Positions 1 to 64,000 of a DNA stretch of 64,000 nt are shown here, one piece after another. Made by a program: the position numbers and the translations under genes. The first letter of the stretch is position 1. Every line of letters starts with the position of its first letter. Where the stretch lies: assembly GCA_001516025.1 (NCBI GenBank), contig LOEU01000036.1, positions 1-64,000 of the forward strand. Reading direction: 5' to 3'. The notes beneath the pieces were generated by a model. It was not told where the DNA came from. It worked only from the letters and a program-made list of their open reading frames with translations, and ran no database searches. The DNA comes from a bacterium BRH_c32. GTDB lineage: Bacteria > Bacteroidota > Ignavibacteria > Ignavibacteriales > Melioribacteraceae.

Positions 1-470
1 TATACTTGATATATACAACCGGGAAGTAATAGGCTGGGCATTGGGTCAGAGAATTACTACAGAACTGGTTCAAAGAGCATTTACAAAGGCTGTAATGAAC
101 AGAAAGCCAGGTAAGGGAATAATACTCCACTCTGACAGAGGCAGCCAGTATACAAGCCATAAATTCAGAGCTATACTTGAGCATTATGGCTTCAGGCAAT
201 CTATGAGCGGTAAGGGTAACTGTTATGATAATGCAATTACTGAAACTTTTTTTAGTACTTTTAAGAAAGAACTTATTTATCTTGAAGAATTTAAGACAAG
301 AGAGAAACTGATGAGTTCTGTTTTTGAATTTATTGAAGTATATTATAACAGGCAGAGATTACATTCATCTTTAGGTTATTTAAGCCCGGTAGATTTTGTA
401 AAAGGAAATTTGAAAGAGAAACAAGAATTATTAAATTCAAAAGTTGCTTAACTTATTGTTTACTAAACAG
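1..470 (+). mobile_element. IS3-family insertion sequence, right-hand part only
   Basis: The window opens inside an IS3-type transposase that reads rightward and stops at 449-451. The element's end must lie shortly after this stop. The near-palindromic stretch TTGTTTACTAAACAG at 456-470 is the best candidate for the terminal inverted repeat, but the left end is outside the window, so neither the repeat nor a target-site duplication can be confirmed. The right boundary given here is an estimate. Confidence 0.7.
2..451 (+). CDS. IS3-family transposase OrfB, C-terminal part (rve integrase core)
   Basis: DDE recombinase subunit that cuts and joins IS DNA ends. The frame is open from base 2, so the protein begins upstream of the window; the TTG at 41 is not the true start. 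The visible part begins with a segment typical of the integrase core (LDIYNREVIGWA), followed by the second catalytic Asp in HSDRGSQY and the catalytic Glu in CYDNAITETFF, with the usual closing YYNRQRLHSSLGYLSP signature of this family. The first catalytic Asp should lie just upstream. The visible part has no frameshift or internal stop, so the copy may be active. Family assignment is firm; the IS subgroup cannot be told from this fragment. Confidence 0.93.
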   Translation: MLDIYNREVIGWALGQRITTELVQRAFTKAVMNRKPGKGIILHSDRGSQYTSHKFRAILEHYGFRQSMSGKGNCYDNAITETFFSTFKKELIYLEEFKTREKLMSSVFEFIEVYYNRQRLHSSLGYLSPVDFVKGNLKEKQELLNSKVA

Positions 471-756
471 GGAATAGTTCAAAACCTCCCCAACTTCCCA
501 TTGGTTGATTATTAATGAGAGGAGTATATTCAGAATATTGAAAATTATTAGATAATAATATTGGATTAGACAAGGGTAAGTTTCGAGCCCAAACTTGACT
601 CACTGCTTCAATTGCAAATGTGGGAACATTTCCCGACATGTTTTCTGTTCCTATTAAAATCTCATTCATCGGAACTAGTAATTTATCAGGAGAAGAATTG
701 AGTTGAGAAAATGAATAATTAGTTAATAAAATTAATATTAGTATAATCTTTTTCAT
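463..756 (-). CDS. small exported protein, possibly truncated by the IS
   Basis: Product of 97 residues with a clear signal peptide (MKKIILILILLTNYSFSQ) and no recognised domain. It starts 12 nt after the stop of the PQQ-repeat lipoprotein gene and is probably co-transcribed with it. The reading frame runs into the presumed IS end: its last four residues (LFPV) and its stop lie within the candidate terminal repeat at 456-470. The native protein may therefore have been longer and been cut by the insertion, with the stop supplied by IS DNA. That is inference; the alternative is a genuine short protein whose gene happens to end there. Function unknown. Confidence 0.55.
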   Translation of the reverse strand: MKKIILILILLTNYSFSQLNSSPDKLLVPMNEILIGTENMSGNVPTFAIEAVSQVWARNLPLSNPILLSNNFQYSEYTPLINNQPMGSWGGFELFPV

Positions 757-768
757 ATCAAGCTCATT

Positions 769-2001
769 TTAGTTTATCGTAAAGATACTCTTTGCTTTAA
801 ATGTTGGAAAAATTAATTCCTTATTTTTCGTAATTGCAGGTGAAGCACCTAATGCTCTTTCATCTTCAATATCTATTTTCCAGTTTAGTTCTCCTTTATT
901 ATTTAAAGATATTATAGCTACTTCGTAAGCTCCTTCCAAACTTGCAACTCCGATATAAATATTACCATCAGCATCACTTATTAAAGGACTTATTATTGCA
1001 AGATTTTTAAGATCATATTTCCACCTAAGGTTACCCGAATGGGATACTGAATATACTTCTGTAACTCCAAAATAGATATTTCCATCATAATCAATTGTTG
1101 GCTCAACATTGTCGAATAAAGGCATATTATCATTAAAATCAAATTTCCAGGATAATTCACCTTTGGAATTTAGGCAATAAAGTGTTTTTGTCGGAAGATC
1201 ACGATAAGCCCCGGGTATAAAATATATATTGCCTTGTGTATCAACTATCGGAGATGATAATAATTCCATATTACCGTATTCCCATTTCACTTTATTTTCT
1301 ATTACATCTACTGCTAAAACCGATACACTATTCCCTTGTATATATAACGTTTTGCCATCGGGAGAAAAAGTTGGTGCTCCATCGCCATTCTCTAAAAACC
1401 TTTGGTCTGTTAATTCCCAAAGTAATTTTCCTTCTGGACAAATTGCCTTAAGTGTATGTTTTTCAGTAACACAATAAATCGTACCGTCCAAACCAACATT
1501 TATTCCGAGATTCCTAATTGAGCAGTTTTCGCTATATTTCCAATTTAATTTTCCACCATAGCCGGAAGAATATAGACCGCTGGCATCAGCCCAAATAACT
1601 GCATCTTTTGTAATTAAAGGGGTTGTATTAATGCTTCCCGAAGCCGGATTATTCCATATTTCAATACCGCTTGGATTTAGGGAAGAAAGTCTATGAAAAG
1701 AGTAATTACATGTAGTATAAATATTTGAATTATTATCTAATGCGATAGAGCTTTCGATACCATAATATGGTATTTTCAATTTTATTTGACCTAATTTTGG
1801 ACCGTGATTTGGACTTCTCCCGTTTGATTGAGGATTACCATGATTCATAGGCCATGGTGAATCTGATAATGATTCCCAAACAATATCATGCTGTGGAACT
1901 ATATCATTATCAAACATCGGTTCAACCGATTTATCACATCGATTAAAAAGAAAAACTGTTATTACCCCCAGTAGAATGAACAACGTAAAATTCTTTTTCA
2001 T
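769..2001 (-). CDS. PQQ-like beta-propeller lipoprotein
   Basis: Predicted outer-membrane or periplasmic lipoprotein of 410 residues. The N-terminus is a lipoprotein signal peptide ending in LFNRC (Cys22). Shortly after comes the segment SPWPMNHGNPQSNGRSP, which resembles the opening of PQQ-repeat beta-propeller proteins, then repeated blades of the type ...GKLNWKYS, GKLLWELT, NKVKWEYG, GELSWKFD, GNLRWKYD, GELNWKID, each with a W-[KE]-[IVFY] strand. Such propellers act as scaffolds or binding proteins; there is no evidence here that PQQ itself is bound. It is followed at 12 nt by the small exported protein gene. Exact role unknown. Confidence 0.75.
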   Translation of the reverse strand: MKKNFTLFILLGVITVFLFNRCDKSVEPMFDNDIVPQHDIVWESLSDSPWPMNHGNPQSNGRSPNHGPKLGQIKLKIPYYGIESSIALDNNSNIYTTCNYSFHRLSSLNPSGIEIWNNPASGSINTTPLITKDAVIWADASGLYSSGYGGKLNWKYSENCSIRNLGINVGLDGTIYCVTEKHTLKAICPEGKLLWELTDQRFLENGDGAPTFSPDGKTLYIQGNSVSVLAVDVIENKVKWEYGNMELLSSPIVDTQGNIYFIPGAYRDLPTKTLYCLNSKGELSWKFDFNDNMPLFDNVEPTIDYDGNIYFGVTEVYSVSHSGNLRWKYDLKNLAIISPLISDADGNIYIGVASLEGAYEVAIISLNNKGELNWKIDIEDERALGASPAITKNKELIFPTFKAKSIFTIN

Positions 2002-2089
2002 TAATTAATTCCATAAGTTAATTATTGAATAAAGTTAGTTAAAACAAACCTTATTGTCCTTTTACATGCCGTCTCCTATTTTTTTATTG

Positions 2090-2120
2090 CAACTTTATAA
2101 TTTAGGATTCTTTAAACAAG
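2090..2120 (-). promoter_or_regulatory. possible Bacteroidota-type promoter of the PQQ-repeat lipoprotein
   Basis: On the minus strand CTTG, 19 nt, TAAAGTTG, compared with the consensus TTTG-N19-TAnnTTTG. The spacing is exact with one mismatch in each box. It would give a leader of about 85 nt. Suggestive only. Confidence 0.3.
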
Positions 2121-2147
2121 GTAAAATTTTTTACCCTAAATTAGAAA

Positions 2148-2175
2148 TAAAATACTCCGGCTTGAGCCGGACTTT
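2148..2175 (-). terminator. Rho-independent terminator after the 81-residue exported protein gene
   Basis: The self-complementary stretch TCCGGCTTGAGCCGGA at 2156-2171 is followed on the minus strand by AGTATTTTATTT. It lies 12 nt after the minus-strand stop at 2183 and separates the two exported-protein operons. Confidence 0.7.
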
Positions 2176-2182
2176 TGCAAAT

Positions 2183-2428
2183 CTACTTCTTTGTTTTCTC
2201 AATATCTGAAAATCTGCTGCTTATTTTGAAGCTATTCCCATTCTCATCATGTATGTCTGAGGATAAAAATCCTTCGGATCTAATTTTGAAATAAATAAAT
2301 GTGGATAACCGATCTCCTGTTTCTGAGAATGATAGTGGCGCCTCAGAAAAGACTTGCGCTTTTAATGAGGGCTTAATTAACAATAATGAGAATAATAAAT
2401 AGTAAAAAAAGTATAATGGTTTTTTCAT
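2183..2428 (-). CDS. small exported protein, hypothetical
   Basis: Product of 81 residues with a signal peptide (MKKPLYFFYYLLFSLLLI, cleavage probably after KAQ) and a mature part of about 55 residues rich in Ser, Phe and charged residues. No domain is recognised. It starts 21 nt after the lipoprotein gene at 2450-3307 and ends just before a terminator, so it is the last gene of that two-gene operon. The start is preceded on the minus strand by a purine-rich GAAAGGAGAAGG-type ribosome site. It could be a truncated or lineage-specific protein; function unknown. Confidence 0.55.
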   Translation of the reverse strand: MKKPLYFFYYLLFSLLLIKPSLKAQVFSEAPLSFSETGDRLSTFIYFKIRSEGFLSSDIHDENGNSFKISSRFSDIEKTKK

Positions 2429-2449
2429 TTCGCCTTCTCCTTTCTTAAA

Positions 2450-3307
2450 TTATTCAATTATTTGTATGTGCGGAAATGTGTATTTGTTCGGTCGATAATC
2501 ATATTTTGGTGATTTTCCTCTGGCTATTTTATACCATTCGTGTACAACGTAACTCCTAAAAACATCATAATAATCCAGTAATCGATTATTGATTACGATG
2601 GATGTAACAATTAAATATTCACCTGGTAATAAAGGGCGTTTAATTGTGCGAAATATATCTCCTGCAGGTATGTTATATGTTCTTGAATCTTGATAATATC
2701 CCCCGGGTAATATTTTCTCAATAAAATCAGCCCCCATCGGATCCGGATTTGAAAGGTCGTATGGATATAATTGAAGATCATTGTAAATTCCGACATAAAA
2801 AACATAACCCGGTCTCGTGATTTCCACTTTCTTATCCGAAACATTTGTAAATCGAACAGTAAATGTCATTTTATCTCCTATCTTATATTCTGACTTGTCT
2901 GTCCATCCCTCAACTCTTAATAACTGTTTTAATTCTATCGGTGCTATTTTTCCATCTTTATCCACATCTAATGTATCAAGTTTTACTTTTCCTTTTTCTA
3001 AATATATTTTTGTATTTAATGAATCATAATCATTCAAGTAATAGATAAGATCATATGTGCCGGTATAAGTTGAATCAGCTTCTGTAAAGATAAGTGTATA
3101 GTTTCCACTTGAATCTGAACTTACTCCGCGATTGATTCCCGAGATATAAATAAGTGCATTGCTATGTTCTGTTTGATTTTCAAGTATCACTTTACCGTGA
3201 ATTTTTGTTGTGTGTGTGGGATATGCTAATGGGGGTTCTACACCTTTTTCAGAGCATGAGGCAAGAATCAGAAGCAAAGCTAATTGAGATAATAGTATCT
3301 TTTTCAT
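2450..3307 (-). CDS. lipoprotein with carboxypeptidase-regulatory-like and BsuPI-like domains
   Basis: Product of 285 residues. Lipobox ILASC (Cys18). Residues about 35-110 look like a carboxypeptidase-regulatory-like beta sandwich (KIHGKVILENQ ... SSGNYTLIF). Residues 114-125 (DVDKDGKIAPIE) match the 12-position EF-hand or dockerin calcium loop at positions 1, 3, 5, 6, 8 and 12. Residues about 135-190 (YKIGDKMTFTVRFTNVSDKKVEI) resemble the BsuPI proteinase-inhibitor fold, often an adhesion or assembly module in exported proteins. Followed at 21 nt by a small exported protein. No enzyme motif; a cell-surface structural or binding role is likely but unproven. Confidence 0.65.
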   Translation of the reverse strand: MKKILLSQLALLLILASCSEKGVEPPLAYPTHTTKIHGKVILENQTEHSNALIYISGINRGVSSDSSGNYTLIFTEADSTYTGTYDLIYYLNDYDSLNTKIYLEKGKVKLDTLDVDKDGKIAPIELKQLLRVEGWTDKSEYKIGDKMTFTVRFTNVSDKKVEITRPGYVFYVGIYNDLQLYPYDLSNPDPMGADFIEKILPGGYYQDSRTYNIPAGDIFRTIKRPLLPGEYLIVTSIVINNRLLDYYDVFRSYVVHEWYKIARGKSPKYDYRPNKYTFPHIQIIE

Positions 3308-3565
3308 AGTAGTACCTCGAATATTTTATTATATAAAAAACATAATGAGAAATAATTAGAAAAGATAGTACCAATATTTTTGCACTACTTTTTATACCGA
3401 TTAGTATTGATATAATAAAATTAAAGAGGTAAACTTTCGGTTAAGTATTTTTACAAATTGGATTCAATAATAATTCACACTTAATAAAAAGCTTCTTTTG
3501 GAAAAATGAATTGTTTTAATTTTTTATAGACTAAAAATTATTTCCTTTTGGTAATAGAAAATATT

Positions 3566-6184
3566 TTACTTTAAATCGTGTAATATCACCTTAAGTTTTT
3601 CTAATGTCTTTTCCCAGTCTTCTTTCTTTGCTTTCTCTTTTTCTACTACATCGGCTGGTGCTCTGCCTACGAAACTTTCATTCGATAATTTTTTTGTAAC
3701 ACCTTGAAGCGATCCTTCAATACGTACAATCTCTTTTTCGATCCTGCTACGCTCTATATCTAAATCAATTAATCCCTCTAATGGGACATAGATATCACAA
3801 TCCTTAACAACTGCCGAAGCACTTGCTTTTGGTTTTTCAACATCGCTGCCTACAACCAAATTATCTACTTTAGCTAACGCCTTAATATATCCAAAAGTAA
3901 CTTCTTTTAGTTTATCGGTTTTTAGAATTGCAGAAATGGTTTTTGAAGGAGGAAGATTCATCTCTCCTCTGATATTACGAAGTGCAGTAATTACACTTTG
4001 CAGAAGTTCCGCCTGCTTCTCGGCATCTTCATCAATCAAGTCTAAATTATATTGAGGAAATTTCTGCATCGAAATACTTTCACCCTCTTTTCTCTCTTCC
4101 AATAAATGCCATATCTCTTCGGTAATATATGGCATAAAGGGATGAACAACTTTTAGCATCTCTTCAAAAAGTCCGAGTGCACGAGTTAGTACGGCAGATT
4201 TTTCATTCTCTTCACCTTTATAAAGACGGGTCTTTGAAAGTTCAATATACCAATCGCAGAAATCGTTCCACACAAATGAATAGATAATCTTTGTGGTATT
4301 ATTAATTTCAAATTTATCAAGTGCGGCGCTGAATTCTTTTACTGTACTTTGGAAGCGCGATATAATCCATCTATCGGCAAAATCTAAATGCTTATCAGCA
4401 AGTGATTTATCTAATTTTATATTTTGAGCGTTCATTAATAAGAAGCGAGCCGCATTCCAAATCTTATTAGAAAAATTTCTTCCTATTTCGCACATCGAAT
4501 CTTGGAACATCACATCCTGCCCGAGAGGAGCAATATAATTCATCGTAAAGCGGAGCGAATCGGCACCATATTGAACAATTAAATCAAGCGGATCAGGTGA
4601 ATTACCGAGAGACTTACTCATCTTCCTTCCCTGCATATCGCGCACGGTGGAAGTGAAATAAACATCCTTAAACGGAATTTCCTTTTTAAAGTGCATTCCG
4701 GCTATAATCATTCTTGCTACCCAAAAGAAGATAATATCGGGTGCAGTTACGAGCAGATCGGTCGGATAGTAATAATTTATCTCGTCATCATTTTCAAAGA
4801 CGTCATAAGCCCAAAGCCAACTCGAAGCCCATGTATCGAGAACATCATTATCTTGGACCCAATTTTCGATATCCTTAGGCTCTTCAGTGCCGCAATAAAT
4901 TTCTTTAGTGTCTTTATGATACCAAACAGGTATGCGATGGCCCCACCAGAGCTGCCGCGAAATACACCAGTCCCGAATGCCGCTCATCCAATGTTCATAA
5001 GTCTTTACCCAATGCTCGGGATGGAATTTTATTTTACCTTCGAGGACAACATCGAGAGCGGGCTTAACAAGCTCATCCATCTTCATAAACCATTGCTCGG
5101 AAAGATAAGGCTCTATTGGAACATTTCCGCGCTGCGAATAACCAACTTTATTTGTATAGTCTTCAGTCTTTAATAAAAGTCCTGCTTTTTCAAGCTCTTC
5201 TACTACTTTCTTGCGGGCATCATAGCGGTCTAAATTTCTAAATTCCTCGGGTACATTATCATTAGTAGAAGCATCCGTCTTGAAAATATTAATAAATTCA
5301 AGATTATGTCTTACGCCCATTTCGTAATCATTAACATCATGTGCAGGAGTTATCTTTACTGCACCTGTTCCAAATTCTTTATCCACATATTCATCGGCAA
5401 AAAGAGGAATCTCTCTTCCCACTAATGGTAGTATTATCTTTTTACCTAATAAATCTTTATATCGTTCATCCTCGGGATTAACTGCCACACCCGTATCGCC
5501 GAGCATAGTCTCGGGACGTGTAGTAGCTACAATAACAAACTTATCGCTATCCTTAATAGGATATTTTAAGTACCATAATTTTCCATTTACCTCTTTGAAC
5601 AATACTTCTTCATCGGAGATGGCAGATTTAGATGCGGGGCACCAGTTTACCATCCTATAACCGCGATAGATAAATCCCTGTTTATAAAGCTCGACGAAAG
5701 CTTCAATAACCTTTTTATGATAATGCTCATCCATCGTAAAACGTTCTCTATCCCAATCGCAGCTTACGCCGAGTTTTTTTAATTGGCTTACAATTATTCC
5801 GCCATACTTATCTTTCCATTCATAACAATACTTTAAAAATTCTTCTCTTGAGAGATCAGCTTTATCGATCCCTTTTTCTTTTAAGAAAGCAATCACTTTA
5901 GATTCGGTGGCAATGGAGGCGTGATCTGTCCCCGGCACCCAGCATGCATTATATCCATTCATTCTTTTGTAACGAATATAAATATCCTGAATAGTATTAT
6001 TAAGCACGTGCCCCATGTGAAGAATACCGGTTATATTCGGAGGCGGAATTACGATTGTATATGGTTCTTTCGTATTATCGATCTGTGAATGATATAGTTT
6101 CTCGTCTTCCCAGTATGAATGCCATTTATCTTCTACATCTGCCGGATTATACGCTTTAGGAATATTATTGAAATCAAAAGCCAT
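3566..6184 (-). CDS. valS: valine--tRNA ligase
   Basis: Class Ia aminoacyl-tRNA synthetase that charges tRNA-Val in the cytoplasm. 872 residues, normal for bacterial ValRS. The HIGH motif appears as HMGH at 56-59, preceded by PPPNITG. The CP1 editing domain, which hydrolyses Thr-tRNA-Val, is seen at about 215-345 (TTRPETMLGDTGVAVNP at 221-237). The second signature KMSKS is at 521-525. An anticodon-binding helical domain follows, and the last 70 residues form the ValRS tRNA-binding coiled coil (LDIERSRIEKEIVRIEGSL). The ATG start gives MAFDFNNIPKAY, the usual beginning. It is followed by the exported-protein operon after a 258-nt gap, so it probably ends its own transcript. Confidence 0.97.
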   Translation of the reverse strand: MAFDFNNIPKAYNPADVEDKWHSYWEDEKLYHSQIDNTKEPYTIVIPPPNITGILHMGHVLNNTIQDIYIRYKRMNGYNACWVPGTDHASIATESKVIAFLKEKGIDKADLSREEFLKYCYEWKDKYGGIIVSQLKKLGVSCDWDRERFTMDEHYHKKVIEAFVELYKQGFIYRGYRMVNWCPASKSAISDEEVLFKEVNGKLWYLKYPIKDSDKFVIVATTRPETMLGDTGVAVNPEDERYKDLLGKKIILPLVGREIPLFADEYVDKEFGTGAVKITPAHDVNDYEMGVRHNLEFINIFKTDASTNDNVPEEFRNLDRYDARKKVVEELEKAGLLLKTEDYTNKVGYSQRGNVPIEPYLSEQWFMKMDELVKPALDVVLEGKIKFHPEHWVKTYEHWMSGIRDWCISRQLWWGHRIPVWYHKDTKEIYCGTEEPKDIENWVQDNDVLDTWASSWLWAYDVFENDDEINYYYPTDLLVTAPDIIFFWVARMIIAGMHFKKEIPFKDVYFTSTVRDMQGRKMSKSLGNSPDPLDLIVQYGADSLRFTMNYIAPLGQDVMFQDSMCEIGRNFSNKIWNAARFLLMNAQNIKLDKSLADKHLDFADRWIISRFQSTVKEFSAALDKFEINNTTKIIYSFVWNDFCDWYIELSKTRLYKGEENEKSAVLTRALGLFEEMLKVVHPFMPYITEEIWHLLEERKEGESISMQKFPQYNLDLIDEDAEKQAELLQSVITALRNIRGEMNLPPSKTISAILKTDKLKEVTFGYIKALAKVDNLVVGSDVEKPKASASAVVKDCDIYVPLEGLIDLDIERSRIEKEIVRIEGSLQGVTKKLSNESFVGRAPADVVEKEKAKKEDWEKTLEKLKVILHDLK

Positions 6185-6255
6185 TTCTGCTCGCTTAAAT
6201 TTTTGTTTTATAATAGTGTTTTAAAGAATTTGCAAATATATGATTTTCTTATCTT

Positions 6256-7629
6256 TTATAATATATACTTGCTTAGGTCTCTATTCTTAATAATCTTATC
6301 TAACTTATCATTTACCATCTTGCCCGTAATATCTATTGCCGATTCGGGCATCTTATCGGGCACTTCAAAAAGTATATCTTCCAATAAAGTAGTAAGAATA
6401 GTATGAAGTCTTCTTGCACCTATATTTTCCACCTGCTCATTTACGGCTGCGGCGGTCTTTGCAATCTCTAAAATCGCATCGTTCTTAAATCTAATAGTTA
6501 CACCCTCGGTTTCTAATAGTGCACTATATTGCTTTAAAAGTGCATTCTGAGGAATCGTAAGAATTTTTACGAAATCTTCTTCGGTTAGACTCTTTAATTC
6601 AACTCTAATCGGGAATCTTCCTTGAAGTTCAGGAATTAGATCAGACGGCTTAGAAACATGAAAAGCACCCGAGGCAATAAAAAGAACGTGATCTGTTTTT
6701 ACAGGTCCATATTTTGTATTAATAGCAGAACCTTCAACAATCGGGAGAAGGTCTCTTTGAACTCCTTCTCGAGATACATCCGGTCCGCCTTGAGCACTTT
6801 TTGTCCCGGCTATCTTATCTATCTCATCAATAAAAACAATTCCCGCTTCTTGCACTCTATCAATTGCTTCTTTCTGAACCGCTTCCATATCAATCAATTT
6901 TTGTGCTTCTTCTTGTTCGATCAGATTCTTAGCTTCTCTAATAGAAGTTTTTCTTTTCTTCTTTTTCTTTGGAATCATGGATGACATCATATCTTGAAGG
7001 TTCATCGAAAGATCGTCCATTCCCTGCGGACCTAAAACCTGCATTCCGAATGCAGGAAGATTTACATCAAACTCGATAAGCTTATCATCCATATCGCCCT
7101 TTCTTAATTTCTCTCTCATCCATTCGCGGGTTTTTTCATTCTGGAGTGCTTCTGTTTCCGCCGTATCCTCGGTCTCACTGGCAGCGGTTGGCTTTTTAAT
7201 CGGTGGAATTAATTGATCCAATATTCGGTCTTCTGCCATTAATGCCGCTTTTTCTTTTACCGCTTCTGTTTTCTCGAATCGTACCATATTAACAGAAATC
7301 TCTGCTAAGTCTCTTATCATTGATTCCACATCTCTTCCGACATAGCCGACTTCTGTATATTTCGATGCTTCCACTTTAATAAATGGTGCTCCGGAGAGTT
7401 TTGCCAATCGGCGAGCTATCTCTGTTTTTCCTACTCCCGTTGGTCCGATTAAGATAATGTTATTAGGCATTATCTCCTCTTTAATATCGATACTTACTTT
7501 TTGTCTTCTCCATCTGTTTCTAAGTGCTATTGCCACTGCTCTCTTTGCGTCATCCTGTCCGATAATATATTTATCTAATTCAATTACAATCTGGGATGGT
7601 GTCAACGACTTCATAAGGTCCATTTTCAT
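6256..7629 (-). CDS. hslU: HslU ATPase/unfoldase subunit of the HslUV protease
   Basis: AAA+ (Clp/Hsp100) unfoldase that feeds proteins into HslV. 457 residues. Walker A GPTGVGKT at 62-69; the pore loop GYVGRD follows near residue 93; the variable, highly charged I-domain runs from about 110 to 240; Walker B is IVFIDEIDK; the C-terminal domain ends in LSKYIL, the tail that docks into HslV to activate it. The start lies 2 nt after the hslV stop, with AGGA in the end of hslV as ribosome site; MKMDLMKS has a second possible ATG at codon 6. Co-transcribed with hslV. Confidence 0.97.
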
Positions 7630-7631
7630 CT

Positions 7632-8168
7632 CTATTTTCCTATAACTTCAACATTAATTTTATCGTTTGTATAAATGCATATTTCTGATGCTGTTTTTAA
7701 TGATTCTTTTACTATTTCTTCTGAGGAAAGATTAGAATATTTTTTGAGCATACGAGCTGCTGCGAGCGCATACATTCCCCCCGATCCGATTGCTACTATT
7801 CCATCATCGGGCTCAATTACATCCCCGGTTCCCGATACAATAAATAATTTTTCGGCGGATGCGATTGCAAGCATTGCCTCTAATTTTCTTAAATATTTAT
7901 CCGTTCTCCAATCCTTCGCAAGTTCCACTACCGCACGGCTTACGTTACCCGAGAATTGCTCTAACTTCTCCTCAAAACGATTTAAAAGTGTAAACGCATC
8001 GGCAGTGGAACCTGCAAATCCGCATACTACTTTACCATTAAGAAGAACTCTTATTTTTTTTGAATTATGTTTCATCACCGTATTACCGAGAGATACTTGA
8101 CCGTCTCCACCAAGTGCTGCCACTCCATTATGTAATACACCTACTATTGTTGTTGATCTGATTTTCAA
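7632..8168 (-). CDS. hslV: HslV threonine protease subunit
   Basis: Proteasome-like Ntn-hydrolase peptidase; two hexameric rings cap with HslU. 178 residues. The nucleophile is the first Thr of STTIVGV (residue 6), so a five-residue propeptide MKIRS should be removed. [20 protein letters not shown] and the [12 protein letters not shown] segment are typical HslV signatures. The start codon is TTG at 8166-8168, with GAGG eight nt upstream; no suitable ATG exists between this site and the catalytic Thr. It begins 16 nt after the upstream methyltransferase-like gene, suggesting one transcript with rpoN. Confidence 0.95.
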
Positions 8169-8184
8169 TTTCTTAACCTCTATT

Positions 8185-8802
8185 CTAAAATTTAATTGGA
8201 AAAATTCTTGGCACCTTATTTTGATATTCTATATAATCATCTCCAAAGCGTTCTATCAATTTCTTTTCTTCGTAATAGCTGCCAATTATGAAATAAGCCA
8301 GTATGCAAATTAAAGAGATTAAGTAGAATAAATCCATTGTCGGACGTACTAATAAAAACAGGAATGAGGATAGATAGATCGGATGCCTGACAAACTTAAA
8401 AGGTCCTTTTATTACTAATGATTGTTTCTCGTCTAATTCCTTTGTGTCATAAGTGCCCTTGTAATATCGAACAATCTGTGAAATACCAAGAAACTCTTTT
8501 CCATCAATGTATCGGACAGTCCAGATTAATAGACCGATAAATACTACCTGCAATCCAATAGTTACTAAATCATACGGATAAGGGAGATCATAAATAATCA
8601 ATCCGGGCTTGGGAGCAATCTCATATATCGCAAGGAAGATAATTACTGATATGATATTATAAAACAACCGATAGAATGCAATTTTATTTCCGGCATTTTC
8701 AATAATTCTTTTTTTTATGCTACTCGAAGCAAGTATCGTGTGCGATACTCCAAATAAGGCAAATAGAAAAACAATTATTACAATATCAATTATATAGGTC
8801 AT
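8185..8802 (-). CDS. isoprenylcysteine carboxyl methyltransferase-like membrane protein
   Basis: Integral membrane protein of 205 residues with about five hydrophobic segments. The C-terminal half carries the family signature: [11 protein letters not shown], then a hydrophobic helix, then the [21 protein letters not shown] block, which forms the S-adenosylmethionine-binding region in ICMT, phospholipid methyltransferase and NnrU-type proteins. Bacterial members act on unknown membrane substrates. The ATG overlaps the rpoN stop by 4 nt, so translation is probably coupled. Family assignment is good; the substrate is not known. Confidence 0.8.
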
Positions 8803-10274
8803 AGCTCCTTTCTTAATCGAGCGACAGGGATTTTTAATTGTTCGCGGTATTTTGCTACCGTACGGCGTGCAATATGTATTCCTTTTCCTTTTAGCATCGA
8901 TGCTATTTTATCATCACTATGCGGATTCTTTTTAGGTTCGCTCTCGCAAATCTCCTTAATTAATTCTTTTATATGTTTGTTCGATATATCTTCACCCGAA
9001 TCTGTCGAAAGTCCTTCGCTGAAAAAATATTTCAATTCATGAATACCTTGCGGGCTTTGGACGTATTTGCCATTAACTACACGGCTAATTGTTGATATAT
9101 CCATTCCTATTTCGTCTGCTATATCCTTATATATCATCGGATGAAGGAACTTAGGTCCATCTTCAAAGAATTCAAACTGACGCTCGAGTATCGATCTCAT
9201 AATCTTCATAAGAGTCTGCCTTCTTTGATAAAGGGAGGCAATAAAACCTTTTGCCGATTCAAATTTTTCACGCAAAAATTTATGAGTCTCTCTTTCGCGT
9301 TCCGAGATTTTTCTCTTCCTCTTATTCGTATCTAGCATCTCAAGATATGCCTTGCTAATCGTAACCGAAGGAACGCTTCTATCATTCAGTGTAACGATAA
9401 AATTATCATCCTGCTTTTCTACAATAAAATCGGGCGAAATCTGATTCATCTCTTCCGAATCTATATTCCCTTCTCCCGGTTTCGGATTGAGTTTTAATAT
9501 TAAGTCAATTGCACTCTTCAGAGTTTCTTTTGATAAATCGAGTGCCTTCTGAATATTATCATATCTCTTATTCTTGAAATCGCCAAAATGTTCCGATAAA
9601 ATCTTATCTGCGATATATGAATAATAGGGGTCATAGGAGCCGTGGCGTATTTGAACCAATAAGCATTCACGCAAATCCCTTGTACCGATACCAACAGGAT
9701 CTAATTTCTGAATCTCCTCTAAAACTTTTTCCGCTTTTTCTTTACTAATCTCTATATCTTCAAAAAGTCGAAGATCATTTACAATACGCTCTAAATCGTC
9801 TTTGAAATATCCATCTTTATTTAAGCTATTAATAATATTTTCGCCGAGGAATATTTCGTCTTCATCGAGTTCGAGCATGTGAAGCTGTTCAATTAAATTC
9901 TCCCTTAAACTTCTTTTTTGGGGAGCTACCGGAAATGTTTTTTCTTCATCATTGCTCTTATTTAGTTTTTCATAGCTTAATTCGGAATCAATATCAGAAT
10001 CATTCATAAAATCTTCTACGTCAAATTCATCATCGCTATTTTTTAAGTCTTCTTCCACTACTGCTTCATCTCCCGTATCGGGATTATCTTCCATCTGTTC
10101 TTGTTCTAATTCATAATCGTCCATAAGAGTTTCTTCGAGAATAGGATTGAGTTCGAGCTCGGTCTTAATCCTCTGCTCGAGCGCAATAGTATTCAATTGC
10201 AGCAGCTTCTGATATTGAATCTGTTGCGGAGAAAGCTTCTGCTGTAATGAGAGACGTTGTTGTAATGATAGCAT
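8799..10274 (-). CDS. rpoN: RNA polymerase sigma-54 factor
   Basis: Alternative sigma factor that recognises -24/-12 promoters and needs AAA+ activators. 491 residues. The N-terminal region I is Gln-rich (SLQQRLSLQQKLSPQQIQYQ), followed by an acidic region II (about 50-115), the core-binding domain, a helix-turn-helix (IADEIGMDISTISRVVNGKYV) and the C-terminal RpoN box ARRTVAKYRE near residue 475. Start ATG at the MLSLQQ end. Preceded at 6 nt by the DUF3109 gene and overlapping the methyltransferase-like gene downstream. No sigma-54 activator gene is visible in the window. Confidence 0.96.
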   Translation of the reverse strand: MLSLQQRLSLQQKLSPQQIQYQKLLQLNTIALEQRIKTELELNPILEETLMDDYELEQEQMEDNPDTGDEAVVEEDLKNSDDEFDVEDFMNDSDIDSELSYEKLNKSNDEEKTFPVAPQKRSLRENLIEQLHMLELDEDEIFLGENIINSLNKDGYFKDDLERIVNDLRLFEDIEISKEKAEKVLEEIQKLDPVGIGTRDLRECLLVQIRHGSYDPYYSYIADKILSEHFGDFKNKRYDNIQKALDLSKETLKSAIDLILKLNPKPGEGNIDSEEMNQISPDFIVEKQDDNFIVTLNDRSVPSVTISKAYLEMLDTNKRKRKISERERETHKFLREKFESAKGFIASLYQRRQTLMKIMRSILERQFEFFEDGPKFLHPMIYKDIADEIGMDISTISRVVNGKYVQSPQGIHELKYFFSEGLSTDSGEDISNKHIKELIKEICESEPKKNPHSDDKIASMLKGKGIHIARRTVAKYREQLKIPVARLRKEL

Positions 10275-10280
10275 AATTGA

Positions 10281-10844
10281 TTACCTGATTAAACTTTTAA
10301 TTTTTTGAAACCATTTAGATCCGAATTGCCTTTCAAGCGATTCTTTGCAAAAATCGAGTACGGAAATTTGTGTCTTTTGACCGTTTTCTAGTGCCGGCTC
10401 GCAATCGCGGTATTTCTCATATCTTAATACCGGTCCACCAAAATGACTAATTCTAATCGGGAATAGATGACATGAAATTGGTTTAAGAAAATCGGTCAAT
10501 CCTGCTCGGTATGCTTTTTCGATGCCGCATTTAGCTATATCACCGTCATAATATACAAAAAGGCATTCCCTGTCATTTAGACTTCTTGTCATTAATTCAC
10601 CATCTATTTCCATCCAAAAGCCGTGCTTCTCTATTTCGGTTTGATGTATCTCGGGAATAAAATCCTTTATAATATGATAATTTTTAGCAATAGCTTCAAC
10701 TTCTTCTTTTGTTAAAGGTGCACCATATTTGCTCTCCATGGTACAGCATGCTCCTTTACATTTTGTCAAATCACATGTAAATTTGACACTTGCTATTTCG
10801 CTATTTAATATTACATTGTCTGCTTGGTAAAAGTCTGGTTGCAT
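10281..10844 (-). CDS. DUF3109 family cysteine-rich protein
   Basis: Product of 187 residues matching the DUF3109 family, small cysteine-rich proteins common in Bacteroidota and Ignavibacteria. Visible Cys clusters are CDLTKCKGACC near residue 24-34 and further single Cys residues in REC, KCG, SCHLFP, RDCEP and FCKE, an arrangement that would suit metal or Fe-S binding (inference). No signal peptide. It is the first gene of the rpoN operon, ending 6 nt before rpoN, and diverges from the oxidoreductase at 10922 across a 77-nt gap. Function unknown. Confidence 0.8.
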   Translation of the reverse strand: MQPDFYQADNVILNSEIASVKFTCDLTKCKGACCTMESKYGAPLTKEEVEAIAKNYHIIKDFIPEIHQTEIEKHGFWMEIDGELMTRSLNDRECLFVYYDGDIAKCGIEKAYRAGLTDFLKPISCHLFPIRISHFGGPVLRYEKYRDCEPALENGQKTQISVLDFCKESLERQFGSKWFQKIKSLIR

Positions 10845-10921
10845 ATTCTTGGAATAATTTTTGATAAAGATACGAATTTAGACTTTTTTAAGAAAGAATC
10901 AAATATTTTGAAGGGTGCTTT

Positions 10922-12505
10922 ATGGAAAATAATTTTGACGTAATTATTATCGGTTCGGGAATTAGTTCCCTTACCGCAGGTACAATTCTCTCTAAATTTG
11001 GCAAAAAAAGAGTCCTAATCCTCGAAAAACATTCCAAAATCGGCGGTTTTACGCATATTTTCAAAAGAAAAGGTAATTCTTCCAATTATCAATGGGATGT
11101 GGGTTTACATTATGTCGGGGATATGATGCAAGGATCATTTTTAAGAAAAACATTTAATTATATTTCTGAAGATTCAATTCGTTGGCATGAAATGCCCGAA
11201 ATTTATGATGTGTTTGTTTATCCCGGATTTATTTTCAAGACTCGCAAAGGATTAGCGAATCTAAGAGACGACTTAATAACCGCTTTCCCCGAAGAAAGAA
11301 ATGCGATAATAAAATATTTTAATGATATTAAAAGAGCCGGCGGATGGCTTGCGAGATACGGTTTTTTACAGACGTTACCGGTTTTTCTTAGAACGCTTTT
11401 TTCATTCATCAAATTTCCGGGTAAAAGAAATGCTCTTTCCACTCTTGGAGAATATCTAAATAATAATATTAGAGATGAAAAGCTCAGAGCAGTTCTCGCA
11501 TCTCAATGGGGTGATTATGGGCTTCCTCCTTCTCAAGCAGCATTTGTTACTCATGCTATGATTGTAAATCACTATATCAATGGGGGTTATTATCCTGCCG
11601 GCGGATCAAAAGTAATTGCCGACTCTATCTCGCCAATTATTCAAATCAGCGAGGGTGTAATAAAAACCAAAGCGACTGTTCAAGAAATTATTATAAAAGA
11701 TAAAAAAGCAATCGGAGTAAGAGCAAACGAAAAAACAGAAACCGGCATTGAACAAAAAGAATATTTCGCCGATAAAATAATCTCTACCACCGGAGCCGCC
11801 ATAACTTATAATAAATTAATTCCAAACGGATATACAGATAATTATAAAGATGAAATTAATAATTTCCCCAAAGGTTCCGGACACATTAATATTTATCTCG
11901 GTCTAAAGGAAAATCCTAAGACATTAGGTTTTGCAGGCGAAAACTATTGGCTTTTTAATTCTTACGATCATGAAAAAATCTGGAACGAAAGAAATGATGT
12001 AATTAATGGAAATATTTCGATGGTCTATTTATCTTTCCCTTCCATTAAAGATCCTAAAGCCGAGGGACATACTGCCGAATTAATCTTATTCGCTGATTAT
12101 ATTATATTCAGTAAATGGGCAGATCAAAAGTGGAAAGAGAGGGATGAAGAGTATCAGAAAATAAAAGAGATGATTTGTAATAATGCTATAGATTTTGTGG
12201 AGAGTCATTTTAAGGGATTCAAAAAAATAATAGATTATAAGGAAGTATCAACTCCATTAAGCACGGAACACTTTACAGGTAATCCGGGCGGAACAATTTA
12301 CGGCATTCCTGCAATTCCAAAAAGATATAAAGTAAATTGGATTAGTCCAATTACTCCCGTAAAGAATTTGTATCTTTCAGGTGCGGATTCTATGAGTCTT
12401 GGTATCGCAGGCGCGATGATGAGCGGAGTTATTACTTCCGGATTAGTACTCAATAAATCACGCGGTCTAATTAATGTATTTAAAGAAATTTCCAAAACAA
12501 ATTAA
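10922..12505 (+). CDS. FAD-dependent phytoene desaturase/retinol saturase-type oxidoreductase
   Basis: Product of 527 residues in the CrtI/RetSat superfamily. The N-terminal Rossmann motif is VIIIGSGISSLTAG (residues 7-20) followed by LEKHSKIGGFTH, the FAD-binding pattern. GLHYVGDM and the C-terminal NLYLSGADSMSLGIAGAMMSG, with its FAD-contacting region, agree with retinol 13,14-reductase-like members. These enzymes reduce or desaturate polyene chains; which substrate is used here is unknown, and no carotenoid genes lie nearby. The start ATG has GAAGG seven nt upstream. The next gene begins at the base after its stop, so it heads a plus-strand operon with rluA-like and phosphatase genes. Confidence 0.85.
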   Translation: MENNFDVIIIGSGISSLTAGTILSKFGKKRVLILEKHSKIGGFTHIFKRKGNSSNYQWDVGLHYVGDMMQGSFLRKTFNYISEDSIRWHEMPEIYDVFVYPGFIFKTRKGLANLRDDLITAFPEERNAIIKYFNDIKRAGGWLARYGFLQTLPVFLRTLFSFIKFPGKRNALSTLGEYLNNNIRDEKLRAVLASQWGDYGLPPSQAAFVTHAMIVNHYINGGYYPAGGSKVIADSISPIIQISEGVIKTKATVQEIIIKDKKAIGVRANEKTETGIEQKEYFADKIISTTGAAITYNKLIPNGYTDNYKDEINNFPKGSGHINIYLGLKENPKTLGFAGENYWLFNSYDHEKIWNERNDVINGNISMVYLSFPSIKDPKAEGHTAELILFADYIIFSKWADQKWKERDEEYQKIKEMICNNAIDFVESHFKGFKKIIDYKEVSTPLSTEHFTGNPGGTIYGIPAIPKRYKVNWISPITPVKNLYLSGADSMSLGIAGAMMSGVITSGLVLNKSRGLINVFKEISKTN

Positions 12506-13159
12506 ATGAAAACAAAACAACCATATTTTATAATATCTGAGAATAGTGATTTTATTGTTGCAGAAAAAGATGCAGGAATATCTTCAATTCCCGAAAACGA
12601 TTTATCACTCCCAAATCTTTATTCCCTTTTGTGCGATGAATATAAATCAAAATTATTTATAGTTCATAGACTTGATAAAGATGTAAGCGGAATAATCCTC
12701 TTTGCAAAAAATGAAAGAGCGCATAAAGATCTCTGTAAACTTTTTGAAACAAGAGAAATTAAAAAACGTTACTCCGCCGTTGTAACGGGATTAGTAAAAA
12801 ACAATACCGGAATAATAGCCAAAAGCATTAAAGAATTTGGCTCGGGCAGAATGGGAGTTACAAATGGCAATAGCGGCAAAAGATCTATTACTAATTACGA
12901 AGTAAAAAAATGTTTCCATAATCACACTTTAGTTGAATTAACTCCTACAACCGGAAGGCGGCATCAGTTACGTGTTCACCTATATTCTATTGGTCATCCC
13001 GTAGCAGGAGATAGAATGTATGGAGATGATAATTTGCAATGTAAATATAAGCGGCTCTATCTACATGCCTCAGAATTAGAATTCCATTTAGACCAAGTCT
13101 ATCATTTTAAGAGTGAAGTGCCCTCAACATTTATTAATTTCCACGAAGATAAAGTATGA
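12506..13159 (+). CDS. RluA-family pseudouridine synthase
   Basis: Converts uridine to pseudouridine in rRNA or tRNA. 217 residues, short because there is no N-terminal S4 domain. The family active-site motif is HRLDKDVSGIILFAKN with the catalytic Asp57. A second conserved motif is TGRRHQLRVHLYSIGHPVAGDRMYGD. Its size fits RluA/RluC-like enzymes without S4 rather than RluD; the target base cannot be deduced. The ATG follows the preceding stop without a gap, and the 3' end overlaps the next gene by 4 nt (ATGA), indicating translational coupling. Confidence 0.88.
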   Translation: MKTKQPYFIISENSDFIVAEKDAGISSIPENDLSLPNLYSLLCDEYKSKLFIVHRLDKDVSGIILFAKNERAHKDLCKLFETREIKKRYSAVVTGLVKNNTGIIAKSIKEFGSGRMGVTNGNSGKRSITNYEVKKCFHNHTLVELTPTTGRRHQLRVHLYSIGHPVAGDRMYGDDNLQCKYKRLYLHASELEFHLDQVYHFKSEVPSTFINFHEDKV

Positions 13160-14352
13160 TTGAACCAAAAATTTTTTATAGGAAGTTGGATTCGTTGCTT
13201 AGCAAAATAAGTTTAGAAAAATCATCTCAAGATTATGTTTTTAAAATAGTTCAAGAACTCGAAAATACATTTGGAGACGATTTAAGAATCGGCAATGGAA
13301 GAGTATATGAAGCTGCCGAAGGAGAGTATCTATTGGTGTATCCTTCAACGAATGATGAAGGGATGACAAAAACAATTAGAGCTGATTCTGAAGCAATTGG
13401 TGCACTGCTTGCATCTAAGACTTACATCTTCGATAATCCCGATTTTACAATTGATAATAAAATCTATTCACAGTCAGAATATAAAATACCTGCTGCAATT
13501 ACAGTGCGAAGCCCTGAATCAAGATGGCTATGCGTATTTGAATTAAAAAGCGGATGGCTCCGCGAAGAAGTAGAGTTTTGCCTTAATGCCGTGAGAACCT
13601 ATCTCAATTATCGTCTATATTCAGAATCTGTAAAATCGGAAATGGAACAGGCTGCGCATATTCAACAAAGTTTACTGCCCGGGGCGGCTCCCGAAGTAAC
13701 GGGCTTTAAATTATTCGGACGTTCTATCCCGGCAGAAATTGTCGGCGGTGATCTATTTGATTATTTTGATTTCGATGATGAAATGCTCGGTGTTTGTATC
13801 GGGGATGCAAGCGGTCATGGTCTCCCCGCGGCACTGCTTGTGCGTGATGTAGTTACAGGTCTTCGTATGGGTCTCGAAAAACATATGGAAATGGTTTATA
13901 CCTTTGAGAAGCTGAATAAAGTAATTTATAGAAGTGTTTATTCTACTAGTTTCATCTCCCTATTCTATGCAGAGATCGAAAAGAACGGAAATATTTTTTA
14001 CGTAAATGCGGGACATCCATCGCCACTTTTATTTTCGGCACGTGGAAAGGTATCTGAATTAGAATCCACGGGATTAATTTTCGGGGCACTTCCCGAAATT
14101 CAACTCTCAAGAAGTTTCGCTAATATGAAATCGGGAGATATACTTGTTCTTTATACTGATGGAATTTTTGAAAGAAAAAACCCTTTCACGGGTGAAGATT
14201 TCGGAATTGAAGGAATAAAAAAAACTGTTATTGAAAATAAAGATCAAACACCTGAAGTAATTTTGGATAAACTATTTTTAAATGCATTCTCTTTCGGTCT
14301 CAAAAGAAAATGGGAAGATGATGCCACGATAATGGTGATCAAAAAAGATTAA
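13156..14352 (+). CDS. SpoIIE/RsbU-type PP2C serine phosphatase
   Basis: Product of 398 residues. The N-terminal about 160 residues look like a small sensory (GAF-like) domain. The linker EQAAHIQQSLLPG is the characteristic entry helix of RsbU-type phosphatases. The PP2C-like domain (about 175-398) carries the metal-binding motifs VGGDLFDYF, GDASGHGLPAAL, LYTDGIFE and WEDDATIMV. Such proteins dephosphorylate anti-sigma-factor antagonists in partner-switching pathways. No anti-sigma factor or antagonist gene is adjacent, so its partners are elsewhere. It sits between the pseudouridine synthase (4-nt overlap) and the ClC gene (2-nt gap). Confidence 0.88.
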   Translation: MIEPKIFYRKLDSLLSKISLEKSSQDYVFKIVQELENTFGDDLRIGNGRVYEAAEGEYLLVYPSTNDEGMTKTIRADSEAIGALLASKTYIFDNPDFTIDNKIYSQSEYKIPAAITVRSPESRWLCVFELKSGWLREEVEFCLNAVRTYLNYRLYSESVKSEMEQAAHIQQSLLPGAAPEVTGFKLFGRSIPAEIVGGDLFDYFDFDDEMLGVCIGDASGHGLPAALLVRDVVTGLRMGLEKHMEMVYTFEKLNKVIYRSVYSTSFISLFYAEIEKNGNIFYVNAGHPSPLLFSARGKVSELESTGLIFGALPEIQLSRSFANMKSGDILVLYTDGIFERKNPFTGEDFGIEGIKKTVIENKDQTPEVILDKLFLNAFSFGLKRKWEDDATIMVIKKD

Positions 14353-14354
14353 TT

Positions 14355-16427
14355 ATGCCAAGCTATTACAAAAAAACTAAACTGTTTATTCAAAGAACTA
14401 TTTCAAAAATTCATTTACCTGATTATTCTGTATTTACAATCTACTCGATATTAATAGGTGCAGCAGTCGGTTTCGCAGCTGTATTGTTTCATAATTCTAT
14501 CGAATTTTTTAATGAAGTATTTTTCGGGCAAACAGCCAGCGGATTATATTTCCTCGGAGCATTTGCGGTAATCACTATTCCCGCAATAGGAATGTTTATT
14601 CAAAGTATGATGATTCGCTCGATGCCAGATATTGCTTCTAAAAGAGGCGTTTCAGAAGTCATAAAATCAGTTGCTTCAAAGAAAGGCAATATCCCTTTTA
14701 GAAATACTATTTTCCATTTTATTGCCCCGGTAATTTGTATCGGGAGCGGCGGGACGGTGGGACCCGAGGGACCAGCAGCGCAGCTCGGAGGCGGTGTAGC
14801 AAGTAAGTTATCTTCTTTACTTAATATTTCCGATCAAAGAAAAAGAATGTACACCGCAGCAGGCGCCGGAGCCGCCATTGCCGCAATATTCAATACACCG
14901 CTTGGCGGAATCTTCTTTGCTTTGGAGATTGTTTTATTAAACGAATTTGAGACAGCAACATTCTCTGCCTTGATTTTATCATCCGTTACCGCAAGTACGA
15001 TTTCGCGTACATTCCTTGGTAATGAATCGGTATTTATTTTCAATACTCCTTCGATTGGCAGTTTTGATACAATTTTTCATTATGCACTTCTCGGTATTTT
15101 CATTGGTGCAGTTTCTTTCTTGTTTGTAAAATATTCTAACCTGTCAGATGACTTTATTAAAAAACATCTACTTACTCGATTACCTCAATGGAGCGTTATG
15201 GTAATGGCAGGTTTGCTCGTTGGAGCGGCAGGATATTTTTATTCTGATATATTCGGTATCGGATATAAAGCGATTAATCATATGCTCCAAAATAAATATC
15301 TTTGGAGTGGAGTATTAATTTTATTCGCTATGAAATTTTTGCTTGTACCTTTGGTTCTAAATAGCGGCGGCTATGGCGGAATATTTGCTCCCGCATTATT
15401 TATGGGCGCATGCCTCGGTTATCTATACGCTTTTGTAATGAACTATTTTTTCGGGTTGAATCTTGATCCTACCGCTTTCTTACTCGTGGGAATGGGTGCG
15501 ATGCTCGGCGGTATTAATTCTATCCCTATTTCTGCTATCTTAATAATCTTTGAAATGACTAAAGATTATTCTTATATATTGCCATTAATGCTTGCAGTTG
15601 TCTCAAGCACTATGTTTGTTCAAATCACTCTAAAAAATTCCATTCATCTTCTTTCTCTAACCCGTCAAGGATATCGTTTATCCGAAAAAAGATCGGTCAA
15701 CGTCCTGAAATCTATTTTTACTGAGGAGATATTAAGGAAGGAGATTAATTTAATTCCCGAAGAAACAAAAATTGCGGCATTGGTAAATAAACTCTCGGAA
15801 GTGCCTCATAGCATCTTCTATCTTTATAATAAAGAAAATAAAATTACAGGATATATTACTGAAACCGAATTACGACCGATTATTTCTGAATATGAACATA
15901 TCCAAAGTGTGCTTGTAGTAAGGGATATCGCTCAAACCAATATCGTAAAAATATTTGATTCCGATGATTTAGATCATGTAATGAAAGTTTTTGAAAATCG
16001 TGATGTAGATGAATTGCCTGTATTTTCTTTGAATAATCCCGATGTGGTGATCGGTTCGGTTTGGCGTAAAGACGTAATTAGTATGCTGAATAAAGAGAAC
16101 CTCAAACATAATCTTGCCGATGGATTCGCAAAAGAATTGAAAACAATCGGTGCGGGAATTCAATCCAAAGTTGCCGATGGATATTCCATTATCGAGATTG
16201 TTCCCAGACGTGATTTTATTGGGAAATCATTGTCTTTATTGCGTCTTCGCAATCGATACGGACTCGAAGTTTTGCTTATCAAGAAACCTCGACACGGATA
16301 TATGAGTGAATCTGGTGATAAATTAATTATAGCTGATCCGAATTATAAAATTGAGAGTGATGATATATTAGTTTTATTCGGACCCGATGATAAAATCGCC
16401 GAAACCAAACAGTGGGAAAATTTATAA
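14355..16427 (+). CDS. ClC-family chloride channel/antiporter with CBS pair and RCK-C domain
   Basis: Product of 690 residues. The membrane domain (about 25-430) shows the ClC motifs SGGTVGPEGP (external gating Glu138), NTPLGGIFFALE (residue 180 on) and GGYGGIFAPALFMGA. The internal proton-transfer Glu of E. coli ClC, which directly follows the Glu at 191, is Ile192 here, and the first filter motif reads KRGVSEV rather than GSGIPE. Two CBS segments occupy about 455-575, and the last about 100 residues (PRRDFIGKSLSLLRLR ... DDILVLFGPDD) form a TrkA-C/RCK-C ligand-binding domain. Ion identity and channel versus exchange mode are not decided by sequence. Starts 2 nt after the phosphatase gene. 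Confidence 0.87.
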   Translation: MPSYYKKTKLFIQRTISKIHLPDYSVFTIYSILIGAAVGFAAVLFHNSIEFFNEVFFGQTASGLYFLGAFAVITIPAIGMFIQSMMIRSMPDIASKRGVSEVIKSVASKKGNIPFRNTIFHFIAPVICIGSGGTVGPEGPAAQLGGGVASKLSSLLNISDQRKRMYTAAGAGAAIAAIFNTPLGGIFFALEIVLLNEFETATFSALILSSVTASTISRTFLGNESVFIFNTPSIGSFDTIFHYALLGIFIGAVSFLFVKYSNLSDDFIKKHLLTRLPQWSVMVMAGLLVGAAGYFYSDIFGIGYKAINHMLQNKYLWSGVLILFAMKFLLVPLVLNSGGYGGIFAPALFMGACLGYLYAFVMNYFFGLNLDPTAFLLVGMGAMLGGINSIPISAILIIFEMTKDYSYILPLMLAVVSSTMFVQITLKNSIHLLSLTRQGYRLSEKRSVNVLKSIFTEEILRKEINLIPEETKIAALVNKLSEVPHSIFYLYNKENKITGYITETELRPIISEYEHIQSVLVVRDIAQTNIVKIFDSDDLDHVMKVFENRDVDELPVFSLNNPDVVIGSVWRKDVISMLNKENLKHNLADGFAKELKTIGAGIQSKVADGYSIIEIVPRRDFIGKSLSLLRLRNRYGLEVLLIKKPRHGYMSESGDKLIIADPNYKIESDDILVLFGPDDKIAETKQWENL

Positions 16428-16517
16428 TAAGTTAAATTGATTTGTAACTTTTTTTTCTCGGATGGATATTTATTATTTATTCTTATACGCGTTTTTAATT
16501 TTAATGAAAGCATCAGT

Positions 16518-18617
16518 ATGAAAAAATATAAGCTGAAAAATATGGATTGTGCTTCGTGTGCTTCAAAAATCGAAGACGGTCTTTCTAAAATGGATGATGT
16601 GAAATTCGTTACCGTGAATTTTGTAAACTCTTCTTTAGAAATAGAAACAGATGATCTCGATTCAGTCAAACGAAAAATAAAAGACCTGGAGCCTGATGTA
16701 GAACTCGAAGACTATGAAACTAATTATGCCCCTCCTCAAAAACATAATATCGTATCACTTTGGAATGAGAACCGTACTGCATTAATAAAAATAATTTTAA
16801 CTCTACTTTTTTTAATGTTCGGATTATTGTTTGAAGAAGAACTCCATAACACCAAATATCATATCGCAGAATATTTCGTTTTCTTTATCGCCTATCTTTT
16901 AAGCGGCTGGGATGTAATAAAAAGTGCGTTCAAAAATATTATTAAAGGGCAGGTCTTCAACGAAAACTTCTTAATGACCATTGCTACCATCGGGGCATTT
17001 GCGATACATGAAATTCCCGAAGCAGTTGCCGTTATGCTTTTTTATGTGGTTGGTGAATTATTTCAGGATATCTCGCTCAATCGCTCGCGCCGTTCAATAA
17101 AATCGCTTTTAGAAATTCGTCCCGATTATGCAAATCTTAAAATTAATGGAGAAACTAAAACTGTATCTCCCGAAGAAGTAAATATCGGAGATTTCATTTT
17201 AGTAAAAGTCGGCGAAAAAATTCCTCTAGATGGAATAGTGATTTCGGGTGAATCATTCGTGGATACATCTGCATTAACAGGTGAAAGCGTTCCGCAAAAA
17301 ATAAAAACAGATGATACTGCGTTAGCCGGAATGCTTAATCAAGCGGGATTGCTTACTATAAAAGTTACAAAAGCATTTAATGAATCTTCAATTTCGAAAA
17401 TACTCGATCTCGTAGAAAATGCATCTTCAAAAAAAGCAGAAACCGAAAAGTTTATCACTTCCTTTGCGAAATACTATACTCCCGTTGTGGTTTTTGGTGC
17501 ATTGCTACTGGCGGTTGCTCCCCCACTAATTTTCCCAAGCGAATCATTTTCAGATTGGATATATCGGGCGCTTGTTGTATTAGTTATTTCATGCCCTTGC
17601 GCTTTAGTAATAAGTATTCCTCTTGGTTATTTCGGAGGAATCGGAGGTGCTTCTAAAAAAGGAATTTTAGTAAAGGGTTCTAACTTCCTAGATGCTTTGA
17701 CAAAAGTGAAAACAGTTGTATTCGATAAGACCGGCACTCTTACTAAAGGTGAATTTAAGGTTTCGGAAATCATTGTAGAAAATGGATTTGATAAAGATGA
17801 AATTTTACGATATGCCGCTTATGCAGAATCAAACTCTAATCACCCCATTGCTAAATCAGTTCTTGAAGCCTATAAAGATACTATTGATTCCTCTTTAATT
17901 ACGGATCATAAAGAATTAAGCGGTAAAGGAATTATTGCAAGCGTAAACGGAAGGGAAATTCTCGTTGGCAATGATCGTCTTCTTCATTTAGAAAACATTG
18001 AGCATGACAGATGTGATGTTGAAGGAACAGTAATACATGTAGCAGTCGATTCTGTTTATGCCGGATATATAATTATTTCTGATGCGTTAAAATCGGGAGC
18101 TGAAGGAACGATTAAATCGTTGGATGATATGGGTATTAATTCTATCATGCTTACCGGAGACAATAAAACCGCAGCTGAAACATTCGCAAATAAATTATCT
18201 ATATCCGAATACTACTATGAATTGCTCCCTGAGGATAAAGTAAATCATATCGAAAAAATTATTGCTGAATCGGAGAAAGGCGATAAAGTCGCTTTTGTTG
18301 GAGATGGAATAAATGATGCACCGGTATTAGCACGTGCCGATATAGGGATTGCAATGGGTGCACTCGGCTCGGATGCTGCCGTGGAAACCGCCGATATAGT
18401 TTTAATGACTGATTCACCAGAAAAAATTGTAACTGCAATAGAGATAGCTAAGCGGACAAGAAAAATAGTTTGGCAGAATATCGGATTCGCTATGGGAATA
18501 AAAGCATTCTTTATCGTTCTTGGTGTTTTAGGAGTTGCAACAATGTGGGAAGCCGTCTTCGGTGATATGGGAGTAGCAATAATCGCAATCCTCAACGCCA
18601 TGCGTGTAATGAAATAA
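16518..18617 (+). CDS. zntA: P1B-type heavy-metal ATPase, Zn/Cd/Pb exporter type
   Basis: Inner-membrane metal efflux pump of 699 residues. The ATG at 16518 is preferred over the upstream in-frame ATG at 16437: the extra 27 residues are hydrophobic and unlike the family, while the protein from 16518 starts directly with a heavy-metal-binding domain (MKKYKLKNMDCASC). Other motifs are the TGES actuator loop, CPC in the transport helix (VISCPCALVISIP), DKTGT phosphorylation Asp, SNHPIAKS and GDGINDAP. The last helices carry Lys (GIKAFF) and Asp (FGDMG), the pair typical of Zn/Cd/Pb pumps rather than Cu pumps. 90 nt separate it from the ClC gene. Confidence 0.9.
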   Translation: MKKYKLKNMDCASCASKIEDGLSKMDDVKFVTVNFVNSSLEIETDDLDSVKRKIKDLEPDVELEDYETNYAPPQKHNIVSLWNENRTALIKIILTLLFLMFGLLFEEELHNTKYHIAEYFVFFIAYLLSGWDVIKSAFKNIIKGQVFNENFLMTIATIGAFAIHEIPEAVAVMLFYVVGELFQDISLNRSRRSIKSLLEIRPDYANLKINGETKTVSPEEVNIGDFILVKVGEKIPLDGIVISGESFVDTSALTGESVPQKIKTDDTALAGMLNQAGLLTIKVTKAFNESSISKILDLVENASSKKAETEKFITSFAKYYTPVVVFGALLLAVAPPLIFPSESFSDWIYRALVVLVISCPCALVISIPLGYFGGIGGASKKGILVKGSNFLDALTKVKTVVFDKTGTLTKGEFKVSEIIVENGFDKDEILRYAAYAESNSNHPIAKSVLEAYKDTIDSSLITDHKELSGKGIIASVNGREILVGNDRLLHLENIEHDRCDVEGTVIHVAVDSVYAGYIIISDALKSGAEGTIKSLDDMGINSIMLTGDNKTAAETFANKLSISEYYYELLPEDKVNHIEKIIAESEKGDKVAFVGDGINDAPVLARADIGIAMGALGSDAAVETADIVLMTDSPEKIVTAIEIAKRTRKIVWQNIGFAMGIKAFFIVLGVLGVATMWEAVFGDMGVAIIAILNAMRVMK

Positions 18618-18736
18618 TCATAAATCCTTTTGATGGTCTTTCTTTCACAACAGCATAATATTTGGACTATTGGTGAATGAAATTGCAGAGTATTTTTACG
18701 AGATAACTTGAACGAATATACCAAATAAAGCTTATT

Positions 18737-19057
18737 TTACAACTTCCCCTCTTTATAGAGGAGGCGGGTTTTTACTCGTTGCATTTGTCTCTCGATTATC
18801 AAATCGGCAAGAAATGATGGAACTAAATGCTTATCTTTAGAATTCATTACATCGATTACCTTCCCTTCGCTGATATCCATTCGATAAAGATTATTCATAA
18901 AACGATCGAAATCGCTCACCATCATTTCACGAATCTTATTAATAAGCTGTTCCTTGACCATTTCGAGATTAGCATGAATTGGGAGATTAAATTCCGAGGT
19001 CTGCAAATCCTTCATTATTCTTTCGGTTAAAGGAAATATTAATTTTTCATTTTCCAT
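18737..19057 (-). CDS. conserved-looking hypothetical cytoplasmic protein
   Basis: Product of 106 residues, charged and probably all helical, with no signal peptide or membrane segment. It contains paired acidic/basic stretches (EMVKEQLINKIREMMVSDFDRFMNNLYRMD). No domain recognised. It is convergent with the metal ATPase gene and has its own start ATG with AAGGTGT upstream on the minus strand. It lies just after the terminator of the ABC exporter operon, so it is probably transcribed from its own promoter in the 19058-19100 gap. Function unknown. Confidence 0.6.
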   Translation of the reverse strand: MENEKLIFPLTERIMKDLQTSEFNLPIHANLEMVKEQLINKIREMMVSDFDRFMNNLYRMDISEGKVIDVMNSKDKHLVPSFLADLIIERQMQRVKTRLLYKEGKL

Positions 19058-19100
19058 CTTACACCTTTATAAAAATCTTTCTCTTATAGAACGTAATATA

Positions 19101-19135
19101 AAAAAAACCGTCCCAAATAATCTTTGAGACGGTTT
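19101..19135 (-). terminator. Rho-independent terminator of the ABC exporter operon
   Basis: AAACCGTC and GACGGTTT pair around a short loop, with added TTTG/CAAA pairing inside; on the minus strand the stem is followed by a T run. It lies 22 nt after the stop of the permease gene. Confidence 0.85.
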
Positions 19136-19157
19136 CTTAATTTTAATTCAATTACTA

Positions 19158-20426
19158 CTAATACTTATATTTAAGCCAAGCGAAAATTTCAGACCATTTT
19201 GGTTTTTTACCTGTTCTTAATATACCGACTCTATAAATCTTACCTGCAATCGGAAAGATTGCAAATATAGTTGCTACATTAATTACAAACGATCCGATTA
19301 ATTGCCAAATTGGAACATCCACTATTGCAAGCTTTGCAGGCATTACTATTATCGATGCAAACGGAGCAATGGACGCTATCTCGGCAATTGTATTATTTGG
19401 ATTTCTTACCATTGACATAGCAATAAAAAATGGAATTATTATCAACATCATTAGAGGCCACATTCCCGATTGTGCTTCCTGTGCATTATCGAATATTGCT
19501 CCGACTGTTGCGAATAAACCTAAGAATGTAATCAGTCCCACAACGTAATTAACTAATAAATATCCAACCTGAAGAAGTGTGATAGAGAATACGAATTCAG
19601 GAGGCAGCATAAACCATGAAGTGGAAATTACTAATATCACAGGAGTAAGCCAGATCGCCATTTGAATACCGCCCGTTATACCCATTCCGAGCACCTTTCC
19701 CGTCATTAATTCATTCGGATGTACTGATGAAAGGAGCACTTCCACTATTCTATTATTCTTCTCTTCGAGAACGGATTGCATTATCATCTGCCCCATCATC
19801 AATAGAGAAATATATAGTATGAAGGAAAATAGATATGAAAGGATCAGATTACCATAACCTTCTTCTTCAATCTTTTCATTCTCTGTTACCTTGAAAGATG
19901 TGAAATCCACTCCCGTTCTTGCAAAATCTAAATCAGCAGGAGATAAATTCTTACTCGTGAAATAATTATCTATAAGTACCTTATTAATCGGTCCGCTTAG
20001 TTTATCTGATAAAGAAATATCCTTCGGGGTTTTGGAATAATATTGAATCTTCTTATCGGTCATTGCCGCTTCAGAAACGAATATCAGTCCGCTTACCTCT
20101 TCTTTTACTATACTTTCTTTTTTCTCTTTTAGATATTTATCAAATTCAGGCTTTGTCATCGTATAGTAACTCATTACATAACTACCCTCTTTGACCGATT
20201 CTATATTCGATAATTCAGTTTCTAATTTTGCAGTTAAATCGGGTGATTCGGTAATCATCTGCAATACAACTTTATTACCACCTTCATAACTAAATAGAAG
20301 GGTTTGGAATCCAAGAATACCAAACATAAACAGCGGCAGGAGTATTGTTGAAATAATAAAAGATTTCGACATAAGCTTTTCGCGAAGTTCTCTTTTTATG
20401 ACTGCTAAGGTTCTGTAATTAAGCAT
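19158..20426 (-). CDS. ABC-2 type transporter permease (NatB-like)
   Basis: Inner-membrane subunit of an ABC exporter, 422 residues. A first membrane helix (about 18-40) is followed by a large extracytoplasmic domain to about residue 190, then five or six hydrophobic segments (LILSYLFSFILYISLLMM, ending near YRVGILR). This topology, with EKNNRIVEVLLSSVHPNELMTGK after TM2, is typical of the ABC-2 NatB/YhaP-type permeases involved in Na+, drug or lipid export. The gene overlaps the ATP-binding gene by 8 nt and ends just before a strong terminator. Substrate unknown. Confidence 0.88.
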   Translation of the reverse strand: MLNYRTLAVIKRELREKLMSKSFIISTILLPLFMFGILGFQTLLFSYEGGNKVVLQMITESPDLTAKLETELSNIESVKEGSYVMSYYTMTKPEFDKYLKEKKESIVKEEVSGLIFVSEAAMTDKKIQYYSKTPKDISLSDKLSGPINKVLIDNYFTSKNLSPADLDFARTGVDFTSFKVTENEKIEEEGYGNLILSYLFSFILYISLLMMGQMIMQSVLEEKNNRIVEVLLSSVHPNELMTGKVLGMGITGGIQMAIWLTPVILVISTSWFMLPPEFVFSITLLQVGYLLVNYVVGLITFLGLFATVGAIFDNAQEAQSGMWPLMMLIIIPFFIAMSMVRNPNNTIAEIASIAPFASIIVMPAKLAIVDVPIWQLIGSFVINVATIFAIFPIAGKIYRVGILRTGKKPKWSEIFAWLKYKY

Positions 20427-21348
20427 TATGCACCTCCTTTACTGCTTCGGTTTCCTTTCCTGCTAATTCGATAAATATTTCATGCAATGAAATATCGTTT
20501 GCATTGAATTTCTTTACAAGTATATTGTGATCAACAAGAAGTTTTAATAGCTCCTGAGTTTGAGAAGGATGATTTACTCTGATACCTAGTGAGTTTCCGA
20601 AATCTTCCATCTTCTCTACTATCGGATGCCCTTTAAGGAAACTAATATCTCCCTCGTAATTAAGACTAACATTTTTCTGCGAATATTTTTGTTTTAATTC
20701 AGCAAGCGATCCATTAACAATAATTTGCCCCTTATCAATCATTGCAATATGATCGCACATCTTTTCGGCAAAATCCATTAAGTGAGTTGAGAAGATAATT
20801 ACTTTACCCCGCTGCTTCATCTCAAGTATTATCTCTTTTAGAAGATTTGTATTAATAGGGTCCAATCCCGAAAAGGGTTCATCAAGTATAATAAAATCAG
20901 GATCATGCAATACCGTTGCAATAAATTGAATCTTCTGTTGATTGCCCTTTGACAGGTCTTCTACTTTTGCCAATTTTCTATCGAGAAGATCAAATCTCTT
21001 AAGGTATTGAAGTGCTTTCTTTTCAATTTCTTTACCGCTCTTTCCTTTGAGTTCGGCAAAATAAAGAAGCGTCTCAAGAACTTTCATTTTTTTATAAAGA
21101 CCTCGCTCTTCGGGCAAGTAGCCGACTTTATCTTTAAATTCCTGACCTACTTTAGTCCCGCGTAAAATTACTTCTCCGCTATCAGGCAGATAAATATTCA
21201 TCATCATTCTAATGGTGGTGGTTTTCCCCGCACCATTACGCCCGATCAGACCGAAGATGCTTCCTTCGGGCACTGTGAATGAGGCATTATCCACAGCTTT
21301 TAACGAGCCGAACGTTTTAGATAGATTTCTTATTTCTAATGCGTGCAT
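20419..21348 (-). CDS. ABC transporter ATP-binding protein (NatA-like)
   Basis: Cytoplasmic ATPase of the exporter encoded with the downstream permease, 309 residues. Walker A GRNGAGKTT at about 36-44, signature LSKGNQQK, Walker B FIILDEP with FSGLDPINT, and the switch His in FSTHLMDFAE. The C-terminal about 80 residues are the extra domain found in NatA-type and drug-exporter ATPases. The start has GGGAG upstream on the minus strand; the M13 peptidase gene ends 62 nt upstream, so read-through from that gene is possible. Confidence 0.92.
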   Translation of the reverse strand: MHALEIRNLSKTFGSLKAVDNASFTVPEGSIFGLIGRNGAGKTTTIRMMMNIYLPDSGEVILRGTKVGQEFKDKVGYLPEERGLYKKMKVLETLLYFAELKGKSGKEIEKKALQYLKRFDLLDRKLAKVEDLSKGNQQKIQFIATVLHDPDFIILDEPFSGLDPINTNLLKEIILEMKQRGKVIIFSTHLMDFAEKMCDHIAMIDKGQIIVNGSLAELKQKYSQKNVSLNYEGDISFLKGHPIVEKMEDFGNSLGIRVNHPSQTQELLKLLVDHNILVKKFNANDISLHEIFIELAGKETEAVKEVHNA

Positions 21349-21410
21349 TAGACTCCCGTTTTTGTTTTATAAAAAATAAGCAATTTATTAATTTATATAT
21401 AATTTTTTAT

Positions 21411-23456
21411 TTACCAGATCTTCACGAGCTTATCACCGTTGTTTCTCATTGCATCACCTTCTTTAACGCTGAATGCTTCAAAAAATTCAGGCATATTGGC
21501 AAGAGGTCCTAATACACGGTATTTGCCTGGTGAGTGTACGTCTGTTTTTAATCTTAATTTTAAATTTTCGTCACGGATATTATTCTTCCAAACTTGTGCC
21601 CATGATAAAAAGAATCTTTGCGAAGGAGTAAATCCATCGATCATTTCACCTTTTTTATATTGTTCGGTTTTTTTGAATGCATTATAGGAAACAGTAAGTC
21701 CGCCCAAATCAGCAATATTTTCGCCGATAGTTAATTTGCCGTCAACATTGAAGTTTTCAATTGCATTATATCCGTCATATTGAGCAGTCAATTTATCGGC
21801 TCTCTCTTGGAATTTTTCACCGTCTTCTTTAGTCCACCATTCTTTTATGTTTCCATCGGCGTCATATTTTCTTCCTTGATCATCAAATCCATGAGTGATT
21901 TCATGACCTATAACTGCTCCCATTCCGCCATAATTAATTGCATCGTCAGAATTAGTATCGAAGAATGGATGCTGCAATATGGCAGCCGGGAATACTATCT
22001 CATTTCTATTAGGTGAATAATAAGCATTTACGGTCTGTGGATTCATGCCCCATTCTGTTTCATCCACCGGTGTATTTATTTTTGCCAAATTATCCTTCTT
22101 TGCCCACTGCGCAGCACGTATAACATTCTTCAAATAAGTATCGCGTTTAATTTCAAGCGATGAATAATCTCTCCATTTATCAGGATATCCGATTTTTACT
22201 TTGAAAGTGCTTAATTTCTTTAGTGCCATTGCCTTAGTTTCAGGACTCATCCATTCAAGTCCATTAATTCTTTCGCCCATAGAAACTAATAAATTATCTA
22301 CTATCTGTTTTGCTTTAGCTTTTGATTCTGCCGGGAAATATTTATCGGTATAGCTTTCGCCAACCAATTCGCCGATAAAGCGATCTGTAACCTGCAATAC
22401 TCTTTTCCATCTTGGCTGCAATACTTTTGCGCCGGTCAAAAATTTACCATAAAAATCGAAACGTTTATTTACAAAATCGCTGCTAAGATAATTTGCCGCT
22501 CCATTTAAAAGATGCCATTTTAGATAAACTTTCCAATCATTGATAGAAACATCATTAAACATTCCGGAAAGTCCTTCGAAGAATCTCGGCTGTTCTACTA
22601 CCACTACACCCGGATTTTTGATATCGATTGTTTTGAAAAATAAATCCCATTCGAATGAGCCGGTCATTTTACTTAACTGTTCGACCCCCATTTTATTATA
22701 TGTCTTTTCAGGGTCGCGATTCTCTAATCGTGTAAAAGATGATATTGCTAATCTTGTTTCTAATTCCATAATTTTATTAGCATTTACCTCAGCAACATCT
22801 GCGGGACTGCCTGATAATTCTAACATACTTTTCACATAAACTAAATAGTTTTCTCTAATTTCTTTCGAGCGCGCATCGTCTTTTGTGTAATATTCCACAT
22901 CAGGAAGGCTTACTCCTCCTTGACTTAATTCAGCTACATTCATATTGCTTTTTTTGGAATCGATTGTTGCATAAAATCCGAATGGAACGCTAATTCCGCG
23001 TGAATGTAAATAACCGATCATCTTAATTAAATCGGTTTTGGTTTTTATTTTGTCTATATCATTTAATTCAGGTAGGAGTGGCTTGATTCCTAATTTTTCA
23101 ATCTGCGCTGAATCGATACCGGTGGCATAAAAATCCCCAATTTTTTGATTAGCTGAACCGATTTCCCAATCCTGCTTGGCAGATGCCATTAAAAGAATCT
23201 CTTTTATCTGTTCATTTGTCATCTCGGCTAAATTCTCAAATGATCCCCAGCGGCTATATTCGTCCGGTATTTTGTTATTTTTTAGCCAATTTCCTACTGC
23301 AAATTCATAAAAATTGTCCTGCGGTTTTACTGATCTGTTTATTTGACTCGTATCGAAACCCGAGCCGCCTCCATTTAACATAATAAATCCTGTCGTTGAT
23401 AATAATATTAATATCGTAAGTGAAAATGTGGTTATAGATTTGATTTTGGGGGACAT
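21411..23456 (-). CDS. M13 family (neprilysin/PepO) zinc metallopeptidase
   Basis: Exported zinc endopeptidase of 681 residues that cleaves small peptides. An N-terminal hydrophobic segment (about 9-27) acts as signal peptide or anchor. The M13 N-domain starts at SVKPQDNFYEFAVGNWLK. NAYYSPNRNEIVFPA (477-491) is the substrate-binding motif, the zinc site is HEITH at 518-522, the third ligand is the Glu of ENIADLGG, and the end contains RVLGPLANMPEF with the family's conserved terminal region. Full-length. No neighbouring gene suggests a specific substrate. Confidence 0.94.
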   Translation of the reverse strand: MSPKIKSITTFSLTILILLSTTGFIMLNGGGSGFDTSQINRSVKPQDNFYEFAVGNWLKNNKIPDEYSRWGSFENLAEMTNEQIKEILLMASAKQDWEIGSANQKIGDFYATGIDSAQIEKLGIKPLLPELNDIDKIKTKTDLIKMIGYLHSRGISVPFGFYATIDSKKSNMNVAELSQGGVSLPDVEYYTKDDARSKEIRENYLVYVKSMLELSGSPADVAEVNANKIMELETRLAISSFTRLENRDPEKTYNKMGVEQLSKMTGSFEWDLFFKTIDIKNPGVVVVEQPRFFEGLSGMFNDVSINDWKVYLKWHLLNGAANYLSSDFVNKRFDFYGKFLTGAKVLQPRWKRVLQVTDRFIGELVGESYTDKYFPAESKAKAKQIVDNLLVSMGERINGLEWMSPETKAMALKKLSTFKVKIGYPDKWRDYSSLEIKRDTYLKNVIRAAQWAKKDNLAKINTPVDETEWGMNPQTVNAYYSPNRNEIVFPAAILQHPFFDTNSDDAINYGGMGAVIGHEITHGFDDQGRKYDADGNIKEWWTKEDGEKFQERADKLTAQYDGYNAIENFNVDGKLTIGENIADLGGLTVSYNAFKKTEQYKKGEMIDGFTPSQRFFLSWAQVWKNNIRDENLKLRLKTDVHSPGKYRVLGPLANMPEFFEAFSVKEGDAMRNNGDKLVKIW

Positions 23457-23537
23457 GATACACCTTAATAATAATTAAAAATTCAGATTACCATTAAGAC
23501 GTATCACTCCTCCGAAAGGTTTTAAAGTATATAGAGT

Positions 23538-25259
23538 TTATTCGATTTTTTTACAAGGAATTACCTGTCCGCTCTGATATAAAGTTAATGAATTTACTAT
23601 TCCCTCTGCATCTCGGTTAAATTCTAATTTAGCATCAACTACCTTTAAGTAAAATTTATCGATATCCGAGCAATAGATTTCAAACTTCGGCTGACCGGTA
23701 GCTTGAGTATAAAGCTTATCTCCTTCGACAAAAACCGTAAGAATAAAATTAGGTGCTATCTGATATTTCCCTTCATATTCTTTCAATTTTTCTACCGGAA
23801 GCACTAAATCATTTTTCTTTTCAATCTCTACACCTAATTTTTTCAAATGAGTGTAGCTTGGGCTATTTTGCGGGTCTAGCTCGATTGATTTTTTAAAATA
23901 TGTGATTGCATTTTCCATATCACCTTTTTCCAATGCGGCTTCGCCATAACTATCCCATACGTTTGAAGATTTAGGAAAAAGTATCGTATTAAGTTCAAAG
24001 ATTTTCAACGATTCGTCTAATTTTTTCTCTCCAAGTAATAAATATCCTAATTGATTTAATTCACGCTCGTTATAACTGAAATTATCTTTATCATTTTTTA
24101 ATTCATTGAACAATTTGAGAGCACTATCTATACCATCTTCATTAATAGATTTATAAACAATAGGTATTAGTGTTTTAGCGGGATTTTTATACTCTTTTCC
24201 ATAAAGTACATTCAGAATAACATTCGCAATTTCCACTTGAGCACTGCCTGTTGCGTTATCTGCAATTGTAATTATATAACCGGGTTCTATCACGCGCATA
24301 TTGTAGGAGCTGTAACCATTAATTCCGCCCCCATGAGCTATAATAGTTACACTATCCTTGCTATCGGGAGAAAGTATTCTTTTCATCATCCAACCATAGC
24401 CGTATTTTGCTCCCAATCCCGAAACTCTCGGTTTGAATATTTCAGCCATATATTTTGCCGGTAGAAGTTTTTCTGTTTTTAATGATAAATCCCATTTATA
24501 TAAATCCTCGACTGTAGAATACATTGAACCTGCTGCGTAAGGAACCGACATATCTAAATAATCAGCATGACTAAAACCAAGTGCTGTCCTTACATATCCG
24601 GTTGAACGTTTGGGAATAATTTCTTTGAATGTATCATATCCTGTATCTTTTAATTCAAGCGGATCAAGAACGTATTTATGTAATGCCTCTTCATAAGTAA
24701 TACCCGTTAATTGCTCTATTATTGCACCGAGAATAAAATAACCTGAATTATTATAAACAAATTGAGAACCGGGTTCGAATGATAAATCAACACTGCAATA
24801 TTTTTTAACAAATTCTTCTACCGGAATATTATTCTTACCGATATCACTCATATCCTCGCGTGCCGTATAACTCGGAATTCCTGATGTGTGAGTGAGCAAA
24901 TGCTCTATTGTTATTTTTCCGCCTGTATCTTTTCTGTAATAAGGAAGATAATCAGAAAGATATCCCGTTACTTTTATTTTTCCTTCTTGGACAAGTTTCA
25001 TAATTATAAAAGATGTGAACTGTTTTGTGATGGAACCGATTCGATGCTTTGTATCGGGTGCATTTGGTATATTCCATTCCATATTAGCCTCACCGAATCC
25101 ACCTTTAAATATCACTTTATCGTTCTGAGCTACTAATACAGAACCATTGAATTTTCCTGCTTCGTAATATTTTGTTACTAATTGATTTATTTGTTGGTCA
25201 ATCGGCTGCGCCGAAAGAATGAGGGGAATTAAAATTATAATTAATAAAAATTTTTTCAC
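23538..25259 (-). CDS. exported class C beta-lactamase-like serine hydrolase with C-terminal TPR
   Basis: Product of 573 residues with a signal peptide ending SAQ. The penicillin-binding fold is shown by SITK (Ser76 nucleophile, Lys79), Y169-N-N and the HGG box (IAHGGGINGYSS). Unlike true AmpC beta-lactamases it has a TPR unit after the catalytic domain (SYGEAALEKGDMENAITYF) and a C-terminal beta domain of the type often found in such serine hydrolases (YQIAPNFILTVFVEGDKLY). These enzymes are mostly esterases or D-amino-acid peptidases; resistance to beta-lactams should not be assumed. The start codon is GTG, with AAGGAG eight nt upstream. Confidence 0.88.
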   Translation of the reverse strand: MKKFLLIIILIPLILSAQPIDQQINQLVTKYYEAGKFNGSVLVAQNDKVIFKGGFGEANMEWNIPNAPDTKHRIGSITKQFTSFIIMKLVQEGKIKVTGYLSDYLPYYRKDTGGKITIEHLLTHTSGIPSYTAREDMSDIGKNNIPVEEFVKKYCSVDLSFEPGSQFVYNNSGYFILGAIIEQLTGITYEEALHKYVLDPLELKDTGYDTFKEIIPKRSTGYVRTALGFSHADYLDMSVPYAAGSMYSTVEDLYKWDLSLKTEKLLPAKYMAEIFKPRVSGLGAKYGYGWMMKRILSPDSKDSVTIIAHGGGINGYSSYNMRVIEPGYIITIADNATGSAQVEIANVILNVLYGKEYKNPAKTLIPIVYKSINEDGIDSALKLFNELKNDKDNFSYNERELNQLGYLLLGEKKLDESLKIFELNTILFPKSSNVWDSYGEAALEKGDMENAITYFKKSIELDPQNSPSYTHLKKLGVEIEKKNDLVLPVEKLKEYEGKYQIAPNFILTVFVEGDKLYTQATGQPKFEIYCSDIDKFYLKVVDAKLEFNRDAEGIVNSLTLYQSGQVIPCKKIE

Positions 25260-25531
25260 GGACCGTTCTCCTTTTGTTTATTAAGTAAAACAATATCCAT
25301 CACCTTATTTTATGGCGATTTTTTGGACTGATAATCTTTCTCTCATACACAAAAATTATTAATCCCTGTCAATTTAGACTGATTATAATCAAGAAAGTTA
25401 CTTTTTTAATAATAAAACTTCTGTCGGTTACTATGAGATGGAGATATGATATTAATAGTAATTATGATATAATCCATTCTATTATTTCTTAAGATGCGTG
25501 ATTAAAAACTCAATTCATATCCTGTAACGCT

Positions 25532-26245
25532 TTACTTTTTATTTTGTTTCTCACTTCTTCTTAAAATATAATCCTGATACTTTTTATCTTTGAGTTCGCG
25601 GAGTGCACCCTTTGCAATCCATTGTGCGGATTTACTTTCGCTTGTAAGCAGTTCTTCGGAGAGATTAATTGCAGCTTTATTTAGCAATAAATTTCTTTTC
25701 CCAATTTGCCTTATGCACCAATTCACCGCTTTTTTTACAAAATTTCTTTCATCTGTGCTATATTTTTTTATCAGAGGGAAAAACGCAATAAAATCTTTAT
25801 CCTCTCTATTCTTATCATGAACCGAGAGGGAAGCCATTAGAACAAATCCCGCACGCCTTTGGTATTCACCCTCCTGATTGACCCATTTAAAGGCAAGATC
25901 ATATGCCAAAGGTGAATAATTAAAAAGTCTCATCAAAGTGCTATCGCATATATCCCACGAATTAAAATCTTGCATCCATTCATTCATCTGCTTAATTGTA
26001 AGTTTTTTGGGCTCGGCAAGATACCCTGCAAGTATTCGCGCATCATGAACTCCTGTTTGCCAAAGAAGTGATGCCACCTCATGATTTTTCTTATATTTTT
26101 TTGCTAATTCTTTAAAAAATTGAGATGAAGTTCCGAAACCATTCTCTACATTAATTCCAAAGCGTCTCATTCCATCAAGATTTTTCTGCGAAAAATTCTT
26201 TCTGAATTCTTCTAATATTTCTTTTACTATTTCTGAGTTATTCAT
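25532..26245 (-). CDS. AlkD-like DNA alkylation repair protein
   Basis: HEAT-like-repeat DNA glycosylase family that removes alkylated bases. 237 residues, normal size. SWDICDSTLMRLF corresponds to the conserved W-D segment of AlkD with the catalytic Asp, and VNWCIRQIGKRN to the second conserved Trp/Arg helix. Tandem helical pairs run through the whole protein. No signal peptide. It stands alone, 89 nt downstream of the DUF6544 gene on the same strand. Some family members lack glycosylase activity; the conserved residues here favour a real repair enzyme. Confidence 0.82.
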   Translation of the reverse strand: MNNSEIVKEILEEFRKNFSQKNLDGMRRFGINVENGFGTSSQFFKELAKKYKKNHEVASLLWQTGVHDARILAGYLAEPKKLTIKQMNEWMQDFNSWDICDSTLMRLFNYSPLAYDLAFKWVNQEGEYQRRAGFVLMASLSVHDKNREDKDFIAFFPLIKKYSTDERNFVKKAVNWCIRQIGKRNLLLNKAAINLSEELLTSESKSAQWIAKGALRELKDKKYQDYILRRSEKQNKK

Positions 26246-26333
26246 TTTTCGCTTCTTTTTTCCTGATTCGCTTATTATGTTTTTGTAAATCGAAGATTAA
26301 TGTAATGATTAAATGTCGGTAATATCTTCTCAT

Positions 26334-27167
26334 CTACTTAAATCTAAATCCTGATAGTTCCATTTTGATTACTTCTAAATCTCTTCCCGGGAGATTCCAG
26401 ATTGCTTCGAGATAAGTCGGCACTCTATACCCATCAATCATTTCATATTTGCTAAGTTTTGCCGTATAGTCTTGAAGCTCCGCACCTGTATTAGTCGTCA
26501 TATATCGTTTGCATGTAATCTTATCAACATCATAATCTTTTGTAAAATGAAAAATTAATTCCCCTGAATTAAATCGATCTCTGATTCTCATTTTCGCTGT
26601 AAATTGATCGATCTCTTCCCACTCAATATTTTTATATGTTAAATAAACCGAAGGATAAGCTACGGTTTCTATTGCATAGCGAAGAAAAGATCCTTGATCG
26701 ATTTCGGCTGATGTAGCATTGGATAAATTAAGAGAAGAAAATAATTTGACCAATAAATTCCCTTTACCTTTTTGATAAGAATCGAGAGCACGAACTCCAA
26801 AGAGAGAATTCATCTTGATATCTGCATCCCAGAAAAATACCGGCTCGACTGTCGATGTGAAATGATTCGCCGTCAGACTTACCCATTTTGATTTTTCATC
26901 CGTCCTAATAAATCCATTTTCTCTAAATGAAATCATTTTTGGTGTTCGATTAAAATCAGCGATAGAACGTTTAAGATAGTTTTGAACCGAATTGGGAAGA
27001 GCATTAAATTGAGGGGAATCAATAAGCTCAAGCTTAGCCGAGCTAAGTCCCTTGATATAAGCTACGTTATTATCGATAAATTTGGAAGTGAGATATCTGC
27101 CTACAAAAAAGAATACAATTACAAATAGAAATGGAACCGCTATAATACCAATAATGGTTTTTTTCAT
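26334..27167 (-). CDS. membrane-anchored DUF6544 family protein
   Basis: Product of 277 residues. One N-terminal membrane helix (about 4-25) is followed by an extracytoplasmic domain. The segment FNALPNSVQNYLKRSI matches the conserved LP.PVQ.YL.R motif of DUF6544, and the later alternating-strand part (GKGNLLVKLFSSLNLSNA) is also typical. Function of the family is unknown. It diverges from the trypsin-like lipoprotein gene, with a clear promoter for the latter in the 206-nt gap, and is followed at 88 nt by the AlkD-like gene. Confidence 0.7.
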   Translation of the reverse strand: MKKTIIGIIAVPFLFVIVFFFVGRYLTSKFIDNNVAYIKGLSSAKLELIDSPQFNALPNSVQNYLKRSIADFNRTPKMISFRENGFIRTDEKSKWVSLTANHFTSTVEPVFFWDADIKMNSLFGVRALDSYQKGKGNLLVKLFSSLNLSNATSAEIDQGSFLRYAIETVAYPSVYLTYKNIEWEEIDQFTAKMRIRDRFNSGELIFHFTKDYDVDKITCKRYMTTNTGAELQDYTAKLSKYEMIDGYRVPTYLEAIWNLPGRDLEVIKMELSGFRFK

Positions 27168-27316
27168 TATTTCCTAAACCTCATTTCGGGAATGTAAGTC
27201 TGCAACGTATAAAATTATTCTCAAAATAAAAAGCAGGAACTATAAAATAATTACTTATCAATTTTTATTTGGTAAAAATCATTTCCGGAGCCTCTAAGAA
27301 TAAATAATTTCTCTGG

Positions 27317-27347
27317 TTTGATTGGGCGGATTATTTAATTAGATTTG
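27317..27347 (+). promoter_or_regulatory. Bacteroidota-type promoter (TTTG-N19-TAnnTTTG)
   Basis: TTTG at 27317-27320, a 19-nt spacer, then TAGATTTG at 27340-27347. This is an exact match to the housekeeping promoter pattern described in Bacteroidota. It lies 26 nt before the ATG of the trypsin-like lipoprotein gene. Confidence 0.65.
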
Positions 27348-27373
27348 TAGTAGAAAACTTTCTTTGGGTTTTT

Positions 27374-28411
27374 ATGTATCGCAAACTGTTATTAGCCGCA
27401 ATCATCCTCGGCATGCTTGTTCTTCAATCATGTTCATCTATGATTTATGATTCCGCTTATCCCGCACTTAAAGATGGAAGGTACGACAGTGAATTCCCCT
27501 ATCGAAGCTCCTCCGATCAATTAGAAAAAATTTCCACTACTATTAAACTCCTTAATTGTATTGCTTTTTATACAAGTTACATTTATGATGAATCTGCCCA
27601 ACTGACAAAATATGACTTAGATAATATTGATTACACAAAAAGAGCATTGACTTTGGTTCACTCTAACCGAACTGCATCGGGTACTGCTACTGTTATCTAT
27701 TCGCTAAGCAATAAAGTCGTAGTCTTGAGCACGGCACATATTATCGATTTCCCTGATACCGTTATCAGTTATTTCCAAACTCCTGAAGGTAAACCGACAA
27801 ATTTAATTGAAAGTATTTCATTTAAAGTAAAACAAACTAATTATATACCCGATTTCCCTGAAGGAGGCGAACTCGATATTTTAGCAAAAGACTCTGCAAA
27901 GGATTTAGTGCTTCTTGGTAAAACTTATACTTCCGAACCATTCAATCCCCCTGTTTTCAGTTATCCATTCGGAAAAGCGGATGATTTGGAATGGGGTACT
28001 TTTATTTATGTCTTCGGCTATCCTCTTAATCAGAAAATGCTCACTAAAGGAATTGTCTCGAATCCGAATAAAGAGCGGCATACTTTTTATGTCGATGCGG
28101 TTTTTAATAAAGGTTTTAGCGGTGGAATTGTTCTAGCAATTCGCGATGGAGTGCCGAATTTTGAACTTGTCGGTCTGATCAAATCCGTTCCGGGAGAATT
28201 TGAGTTTACTCTTCGCCCCGAATTTAAGCCCGGCGAAGCAGATTACTCTCCTTTAATTCCTTATCAAGGAATAGTATATGTGGATAAAAATCAACCGATG
28301 CGGCTCGGAGTAACGAAAGTAATCGGAGCGGAAACTATTATAGAATTTATTAATTCATATCAATCGATAATTCCGGCAGGAATAAAAAATGACAAAACAG
28401 AATCCAAATGA
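27374..28411 (+). CDS. lipoprotein with trypsin-like serine protease domain
   Basis: Product of 345 residues. Lipobox VLQSC (Cys20). After a 70-residue spacer the core reads as a chymotrypsin-fold protease: His122 in STAHII, Asp177 in KDLVLL, and Ser249 in GFSGGIV, the order and spacing of HtrA-type enzymes, with no PDZ domain. A regulatory or processing protease anchored in the envelope is likely. The triad is inferred from sequence motifs alone. It begins 26 nt after a strong promoter and is followed at about 75 nt by the DUF2752 and TM2 genes on the same strand. Confidence 0.8.
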   Translation: MYRKLLLAAIILGMLVLQSCSSMIYDSAYPALKDGRYDSEFPYRSSSDQLEKISTTIKLLNCIAFYTSYIYDESAQLTKYDLDNIDYTKRALTLVHSNRTASGTATVIYSLSNKVVVLSTAHIIDFPDTVISYFQTPEGKPTNLIESISFKVKQTNYIPDFPEGGELDILAKDSAKDLVLLGKTYTSEPFNPPVFSYPFGKADDLEWGTFIYVFGYPLNQKMLTKGIVSNPNKERHTFYVDAVFNKGFSGGIVLAIRDGVPNFELVGLIKSVPGEFEFTLRPEFKPGEADYSPLIPYQGIVYVDKNQPMRLGVTKVIGAETIIEFINSYQSIIPAGIKNDKTESK

Positions 28412-28485
28412 TCCCGCTGAAAATTTTTATCGGATAAATTATCGATAATTTAATTATTAATAATGAACTAAATTTATAGAACCTA

Positions 28486-28821
28486 ATGAATACTTATACG
28501 TCTAATTTATCAGGAATGGATAAACTAAGGAAAGTATTTAAGGCAATAGAGTGGGAAGGAGTTTTTTGGTTAGTGGGTTTGATTTATCTTTTTTCGATTA
28601 ATCCATACCAAGAGCACCATTTGACATTGTGTCTCTATAAATTAATGGGAATCGATTTCTGCCCGGGATGTGGTCTCGGCAGATCAATCTCATTTTGCAG
28701 CCGATTGGATTTTGTTAGTTCAATTAAAACACATCCTCTCGGAATTGCTGCCTTAATTATTATCTCTTTTAGAATAGTTAAACTATTTTTAAAAACAAAA
28801 ATGCAGTTAAAACAAATATAA
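28486..28821 (+). CDS. DUF2752 family membrane protein
   Basis: Product of 111 residues with two membrane segments. FCPGCGLGRSISFCSRLDF followed by THPLGIAAL matches the C-P-x-C-G-x-x-R ... HP motif of DUF2752. Function unknown; many family members sit next to TM2-domain genes, as here, 10 nt before the TM2 gene. Co-transcription with it is likely. Confidence 0.78.
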   Translation: MNTYTSNLSGMDKLRKVFKAIEWEGVFWLVGLIYLFSINPYQEHHLTLCLYKLMGIDFCPGCGLGRSISFCSRLDFVSSIKTHPLGIAALIIISFRIVKLFLKTKMQLKQI

Positions 28822-28831
28822 GAGGTCCGCT

Positions 28832-29176
28832 ATGGCAAACGTATTAAACATATTACCGGAATTAACTTATGAAGAGCAGGTATTCATTCAGAATATCGTA
28901 AAGGATATGGATGATTCCAAAGCACTTCAGTTTGCTACAATCTACCGTTCGCGCCGCCGCGATCCATTGCTTATTCTTATTCTTACCGTGGTGGGATTTT
29001 TTGGTATTGCCGGACTTCAGCGCTTTTTCGTTGATCAAATCGGTATGGGTATTCTTTATCTTCTTACAGGCGGTATCTGTTTTATAGGTACTATTATTGA
29101 TCTGGTAAATTACAAACAGCTCGCTATTGAATATAATCAGAAGCAGGCAATGCAGATTATCGGATTTATGAGATAA
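28832..29176 (+). CDS. TM2 domain-containing protein
   Basis: Product of 114 residues. A charged cytoplasmic N-terminal part (about 45 residues) is followed by the TM2 domain: two membrane helices joined by a short turn (LILTVVGFFGIAGLQRFFVDQIGMGILYLLTGG is the core, with the conserved G-x-x-R-F-x-x-D-Q motif). Family function unknown. The start has AAGAGG seven nt upstream. A terminator follows at 29270, closing the operon. Confidence 0.85.
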   Translation: MANVLNILPELTYEEQVFIQNIVKDMDDSKALQFATIYRSRRRDPLLILILTVVGFFGIAGLQRFFVDQIGMGILYLLTGGICFIGTIIDLVNYKQLAIEYNQKQAMQIIGFMR

Positions 29177-29269
29177 ATAGTATCTAATTTGAGATTAAGA
29201 TGTTATAAATCCATTCTATTTTAAGTGGAGTATTCGTTCTACATGAGTCAATAAAACAGATTAATGATC

Positions 29270-29300
29270 GGCTGTCTCCTATATCGAGGCAGCCTTTTTT
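29270..29300 (+). terminator. Rho-independent terminator after the TM2 gene
   Basis: GGCTG-T-CTC pairs with GAG-G-CAGCC around a 7-nt loop and is followed by six T residues on the plus strand. It lies about 95 nt after the TM2 stop. Confidence 0.8.
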
Positions 29301-29331
29301 AATGATTATTTGTTATATCTTAAATCCCACC

Positions 29332-29988
29332 TTAAAAATTAATTCCTACTAAAAATTGATTTGTATTAATTATTGAATCGTTATATCGATAGATATAGCG
29401 GATATTAAGTGCTAATGAAGAAGATATTTTATATTTAACACCCGCTCCAATCCCAAAAAGGAACGCTGAATCATCTTGAGTAAAAGGCCCTTTATTGCGA
29501 AATTCCACCGGTACTTCACCCTCAGTGTTATAATATCTTCCTGAACCAACGCTTGCAATCTGTTCTTCACTACTAAAGAAATTATATCCTGCTTCTATTA
29601 GTCCATAAGGTAGAATTTTCTCGCCATCGAAAGTATATTCTAATCCCAAGTTTAGTGGAATTGATGAGTACTGAATTCTATTTATCTTATATGTCTTTTC
29701 TTGATATCCTTCTACATTATCAATTTTAGAATGACCATAGGACTTAATTAAATAATCACTTTCCTTAAACATATTAGAGTAGGCTATTGCTATTTTCAAA
29801 TTAAGATTAGATGAAAGATTTGTAGTGCCTTCAAACTGAAATGTAGAACCCACGGTTGGAATGGTATTAAAATTAATTCCGCCAAAAATACCCATATGAA
29901 AAGAAGAGAACATTTTTCCATCCGGTATTTCTTGGGAATAAATCAGTGAATTAAGTAAGAACAATAAAACTAAAATTAATTTTCTCAT
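29332..29988 (-). CDS. outer-membrane beta-barrel protein
   Basis: Product of 218 residues from the second possible start (MRKLILVLLFLLNS), preferred because the extra MEAL of the upstream ATG at 30000 precedes a complete signal peptide. The mature part has alternating amphipathic strands (SNLNLKIAIAYSNMF, SSIPLNLGLEYTF, LFGIGAGVKYKISSSLALNIRYIYRY) and ends with LVGINF, the terminal Phe used for outer-membrane insertion. This is the OmpA-like/PorT-like barrel type common in this group. No other functional clue. Confidence 0.72.
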   Translation of the reverse strand: MRKLILVLLFLLNSLIYSQEIPDGKMFSSFHMGIFGGINFNTIPTVGSTFQFEGTTNLSSNLNLKIAIAYSNMFKESDYLIKSYGHSKIDNVEGYQEKTYKINRIQYSSIPLNLGLEYTFDGEKILPYGLIEAGYNFFSSEEQIASVGSGRYYNTEGEVPVEFRNKGPFTQDDSAFLFGIGAGVKYKISSSLALNIRYIYRYNDSIINTNQFLVGINF

Positions 29989-30151
29989 AAGAGCTTCCAT
30001 TTATTGTAGATAACAATTAAATAAATCCGCAATCACTAATAATGACAAATATAAACTATTCAAAAAAAAACTATTGAAATGTGGCGATTACTGTCGGAAT
30101 ATTCAATCATATTTTGAGAAAATTAGGTGAAAAAATTTTTCTCTTTAAATT

Positions 30152-30176
30152 AAAAAACTGCCCTTTTCGGGCAGTC
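30152..30176 (-). terminator. Rho-independent terminator of the aminotransferase operon
   Basis: ACTGCCC pairs with GGGCAGT; on the minus strand the stem is followed by TTTTTTAATTT. It lies 53 nt after the aminotransferase stop. Confidence 0.85.
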
Positions 30177-30228
30177 TATTTTATCTATTATCTTTATTTA
30201 TCAACGCTAATAGGACTTGCCTAGTCCC

Positions 30229-31431
30229 CTAAACCGTCAACTGATGCTCCATTACCTCGTTGATCGATTCACCGATTATACGTATCGATTTATCTATCTG
30301 CTCTACCGAAACGTTTGTAAAATTAAGTCTCATCGTTTCAATTCCATCTGCAGGATTAGGATAGAAGAATTTACCCGGTACGAATCCCACTTTTTTCTCG
30401 ATTGTTATATTATAAATATCTTCCATATCAATACCTTTAGGACCCTTTACCCAAAGGAACATACCGCCATCCGGTTTTGTAAATTCGCATCCCTCAGGGA
30501 AATATTTTTCAACTGCCGTTATCATTGCTTCTAATTTAGGGCGATATAACTCAATAATTTTATTTACTTGACCGGGGACATATCCGCCGAGCAGATATTC
30601 AGCAGCTAATGCCTGAGCATAAGTGCAAGTATTTAAGTCCACTCCCTGTTTTACGATTACCATCCATTTTCCTAATTGCTGCGGAGCAACAAAAAATCCT
30701 ACACGAAGACCCGGAGCGAATATCTTAGAAAATGTGGAAGCATAGATTACATTACTCTGCGCCATCGATTGTATCGAAGGAAGTTCCTCTCCTTTATAAC
30801 GGAGTGCGCTATATGGATCATCTTCTACTAATAAAATATCATATTTCTTAATAATTTCGGCTATCTGCTGCCTTCTTTTTAATCCAATCGTTTTACCCGA
30901 TGGATTCTGGAAAGTCGGTACGGTATAAGCAAATTTGATAGGATAATTTTTGATTATCTCTTCTAATGATTCAGGGATTAATCCCTCTTCATCGGTTTCA
31001 ATTTTTACATATTTTGCTTCATAGGCATTAAATGCCTGCAAAGCTGCGAGATATGTAGGTCCTTCGACTGCTACATAATCACCGGGAGAAATTAATAATT
31101 TACCGATAGAATCGAGAAATCCTTGTGAACCGCTTGTTATATATACGTTATCTAATTCCGCTTCAATTCCTTTCTCTTTTAGATAATCGATCAATGCATA
31201 GCGTAATGGATTGAACCCTTCGGTTCTATCATATTGGAGTGAGCATGCACCATATTTCTTTAGAACAACTTCCGTTAATTTTGGAATTAAATCTAATGGG
31301 AAACTATCGGGTGATGGAAGTCCGCCGCCCAAAGAGATCATGCCCGGATTAGCTGCTAATTTCAAAAGTTCTCTTATTGCGCTTGCTTTAATGTGCGATG
31401 TCCTCGTAGCTAATATTTTCTCAAAATCCAT
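30229..31431 (-). CDS. class I/II PLP-dependent aminotransferase (2-aminoadipate/LysN-like)
   Basis: Transfers amino groups using pyridoxal phosphate. 400 residues. MISLGGGLPSPDSFP, the NPSGKT segment and the PLP-Lys in TFSKIFAPGLRVG (Lys236) match fold-type I transaminases of the 2-aminoadipate/aromatic group. GPTYLAALQAF and VEDDPYSALRY give the cofactor-ring contacts. It lies 25 nt after the stop of the MocR-type regulator on the same strand, so both are probably co-transcribed, and the KamA-like gene lies further upstream. Substrate not certain. Confidence 0.88.
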   Translation of the reverse strand: MDFEKILATRTSHIKASAIRELLKLAANPGMISLGGGLPSPDSFPLDLIPKLTEVVLKKYGACSLQYDRTEGFNPLRYALIDYLKEKGIEAELDNVYITSGSQGFLDSIGKLLISPGDYVAVEGPTYLAALQAFNAYEAKYVKIETDEEGLIPESLEEIIKNYPIKFAYTVPTFQNPSGKTIGLKRRQQIAEIIKKYDILLVEDDPYSALRYKGEELPSIQSMAQSNVIYASTFSKIFAPGLRVGFFVAPQQLGKWMVIVKQGVDLNTCTYAQALAAEYLLGGYVPGQVNKIIELYRPKLEAMITAVEKYFPEGCEFTKPDGGMFLWVKGPKGIDMEDIYNITIEKKVGFVPGKFFYPNPADGIETMRLNFTNVSVEQIDKSIRIIGESINEVMEHQLTV

Positions 31432-31456
31432 TATTTCCTCCTCATTATTACTTATT

Positions 31457-32944
31457 TCAATTAGTATATATTTGTTTTATTGCTTTAGATAACCGATCAA
31501 TCCCCTCAATAATTTCTTCTTCGTTCAAGCTAGAAATGGAGAGACGTACATATTTTTTTACTTCAGGATAAGCAAAGAAATCTTTCCCCATTGCCACCCT
31601 CACTTTATAAAATAAACATATTTTATTCAATTCGTCATAATTTTGTTTTACGTTTTTCATCGTGAGCCAGATCGTAAATCCGCCATTCGGTTCTATCCAA
31701 GTTACGTTTTTATTTTTAATTTTTTTATCCAATTCCTGAACCGCAAGTATCATCCTTTTACGGTAAATCTTATGGATTCTTTTTATATGAAGTTCATAAT
31801 GCCCCGAATTACAGAAATCTGCCAAAGCCGCCTGCTCGGGCAAAGTAGAACTAATATCGCTGAATCGTTTCAGAGTGGAAAGCCGATTGATACATTCAAT
31901 ATCCGCAGCTATCCATCCGAGACGGATACCGGGGAATAAAATTTTAGAAAAGCTTCCGACATAAATTACCAATTGATTTATATCCATCGATTTAACCGGA
32001 AGCGATACCTTACCGAAATATTTCATCTCTTCTTCAAAGGCGTCTTCTACTATAAGCATATTATATTTTTCGCAAATAGCAATGAGCTTTTCCCGATGTT
32101 CTTGGCTTGTGGTTACTCCGGTCGGATTCTGGAAATTCGGCATCGTATAGAAAAATATCGGAATCCCTTTTTTTAATTCACTCTCTAATACCGCTAAATC
32201 CACACCATCTTTTTTCATCGGTATTTCTACGATTTCGCAATTATAATATTTCAGAAGCGGGAATATCATTCCATAAGTAGGGGATTCCACAAACACGCGC
32301 GATCCGGGTTTAACCAATAATTTCATTAATAGATCGAGTGCATTCTGTGCGCCATTTGTTATTAATATTTCTTTCGAGCTTACAGATATGCTGTGAGAAC
32401 GCAATCGACTTGCAATATATTCTCTAAGCGAAATAAGTCCGTTGCATTCTCCATAATCAAAAACCGTATCGCTCTCTTTTGCGATAGTTCTGCTTAAGGA
32501 TTTATTGAATTCTTTTACGGGGAATATTCTTGTATCGGGATGAAGACGACCGAAATCGATCCCTTCAAATTTCTCTCTCTCTTCGCTGAATGGATAATTG
32601 ATATTGCCGAACATAATATGGACTTCTTCGGATTGCGGATTAACTCGATTAGCCCAATTAATCGTTCCACCTTTTTTTTCTGTTGCGGGGGATTTCAGTT
32701 CTCTTCTCTGCCTTACATAGGAATAAGAACCGGAGCGGCTTTCGATATATCCGAATGCCCATAACTCTTGATATGCTTTATAAATTGTGGTGCGGTTTAC
32801 GCCAAGATGATCTGCAAATGTTCGAGTTGGGGGAAGTACATAGCCCGGCTTCAGGGATTCGCTATCAATTTTTTCCTTTAATTGATGGAAGACCTGCTTG
32901 AATAATGGTATCTCGCTATTCCGGTCTAAATTAAGAATCAGCAT
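31457..32944 (-). CDS. MocR-type regulator (GntR helix-turn-helix fused to aminotransferase fold)
   Basis: Product of 495 residues. The N-terminal winged helix (about 10-80; LPPTRTFADHLGVNRTTIYKAYQEL) is of the GntR family. The remainder is an aminotransferase-like domain with PLP-Lys334 in GSFSKILFPGIRLGW and the NPTG box (FQNPTGVTT). Known MocR/PdxR/GabR proteins bind PLP in this domain and regulate the adjacent operon. This one should regulate the aminotransferase 25 nt downstream, and possibly itself; a cluster of AGCCAA boxes just upstream may be its operator. Confidence 0.9.
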   Translation of the reverse strand: MLILNLDRNSEIPLFKQVFHQLKEKIDSESLKPGYVLPPTRTFADHLGVNRTTIYKAYQELWAFGYIESRSGSYSYVRQRRELKSPATEKKGGTINWANRVNPQSEEVHIMFGNINYPFSEEREKFEGIDFGRLHPDTRIFPVKEFNKSLSRTIAKESDTVFDYGECNGLISLREYIASRLRSHSISVSSKEILITNGAQNALDLLMKLLVKPGSRVFVESPTYGMIFPLLKYYNCEIVEIPMKKDGVDLAVLESELKKGIPIFFYTMPNFQNPTGVTTSQEHREKLIAICEKYNMLIVEDAFEEEMKYFGKVSLPVKSMDINQLVIYVGSFSKILFPGIRLGWIAADIECINRLSTLKRFSDISSTLPEQAALADFCNSGHYELHIKRIHKIYRKRMILAVQELDKKIKNKNVTWIEPNGGFTIWLTMKNVKQNYDELNKICLFYKVRVAMGKDFFAYPEVKKYVRLSISSLNEEEIIEGIDRLSKAIKQIYTN

Positions 32945-32983
32945 TTAAAACTCCGACATTTCTGTATAGAAAATATATAAAAT

Positions 32984-33035
32984 TTGGCTCCCTAAAAACA
33001 GCCAATTATCTGGTTGCTTAAGAGAGCCAATTTTT
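32984..33035 (-). promoter_or_regulatory. putative MocR operator: three AGCCAA boxes forming a hairpin
   Basis: TTGGCT at 32984-32989 (inverted), AGCCAATT at 33000-33007 and AGCCAATTTTT at 33025-33035. The outer boxes pair as TTGGCTC/GAGCCAA, and an inner CAGCCA/TGGTTG stem fits inside. The site lies 40 to 90 nt upstream of the regulator's ATG and just after the KamA-like gene stop. It could be an operator or a terminator of the upstream gene; the outer stem on the minus strand is followed by AATTTTATAT. Confidence 0.4.
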
Positions 33036-33076
33036 ACAGTTATCTTGAGTTTCTACTGAAATTTATTTCTTTTTTG

Positions 33077-34471
33077 TTATGCTGCACCTGATTTAGAATC
33101 AATTTCCGATGCTTCAGAATTTTTTAATAGTACTGCATTCGTTATTTCTTCTTTTTCTTTTAGGATGTTCTTCAATTCATCATCAAAAAAGAATTTATTC
33201 TTTCCAAATGCCGGAATTAGATCATCATACCAGATCGCTTTTTCGTCATATTTAGCAAAGAAAGGTCTTCTTACCCAAGAACGATTTCTTCCACGAATAA
33301 AATTAAGTACGAACACTTTCTCGCCATTAATTTCGGCAATTCCTTCTATACTTATTTTGCCCGGAGTCGCAGACATTGATGGTCCTCTTACAGTGCGACA
33401 TAATCCTGTAACGCTCGAATATGCTTTCTGGAATATATTAAATGCTTTATAAAGCGGCACGGCGAAATATTTTCTTGCACCGGTATCTCTTTCTACGAAC
33501 ATATAATATGGCACTAAGCCGAGACTTAAATGATCCAACCACATTCTCGACCAGATACTTGCATCATCATTAATATGTTTTATTAATGGTGATTGAGTTC
33601 TGATTACTGCACCCGTAGAGAGTATTCTTTTAATTGCCTCGTGGGATACTTCTGTCGAAGATTCTACCCAATGATTAAAATGACCCATTATAGATAAATG
33701 TTTTCCCGCAGATGTAATCTGAGAGAAAAACTTAATCAGATCATCGGCTTCCGGATCAGTTACATATTTATATGGCCAGTACGCAATCGATTTTGTACCG
33801 ATTCTAATATTTCTGATATGCGAAAATTCTTCGCCGAGCAATGGTTCTATATAAGTTTTTAATTTTTCTAAATTCATAACCATTGGATCACCGCCCGTAA
33901 AAAGTATATCGGTAAGTTCTTTATGATCACGAATATATTTTAGAAATATTTTCGATTCATGAGTGGCAAATTTGATATCGGTATTACCCGTAAATTGTGC
34001 CCATCGGAAACAAAATGTGCAGTATGCGTGGCATGTTTGACTGCTTGATGGAAATACAAGAGCTATCTCTTTGTATTTATGCTGCACTCCCGGTAGCAAA
34101 ACCTCATCATTATATACTGACATATTAGCCGTTCGCTGCGCTGCAGGATGCGGATTTAATTTTTCCCGTATTAGGTTTGCTGCTTCTGTGATTTCTTCTT
34201 TTGGTGCATCCCTTCTTAAGAGATCCGCCATAGTATTAAAATCTTCTTCCTCTAACATCCCCTTTTGCATAAATGTCAATTGAAACATCGGGTCGTTTGG
34301 GACCTTGTTCCAATCTATTAATTCATCTACTACATAATTATTTGTCCGAAATGGAAGTACATTAGCAACTACTTTTGAATTGAACCTAAGTTCGGGTGAG
34401 AGTAACTTGAATTGTGGAATATCGTCAATATTCCTCAAGCTATAAAGTTTGAGTTTTTTCGGAATAACCAT
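33077..34471 (-). CDS. KamA-family radical SAM/PLP aminomutase-like protein
   Basis: Product of 464 residues resembling lysine 2,3-aminomutase. The SAM cluster motif is C147-HAY-C151-TF-C154, followed by FTGGDPMVMN and IGTKSI. The expected PLP-Lys is Lys372 in SATPGKI. In the clostridial lysine enzyme an Asp seven residues before this Lys binds the substrate's epsilon amino group; here that position is Ser365. The substrate may thus not be lysine. The N-terminal 110 residues and the C-terminal tail resemble this subfamily, not EpmB. It lies upstream of the MocR-type regulator and aminotransferase on the same strand. Confidence 0.8.
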   Translation of the reverse strand: MVIPKKLKLYSLRNIDDIPQFKLLSPELRFNSKVVANVLPFRTNNYVVDELIDWNKVPNDPMFQLTFMQKGMLEEEDFNTMADLLRRDAPKEEITEAANLIREKLNPHPAAQRTANMSVYNDEVLLPGVQHKYKEIALVFPSSSQTCHAYCTFCFRWAQFTGNTDIKFATHESKIFLKYIRDHKELTDILFTGGDPMVMNLEKLKTYIEPLLGEEFSHIRNIRIGTKSIAYWPYKYVTDPEADDLIKFFSQITSAGKHLSIMGHFNHWVESSTEVSHEAIKRILSTGAVIRTQSPLIKHINDDASIWSRMWLDHLSLGLVPYYMFVERDTGARKYFAVPLYKAFNIFQKAYSSVTGLCRTVRGPSMSATPGKISIEGIAEINGEKVFVLNFIRGRNRSWVRRPFFAKYDEKAIWYDDLIPAFGKNKFFFDDELKNILKEKEEITNAVLLKNSEASEIDSKSGAA

Positions 34472-34492
34472 TTTTCACCTCACTATTTTTTG

Positions 34493-34516
34493 AAAAGAAC
34501 TAACAGGGGTTCTTTT
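34493..34516 (-). other. leader hairpin of the KamA-like gene
   Basis: Perfect 8-bp inverted repeat AAAAGAAC/GTTCTTTT with an 8-nt loop, 22 nt upstream of the ATG. It may be a leader structure or operator; no downstream T run suitable for termination other than CAAAAAA. Confidence 0.35.
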
Positions 34517-34556
34517 AGAGTTTTAATTATAAAAATCTTTAGTTGTCTGTCCTAAT

Positions 34557-34587
34557 TCAATATAAGAAAATGTAAGTTAATGTCAAA
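34557..34587 (-). promoter_or_regulatory. possible promoter of the KamA-like gene
   Basis: On the minus strand TTTG, 19-nt spacer, TATATTGA. The -33 box and spacing match the Bacteroidota pattern; the -7 box has two mismatches. Weak evidence. Confidence 0.25.
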
Positions 34588-34785
34588 CTACAAACGGTCA
34601 ATATTGGGGATTTTTTACGTTACAAATCACTTCAATAAATTTCACTTATTCGTGGAAACTCATCTCTGAATTTATTGTTCATTTACTTTTAAGACATCGA
34701 TTTTCATTCTAGATTAATACAGTGTTTAACTAAGCCATTGCTGAGTAGTAAAAAAAGGAGGGTTTAGGAATTATGTTTTTAAAAC

Positions 34786-34817
34786 AAAAAAAGCTGCCTT
34801 TTTCAAAGCAGCTTTTT
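34786..34817 (-). terminator. Rho-independent terminator of the 52-residue protein gene
   Basis: AAAGCTGC pairs with GCAGCTTT; the minus strand continues TTTTTTTG. It starts 3 nt past the stop of the small gene. Confidence 0.85.
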
Positions 34818-34819
34818 CA

Positions 34820-34978
34820 TTATAAGGTTGTTACCTTATTAATGTCATCGAGCTTTACAAATTTTTCATGAAATTTATAACTTTTACCTGCTTTCACAGT
34901 TTTAATCACTTTAACGTTTGTAAATGCTGCTTGTTTTTTGCCTTTAGCTTTATCTCCAAAGGATTGGGTTTTAGCCAT
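34820..34978 (-). CDS. small basic protein of 52 residues
   Basis: Reading frame of 52 residues beginning MAKTQSFGDKAKGKKQAAF and ending DDINKVTTL. The ATG has GGAG nine nt upstream, and a strong terminator follows 3 nt after the stop, so it is a free-standing transcribed unit. The first half is Lys-rich and the second half has a pattern of alternating hydrophobic and charged residues (VKVIKTVKAGKSYKFHEKFVKL), compatible with a small beta fold. No domain recognised. A nucleic-acid-binding role would fit its charge, but that is inference. Confidence 0.7.
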   Translation of the reverse strand: MAKTQSFGDKAKGKKQAAFTNVKVIKTVKAGKSYKFHEKFVKLDDINKVTTL

Positions 34979-35038
34979 TTTATAATCTCCGTTATTTTAG
35001 CACAAAAATATAACAAAAATAAAATTTAAAAGGAAATA

Positions 35039-37102
35039 TCATCCGACTTTAGACATAATAAAATCGGCAAGTATATTTCCGGTCTCTTTTAGATCAAAAT
35101 CATCCAACAACTCACTTTTCACTTCCACTTCGTCTTTCTTCAGAAGTTTTAGATTATTTTTCTTGGCATCTTCACGTTCTTTTTTTCTTTTTTCTGCTTT
35201 CTCTTTATCCGCTTTCCTTACCTCTTCGTTCAAAGAAAAAGTCTTCATCGCTTTTGTTTCTTTGTATTCAGCTATATCCTGTTTGACATATAGATATTGA
35301 GGGTCTTTTTCTATTCGTATTTTATGCTTCTTATCTAATTCAGGAATATATTTATTCAAATTACCATATTTTTGATATTCGGAAGATTGGATTTTATCCC
35401 ATGGAAGAGCGCTCGGTTTAGAGCTTTCTCCATATTCATGTTTATCGTATAACGAAGGAAGTTCAATATCCGGTTCTACACCTAAATTCTGAGTACTGCT
35501 TCCGTTAATTCTGTAAAACTTTGCAATAGTAATCTTTAATTCTCCCGACTTATCTTTGCTGCTTAAAAATCTGCTTAAATCGATAAGATTCTGGACTGTC
35601 CCTTTGCCGTAAGAATTTTCGCCAACTATTAGCCCGCGTCCGTAATCTTGAATAGCCGCAGAAAAGATCTCGCTGGCTGAAGCGCTAAATCGATTAATCA
35701 TCACAGCCAAAGGACCATCATAGATTATCGTCGGATCAGGATCTTTATCCACTTCCACTTCACCGTTGGAATTTTTTACTTGAACAACAGGACCATCCTT
35801 AATAAATAATCCGGTCAACGAAATTGCTTCTTGAAGCGAACCGCCTCCGTTATTTCTTAAGTCTAGAATTACTCCATCAACTTTCTCGTTTTTGAATTTA
35901 CCCAATATCTTCTTTACGTCTTTGGTAGTACTCTTATAATCGGGGTCTCCGTTTCTTGCTGCTTCAAAATCACTATAAAATGAAGGTAGCTTAATCACGC
36001 CAAGCTTAAATGGTTTTCCATTCTCTTCAATATTAATTATCTCATCCTTAGCAGCCTGCTCCTCGAGTTTTACTTTATCTCTTACAAGTCTTATCTCTTT
36101 AGGTATAGCATTTATACCATCCTCTTTTTTTAGAATCGAAAGGCGGACGACAGTTCCCTTTTTGCCTCTGATTAATTGAATAGTATCATCTAATCTCCAG
36201 CCGACTACATCTACGAACTCTCCTTCATCGCCTTGTGCCACAGCTACTATTCTATCTTCTTCCTTTATCAAACCACTTTTAGCTGCGGGACCGCCGGGCA
36301 CGATCGATACTACGGTCGTATAATCATTCTCAAAACGTAATGTAGCACCTATACCCTCTAAAGAAAGCTTCATGCTAATATTAAAAGCGTCAGAGGAGGA
36401 GGGAGATAAATAGTTTGAATGTGGATCATATACTTCGGCAAATGAATTCATATATAATTGAAATACATCTTCTGCTTCATACTGCAAAATTAATTTGTAA
36501 TAATTATCGTATCTCTTACCGAGGACATCCACTGTTCCTTTCCAATCCTTACCCGAGAGTTTCAAATTAAGTGCTTCGTTCTTAATTCTAAGTCTCCATT
36601 CTTCGTTCATCTCTTTTTCATTTTCCATCCAAGTTGCCTTTTCTCTATCGAGAGTAAAGGATTCATCTTTGGTAAAATCGAATTCAGTCTTTAGTAATTC
36701 TTTTACGTATTTAACCCTTTCGCCGAGACGTTTTTTATATACATTAAATATCTCATAAGCGGGATTAAGATTGCCCATTTTTAGATAATCATCGAGCATC
36801 AATTTATATTTCTGAAATCCTTCGATATCGGATTTATAGAAATATAATTTCTGGCTATCCATCGATTTGAGGTAATCATCAAAGATCAATACCGAGAGAG
36901 AATCATTAAGTGTTGATTTACGGTAATGGTAATTTGAGAGAAGGTTAGTTAATAATTGATTCTTGCGGATAAGGAACTCGTCCGGAACGATCACTTTATT
37001 AGTATCTATTTTATGGTCTTTATCTAATACAGATTCTGGGGTTTGAGCGTTACATCCTGTAACAAAAACAAACATTGTAACTACGAAAAGCAATTTCTTC
37101 AT
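35039..37102 (-). CDS. prc: carboxy-terminal processing (tail-specific) protease, S41A
   Basis: Periplasmic serine protease of 687 residues that degrades proteins with exposed C-termini. Lipobox FVTGC (Cys17). The N-terminal helical region is typical of Prc/Tsp; a PDZ domain spans about 245-330 (IVPGGPAAKSGLIKEEDRI); the catalytic Ser475 lies in RFSASASEIF and Lys500 in SYGKGTVQ, with the 25-residue separation known for E. coli Tsp. The C-terminal DUF3340 part is Lys/Glu-rich. Alone on its strand between the small basic protein and a papain-like peptidase. Full length. Confidence 0.95.
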   Translation of the reverse strand: MKKLLFVVTMFVFVTGCNAQTPESVLDKDHKIDTNKVIVPDEFLIRKNQLLTNLLSNYHYRKSTLNDSLSVLIFDDYLKSMDSQKLYFYKSDIEGFQKYKLMLDDYLKMGNLNPAYEIFNVYKKRLGERVKYVKELLKTEFDFTKDESFTLDREKATWMENEKEMNEEWRLRIKNEALNLKLSGKDWKGTVDVLGKRYDNYYKLILQYEAEDVFQLYMNSFAEVYDPHSNYLSPSSSDAFNISMKLSLEGIGATLRFENDYTTVVSIVPGGPAAKSGLIKEEDRIVAVAQGDEGEFVDVVGWRLDDTIQLIRGKKGTVVRLSILKKEDGINAIPKEIRLVRDKVKLEEQAAKDEIINIEENGKPFKLGVIKLPSFYSDFEAARNGDPDYKSTTKDVKKILGKFKNEKVDGVILDLRNNGGGSLQEAISLTGLFIKDGPVVQVKNSNGEVEVDKDPDPTIIYDGPLAVMINRFSASASEIFSAAIQDYGRGLIVGENSYGKGTVQNLIDLSRFLSSKDKSGELKITIAKFYRINGSSTQNLGVEPDIELPSLYDKHEYGESSKPSALPWDKIQSSEYQKYGNLNKYIPELDKKHKIRIEKDPQYLYVKQDIAEYKETKAMKTFSLNEEVRKADKEKAEKRKKEREDAKKNNLKLLKKDEVEVKSELLDDFDLKETGNILADFIMSKVG

Positions 37103-37271
37103 AAATAATCCGATTAATTATATTCTTTTATCTAATACAGCAAAATAAGACAATAGTTTCAAAAATGATGTGTAAAAATAGCAAAATTAAAAGGAAATGG
37201 ATATTAGTCAATAAAATCGAGTGTCTTAAAGAATTGAATTTCCTGAGAAAGCAAAATTCATACGAAGGAAT

Positions 37272-37301
37272 AAAAAAAACCGCCCAAGGAGAAGGGCGGC
37301 T
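37272..37301 (-). terminator. Rho-independent terminator after the C1 peptidase gene
   Basis: CCGCCC pairs with GGGCGG around a 9-nt loop; the minus strand continues with seven or more T residues. It lies about 115 nt after the peptidase stop. Confidence 0.75.
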
Positions 37302-37328
37302 TGTTATAATTATAACTATCAGGAGATG

Positions 37329-37354
37329 GGCTAAACCTCTCTATTAATTTAGCC
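37329..37354 (-). other. hairpin in the 3' trailer of the C1 peptidase gene
   Basis: GGCTAAA/TTTAGCC, a perfect 7-bp stem with a 12-nt loop, between the stop and the terminator. Confidence 0.4.
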
Positions 37355-37426
37355 AGGAGAAACTTTTATAATACCAGCATAGTCAATCAAGGTGCTGAAT
37401 CTGCCAGAGAAAATTTTTATAATCCC
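37352..37426. repeat. imperfect 24-bp direct repeat at the end of the C1 peptidase gene
   Basis: GCCAGGAGAAACTTTTATAAT at 37352-37372 and GCCAGAGAAAATTTTTATAAT at 37403-37423, about 51 nt apart. The second copy spans the peptidase stop codon (37417-37419). It looks like a local duplication of the gene's 3' end. Confidence 0.45.
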
Positions 37427-38574
37427 AACTTAGTTTTTATCTCCTGTGGGATTGCATCTTTATGAACCATGATTGCAACTGTGCGTAATCTTATAAACGG
37501 TTCACTCATATACCAAAAACCATCATACTTACGATCTTTTGTTCCCCAAGAATTTTTGGTATAATAAAACTTAGTAGCTTCTTGATCTTTTGCAACACCA
37601 GTAATGTGCATTAAATGATCATCAGTTGTAGTATAAGTATCAAACGCATCTTGACGATCTGTTTGAGTAACTTGTTTTTCTTTTTCTGGTAACTTCTTTT
37701 CTTCCTTTGTCTGGTCGTCTTCTGCAGTTACTGGAACTACTGCATAACCCGGTTTGCTATAAAAATTTTCTTTTCCAACATCACCATCCCATGCAATCGA
37801 ATACCCCTTATCTATTGCATAATCCATCACTTTTACTATATCATCTATCGGTACGTTATAATATTCGTCATCGGTCCAGTTATCAGGAATTTCCAAAACG
37901 AATTTTTTATAAAATGGGTGATGAGAAAATGAAGTTAATTCAATATAATCAGAAGATTTGATTCCGAGTTCATCAGCGAAACTTTTGGGTGTATATTTTT
38001 TCCCTTTGTATTCAAATTCATTAGGGATTTCGCCTAAATATTTTTCTAAAGTGAAATCGATAATATCTTTCCAATTGGTGGTGGTTTTTGTTCCGGTACG
38101 TTTAAGAGCAGATTTTAAAATTCCATCGAGCATGTTTTCAAGTTCTGCATGATTATGTTCTTTATCTCCGGGCATAATTCCGCTATATGCTTCTTCGGGC
38201 ATTGCACCGAATTTATCCATTATATGAAATACGTCATGTGCCTGTCCGCCCGGACCGAAATTTCCCATTCCCATATATCTCATATATTTTGCTGCTTTAA
38301 TGGGATAGGTATTATGAATGATAAACATTTCGGATAAATCATATTCCCCCTTACCCATTCTAAGAAGTTCGGTTTCAATGAATGATGTAGTGGCAAAGCA
38401 CCAGCAAGTACCTGTCTTTGCTTGACTTTTTACGGGTGTGGTTTTTAATTCTTTTACCATTGTAAATTCATGGCGGTCTTTTTTCTTATCCTTCTCTTCA
38501 TCATCCTGCGCATTTACAAAATTCACGAAACAGAAAAAACCTAACATTAATAGAAGTAAATATTTTACTCTCAT
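37417..38574 (-). CDS. exported papain-like cysteine peptidase (C1, aminopeptidase C/bleomycin hydrolase type)
   Basis: Product of 385 residues with a signal peptide ending NAQ. The active-site region is Q51-AKTGT-C57-WCFATTSFIETELLR, with a Cys nucleophile directly followed by Trp. The active-site His lies in DDHLMHITGV and the Asn in TKNSWGT. LSEMFIIHNTYPIKA and GFWYMSEPFIRLRTVAI support the C1B (PepC) type. Unlike cytoplasmic PepC it is secreted. The start has GGAGGAAGG upstream, a very strong ribosome site. It diverges from the isoaspartyl peptidase gene. Confidence 0.88.
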   Translation of the reverse strand: MRVKYLLLLMLGFFCFVNFVNAQDDEEKDKKKDRHEFTMVKELKTTPVKSQAKTGTCWCFATTSFIETELLRMGKGEYDLSEMFIIHNTYPIKAAKYMRYMGMGNFGPGGQAHDVFHIMDKFGAMPEEAYSGIMPGDKEHNHAELENMLDGILKSALKRTGTKTTTNWKDIIDFTLEKYLGEIPNEFEYKGKKYTPKSFADELGIKSSDYIELTSFSHHPFYKKFVLEIPDNWTDDEYYNVPIDDIVKVMDYAIDKGYSIAWDGDVGKENFYSKPGYAVVPVTAEDDQTKEEKKLPEKEKQVTQTDRQDAFDTYTTTDDHLMHITGVAKDQEATKFYYTKNSWGTKDRKYDGFWYMSEPFIRLRTVAIMVHKDAIPQEIKTKLGL

Positions 38575-38736
38575 CCTTCCTCCGGGGAATACCGATTTTG
38601 TTATTAGAAAAATTCAACTATATCAAGAAATTTATAAATAAAAATCAATAAATACACATTGATATCTTTTTTATATTTTATTGCATTCCCTAAATTCAAT
38701 CCTTATTTTTATTATTCAATTGAAATATGGTCTGCA

Positions 38737-39747
38737 ATGAAAAAGTTCATCATAATATTTATAATCTCCATTCTAACAATCAGTGCGCAAGAGAACCCTA
38801 AATTCGGAATAGTTCTCCACGGTGGTGCGGGGAGCATGACTAAAAAAGTTATCTCTCCGGAACAAGAAAAAGAATACCGGGCAAAACTAAACGAGGCTTT
38901 AGATAAAGGTTTTCAGATTCTAAAAACAGGTGGTGATGCTTTAGATGCCGTAGAATCAACAATTCAAATTCTTGAGAATTCACCTTTATTTAATGCCGGC
39001 AAAGGTGCGGTGCTAAATGCCGATGGCGATGTGGAACTAGATGCCTCAATTATGAGTGGCGATAATTTAAGAGCCGGTGCGGTTGCAGGAATTAAGCACG
39101 TTAAAAGTCCGATAACTCTCGCTCGTCTTGTAATGGAAAAATCTCCGCACGTTATGATGATATCCGATGGCGCAGAAAAATTCGCTAAAGAAATGGGTCT
39201 CGAATTTGTCGATAATAATTATTTCAAAACTGATGAAAGAATAATTGATCTTAATAAAATAAAAGAACGCGAAAAAGAAATAGATAAAGAGAAACAAAAA
39301 AGTTATATCGATAAGATAAATGAGTTTGAAAAATTCGGTACAGTGGGAGTGGCTGCATTAGATAGTAAAGGCAATCTTGCTGCGGGAACGTCCACAGGCG
39401 GAATGTCTAATAAAAAATATGGAAGGGTAGGCGATGCACCGATAATCGGAGCCGGCACTTATGCGGATAATAAAACATGCGCAATCTCTTCTACCGGTTG
39501 GGGCGAATATTTCATTCGTCTCGGAGTTGCCAAAGATATTTCTGATTTAATGGAATACAAAAATCTCTCTATTAGCGAAGCGGGAAATGAAGTAATTCAA
39601 AAGAAACTGCCCGCTCTCGGCGGATTTGGCGGTGTAATTGGTATTGATAAATCCGGAAATGTTCTTATGGAATTTAATACTCCCGGAATGTTCCGCGGTT
39701 ATCACTTGGAAAAAGGTGAATCTGTAATAAAAATATTTAATGATTAG
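38737..39747 (+). CDS. isoaspartyl peptidase/L-asparaginase (T2, Ntn hydrolase)
   Basis: Exported precursor of 336 residues. The ATG at 38737 is preferred over the one at 38659, because the protein then starts with a normal signal peptide (MKKFIIIFIISILTISAQ). FGIVLHGGAGSM is the family start. The autocleavage site and nucleophile Thr lie in FGTVGVAALD, and the substrate-binding region is STGGMSNKKYGRVGDAPIIGAGTYA. The large subunit of about 190 residues will be released by self-cleavage. Adjacent genes (DUF1761, HAD) follow at 11 and 2 nt, so an operon is likely. Confidence 0.92.
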   Translation: MKKFIIIFIISILTISAQENPKFGIVLHGGAGSMTKKVISPEQEKEYRAKLNEALDKGFQILKTGGDALDAVESTIQILENSPLFNAGKGAVLNADGDVELDASIMSGDNLRAGAVAGIKHVKSPITLARLVMEKSPHVMMISDGAEKFAKEMGLEFVDNNYFKTDERIIDLNKIKEREKEIDKEKQKSYIDKINEFEKFGTVGVAALDSKGNLAAGTSTGGMSNKKYGRVGDAPIIGAGTYADNKTCAISSTGWGEYFIRLGVAKDISDLMEYKNLSISEAGNEVIQKKLPALGGFGGVIGIDKSGNVLMEFNTPGMFRGYHLEKGESVIKIFND

Positions 39748-39758
39748 AAGAGGTTTTG

Positions 39759-40169
39759 ATGGAAATTGCTGAAGTAAATTATTGGGCGGTTTTATTATGT
39801 GGTGTTGTTTCGATGGTGCTTGGATTTATTTGGTATAATCAATTTTTATTCGGAAAAATTTGGATAGAAACTTTAGATATAACAGAAGATGAATTAAAAA
39901 AAGGTTTTGCTCCTTTTAAGACTTATCCATTAGCTTTCTTAGCGCAATTGGTTATGGCCTATGTACTTTCTCGAATAATGACCTATGCCGATTTCACTAC
40001 TATTATCGAAGGAGTACGTCTTGCCTTCCTTGTATGGATAGGTTTTACTGCTATGACAATGCTTATTAATACACTATACGAACATAAAACATTAAAAAAA
40101 TTATTCGTTGACGGAGGATACCATTTAATTGTTCTTCTTATCGATGGATTTATATTGGGTGCTTTTTAA
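39759..40169 (+). CDS. DUF1761 family membrane protein
   Basis: Product of 136 residues with four hydrophobic segments (WAVLLCGVVSMVLGFIWY, TYPLAFLAQLVMAYVLS, LAFLVWIGFTAMTMLI, LIVLLIDGFILGA). This arrangement and the WYNQFLFGKIW motif match DUF1761. The ATG at 39759 is preferred to the in-frame TTG one codon upstream; GAAGAGG lies upstream. Function unknown. It sits 2 nt before the HAD gene and shortly after the isoaspartyl peptidase gene. Confidence 0.82.
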   Translation: MEIAEVNYWAVLLCGVVSMVLGFIWYNQFLFGKIWIETLDITEDELKKGFAPFKTYPLAFLAQLVMAYVLSRIMTYADFTTIIEGVRLAFLVWIGFTAMTMLINTLYEHKTLKKLFVDGGYHLIVLLIDGFILGAF

Positions 40170-40171
40170 TT

Positions 40172-40846
40172 ATGAATATTACTACTGTTGTATTTGATCT
40201 TGATGGGACTCTAATGAGCTCTCACGAAACTATCTATCAAGCCACAATAAAAACTCTAAAAGAATGCAATTATAATGTTGATATGCCGGAGGATCAATTT
40301 TATACAAAGATCGGGATGCATTTTGAAGATCTATTTCGCGATTTCGGTTTCGTAGTCGATGATTTTGATTCGTTCATTGCTAAGTATAAATCTATTTATT
40401 TTGATTATATTGACTTATCAGTTATTTATCCCAATGTAATAGATACAATTAATTATCTATACGAAAACAGCTATAATATTGCTCTTCTTACTACTAAGGC
40501 GCAGGATCAAGCAGATCTAATCCTGAAGCATTTTGGTATTGCAGATAAATTTACATATATAATGGGAAGGCGACCCGGGCTGCAGCATAAGCCATCAGCC
40601 GAACCCCTTCTTTATATTCTTAAAGAATTAGACACACTCCCTAAAAATTGTATCATGGTGGGAGATTCAGAACTCGATATTCTCTGCGGCAAAAATGCCG
40701 GCACTTTTACTCTCGGCGTTTCTTATGGATATCGAAGCACCGATATATTGAAAACTTATAATCCTGATTTTCTTTGTGATGATATCAGTCAATTAAAAAA
40801 TATATTAAAAAATATATTAAAAAATGAACCCTCAGATAAAAGCTGA
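40172..40846 (+). CDS. HAD-superfamily hydrolase (phosphoglycolate phosphatase-like)
   Basis: Cytoplasmic phosphatase of 224 residues. Motif I DLDGT (Asp9 and Asp11), motif II LTTKAQ, and motif IV GDSELDILCGKNAG are present, with a cap domain inserted after motif I (about 15-85), the arrangement of Gph/PGP-like enzymes. The last residues form the LKNI-type repeat described separately. It overlaps the enoyl-CoA hydratase-like gene by 23 nt. Substrate not known. Confidence 0.87.
   Translation: MNITTVVFDLDGTLMSSHETIYQATIKTLKECNYNVDMPEDQFYTKIGMHFEDLFRDFGFVVDDFDSFIAKYKSIYFDYIDLSVIYPNVIDTINYLYENSYNIALLTTKAQDQADLILKHFGIADKFTYIMGRRPGLQHKPSAEPLLYILKELDTLPKNCIMVGDSELDILCGKNAGTFTLGVSYGYRSTDILKTYNPDFLCDDISQLKNILKNILKNEPSDKS
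40795..40827 (+). repeat. 12-bp tandem repeat at the end of the HAD gene
   Basis: About two and a half copies of AAAAATATATTA, coding LKNI repeated three times in the HAD protein; the last copy contains the ATG of the next gene. The 12-bp period keeps the frame, so copy-number change would only lengthen or shorten the tail. Confidence 0.6.
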
Positions 40847-41585
40847 TTTATTAATTAATGAAGGTTATGCACAAATAATCTTTCATAACCCAAAAGGTAA
40901 TTCGCTTCCTTCATCTCTATTAAATGAAATTACCAAAAGTATAATTTCACTAAATCATAACGATGAAGTTAAAGTGATTGTTATCCAAAGCGAAGGGAAC
41001 GTATTCTGCGGAGGAGCATCTTTCGATGAACTTGCCAATATCAAAGATTTTGAAGCAGGTAAAAATTTTTTTATGGGATTCGCGGACCTTTTCCTAGCAA
41101 TTAAAAACTCACCGAAATTAATTGTTGCCAAAATACATGGCAAGTGCGTTGGAGCCGGAGTGGGATTAGCTGCCGCATGTGATTATTCGCTCGCTTCTGC
41201 CAATGCATCGGTTAAATTAAGCGAACTCAGTCTTGGAATCGGTCCTTTTGTAATCGGTCCCGTTCTAGAACGTAAAATCGGGCTTTCTAATCTTGCTAAA
41301 CTTGCTATCGAAGGCGAATGGCTAAGCGCAGAATGGGCTTTTAATGCGGGATTATTTAGCAGAATCACATTCTCAAACGAAGAGATGGAACGCGATATAG
41401 ATCAAATAATTAAAAAATTTCTTACTGCTAATCCCGAAGCACTTAAAGAACTAAAAAATACTCTTTGGAAAGGCACTGAAAATTGGAGCACCGAACTCGA
41501 AGAACGTGCTGCTTTAAGTGGAAGTCTTGTCCTTTCTCCTTTCGTAAAAGATTTTATCAATAAATTTAAAGATTCTTATAAATAA
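40824..41585 (+). CDS. enoyl-CoA hydratase/isomerase-like protein
   Basis: Product of 253 residues in the crotonase superfamily, which act on acyl-CoA thioesters. Oxyanion-hole segments are CGGASFDEL and GKCVGAGVGLAAACD. Of the two Glu residues of crotonase, the second appears conserved (KLSELSLG), while the first is replaced in GVGLAA; enzymes with one Glu are often isomerases. Its ATG lies inside the HAD gene. The role of the CoA step here is not evident from its neighbours. Confidence 0.82.
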   Translation: MNPQIKADLLINEGYAQIIFHNPKGNSLPSSLLNEITKSIISLNHNDEVKVIVIQSEGNVFCGGASFDELANIKDFEAGKNFFMGFADLFLAIKNSPKLIVAKIHGKCVGAGVGLAAACDYSLASANASVKLSELSLGIGPFVIGPVLERKIGLSNLAKLAIEGEWLSAEWAFNAGLFSRITFSNEEMERDIDQIIKKFLTANPEALKELKNTLWKGTENWSTELEERAALSGSLVLSPFVKDFINKFKDSYK

Positions 41586-41641
41586 TAGAACTTATTTACT
41601 CTTTTTGTGGTTTAATTATTATTGATAACAATTGAGATAAT

Positions 41642-42865
41642 ATGAGATACTTATTCACTCTAATTTTAATGTTTCTTTTGATTTTTGGCTTCCAGTTCTA
41701 TTTCATAAGAAAAACATCAAATACTATTCTACATTTATTCCCCCGAATTAAATTGGAACTTTTTAAAAAAATTCGCTGGGTCGTTTTAGGTTTTCTCAAT
41801 CTTTTCCCTATTGGTATTATTCTCGGATTTATCTATTATTTTATTACAAACGATGCAATTGAATTTCCGCCTTTGAATATTTTTGTTAATTATCTTATCG
41901 TATTTCCTTTCTGGATCTATTTTGTAATTCTAATTCAATCTTTAGTTTTTTTCTTAATAATCGATATTATAAGATTAATCACATATCCTGTTTATAAAAA
42001 GCATAAAGACCGAATACTTGCGGGAATATATAAAGGGCAATTCGCTCTATTGGTTTTTTTCTGTTTATACGTTCCGGCAAGAATTATTTATGATTATAAT
42101 AATGTTGAAGTTCGTGAAGTAAAATACACTAAACCGGTAGGTGAAAAATTAAAATCACTTAAGATTGCATTTATTTCAGATATTCAAGCCGATCCATATA
42201 CAAACGAGGATAGATTAAGCAGATTCGTAAATAAAGTAAATTCTCTTAATGCCGATTTGGTTTTAATAGCGGGAGATTTGATTACATCCGGTAAATATTT
42301 CGTTGAGACTTCGGCTAAATATAGCGGTATGCTAAAATCTAAAAATGGAGTTTATTCCTGCGTTGGCGATCATGACAATTGGGTTGATAGAAGCGATACA
42401 GAACAAAGTCTCCGCACCGTAGAAGCCGCATTAGCTAAAAACAACGTCTTTATGATCGACAATGAAAACAGGTATTTTGATATTAATGGCGCTAAAATTA
42501 AAGTTAGTTTTGTTACTAATACTTATGTGGAAACCATCTCTGATGAAACAATAAAACTAATTACGAACGGCGGTCAAAAGGCAGATTTAAAAATATTCTT
42601 AACACATCAACCGCGGCAGAAATTAATAAATGCTGCTTTAGAACATAATTACGATCTTTATCTTGCGGGTCATACACACGGCGGACAGATTACTTTGCTT
42701 TTCCCGTTTTATGATCTTTCTCCTACTATATTTGAAACGCAATACGTTAAAGGAGATTTTTATTTCGAAAATATGTTAATGATTGTTACACGCGGACTTG
42801 GCATGTCCCTAGCACCTGTGCGCTATAATGCGACTCCGGAAATTACGCTTATCACTTTTAAGTAA
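41642..42865 (+). CDS. membrane-bound calcineurin-like metallophosphoesterase
   Basis: Product of 407 residues. The N-terminal about 150 residues contain four hydrophobic helices. The catalytic domain then begins at KIAFISDIQADPYTNEDR, with metal ligands in AGDLITSG, VGDHDNW (for GNHD), LTHQPRQ and LAGHTHGGQ, which is the YkuE-like arrangement. Likely substrates are lipid or cyclic phosphate esters near the membrane; none can be named. Its 3' end overlaps the tail of the dGTPase gene by 8 nt in convergent orientation. Confidence 0.88.
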   Translation: MRYLFTLILMFLLIFGFQFYFIRKTSNTILHLFPRIKLELFKKIRWVVLGFLNLFPIGIILGFIYYFITNDAIEFPPLNIFVNYLIVFPFWIYFVILIQSLVFFLIIDIIRLITYPVYKKHKDRILAGIYKGQFALLVFFCLYVPARIIYDYNNVEVREVKYTKPVGEKLKSLKIAFISDIQADPYTNEDRLSRFVNKVNSLNADLVLIAGDLITSGKYFVETSAKYSGMLKSKNGVYSCVGDHDNWVDRSDTEQSLRTVEAALAKNNVFMIDNENRYFDINGAKIKVSFVTNTYVETISDETIKLITNGGQKADLKIFLTHQPRQKLINAALEHNYDLYLAGHTHGGQITLLFPFYDLSPTIFETQYVKGDFYFENMLMIVTRGLGMSLAPVRYNATPEITLITFK

Positions 42866-44129
42866 TTAAATCAGCAAGGGAACTATAATCGGCATCAAAA
42901 AGCCGTTTATATGTTCTCATTGCATATGCATCTGTCATACCTGAAATATAATCACATATAAGTCGGGCTTTCTCGTTTTTGCTTTTTGCTTCTCTTACTA
43001 ATTTATCGTTGAATTCCGGCAGTATCTTAAACATATGATTATTTTTTATATATCCTTCACGAAATACATTGAACAAGCTTTCCACCATTTTATTCCCTTT
43101 ATATTCCATCTGGTGAAGCTGGGTTGATTTAAAAACTATATCGACTGCTATTTTCTTATATAGTTCAACTTTATTAAATATTTCCGGCTCGATGTCAAGT
43201 CTGTATTTATATCTATTCGTATTTTTATCAAGAAAAGTCTTTCGTTTCTCAATTTTGACTGAGCGAATAAATTCACCGATTTGATAACCGAACTTTGCCT
43301 TGAATTTTCTTTTCTTAATCCATTCTATAATATCGTTTATATATTTTTCCTCTTCTCCGGTAATACTATTATTTTCTGCCCACTTAGTAAGCTTTGCTAT
43401 ATTAATAAATCCGCCCGAAATGCTATCGACCAAGTCATTAATAGCATAAGCTGTATCATCAGCCCAATCCATAATTTGGCATTCAATACTTTTAAAATTA
43501 TTAAGAGCTTCAGGCGACTTGAATTGTTTTGAATAATCTTTTTTGTCGAATACATATCTGATTATTTCTGATTGTTCATTATAAAGGAAATGATTTTCGG
43601 GTTTATCAAAATCTTTATAAAGAGCTTTGTATTTAAGTATTCCATCTAAGAATGCACGCGTGGGATTCATACTCCTATGATGATCGTCTTCGCGGTAAAA
43701 AATATCAGTAATTGAACGTAAGGTCTGAGCATTTCCTTCAAATCCGCCGAATGGCTGCATTAGATTATTTAAAATCCTCTCGCCGCTATGACCAAATGGA
43801 GGATGACCAAGGTCATGAGCAAGACAAATCGATTCCACTAAATCGGGATCGATAAAATATTCTTCATTGAGAATATCAGTTTCTTTCGAAAGAAGAAAAT
43901 TGCAAATTGATCTACCGATTTGCGCCACTTCTATTGAATGAGTAAGTCGTGTTCGATAGAAATCAAATTCGCCGGGAAGAAAAACTTGTGTCTTCCCTTG
44001 AAGCCTTCTAAATTCAGATGAATGGATAATGCGGTCTCTATCGATTTGAAAAGCAGTTCGATAATCATCTATTCTTGTATTATGCTTTAATCGATCGACA
44101 TCAAATTCATTATAAAATTTATTTTTCAT
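42858..44129 (-). CDS. dgt: deoxyguanosinetriphosphate triphosphohydrolase-like protein
   Basis: HD-domain enzyme that hydrolyses dNTPs to the nucleoside and triphosphate. 423 residues. Metal ligands: His64 in RLTHSIEVAQ, His105-Asp106 in AHDLGHPPFGH, and a further Asp in DWADDTAYAINDLVD. EFRRLQGKTQVF near residue 40 is the nucleotide-binding signature. Start ATG has AAAGAAAA upstream. Between the GH5 lipoprotein and the convergent metallophosphoesterase. Length is normal for the non-E. coli subtype. Confidence 0.92.
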   Translation of the reverse strand: MKNKFYNEFDVDRLKHNTRIDDYRTAFQIDRDRIIHSSEFRRLQGKTQVFLPGEFDFYRTRLTHSIEVAQIGRSICNFLLSKETDILNEEYFIDPDLVESICLAHDLGHPPFGHSGERILNNLMQPFGGFEGNAQTLRSITDIFYREDDHHRSMNPTRAFLDGILKYKALYKDFDKPENHFLYNEQSEIIRYVFDKKDYSKQFKSPEALNNFKSIECQIMDWADDTAYAINDLVDSISGGFINIAKLTKWAENNSITGEEEKYINDIIEWIKKRKFKAKFGYQIGEFIRSVKIEKRKTFLDKNTNRYKYRLDIEPEIFNKVELYKKIAVDIVFKSTQLHQMEYKGNKMVESLFNVFREGYIKNNHMFKILPEFNDKLVREAKSKNEKARLICDYISGMTDAYAMRTYKRLFDADYSSLADLIT

Positions 44130-44157
44130 TTTCTTTTTTTTCCATCCGAGTTTATTC

Positions 44158-45207
44158 TTAAGAAGAAGGAATCAATGCTTTTAATAATCCATCATTAAAT
44201 TTATTCGTACTAAGATCATAGATTCCGAAACCGGAACAGAATTCCCAATATTGGAAGCTAATTTTAGAAGCTACTGCTTGAGAAGCTACAAATGTAGTCC
44301 ATCTAATTCTTGAATCCATATCCGCCTTTGAGTATGATCCAAACTCGCCTAAATTAAGAGGAACTTTCTTAGAGTTCGCCCAGCTAATCATTATATTAAA
44401 ATCATTAATTACGCCATTCTTTTCTGCCGTAGTACCATTCCATCTTCTTCCCAACCAGGCATTTGCGCCATCAACCCATTCAGCGCCCTGATGCGTAAAC
44501 TCAAATGGGTTATAATAGTGAAAAGACACTATAATATTGTTTTCATTCGCCGGTAATGTAAGCCCGCTTAATCCGCTTAATCCTCCCCAGTTGGATAAAC
44601 CAATGAGGACGGTTCGTATTGGATTAGTTTTCCTAATTACAGTTAGTGCTTCTTTATAATATTGGTCCCATATCTGTGCAGTCATTGCACTATTCGGTTC
44701 GTTTAATATTTCAAAGAAAACTTTATTCGATTGATTCTTATAACGTTCAGAGATTTGCTCCCAAAGTTTTAGGAAGCGATCTTTTTGCGAAGCGGGACTA
44801 ACCATCATTTCATCGTAATGATGAATATTAATAATAATGGCAAGATCATATTTGATAGCTTGATTAATTACCCAATCAATTCGAGAAAAGAAATTTGCAT
44901 CTATTGTGTATGGAGAAGATTTAAGAGAATGAGCTGACCATTTAATTGGAACTCGAATCGAATTGAACCCAGCGTATTTAATTAATGCAAAATATTCTTC
45001 TTTTAAGAATACCCCCCATTCACCTTCATTAGGAGCTTCGAGAGCATTGCCAAGATTTACCCCTCTTCCGAGAAGTTCGTTTTGCTTGAATACATAATCA
45101 TCCCCAACTTCTGTTAGTATCGGAGAAACAAGATCATCTGAATTATTACATCCGGTAATGGCGATTATTATTAGTAAAAGTAAAGGAATAAACTTAGTTT
45201 TTGTCAT
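44158..45207 (-). CDS. GH5 family glycoside hydrolase lipoprotein
   Basis: Product of 349 residues, an endoglucanase-like surface enzyme. Lipobox AITGC (Cys20). The TIM-barrel signatures are GVNLGNALEAPNEGEWG, FNSIRVPIKWS, the acid/base Glu in FEILNEPN, FHYYNPFEF and the nucleophile Glu in NLGEFGSYS. The anchoring implies action on polysaccharide outside the cell or in the periplasm. It overlaps the DUF502 gene by 1 nt (TAATG), so translation is coupled. Whether cellulose, mannan or another glucan is cleaved is not clear from sequence. Confidence 0.88.
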   Translation of the reverse strand: MTKTKFIPLLLLIIIAITGCNNSDDLVSPILTEVGDDYVFKQNELLGRGVNLGNALEAPNEGEWGVFLKEEYFALIKYAGFNSIRVPIKWSAHSLKSSPYTIDANFFSRIDWVINQAIKYDLAIIINIHHYDEMMVSPASQKDRFLKLWEQISERYKNQSNKVFFEILNEPNSAMTAQIWDQYYKEALTVIRKTNPIRTVLIGLSNWGGLSGLSGLTLPANENNIIVSFHYYNPFEFTHQGAEWVDGANAWLGRRWNGTTAEKNGVINDFNIMISWANSKKVPLNLGEFGSYSKADMDSRIRWTTFVASQAVASKISFQYWEFCSGFGIYDLSTNKFNDGLLKALIPSS

Positions 45208-45821
45208 TAGTCTTCCGGGGGATTGATTTTAATTCTTTTGTTTAATAAAACTTTTGATCCGGCACCAAGACTTAGGACTGTTCTCATTGCTTCTTCAACC
45301 GGATAATCGATAATTGTAACGTTGTCTTTATGAATATGATAAATATAACCACCCGTGGGGGCAGGTGCCGAAGGTACAAATACCGTATAGTAATCATCAA
45401 TCTGATCTGTTATGAATGCTGTAATTAAAGTATCATTGCCAAACGGCCTTACTAATGCCACTCCTTTAAAAAGAATTTTTTCTCCACCAAATAACTGTAT
45501 TACTGTTTCCTTTATGATTTTATATAATGGTACTCTCCTAAGGAATCGTTCTTCCATAAATTCAAAAATTACTTTTCCTATCTTAGTCTGAACAACCAAA
45601 CCAACTATAAAAAAGATTATAAGCATTATAGCAACGGCTATAAGGGAAGCAACCACCCTTTCAATATTTGTAGTTTCGATTAAAATGTTGGTTATCGGAC
45701 GGATATATGATGTAAGAAAATCAAAAAACCATTTCAATACAAATATTAGTACGATTATAGGAAGTACTATAAGGAATCCGCCGAAAAGTGTTGTCCGTAT
45801 GAAAATCTTAATTTTGCTCAT
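45207..45821 (-). CDS. DUF502 family membrane protein
   Basis: Product of 204 residues with two N-terminal membrane helices (TTLFGGFLIVLPIIVLIFVL and VVASLIAVAIMLIIFFIVGLVV) followed by a soluble domain. GGFLIVLPIIV and PSAPAPTGGYIYHIHKDNV are typical of DUF502. Function unknown. It is the first gene of a pair with the GH5 lipoprotein and diverges from the lipoprotein gene at 45916 across a 94-nt gap. Confidence 0.85.
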   Translation of the reverse strand: MSKIKIFIRTTLFGGFLIVLPIIVLIFVLKWFFDFLTSYIRPITNILIETTNIERVVASLIAVAIMLIIFFIVGLVVQTKIGKVIFEFMEERFLRRVPLYKIIKETVIQLFGGEKILFKGVALVRPFGNDTLITAFITDQIDDYYTVFVPSAPAPTGGYIYHIHKDNVTIIDYPVEEAMRTVLSLGAGSKVLLNKRIKINPPED

Positions 45822-45915
45822 TTTATCCGATTATTGAATTGTCAAATTTAAGTAAAATTTTTTATCATCTCATTATATTTTGAATGAAATACAAAATTGA
45901 TTTATCTTTTCACTA

Positions 45916-46842
45916 ATGAAAATCAACTTATTAAGAAATAGCGTCTTTATTATTTTTTTATTTACTTTAATTTCATGCGGTAAAAAAGAAGAAAATACTT
46001 TATCGGAATCCAAATACATTTTGCGATATCATTTCGATGATCCCGGTTCTGATTCGGTTTTTATTTTTAAAGAGTCAAATTCAAAAAATTTACTTATTCT
46101 TCTCAATAAAGGAGATGACAAATCAAAGATTAAAGAAATTCTTAAAATCTCTTCGATTGAATATGATGATCTTATCAATTCTCTATTTGGAAACGGATTA
46201 ATAAAAAAAACCGATAACGGAAAATTTGTACCTTCATTTCCTATAATAGATTTTGCCGAAGAGAAAGAGATAAACACGATATCAAAACCAATTGGTGAAG
46301 ATATTTCATTAATAATTATTGACCGATTGAAACTCATTGAAGATAAGATGTTAAAGCTGCCTTCATACTCTCAAAATAATCATAGCCTAAGATATTTTCT
46401 TTTTTCAGAAGTGCTATTAAATAACCTGCAAATAAAAAACATTAAAGAGAATTTTATTAAAAGCAGGGCCCCCGAGAGAAATGGAAAACATTTATATATA
46501 GCATTAATAGAGGAGAGTATATCCAAAGAAGAAAATTCTTTAGAACCTTTTATAAGTGCCGAGCAAAAGCAAAAAGGGAATGCTTTTGAATTTAATAACT
46601 CAATAAATTTTACCCCCGCTGAAATCGCACAGTTGCAGATCATAGCAGACGTTATCAAAAAAGATTTATCAGATTATCTAAATGGCAAACGTAGAATATT
46701 ATTAGGAAATTACTCTAAATCAAATTTACAAAAGACAACATCATTCAAAGAATATACTTATTGGGTTTATCAATATATAATAAGGGATGCCGTTAAATCA
46801 TTAATCAAACACGGCATTATCAGATCGCCTAAAGAGAATTGA
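45916..46842 (+). CDS. lipoprotein with winged-helix-like segment, unknown function
   Basis: Product of 308 residues. Lipobox TLISC (Cys21). Residues about 45-105 (SNSKNLLILLNKGDDKSKIKEILKISSIEY ... NGLIKKTDNGKFV) look like a winged helix-turn-helix, an unusual fold for an exported protein. The rest is charged and helical. No catalytic motif. Flanked by the divergent DUF502 gene and the convergent histidine kinase gene. If the signal peptide is real the wHTH would lie outside the cytoplasm; if the start is mis-called, a cytoplasmic regulator is possible, but no later start fits. Confidence 0.6.
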   Translation: MKINLLRNSVFIIFLFTLISCGKKEENTLSESKYILRYHFDDPGSDSVFIFKESNSKNLLILLNKGDDKSKIKEILKISSIEYDDLINSLFGNGLIKKTDNGKFVPSFPIIDFAEEKEINTISKPIGEDISLIIIDRLKLIEDKMLKLPSYSQNNHSLRYFLFSEVLLNNLQIKNIKENFIKSRAPERNGKHLYIALIEESISKEENSLEPFISAEQKQKGNAFEFNNSINFTPAEIAQLQIIADVIKKDLSDYLNGKRRILLGNYSKSNLQKTTSFKEYTYWVYQYIIRDAVKSLIKHGIIRSPKEN

Positions 46843-46862
46843 ACAACTGTTACTAAACGTAA

Positions 46863-49421
46863 TTAGTGCCTATTAAATATAATACGAAAAACAGTACCCT
46901 TATCTTTTACACTATGTGCCTTGACAACTGCATTATTGAGATCACAATATTTTTTTACCAATGCAAGTCCGAGTCCATTACCCTCGTATCTCCTTGTATA
47001 TCCCACTTCCTCTTTCAGAAAAGGAGTAAATAGGTTTTGCATATATTCGGGGGACATACCAATTCCCGTATCTGCTATTTGAACAAAGAATGAATCGGTG
47101 GAAATATCTTCAATGAGTATCTGTACTTTTCCCTTTTCGGTAAATTTAATTGCATTCTCGATAAGGTGCATAAATACTCGTCTCAATGAATAATTATCTC
47201 CTGCAATAATCGTGGATTTGCTCTTGGATTCCAAAGAAAAGAGTAATTTTTTCTTATTTGCAAGAGGAATAAATCCTTCATAAAGTTTTTGAATTACTAC
47301 GTTTTTAAGATCAAATACTTCTTCATTATATATATAAGTATCGGTAGTAAGCTCACTCATATCAAGGACTAATTCAACGGTACGCATTATTCTATTGCTC
47401 TCTTCTAAGATTGCATCCACAATTGTAATATTATCTTCGCTTAATTCTACTCCCAATTCCTCTTTAAGAAAAGTGGATGAATTGACAATTACATTTAACG
47501 GGGTTCTAATCTCGTGCGATATTTGCGAAAGAAATTCAGTCTTTAGTTTATCCGATTTCTCGGCTCTGATTTTTGCATCAATTATTGCTTTCTCGGCACG
47601 CTTGCGTTCGGTAATATCTTCAATAGAACCTTCATAAGATTCAACTTCACCTCTTTCGTTTTTAATAGCACGGCTACTTTCTCTAACGAAGATTCTTTCT
47701 CCATTTTTCTTTCGCCATTCGGATTCAAAACCAATTACTTTTTCGTTCTTTTCTATCAATGAAGAAAACTTTTCCTTAGATGAAATATCTATATAAAAAC
47801 TTTCTGTTTTATTTATTGCTAAATCATCGAAAGAATGGAATCCAAGCATATTAATCAATGCTTTATTAGCCATTGTTATCTCGCCTGAAGTATTTGTTTT
47901 ATAAATACCTAGGGCAGAATTTTCGTATAAACTTCTGAATCGTGTTTCGCTATCGATTAATGCTTTTTCGGCGGCTTTCCTTTGTGTTATATCTTGTTTA
48001 ATTGCTACAAAATTTAAAATCTTGCCTTCACTATTTTTTACCGGTGTAATAACCATCTCTTCGTCATATAGAGTACCGTCTTTCTTCTTATTTCTTATTT
48101 CTCCCTTCCAAGTCTCACCTGTTAAAATCGTACTCCACATCAATTCATAATAATCACTATTTTGCATTCCCGATTTCAATATGTTTGTTTTTTTTGCTAA
48201 TGCTTCTTTTGAGGTGTAACCGGTTAATTTAGTAAATGCGCTATTAATCCATTGAATCATACCATCTTTATCTGTAATAACAATTGCGTTGTCCGCCACC
48301 TCCAAAGCTGTGCTTTGCAGGGCGAGCTGATCTTGAATTGTTTTTTGTTCAGTGATATCAGTGATAAATCCTTCTAAGGCAATTAAATCATCATTCGCAG
48401 AAAAGATTCCCATCCCCTGTTCGTAAACCCACTTCTCAAATCCTTTTAATGTTTTTATTCTATACATTAATTGATATGGTTTACGCGATTCTACTGCATG
48501 TTGAATTGTATGCCATACTCGCAGTTTATCTTCGGTATGTATTAAATCGCCATAAGATATTACTCGACTATCAGTTAATTCTTCCGCTTTATATCCGGTT
48601 ATTCTATGACATCCATCGCTAATATATTCCATTCGATAATTCGGATCATTTGCAGAACGATAAACAATCCCGGGAAGATTCCCGATTAGAGTGCTTAATT
48701 TCCTTTCACTTTCTATTAAAGCAGTTTCGGTTTTTTTCTTCTCGAAGGTTTTTCTTTTTAAATCCTCTTTCGCCGAACTAATATCTTTATCATATAAATT
48801 TTTCTGTTTTTCATATTTGAAGAAAACAAAAATTGCAATAAAGGTTAATGATAAACTTCCGATCATCAACCCAAGCTGAATGTAAGAAAATACTTTCGAT
48901 TCACTTTTTAAAATGTTTTTTAATTGATTATCGATTCTACCTGATAAGTCTGATATTGAAGAATATACTTCATTCCATTCTTTTTTAATAGAACTATTAT
49001 TACTACCTCCTTCACTTAATGAGTTAGAAAGTGTGCGAAAACGAATTAAAAGAGATTGTAATTCTTCGGTATCTTTTTTTATTGATTCGCTGCCTGAAAT
49101 GTTAAAGAGTAGGTCTAATGAGTTTTTTTCTTTTTTAAGTTTTTCATTATAAAAATTGACTAACTCAAGATGCTCCCAAGCTTGCTTAACAGATTCCTCA
49201 TCTTTTGTTTCGATATTTTTAAGCAATAGGATTTTAGACTGGGCAAGATTCATCTTCATTTCTATGCTGGCATCAAACAGCACTGAGTAATTATTATTTA
49301 AGCGAACTCCCATTAGCAGGCTAACCGCAAAAGCGACCGCCAAAATTATGCCGAATGAAAAAATTACCAGGTAAAATTTTCTGAATGGGGAATTTATCTT
49401 ACTTAAATGACTCAAAATCAA
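46863..49421 (-). CDS. PAS-domain sensor histidine kinase
   Basis: Membrane sensor of 852 residues. Two helices (about 16-38 and 178-203) enclose an extracytoplasmic sensor of about 140 residues. A coiled coil leads to three PAS/PAC units (about 235-365, 370-490 and 495-620), then HisKA with the phospho-acceptor His in SQISHEIRTPLN, and HATPase_c with ENAIKFTEKG and DTGIGMSPEYM. There is no receiver domain. The start codon is TTG at 49419-49421; a second TTG two codons later has AGG at better spacing and could be used. No response regulator gene is adjacent, so it is an orphan. Confidence 0.92.
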   Translation of the reverse strand: MILSHLSKINSPFRKFYLVIFSFGIILAVAFAVSLLMGVRLNNNYSVLFDASIEMKMNLAQSKILLLKNIETKDEESVKQAWEHLELVNFYNEKLKKEKNSLDLLFNISGSESIKKDTEELQSLLIRFRTLSNSLSEGGSNNSSIKKEWNEVYSSISDLSGRIDNQLKNILKSESKVFSYIQLGLMIGSLSLTFIAIFVFFKYEKQKNLYDKDISSAKEDLKRKTFEKKKTETALIESERKLSTLIGNLPGIVYRSANDPNYRMEYISDGCHRITGYKAEELTDSRVISYGDLIHTEDKLRVWHTIQHAVESRKPYQLMYRIKTLKGFEKWVYEQGMGIFSANDDLIALEGFITDITEQKTIQDQLALQSTALEVADNAIVITDKDGMIQWINSAFTKLTGYTSKEALAKKTNILKSGMQNSDYYELMWSTILTGETWKGEIRNKKKDGTLYDEEMVITPVKNSEGKILNFVAIKQDITQRKAAEKALIDSETRFRSLYENSALGIYKTNTSGEITMANKALINMLGFHSFDDLAINKTESFYIDISSKEKFSSLIEKNEKVIGFESEWRKKNGERIFVRESSRAIKNERGEVESYEGSIEDITERKRAEKAIIDAKIRAEKSDKLKTEFLSQISHEIRTPLNVIVNSSTFLKEELGVELSEDNITIVDAILEESNRIMRTVELVLDMSELTTDTYIYNEEVFDLKNVVIQKLYEGFIPLANKKKLLFSLESKSKSTIIAGDNYSLRRVFMHLIENAIKFTEKGKVQILIEDISTDSFFVQIADTGIGMSPEYMQNLFTPFLKEEVGYTRRYEGNGLGLALVKKYCDLNNAVVKAHSVKDKGTVFRIIFNRH

Positions 49422-49604
49422 TACCTACTTTTAAGTATATTGCTAAAATAATGTAAAATCCTATACTTTCTACTGATTATTTTTACATTTTTACTTCTTA
49501 CATGCAAAAATTCTGCCAAACTAATTTCTATTATTCTTTATTATGAATAAGTCTTAAAATTGGTAAAATATTTGTATATATTTTACATATTAAATTTGGA
49601 TAAA

Positions 49605-50669
49605 ATGGAAAGGCAAAACTACGATAGTGTTGTAAAATTCTTCGTCTCGGTAATCGGCATAATCTTTATTCTTGCTGTTCTAAAAGAACTTCAGGCGTTA
49701 TTTATTCCATTTGTAATTGCCTATTTCCTATTTTTTATTTTCCATCCCGTTAATGTTTATTTTGAAAAGAAAAAAATTCCACAAGCAGTAACAATCATTT
49801 GTGATGTTATTTTAATGGCATTAATAATTTGGGGTTTATCTCGTTTAGTTTTTGGATCTGTATTTCAAATAAATCAAGAGCTCCCCTTATATATAACTAA
49901 AATAAATCATATAGTAAGCAATGCGGCAATATCTTTTGGAGTAAAAGACAAAGCTTATACTGATTTTCAAATTGATCAACTTTTTTTGATGATCAATGTC
50001 TCTTCAATTGCCGGTGGTTTCCTTAATACCACACTTTCATTTATTACAACCGTAGGTTTAGTTTTATTCTTTTTTATTTTTATCAGCAGCGGGCATGATA
50101 AAATTTATGAGGCATTGAAAAATAGATTTGAAGAGAAAGACCTTCAAAAACAAGAAGAAAATCCGACAGAAGTATTTAACATTAAAGACACGTTTAATCA
50201 CATTATCCATCAGGTCCAAAAATATATACTTACTAAATTTTTAATCAGTCTTGTTACCGGTACTATCATAGGTTTTGTTTTATACATGTTTAATGTAAAA
50301 TTCTTTTTTATCTGGGCTTTATTGACTGTAATTCTTAATTTCATACCAAATTTTGGTTCAATTATAGCGGTACTTTTCCCTGCGTTAATGTCGCTTATAC
50401 AATTCGATTCATTTGGTTATACATTATTAATACTCGGGATAATGATAGTGATTCAAAATATAATCGGTAATATCTTAGAACCGAAAATATTTGGAAGCAG
50501 TCTTGGAATAAACCCAATAGTTATCTTAATATCATTAATCGTATGGGGATATATCTGGGGAATAGTGGGAATGTTCCTATCTGTACCACTCACAGCCATA
50601 CTAAAAATAACTCTTTCAGGCACAAAATCTCCCAATCTGCGTCTTATTCGCGATTTGATGAGCAATTAA
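49605..50669 (+). CDS. AI-2E (PerM) family transporter
   Basis: Membrane protein of 354 residues with about seven or eight helices. The ATG at 49605 is preferred to the in-frame TTG at 49560, whose extra residues are not typical. LKELQALFIPFVIAYFLFFIFHPV, the charged cytosolic loop and the C-terminal part (NFIPNFGSIIAVLFPALMSLI and LEPKIFGSSLGINPIVILISL) are characteristic. Members export signals or act as Na+/H+ antiporters; which applies here cannot be told. Confidence 0.88.
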   Translation: MERQNYDSVVKFFVSVIGIIFILAVLKELQALFIPFVIAYFLFFIFHPVNVYFEKKKIPQAVTIICDVILMALIIWGLSRLVFGSVFQINQELPLYITKINHIVSNAAISFGVKDKAYTDFQIDQLFLMINVSSIAGGFLNTTLSFITTVGLVLFFFIFISSGHDKIYEALKNRFEEKDLQKQEENPTEVFNIKDTFNHIIHQVQKYILTKFLISLVTGTIIGFVLYMFNVKFFFIWALLTVILNFIPNFGSIIAVLFPALMSLIQFDSFGYTLLILGIMIVIQNIIGNILEPKIFGSSLGINPIVILISLIVWGYIWGIVGMFLSVPLTAILKITLSGTKSPNLRLIRDLMSN

Positions 50670-50832
50670 TACATAACTTTAGAGCAACTCTCATGATTAT
50701 TATGCCAACGGACTCCTTAGAATCAAATTTCGCTTTATTTTAAACTTAACTAATAATTACATCCCAAAGTACTCCATCAAAGTGGTCAATTCTTTTTTTG
50801 ATGCAAGAACTACTTTTTTTTATTATATTCAT

Positions 50833-50851
50833 TTCATTAATAATTAATGAA
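50833..50851. promoter_or_regulatory. perfect 19-bp AT palindrome upstream of rnpB
   Basis: TTCATTAATAATTAATGAA, nine bases either side of one central base, 30 nt before the RNase P RNA. It may be an operator; composition is low-complexity AT, so chance is possible. Confidence 0.35.
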
Positions 50852-50880
50852 TAATAAATAAAATAAGTATAAGAACAAGA

Positions 50881-51358
50881 TGGTCCAAGCAAGGCAATTG
50901 CTATTCAACGGGAGACTGATTGAATAGAGGAAAGTCCGAACTCCACAGAACAAGGTGCCGGGTAACACCCGGGAGCTAAGAAACTTCGGTTTCTTAAGTT
51001 ACGGAAAGTGCCACAGAAAATACCGCCAAATTTAGAAAGACGTGATAGGATACCGATGGTATCTGTTCATTGATAGTCTATTGGTAAGGGTGAAAAGGCA
51101 GGGTAAGAGCCTACCGCTTTCTCGGTAACGGGAGAGGTCCCTTTGGGAGTCCTTTTTATAAGGATCAAGGTAAACCACACTCCGGAGCAAGGTCATGTAA
51201 GAAGAGCTATTTTGCTTTTAGCAAGATACAAAGTGGTTCGCTTTGCTGTCTCTTTGGGTAGATCGCTTTGATTGCATTAGTAATAATGTAACAAGATAAA
51301 TAATTGCCACCTTCTTAATCGAAGGCAACAGAATTCGGCTTATTTGCTTGGACTCACT
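50881..51358 (+). ncRNA. rnpB: RNase P RNA, bacterial class A
   Basis: Catalytic RNA that matures tRNA 5' ends. Conserved blocks are GAGGAAAGTCCGAACTCCACAG (near 50935), GGGTAAGAGCCTACCGC (near 51102) and ACAGAATTCGGCTTAT near the 3' end. The ends pair as TCCAAGCAA (from 50884) with TTGCTTGGA (to 51352), defining helix P1. About 478 nt, somewhat long for class A, with extra AU-rich stems near 51260-51310. It lies 24 nt before recJ and carries no clear terminator of its own. Confidence 0.97.
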
Positions 51359-51381
51359 TATTCTTTACTGCGGAAAACGAT

Positions 51382-53106
51382 ATGCAAAAAACCCGCTGGA
51401 GAATAAAAAATATTCCCGACGAAAAATCGGTATTGGCTTTAGCCGATAGTCTGAATATTTCCAATTCGCTCGCCGCTCTTTTAATTCAAAGAGGGGTTAC
51501 GAATTTCTTTGAAGCAAAATCATATTTCCGTCCTTCATTGGATCTATTACACGATCCATATCTAATGGATGGAATGGCAATAGCCTCCGCCCGCGTTTTG
51601 AAAGCTCTAACCGATAATGAAAAAATCTGCGTCTATGGTGATTATGATGTTGATGGCACTTGTTCTGCTGCATTAATGTATCTATTTCTAAAAGAACTTG
51701 GAGCCGATGTATTCACTTATATTCCAAATAGAATTACCGAAGGTTACGGAATTTCCAAAATGAGTATTGATATAATTAAAGAAAAAAATACTTCTTTAAT
51801 TATATCGGTCGATTGCGGCATTACGGCTGTTGAAGAAATTGTGTATGGAAATGAATTAGGAATCGATACGGTTGTATGCGATCATCATCAAGCAAAAGAT
51901 GTATTACCCCCTGCTTTTGCAATATTAGACCCTATTAAACCGGGATGCAATTACCCATTTAAACATCTTTCAGGCGCAGGTGTAGCTTTTAAATTAGCAA
52001 GAGCAGTCGGCGCACGTATTGGAAAAAAATCACTGCCATTAAAGTATCTCGATCTTGTTGCATTAGCAGGAGCGGCTGATATCGTTCCTCTTGTAGATGA
52101 AAATAGAACTTTAGTGCGTGAAGGGCTTGATTTAATTAATGCAAACCCACGTCCCGGAATTTTGGCTCTTCTAAAATCTGCTAAGATTGAGCCGGGCAAT
52201 TTATCCGCCGGTCAGATAGTTTTTACAATCGCACCGCGCATCAATGCGGTCGGAAGATTAGGCGATGCAAATAGAGCGGTGGAACTTTTCACTACTACCG
52301 ATCCAAAGCGAGCAATGGAATTAGCCTCCGTACTTGAAGGTGAAAATACGGCTCGAAGAAGAATAGATGAAAAAACTTTCGGCGAAGCACTTAAATTAGT
52401 GGAAGATGAACATGATCTAGCCGCTGATCTAGGAATTGTACTGCATAATAATGATTGGCATCCCGGCGTTATTGGTATTGTAGCATCTCGATTAGTGGAA
52501 AGGTATCATCGCCCATCGGTGATGCTTACGACTATCGATGGAGTGGCGAAAGGTTCAGCAAGAAGTATTCCAGGATTTAATATCTATGAAGCACTTCAAG
52601 CATGCGAACATCTTCTGCTTCAATTTGGCGGACATGAAGCCGCTGCCGGACTAGCTGTTGAAATCGATAAGATAGATATCTTCAAAACCGAGTTTAATAT
52701 TGCACTCAAAAAATCTATGACTCAAAAGGATGTAATACCGGAAATTTCTATTGATGCTAAACTTGTATTTTCCGAAATTACACCTAAATTTTTCAGAATC
52801 TTGAATCAATTTTCACCATTTGGACCGGGCAATAGTAAACCTGTATTCCTTAGCGAGGGCGTTTCTCTTGTTTATCAACCTCGCATTGTAGGTACAAATC
52901 ACCTCATTGCTACATTCAAACAGAATGGGGGCGATAAAGTTTTTGATTCGATCGGTTTTAATCTTGGTGATTTTATCGAGTTTATTGATAAAGACCGCGA
53001 TCTTCTCGATATTGTATATACTTTAGAAATAATTACTAAAGATGGAAAACAATTTCCGCAATTGAGACTAAAGGATATTCGAATACATGAGAATAATAGG
53101 AATTGA
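51382..53106 (+). CDS. recJ: single-stranded-DNA-specific exonuclease RecJ
   Basis: 5'-3' exonuclease in recombination and mismatch repair. 574 residues. DHH-family motifs are YGDYDVDGT at 85-93, ISVDCGI at 141-147, the DHH signature in CDHHQA at 167-169, and the DHHA1 motif GGHEAAAGLAVE. ILDPIKPGCNYPFKHLSGAGVAFKLA agrees with full RecJ. The end overlaps ruvC by 20 nt. Its start lies so close behind rnpB that there is no room for a separate promoter between the two. Confidence 0.95.
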   Translation: MQKTRWRIKNIPDEKSVLALADSLNISNSLAALLIQRGVTNFFEAKSYFRPSLDLLHDPYLMDGMAIASARVLKALTDNEKICVYGDYDVDGTCSAALMYLFLKELGADVFTYIPNRITEGYGISKMSIDIIKEKNTSLIISVDCGITAVEEIVYGNELGIDTVVCDHHQAKDVLPPAFAILDPIKPGCNYPFKHLSGAGVAFKLARAVGARIGKKSLPLKYLDLVALAGAADIVPLVDENRTLVREGLDLINANPRPGILALLKSAKIEPGNLSAGQIVFTIAPRINAVGRLGDANRAVELFTTTDPKRAMELASVLEGENTARRRIDEKTFGEALKLVEDEHDLAADLGIVLHNNDWHPGVIGIVASRLVERYHRPSVMLTTIDGVAKGSARSIPGFNIYEALQACEHLLLQFGGHEAAAGLAVEIDKIDIFKTEFNIALKKSMTQKDVIPEISIDAKLVFSEITPKFFRILNQFSPFGPGNSKPVFLSEGVSLVYQPRIVGTNHLIATFKQNGGDKVFDSIGFNLGDFIEFIDKDRDLLDIVYTLEIITKDGKQFPQLRLKDIRIHENNRN

Positions 53107-53623
53107 TCCCGGAACAATAGTTACAGGATTCGGAGTCGTTGATTATAATGGCAACGAATTAAAATATATTGCTTCGGGCATAATTAATATTCCTCCTAAA
53201 GATGAAATGGCTAATCGTTTGGAAGTGATTTATGATTCGATTGATGAGAAGATAAAATTATACAAACCGACTGAATTTTCTATTGAGACCGCTTTTTTTA
53301 ATAAGAACGTTCAATCGGCTCTTAAGATTGGGTATGCAAGGGGTGTTTCGCTCCTTGCAGCCGTCCATAATAAACTTAACGTAAAAGAATATTCACCTCG
53401 TGAAATAAAAAAATCTGTTACAGGAAAAGGTGCGGCAACTAAAGAGCAGGTTCAATTTATGGTTGCTAAAATTTTATCACTTAAAATAGACAAAATAAAA
53501 TTCGATGAAACAGATGCGCTCGCTGTTGCTATCTGTTATTCGTTTAAGTCTCTTTCCGGTATAGTTAAATCAAAGAGCTGGAAAGATTTTATAAAAGCTA
53601 ATCCCGAGAGAGTAATTTTATGA
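53087..53623 (+). CDS. ruvC: crossover junction endodeoxyribonuclease RuvC
   Basis: Holliday-junction resolvase of 178 residues with RNase-H fold. Catalytic acidic residues are Asp7 in GIDPGT, Glu in FSIETAFF, and the Asp pair in DETDALAVAICY. KNVQSALKIGYARGV is the conserved helix. It overlaps recJ by 20 nt and ruvA by 4 nt (ATGA). No ruvB is present in the window. Confidence 0.95.
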   Translation: MRIIGIDPGTIVTGFGVVDYNGNELKYIASGIINIPPKDEMANRLEVIYDSIDEKIKLYKPTEFSIETAFFNKNVQSALKIGYARGVSLLAAVHNKLNVKEYSPREIKKSVTGKGAATKEQVQFMVAKILSLKIDKIKFDETDALAVAICYSFKSLSGIVKSKSWKDFIKANPERVIL

Positions 53624-54222
53624 TTGGTTACATATCAGGAAAATTTCTATCTAAAAAACCGAATAAGGTATTGGTGGATGTAAATGGTGTAGGATATTTA
53701 GTGAACATCTCCTTGAATACTTTTGAAAAACTTGAAGGCAAAACCGAAGCGGCGTTCTTTACTTATCTAAATGTTCGCGAAGATGCGCTTGATCTATATG
53801 GCTTTATTACGACTGCCGAAAAAGAGATGTTCGAATTATTAATAAGTGTTAATGGTATCGGACCTAAGGTTGCTTTGAGTGTTCTTTCCGGTATTCAGTT
53901 ACCCGATCTAAGAGAAGCAATCTCATCGGGAAATATAGCACGAATTATTTCGACACCGGGAATAGGAAGAAAAACCGCCGAGAGAATGATTATTGAACTT
54001 CGTGATAAAATCAATGCTCTTTCTCATTCAATTGAATTAGGTGAGGAAAGCGTCACCCAGCTAAAAACTTATACAGTTCGTAACGATGCTGTTACTGCGT
54101 TAGTTAATCTTGGTTATAATCAAAAGATTGCCGAGCGTGCAGTGAGAGCTTGCCTGGATAAAGATCCCGAAGCAAAGATTGAAGACTTAATTAAGGATTC
54201 ACTCGCTGCTCTTAATAGTTAG
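53620..54222 (+). CDS. ruvA: Holliday junction branch migration protein RuvA
   Basis: Junction-binding tetramer that works with RuvB. 200 residues. Domain I is the OB fold (MIGYISGKFLSKKPNKVLVD), domain II has the helix-hairpin-helix segments (ELLISVNGIGPKVALSVLS and IISTPGIGRKTAERMIIEL), and domain III is the C-terminal RuvB-binding unit (VRNDAVTALVNLGYNQKIAERAV). Full length. Last gene of the recJ-ruvC-ruvA operon; 41 nt before the ArsC/Spx-like gene. Confidence 0.95.
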   Translation: MIGYISGKFLSKKPNKVLVDVNGVGYLVNISLNTFEKLEGKTEAAFFTYLNVREDALDLYGFITTAEKEMFELLISVNGIGPKVALSVLSGIQLPDLREAISSGNIARIISTPGIGRKTAERMIIELRDKINALSHSIELGEESVTQLKTYTVRNDAVTALVNLGYNQKIAERAVRACLDKDPEAKIEDLIKDSLAALNS

Positions 54223-54263
54223 CCTTTAGAAAAAAATATTATTTATAATAAAGTATTATTTTT

Positions 54264-54605
54264 ATGAACATACAGATATTTGGCACGGTTAAGTGCTTCG
54301 ATACAAAAAAGACCGAACGCTTTTTTAAAGAAAGAAAAATTCCATATCATTTCAGAAATCTTGCCGAAAAGGGAATCTCTCCGGGAGAATTGGATAGCAT
54401 CAAACGTGTTTATACCGTAGAAGATTTAATTGATACGGAAGGGAAAAGATACCGTGAGCGAAATTTAAAATTTATGACTCACGATATCGAAACTGAATTA
54501 CTTAATGATCCTCTGCTATTCAAGACACCGATCGTAAGGAATGGCAAAGAAGTAACCCTCGGCTACCAACCGGATATCTGGAAGAAGTGGTCTGACCAAG
54601 ATTAA
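54264..54605 (+). CDS. ArsC/Spx-family thioredoxin-fold protein
   Basis: Product of 113 residues, normal for the family. The N-terminal strand-loop has a single Cys11 (FGTVKCFDTKK); Spx and YffB-type ArsC relatives share this layout. KTERFFKERKIPYHFRNLAEKGISPGEL and LFKTPIVRNGKEVTLGYQPDIWKKW follow the family. No second resolving Cys. An arsenate reductase role is not supported: there are no ars neighbours. Just before the 10-bp tandem repeat. Confidence 0.83.
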   Translation: MNIQIFGTVKCFDTKKTERFFKERKIPYHFRNLAEKGISPGELDSIKRVYTVEDLIDTEGKRYRERNLKFMTHDIETELLNDPLLFKTPIVRNGKEVTLGYQPDIWKKWSDQD

Positions 54606-54610
54606 TATCG

Positions 54611-54730
54611 AACTTGCATCGGATGGCACTAGGTTGCACTTATATGATTCCAAGTGCACTAATCTGCACCGAACCGCACTGAATTGTTTGTAACTGCACC
54701 CAATAGCACCAAGCTGCATCAGTATGCTGC
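54611..54730. repeat. degenerate 10-bp tandem repeat, about 12 units
   Basis: Twelve consecutive 10-base units fit the pattern NANYTGCACY (examples: AGGTTGCACT, AATCTGCACC, GAACCGCACT, TAACTGCACC). The sixth base is G in all twelve; C follows in ten and A follows that in nine. Three units (54641, 54681, 54721) have decayed GCAC cores but keep the phase. The period is close to one DNA turn. It fills nearly all of the 138-nt gap between the convergent ArsC/Spx-like and Lnt-like genes and overlaps neither. Confidence 0.8.
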
Positions 54731-54743
54731 AACAATTAGTCTT

Positions 54744-56192
54744 TTATACTGCCTTTTTCTTTTTTCTGAAAACAAAAATACTTACTAAAAGAAAGAAGAG
54801 AAAACTAGCCCACGCTAATGAATCTCCTATAACAGCATAGATAGTGTGTTGTCCCTTCATCGGCACATCGGAATAAAAGATTGCATCTTTAGTATTAAAA
54901 TAATTCTGATATGATAAAACTTCTCCTTTATAATTGAAAGAAGCCGATAACCCACGCGAAGCTGAACGAACTAGATTAAATCCCTGCTCGATAGCTCTGA
55001 AAGAAGCTGCATAGGTGTGATACGGTGTAATCTCTTTCCAATCGTTTCCGGGGACAAGCATAATATCAACGTTCTTTTCATTGACCTGCTGAATCAATTC
55101 ATGAAAATCCATATCAAAACAGATAACAGAACTTATACGCCCATAAGGCGAATCAAAATACCTAATCACACCATCGCCATAATTCCCCTCACCCGGAGTG
55201 GGTTTTGCCTTATAATATTCAAACAATATTTTTCCGTACGGAGATATCCAAGTAATCTTATTCATCGGTCTTACATCAGGATTTTCTATCGGGTATATCA
55301 ATAAAGGAAGTCCAATATATATTTGGTTATTCACCGCTGCCGATTTTGCTTTCTCTATATATTCAGCTTCTTTATCGGAATTAAGATTAAGCATTATTTC
55401 ATTTCCAAAAATAATTTTTGCTTCAGACTTAGCCGCTATTTCACAGTTATTCAAAAAGCTGCTATTAATTTTTTCATTAATAGAGTCGGGTTGATCGTTA
55501 AAAATATGCTGCATGTCTGAACTTGGTATATTAATAGACGCAATTTTTACTGTTCTGATAGAAGAAACATTTGTTAAACGAATCTGTCCCCAAAAAATGA
55601 CGATAACGATAGGGAATAGATATGCCCAAGAAGCTTTGCGTAATGCAGACTTATCAAAATTATTATCTAATAGCCAGTTGATAATAGATGCTGTCCAGAG
55701 AATTATAAAAGTAATTCCCCAAATACCTGTTATGGAAATTATTTGTAATAATGGCAAGGATGATTGTGTGGTTGACAAAGCTCCAAAACTTCCTCCGGGA
55801 TTTGTCAAAACAGAAATGTATTCCATAATTACATATACAGATGGAAGAACAAGAGTGGAAATAATTCCTTTCAAACGCTGTGAATAAATTCTATCGATAA
55901 GAAAAACAAGAGCTGTGAATAAGCTCATCATAAAAGTCATTACATAATAAAATATACCCGAAATCGGAACCAATTCTTCCCAGATGAAGATATTGGAAAT
56001 AAATCCCCCTGCAATTAAGAATAAAAATCCTTTCAATGGTTTTTGAAATCTGAGAAAACGTACTAAAAATATCGGTGCTAAAAAAGCAGCTAACGGTATA
56101 GCCCAACGACCGTTGGAAAAGAAGAGAGATATAAAACCGATTAGAAGATAAAAGTAAGAGAAGTGAACTTTTGTTTTAACTGAACTCAACAT
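54744..56192 (-). CDS. lnt: apolipoprotein N-acyltransferase-like (nitrilase-type) membrane protein
   Basis: Product of 482 residues. About six N-terminal helices are followed by an extracytoplasmic carbon-nitrogen hydrolase domain and one C-terminal helix. The Glu-Lys-Cys triad is Glu in IIFGNEIMLN, Lys in YKAKPTPGEG and Cys in ISSVICFDMD. Lnt adds the third acyl chain to lipoproteins, which fits the many lipoproteins in the window. The Glu context is unlike the common WPET form, so another Lnt-type acyltransferase is possible. Alone on the minus strand. Confidence 0.8.
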   Translation of the reverse strand: MLSSVKTKVHFSYFYLLIGFISLFFSNGRWAIPLAAFLAPIFLVRFLRFQKPLKGFLFLIAGGFISNIFIWEELVPISGIFYYVMTFMMSLFTALVFLIDRIYSQRLKGIISTLVLPSVYVIMEYISVLTNPGGSFGALSTTQSSLPLLQIISITGIWGITFIILWTASIINWLLDNNFDKSALRKASWAYLFPIVIVIFWGQIRLTNVSSIRTVKIASINIPSSDMQHIFNDQPDSINEKINSSFLNNCEIAAKSEAKIIFGNEIMLNLNSDKEAEYIEKAKSAAVNNQIYIGLPLLIYPIENPDVRPMNKITWISPYGKILFEYYKAKPTPGEGNYGDGVIRYFDSPYGRISSVICFDMDFHELIQQVNEKNVDIMLVPGNDWKEITPYHTYAASFRAIEQGFNLVRSASRGLSASFNYKGEVLSYQNYFNTKDAIFYSDVPMKGQHTIYAVIGDSLAWASFLFFLLVSIFVFRKKKKAV

Positions 56193-56249
56193 TATTACCC
56201 CATGATCAAATTAATTATATGTTTTTACTGCTAATATATTCCCACGCTT

Positions 56250-56276
56250 AATTCCACCTTTTATTGAGGCGGAATT
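56250..56276 (-). other. hairpin between the glucan synthase and Lnt-like genes
   Basis: On the minus strand AATTCCGCC and GGTGGAATT form a 9-bp stem with one G-T pair and a 9-nt loop. The plus strand has an A-C mismatch there, so the structure fits minus-strand RNA. There is no T run after it. Confidence 0.45.
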
Positions 56277-56352
56277 GGCATAAAAATTAATATCTATAAA
56301 TTTACTTATAATTTTTGAATCAGGAGTTTCTGTCGAATCTATATTTGAATCA

Positions 56353-56385
56353 ATTTGATAAAATTACTTCATTGTTTTATCAAAT
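56353..56385. repeat. perfect 11-bp inverted repeat
   Basis: ATTTGATAAAA (56353-56363) and TTTTATCAAAT (56375-56385) with an 11-nt loop. A further TATCAAAT stands at 56393. It may be an operator, or an AT-type termination hairpin for the glucan synthase gene. Confidence 0.5.
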
Positions 56386-56450
56386 CCAAAACTATCAAAT
56401 AATCAACTACACTTTACTATGACGATAAAACCAAAACTAATTCATTAACT

Positions 56451-59400
56451 CTATCCCCTCCCCACTTTAATATTCACGTTATGCTCTTTTTTGTCATTCA
56501 CTAATGGAATATAATTTCTATTTATTTCTTTACCATATTCATTAATTGAAACAAATCCTTTATCTCCATCCACCTGATTAATTGTAATATTATATCGTGT
56601 TTCATGATAGTGATAAAATATTTTGTAGCTGTTCCAATCCTTAGGGATGCATGGATTAATATATAGTTTATCTATTTCAAGATGCAACCCAAGTAATGAT
56701 TCAATTATTAAACGGTACATCCAACCGGCAGATCCGGTGTACCAAGTCCAGCCACCTCTTCCTGTATGAGGTGCCGCCGCATAAACATCCGCAGCAACCA
56801 CGTACGGCTCTACTTTATAGGTCTCGATTCCCTCGACCGAATGACCATGATTAACGGGATTAATAATATTAAATAGTTCCCACGCATTTTTTCTATCACC
56901 TATTTGAGCAAAAGCCATTACAGCCCAAATAGCCGCATGAGTATATTGCCCTCCATTTTCCCTTACTCCCGGCACGTATCCTTTTATATATCCCGGTTCT
57001 AATTTTGATTTATCGAATGGGGGATCCAAAAGTTGAATTAATCCGCTCTCCCTTTTAACTAAGTATTTATTAAGTGAATCGATTGATTTAAGCGAATGAT
57101 CTTTTTCTCCGGCACCCGAAATAACTGACCAGCTTTGAGAGATAGAATCGATCTTACATTCTTCATTGATTTTTGAACCAAGCGGAGTGCCGTCATCAAA
57201 ATACGCTCTTCTATACCACTGACCATCCCAGCTATTCTTTTCAATATTTGCCTGCAAGGTCGTCATCTCTTTTTCGCATTGCTCTATAAATTTAGTATCG
57301 TTTTTTATCGCTGCAATTTTTTTGAATTGCGACAATACTTCATAAAGGAAAAATGCTAACCATACGCTTTCTCCTTTTCCTTCCATTCCGATTAGATTCA
57401 TACCATCATTCCAATCGCCGCCGCCAATAAGCGGAAGTCCGTGTTCACCAAAATTCAGTCCTCTTTGGATTGCTCTTTGGCAATGCTGATATAAAGTGCC
57501 GGAATTAGATGAAATAACCGGCAGCTCATAATAGGAATCATCTTCGGCTCTTAGCGGACGTCCTTCGAGGAAGTTCCTGCTTTCATCAAGCACACCAATA
57601 TCCCCCGTGCTTAATACGTATCGGCTTACAGCTAATGGAAGCCATAAATAATCATCTGAGAAATGTGTCCTGACTCCGCGTCCCAAAGGTGGATGCCACC
57701 AATGCTGAACGTCTCCTTCGATAAATTGATGACTAGAATTTATAAGCAATTGCTCACGTGTAATTTCCGGCTTGGAATGAATCAATGCCATTACATCCTG
57801 CAATTGATCTCTAAATCCGAATGCACCGCCGGATTGATAGTAACCGCTTCTGCCCCAAATTCGGCATGATAAAGTTTGATAGAATAGCCAACCATTTGCA
57901 AGTACATCCAAAGACTTATCGGGAGTCTCGGTCTGGACTGCGCCGAGTGTCTCTTTCCAGAACTGCCATACTTTCTCTATCGCTTCTTGAGCTTTATTAA
58001 AGCCACTGTATCGAGTAACTAATTCTTCAGCTTCATTGCGATTATTACCCGAGCCGAGTTTAAAGACAAGTTCATATTCTCTCCCGTTTTCAAATTCGAA
58101 TGGAACTTGAATAGCCGCGCATGGATCTAATCCAGCGCCTGATTTCCCCGATAGATGCGCTAATTTCATGGCAGCGGGATTTTCTAATGTTCCATTCCGC
58201 CCAATAAATTCAGTGCGATTACATGTAAATGAAATTTTATCGTTATCAACTTGGAAAAATGAAACCTTCTCCGGGAAATCGTGATTGTATGAATTCCGTG
58301 CAAAGATAGCTCCCATCGAAGTATCAATTTCACTAACTACGTGCATTGAAGTCTTTGAAGGAAGATCACCAAGAACTAATTGAACAAATCCGTAAACTGA
58401 TAATTTTCGTGCTCTGCCCGAATCGTTCCAAATTTTCAAAGTAGAAAATTTTATTGAATCATCAATTGCCACATATACCCAAAGTTCGGTTCGTATTCCG
58501 GTTTCTTTATGTTCAAAAACAGTGTAACCAAATCCATGACGTGTTACATATTTTCCATGCCCGCGTTTCGGAAGTGGTGTGGGGGACCAATAGTAACCGG
58601 TCTCATCGTCTCGAATATAAAACAGCTCTCCGCTCACATCAGAAACAGGATCGTTATTCCATGGCGATAAACGATATTCATGTGCATTCTCATACCACGT
58701 ATAAGCTATTCCGCTTTCGGTTACTATCGTTCCAAATTTCGGATTCGCAATCACGTTAGACCATGGCATCGGTGTAATTTTATCACCTGTGGAAACTATA
58801 ATATACTCACGTCCATCAGGAGTGAAACCACCATATCCATTAAAGAATATCAGTCCTTCTCCATGAAATTCCTCCACTTGAGTTTGAGGCGGAGAATAAA
58901 CTCTGATATTTTTTAATCTCTCTACTGTAAATTCTTTACTTCTAAGTTTATTTACCTGTGCTTCGAGTGTGCCGGAGGTATCTGTAATTATTACTCGTGC
59001 AACGGTCTGCGTTAAAATCCTATCTTCATCCGAGATTTGATCTGTTAGGCGTACAAATACACCACCCGGTCGATCAATTTTATTCGCTTCAATATTAGCA
59101 GAAACCAAACGTAATATCTGCTCTTGAAGTTCCTGTCTATATCCGGCATGATCATCATTCCAAATAACGAGATCAACCGATAGACCTTTTATACTCCAAT
59201 ACGAATGCGCCTTTAACATCGATAGAACTAAATCGATATTTTTTATATCTTCTATTACAACAAGTACAATTGGTAAATCGCCCGAAATAGCATAAGCCCA
59301 AAGAGCTGATTGACCTTGTCTATTCCGTGCAATTATTGATGGATTAGCACGTAATAAATGATTTGAATAAACTATCGAATTAGCAACCTTGCTATAAAGC

Positions 59401-62400
59401 TGTGAATCCGATGCGGTTGCATTTATTTGTCTTAATATTACCTGTGAGTGAGTCCATGAAAGTTCGAATACACGATTAGATAAACGTCTATCCTGATATC
59501 TTTCAATCAAGGATAACGCTTGAGAACGAGTTTCACCGATTCCATAAATTATATCTATCGTTGCGGTTCTATCCGGCTCAAGTTTAATGCGATATCTCAC
59601 TGATGCGATCGGATCGAGAACAGAACCTTCGCTATTAGATAATTCAGCATTGCCCGTTAATGCAATGGGATTTGCAGTTGTATTGCCTCTTCCAAGAAAT
59701 TTTGCTCTATCGGTCTCAAAAGAAACCTCTAATATTTCAGCTTTACGGACAGCGATTGTATGCAGCATCCATTGTGTTTTTTCATCACTCGAACGAGGTC
59801 TCCTACGAGCTAATATTGCCTGCTTATCTTTTATTATCTCCGTCTGTACAAATAAATTACCAAATGCAGGATGCGCATTATCGGCACTCGGCGGATTCAT
59901 TACTATCTCTGCATAACTTGTAATTTCAATTTCGCGGGCGAACTTTGCTTTATTCGTAAGATGAAGTCTCCTTATTTCTATATCATCTTCCGGCGAAATA
60001 ACAATCTGTGTATTTGCTTCATAATTAAGATCTTTTCTCTTAAATTCTGCATTTCCTTCAGAGAAGACAGCTTCATAAGTTTTTGATTCTTTCAGAGTCG
60101 GCTGATAAGTATTGGACCAAAATTCTCTAGTTTGAATATCTTTTAGATAGCAAAATGCTCCCCAATTATCGGTAGTAATATCCTCACGCCAGCGCGTAAG
60201 AGCTAAGTTCTTCCATCTGCTATAACCGACTCCGGCACTTGTTACCATTATATGATATCTTCCGTTTGAAAGAAGTTGAGTCTCTGGTACTATGATATTT
60301 GGATTGGTAATAATTCTAATCGGCGTTTCAGAGGCAAACACATTAGTTTGTGTATCTGAAAATACGGTAGAACTAATATTAGAGAATGCTGATAGTGGAA
60401 TTCTTTCTTGAAGCAATAATAATGCAGCATCAAAAGATGGATCGGAAACGAATCTTTTCTGCATCGGAGAATCCAATAATAGATGTGTTAATGCAAGGAG
60501 AGTCATTCCTTCATGATGCACCATAAACGATTTAACTATTTCATTCGATTTCCCTCTTGGCAGACGAGCGGGAGTATAATCCACGGCTTCATAAAAACCA
60601 TATCTACCCACCACACCTTGATCGGCAAGTGTCTGAAGATTCTTACATGATGCTTCCGGTTCTACCATTAATCCGAGAGCCGAAGCATAAGGAGCTATTA
60701 CCAAATCTTCAGCTAATCCACGCTTAAGTCCAATTCCCGGGACACCGAATGCTCTATACTGATAATTAAGATTTACATCAGATGCATTATATCCTGATTC
60801 CGAAATACCCCAAGGCACTCCCCTCTGTTTTCCGTAATTTATTTGCCGCTTCACTACCGATTTATAAGTCTGATCTAATAAAGTATTTTCATAATTCGGC
60901 ATTATTAATAAAGGCATCAGATATTCGAACATCGAACCGCTCCATGAAAGGAGAACAGGACTGCCGCCCGCAGCAGTTATTAGCCGCCCCAATGCAAACC
61001 AACTTTCTTGCGGCAAATGCCCATAAGCAATTGCAATATAACTTGCTAAACGGGCTTCGGAAGCTAATAGATCATAATAACTTCCATCTTTTTTATTCTT
61101 CTCTACGTTATACCCGATTGAAAGCAGATGCCTTGAAGTGCTATATAAGAAATCATATTCGATCATAGATAGACTATATGTTTGATTAGCAAGCGTTCTT
61201 ATAGCTTCTATCTTTTCGTTTGCCTTTTGATTCGATTGTATAATTAATTGATTCAATTCATTAAGCTTCTTCTTTCTTTCGCTCGTTATCTCCCGATTTA
61301 ATTCTCCTTCTATAATCGGAATAAATTCATTTTGCAAATTTGATAATTCATTTAAGGAAGGAATATTTACTTTAAACGGGAATGAATCACTTATATCGAT
61401 GAACTCTGCAACCGTTACCCAAGGGACTAAATCTTTTACCTGATCGATTGCATTATAAGTTTGCTTTTGCAGCGAAATAAGCCAGTATTTTGAGTCGCCG
61501 TCTTGAACGTCTATTAGATCTATTTTATTTACTAATTGAGAAATCTCATTAAGATTCTCCCAAAACATTTTTAATGAATCTATCGAGGTTCTTTTAATTG
61601 ATTTGAATGCTAATTGCAATTCATTAATTGGGAAAAAATCTCTTTTATCCAATCCTTCGATAGCTATCATAAAAGTATCTTCCAAGCCATCGAATAATTT
61701 ATGACTAACAATTTGTTCCTCGGGAAGTGTAAGCAGCCCCTGCCTAAGAGTTAAAATTAATCCTGATAAATTACCGCTATCAACCGATGATACATACAAT
61801 GGTTTTAGAGGAGTTAGAGTTAAAGTATCATACCAATTATAAAAGTGTCCTCTAAAACGTTCTAATTTTTCCATCGTCTTAATTGTATTGGAAACACGAT
61901 CAACCAATTCACCTGAGGTGATATAACCAAAATCATAAGCAGATAAATTGGCTATCAGCGCCATACCAATATTAGTTGGTGAAGTTCTATGTGCAATTAT
62001 TCCATGAGGAACTTCTTGATAATTATCAGGCGGAAGCCAATTTTCATTTTCATTTACAAACGTATCGAAGTATGCCCACGTCTTGCGAGTAATGTGTCTC
62101 AAGAACTCTTTTTCCGATTCGCTTAGCATTGACTGCTTTGATTTTAGAGGCAGACTTATCCACCAGTTAACTATCGGTGAAAGTGCCCAAACAAAAAGTA
62201 TAGGCAGAGCTATTATAGGTACTGTATAACCCGTAAAATAAAATGCAGCAATTACAGCCGCTACAAATAAAGGTGAGAATAAATTCTTTTTAAATGTATC
62301 GGCAAGATTCAGTCTTTGGTTTTTTCCAAAGATATTAGAAGGAGTCCATTCCAATAAACGCGTTTTAGAAAATGTCATTCGCCAAAACACTCTTGAGATT

Positions 62401-64000
62401 GCATCTAACGCGAATGAAGCTTCAAAGGGAAGATTGATAAACGTAAAAAGTAATTGATATAAATACACTTTACTATTATTTACGAATGCAATAAGATGCT
62501 GTCTTAATAATATCTCTTTCTGCTTTTCAAATAGATCAACAATTAATTTGAATATCGCGGGAATGAATATTATTCCGATAACCGAGAAAGTCCAGAATAA
62601 CGGATTAGGCGAAAAGAACCAGGCATAAAGGAGCATCAAAACATAAGCCGGTGTAACCAAACTGCGCCTTAAATTATCAAATATTTTCCAACGTGAGAGT
62701 TTTGATAAAGGATTTTTTCTTCGCTTACCATTCATACCCGGTACTCTTGGAAGTATCCATCGCCAAATCTGCCAATCGCCTCTTATCCAGCGATGTCTTC
62801 TATTTACATCTATATTATAGCAGCATGGGTATTCTTCAAGCAATTGGACATCGCTTAATAAACCCGATCTAACGTGGCAACCCTCAAGAAGATCATGACT
62901 AAGAATTTTATTTTCAGGAAATCGGTCTTTAACAATCTTTTGAAAGATATCTATATCATAAATTGCTTTACCAATATAAGAACCCTCGCCAAAGATATCT
63001 TGATATACATCCGAGACGGTTCTTGTATAAGGATCGATACCGGCATTTCCTCCGAATAGTTTTGCGTAGCGCGAGCTAAGTGTGCCCGGGAGACTAATCT
63101 CCACTGCCGGCTGCAAAATTGTATATCCATCGGTTACGCATTCTTTCGATTCATCATACTTTGCTTTATTAAGCGGATGCGCAATAGTGCCAATTAATTG
63201 ATAAGCCGTATCAAGAGGTAGATCAGTATCTGCATCTAATGTTATAATATATTTTGTTGATTTTAATACATCCGTATTACCGACTATTAGAGAAAAACAA
63301 TCCCTCGCTCCGTCCCTTAAATATGAATTTATGTCTTCGAGCTTTCCTCTTTTACGCTCGTAACCCATCCAAAGTTTTTCGGCAGGATTCCATTTCCTCT
63401 GACGGTGGAATAAGTAAAATATATCCTTTCGAATATCTTTATATTTTTCATTGAGTTCATCTATCTTTTCTTTTGCATAAGAAAGAAGCATTTCATCTTC
63501 GGGAAGATGCTCTTTGGAGGAATCTTTATAATCGGTCAATAGAGAAAAGTATAAGTTTTTGCGTCTATTAGCCAAGAATCTGATTTCCAAAGATTCTACA
63601 AGTTCTTTAATTCCATCTTTACTCGTAATCATACTCGGCACTACTACAAGTGTCCTGCTTCTATCGGGAATTTTTTTAGAGTAATCCATTCGAGGCAAAG
63701 AAGTTGGCTTTATTATTAAAGTTGATAACCAATTAATTAATGATACTGCTAATTGACTGACTGCAAAAAATGATATTATCCCTAGTGCTATAAGTGAATA
63801 TTCTTTTATTCCTTCAACGTAACCTTTATGCACTAATGCGGCAGTGAAAAGTGCAGTTAATAAAAATATAGAACCAAAGAACAACGGGAATGGAATTTTA
63901 TTCCCTTTTCGTTTAAGGTAAGAGCTGATAGGAAGTTTTGATTTTACTGCATCTTCGAGTTGATAAATTCCTCTATCAACAAGATAATATCCTACATGAG
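56451..64000 (-). CDS. ndvB: cyclic beta-1,2-glucan synthase (GT84 + GH189-like + GH94), 5' end outside window
   Basis: Very large inner-membrane enzyme, at least 2,516 residues visible. The frame stays open through base 64000, with HVGYYLVDRG and IYQLEDAVKS upstream of the TTG at 63884, so the true start lies outside the window. Order of domains: membrane segments; GT84 glucosyltransferase (LDADTD near 63225 and RHRWIRGDWQIWRW near 62795); a glucoamylase-like domain (WGISESGYNASDVNLNYQYR near 60800); then two GH94-type modules, with the catalytic-site motif GGGDWNDGMN near 57410. Makes cyclic beta-1,2-glucans, which act in osmoadaptation and the periplasm. Confidence 0.93.
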   Translation of the reverse strand, partial: HVGYYLVDRGIYQLEDAVKSKLPISSYLKRKGNKIPFPLFFGSIFLLTALFTAALVHKGYVEGIKEYSLIALGIISFFAVSQLAVSLINWLSTLIIKPTSLPRMDYSKKIPDRSRTLVVVPSMITSKDGIKELVESLEIRFLANRRKNLYFSLLTDYKDSSKEHLPEDEMLLSYAKEKIDELNEKYKDIRKDIFYLFHRQRKWNPAEKLWMGYERKRGKLEDINSYLRDGARDCFSLIVGNTDVLKSTKYIITLDADTDLPLDTAYQLIGTIAHPLNKAKYDESKECVTDGYTILQPAVEISLPGTLSSRYAKLFGGNAGIDPYTRTVSDVYQDIFGEGSYIGKAIYDIDIFQKIVKDRFPENKILSHDLLEGCHVRSGLLSDVQLLEEYPCCYNIDVNRRHRWIRGDWQIWRWILPRVPGMNGKRRKNPLSKLSRWKIFDNLRRSLVTPAYVLMLLYAWFFSPNPLFWTFSVIGIIFIPAIFKLIVDLFEKQKEILLRQHLIAFVNNSKVYLYQLLFTFINLPFEASFALDAISRVFWRMTFSKTRLLEWTPSNIFGKNQRLNLADTFKKNLFSPLFVAAVIAAFYFTGYTVPIIALPILFVWALSPIVNWWISLPLKSKQSMLSESEKEFLRHITRKTWAYFDTFVNENENWLPPDNYQEVPHGIIAHRTSPTNIGMALIANLSAYDFGYITSGELVDRVSNTIKTMEKLERFRGHFYNWYDTLTLTPLKPLYVSSVDSGNLSGLILTLRQGLLTLPEEQIVSHKLFDGLEDTFMIAIEGLDKRDFFPINELQLAFKSIKRTSIDSLKMFWENLNEISQLVNKIDLIDVQDGDSKYWLISLQKQTYNAIDQVKDLVPWVTVAEFIDISDSFPFKVNIPSLNELSNLQNEFIPIIEGELNREITSERKKKLNELNQLIIQSNQKANEKIEAIRTLANQTYSLSMIEYDFLYSTSRHLLSIGYNVEKNKKDGSYYDLLASEARLASYIAIAYGHLPQESWFALGRLITAAGGSPVLLSWSGSMFEYLMPLLIMPNYENTLLDQTYKSVVKRQINYGKQRGVPWGISESGYNASDVNLNYQYRAFGVPGIGLKRGLAEDLVIAPYASALGLMVEPEASCKNLQTLADQGVVGRYGFYEAVDYTPARLPRGKSNEIVKSFMVHHEGMTLLALTHLLLDSPMQKRFVSDPSFDAALLLLQERIPLSAFSNISSTVFSDTQTNVFASETPIRIITNPNIIVPETQLLSNGRYHIMVTSAGVGYSRWKNLALTRWREDITTDNWGAFCYLKDIQTREFWSNTYQPTLKESKTYEAVFSEGNAEFKRKDLNYEANTQIVISPEDDIEIRRLHLTNKAKFAREIEITSYAEIVMNPPSADNAHPAFGNLFVQTEIIKDKQAILARRRPRSSDEKTQWMLHTIAVRKAEILEVSFETDRAKFLGRGNTTANPIALTGNAELSNSEGSVLDPIASVRYRIKLEPDRTATIDIIYGIGETRSQALSLIERYQDRRLSNRVFELSWTHSQVILRQINATASDSQLYSKVANSIVYSNHLLRANPSIIARNRQGQSALWAYAISGDLPIVLVVIEDIKNIDLVLSMLKAHSYWSIKGLSVDLVIWNDDHAGYRQELQEQILRLVSANIEANKIDRPGGVFVRLTDQISDEDRILTQTVARVIITDTSGTLEAQVNKLRSKEFTVERLKNIRVYSPPQTQVEEFHGEGLIFFNGYGGFTPDGREYIIVSTGDKITPMPWSNVIANPKFGTIVTESGIAYTWYENAHEYRLSPWNNDPVSDVSGELFYIRDDETGYYWSPTPLPKRGHGKYVTRHGFGYTVFEHKETGIRTELWVYVAIDDSIKFSTLKIWNDSGRARKLSVYGFVQLVLGDLPSKTSMHVVSEIDTSMGAIFARNSYNHDFPEKVSFFQVDNDKISFTCNRTEFIGRNGTLENPAAMKLAHLSGKSGAGLDPCAAIQVPFEFENGREYELVFKLGSGNNRNEAEELVTRYSGFNKAQEAIEKVWQFWKETLGAVQTETPDKSLDVLANGWLFYQTLSCRIWGRSGYYQSGGAFGFRDQLQDVMALIHSKPEITREQLLINSSHQFIEGDVQHWWHPPLGRGVRTHFSDDYLWLPLAVSRYVLSTGDIGVLDESRNFLEGRPLRAEDDSYYELPVISSNSGTLYQHCQRAIQRGLNFGEHGLPLIGGGDWNDGMNLIGMEGKGESVWLAFFLYEVLSQFKKIAAIKNDTKFIEQCEKEMTTLQANIEKNSWDGQWYRRAYFDDGTPLGSKINEECKIDSISQSWSVISGAGEKDHSLKSIDSLNKYLVKRESGLIQLLDPPFDKSKLEPGYIKGYVPGVRENGGQYTHAAIWAVMAFAQIGDRKNAWELFNIINPVNHGHSVEGIETYKVEPYVVAADVYAAAPHTGRGGWTWYTGSAGWMYRLIIESLLGLHLEIDKLYINPCIPKDWNSYKIFYHYHETRYNITINQVDGDKGFVSINEYGKEINRNYIPLVNDKKEHNVNIKVGRG

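Follow-up and report, generated by a model that had tools for sequence, protein, structure and literature searches.

Helically phased 10-bp direct-repeat arrays with a TGCAC core at three loci of the genome of bacterium BRH_c32

A 10-bp repeat between two convergent genes

The window analysed here is a stretch of 64,000 nucleotides from the genome of bacterium BRH_c32, a member of the Ignavibacteriales. Within it an ArsC/Spx-like gene and an Lnt-like gene converge, and the intergenic region between their ends at 54605 and 54744 consists of 10-bp units almost throughout (Table 1). The initial annotation had placed this repeat at 54611-54730, at distances of 6 nt and 14 nt from the two stop codons, and its coordinates, its 10-bp period, the convergent gene context and the spacing were all borne out. 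Further downstream of the Lnt-like gene lies a 2477-aa open reading frame on the minus strand (56451-63884) which by eye resembles cyclic glucan synthetases.

The self-identity of the array is 0.47-0.50 at lags of 10, 20, 30 and 40 nucleotides and about 0.13-0.35 at the remaining lags. Averaged over the four lags it amounts to 0.472, compared to 0.392 for the highest-scoring position in the rest of the 64 kb, and the 10-bp periodicity is clearly enriched over shuffled sequence, since dinucleotide shuffles gave a mean of 0.251 (sd 0.022, maximum 0.344) and none of 5000 reached the observed value. Even with a score of 30 the array escapes Tandem Repeats Finder, because the units are too unlike each other beyond the core. 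The same divergence qualifies the earlier description of TGCAC as a fixed core, which holds for the G, present in 12/12 units, but not for the motif as a whole: GCAY is exact in nine of the twelve units, GCAC in seven and TGCAC in four.

Table 1. Positions of the arrays and of the genes flanking the array in the window (coordinates refer to the window unless a contig is named)
Feature	Location	Strand	Remarks
ArsC/Spx-like flanking gene, 113 aa	54264..54605	+	Pfam ArsC, 31.6 bits
Phased array, 12 x 10 bp (12 units)	54608..54732	+	consensus (Y)T-G-C-A-C-Y-N-N-N; partial unit at each end
First invariant G (position 1, unit 1)	54616	+	further invariant Gs at 10-bp steps up to 54726
Lnt-like convergent flanking gene, 482 aa	54744..56192	-	Pfam CN_hydrolase, 41.9 bits
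Array locus on contig C1	C1:23430-24330 plus 25288-25558		~117 units, on both sides of a nucleotidyltransferase gene
Array locus at the C31 end and the C1 start	C31:49112-49312 + C1:1-403		60 units, overlapping in part

Three array loci in one genome

It had also been stated that no such array occurs elsewhere, which is correct for the window, the only range that the statement covered, but not for the genome. Pattern searches of the 3.49-Mb genome revealed two additional loci, and because the array recurs in this way, the outcome under which the initial annotation would have dropped its reading (no other copy together with no enrichment of the period) does not apply. Searches with reversed patterns gave zero matches every time, and a 486-kb sample taken from the genome contains no further array with a period of 7-15 that approaches these scores. 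The final bases of C31 recur at the start of C1, and so a single array was probably split there by the assembly.

At all three loci the arrays are intergenic, and they range in length from 12 to about 90 units. Their neighbours are ordinary genes that differ between the loci and include a DUF3108 gene, an aspartokinase gene and a gene for a T9SS-sorted CBM9 protein. At 3/3 loci GCAC reads along the sense strand of the upstream gene; at the window this orientation is uninformative because the flanking genes are convergent, and the two cases that are left prove nothing. Block duplications of 70 bp and 130 bp are visible within the long arrays, and there is no block homology between the array in the window and those at the other two loci. 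A coding role was rejected, as the 10-bp period runs through all reading frames and the open reading frames across the arrays are short.

Several features lie close to the arrays or recall them. The gene that separates the two C1 array segments (C1:24570-25199; L007:3571-4200) encodes a nucleotidyltransferase with an N-terminal MarR-type domain, belongs to a family that many relatives share and has a second homologue on C9. It was considered as a partner of the arrays and discarded, being present in 26 of the 58 genomes searched with no array near the related loci that were fetched. Directly before the long array, a 65-bp unit is repeated ~2.2 times (C1:23275-23419; L007:2276-2420). On contig C19, which also bears a terminase-like gene, four TGC(A/G)A units with 10-bp spacing are located just 5' of a small HTH_17-like gene (C19:24950-24984; L004:1490-1524) and could represent an excisionase-type operator.

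Conserved and free columns

Aligned on the invariant G, the 189 units of all arrays, which are not wholly independent because those at the C31 end and the C1 start overlap in part, yield the consensus given in Table 1. The core letters G, C, A and C reach 92%, 86%, 79% and 79%, respectively; position 5 is a pyrimidine in 84% and position 9 in 96% of the units, and the last column is T in 57%. Three positions are only weakly constrained (0.04-0.21 bits), and positions 6 and 8, with 0.04-0.06 bits over all units, are near random in each long array. All arrays agree in which columns are conserved and which are free, column homozygosity being correlated between them at r=0.66-0.90. The phase is held across the 189 units apart from a 9-bp step and an 11-bp step, both in the long array, which cancel each other.

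One explanation put forward for the repeat at the outset was a minisatellite decaying by point mutation. To model such decay, arrays that started uniform were mutated towards the mean identity observed, block duplication being included in some simulations and omitted in others (three settings, 120 runs each). The observed column contrast was reached in 0/120 runs per setting for arrays of 89 and of 40 units. For the 12-unit array of the window 0-3 of 120 neutral runs reached the observed column spread, one quarter to one third of the 12-unit runs having missed the target identity, and taken alone this array is the weaker evidence against neutrality.

Blocks duplicated within and between arrays provide a second line of evidence. 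In 48 substitutions from five block pairs, of which some pairs share units or derive from the array broken by the assembly, TGCAC differs at 15/230 sites (6.5%) and positions 5-9 differ at 33/230 (14.3%; Fisher p=0.009), while the comparison of core positions 1-4 with positions 6-8 gives p=0.04. The blocks were chosen by their similarity at positions 6-8, and hence any bias opposes the finding of a faster changing spacer. Although their counts are small, these comparisons provide moderate evidence that the core is constrained. Decay by point mutation alone is disfavoured, as the same core columns are kept everywhere beside near-random columns 6 and 8 and duplicated blocks differ about half as often in the core as elsewhere. 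The conserved columns could nevertheless be inherited in part, were the loci descended from a single array whose units already varied.

Distribution in other genomes

The initial annotation had suggested looking for the array in relatives. Searches of 96 relatives, none of which belongs to the same genus, of 390 other genomes of the class and of 394 other genomes of the phylum (overlapping samples) yielded no diverged YTGCAC array. Among the 96 relatives one short, near-uniform array was seen in a genome of the same order (G084:C1; L068:1500-1546), where five nearly identical GCACTTTAGC units occupy an intergenic position. Homogeneous 10-bp minisatellites built from other units occur in related genomes, among them G064, G270 and G360. 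In other genera neither the array nor the gene order is preserved at the orthologous place, which implies that the array is not an old or generally required feature.

Public genomes and viral contigs were scanned for five GCAC motifs at 10-bp distance. Among the matches listed, most are near-identical GC-rich minisatellites, and unrelated organisms or phages account for a few diverse arrays (L217, L284, L203, L125); these arrays show that the form can recur and do not imply a single family. The prophage contig L217 (4037-4136) contains ten diverged GCACRYNNTT units near a small HNH-type gene and a terminase-like gene. No TGCAC array of 10-bp period was found described in the literature.

Comparison with known phased repeats

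Two systems described previously are reminiscent of the arrays. The stbDRs of plasmid R388 are repeats of TTGCATCAT with 2-nt spacing which are bound by StbA (PMC3098194). Read from the plasmid record, their units are strongly diverged outside a TGCA core, and in being helically phased direct repeats with this core they resemble the arrays. However, the stbDRs have an 11-bp period and form sets of five units in a plasmid promoter beside stbA, whereas the arrays have a period of exactly 10 bp and a YTGCACY core in place of the R388 consensus, comprise many more units and lie among ordinary chromosomal genes. A search with R388 StbA gave no match in this genome at E<=1, the plasmid protein coming from a distant phylum and the search being run without a positive control.

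The MraZ boxes of the dcw promoter have the form (AAAGTGKN3)3 at 10 bp in Mollicutes (PMC5282649). They share with the arrays the 10-bp direct repeats and the combination of a 7-bp core with three free bases, but consist of 3-4 units in a promoter, 5' of mraZ, whereas the arrays sit downstream of genes. It has been considered that the arrays are decoy or additional MraZ sites, given the common period, the shared GTG that appears when the core is read on the opposite strand and the presence in this genome of mraZ (contig C25) with four 10-bp boxes in its promoter. This appears highly improbable, because GTG is followed by C in 92% of the array units and by G or T in MraZ boxes (PMC5282649), and relatives that have mraZ and the same form of box are without arrays. 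As either the period or the core differs, the arrays belong to neither the stbDRs nor the MraZ boxes.

Satellite, transcript signal or protein-binding array

The main rival to a protein-binding array is a functionless satellite. According to this explanation an old 10-bp minisatellite expanded through block duplication, reached three places and is now decaying, its column pattern having been handed down by an ancestral array whose units were diverse already. The block duplications inside the long arrays, the ordinary homogeneous minisatellites of related genomes, the lack of arrays in relatives and at the orthologous place and the unremarkable, dissimilar flanking genes would all be expected from such a history, and bacterial 10-bp minisatellites (VNTRs) likewise consist of head-to-tail units with block duplications. 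The VNTRs of related genomes are, however, built from near-identical units, which the array in the window, with column identities of 0.23 to 1.0, is not, while the arrays described here retain the core alone and have it in common at all three loci. In the long arrays uniform decay of a single unit fails to generate near-random columns beside others that are 80-95% conserved, and the lower rate of core change in duplicated blocks fits this history poorly, as does the nearly perfect phase. Nor is any recent common origin to be seen, given the lack of block homology between the window and the other loci. A functionless satellite is a real possibility, although a somewhat less likely one than the binding array.

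A role at the level of RNA, with the array serving as a Rho loading region or as the structured 3' end of the upstream transcript, is suggested by the position of the GCAC strand, which is the sense strand 3' of a gene at all three loci. This strand is pyrimidine-rich and oriented with the upstream gene throughout, albeit uninformatively in the window, and a search for an intrinsic terminator between the convergent genes there was negative. Yet on both strands the array folds no better than shuffled sequence (z of 0.06 and -0.22 in the window, and likewise for three other array pieces), and its most conserved letter is a G. Rho sites avoid G, and Rho does not need an exact 10-nt spacing. At the C1 start a GC-rich hairpin with a T-run separates the upstream gene from the array and already provides this gene with a likely terminator. 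A function in RNA is considered very unlikely.

The initial annotation had also raised the possibility of an array for a protein that binds one face of the helix. A short conserved core, a free spacer and a constant spacing close to one helix turn are typical of rows of protein sites and are all present here, and it is proposed, with a probability of about one half, that these lineage-restricted chromosomal direct-repeat arrays are phased rows of sites for a putative multimeric DNA-binding protein. The division into core and spacer columns and the phase favour this reading, although no binding protein was found, R388 StbA giving no match in a search of little weight and the MraZ core being different. 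Each 10-bp unit would comprise a short recognition site, YTGCACY, and a 3-bp spacer of indifferent sequence, and we infer that the constraint on the core comes from the protein. With a repeat of 10.0 bp, neighbouring sites point to almost the same side of the helix, and a multimeric protein could thus occupy many of them together, filling adjacent sites and coating or wrapping the intergenic DNA. In the window, where the array is located at the meeting point of convergent genes, this may block read-through or anchor the DNA. The helix repeat of DNA is ~10.5 bp per turn, and at this value an exact spacing of 10.0 bp drifts by about half a turn over 12 units, which speaks against the binding array. 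A more ambitious form of the proposal envisages a chromosomal satellite system that evolved recently in one lineage, in which several intergenic arrays of up to about 90 helically phased YTGCACY sites are served by a putative dedicated protein, as yet undescribed, which would form long filaments and have a role in chromosome anchoring, segregation or domain boundaries; this is regarded as unlikely.

To our knowledge, phased direct-repeat arrays are known chiefly from plasmid centromeres and short promoter operators. Scans based on period catch constrained-looking arrays that are overlooked by a tandem-repeat finder. If the binding array is real, dozens of units that keep only their core in a strict 10-bp register among ordinary genes would be a sign of a DNA-binding protein yet to be described, which may have a role in transcription boundaries or in the organisation of the chromosome.
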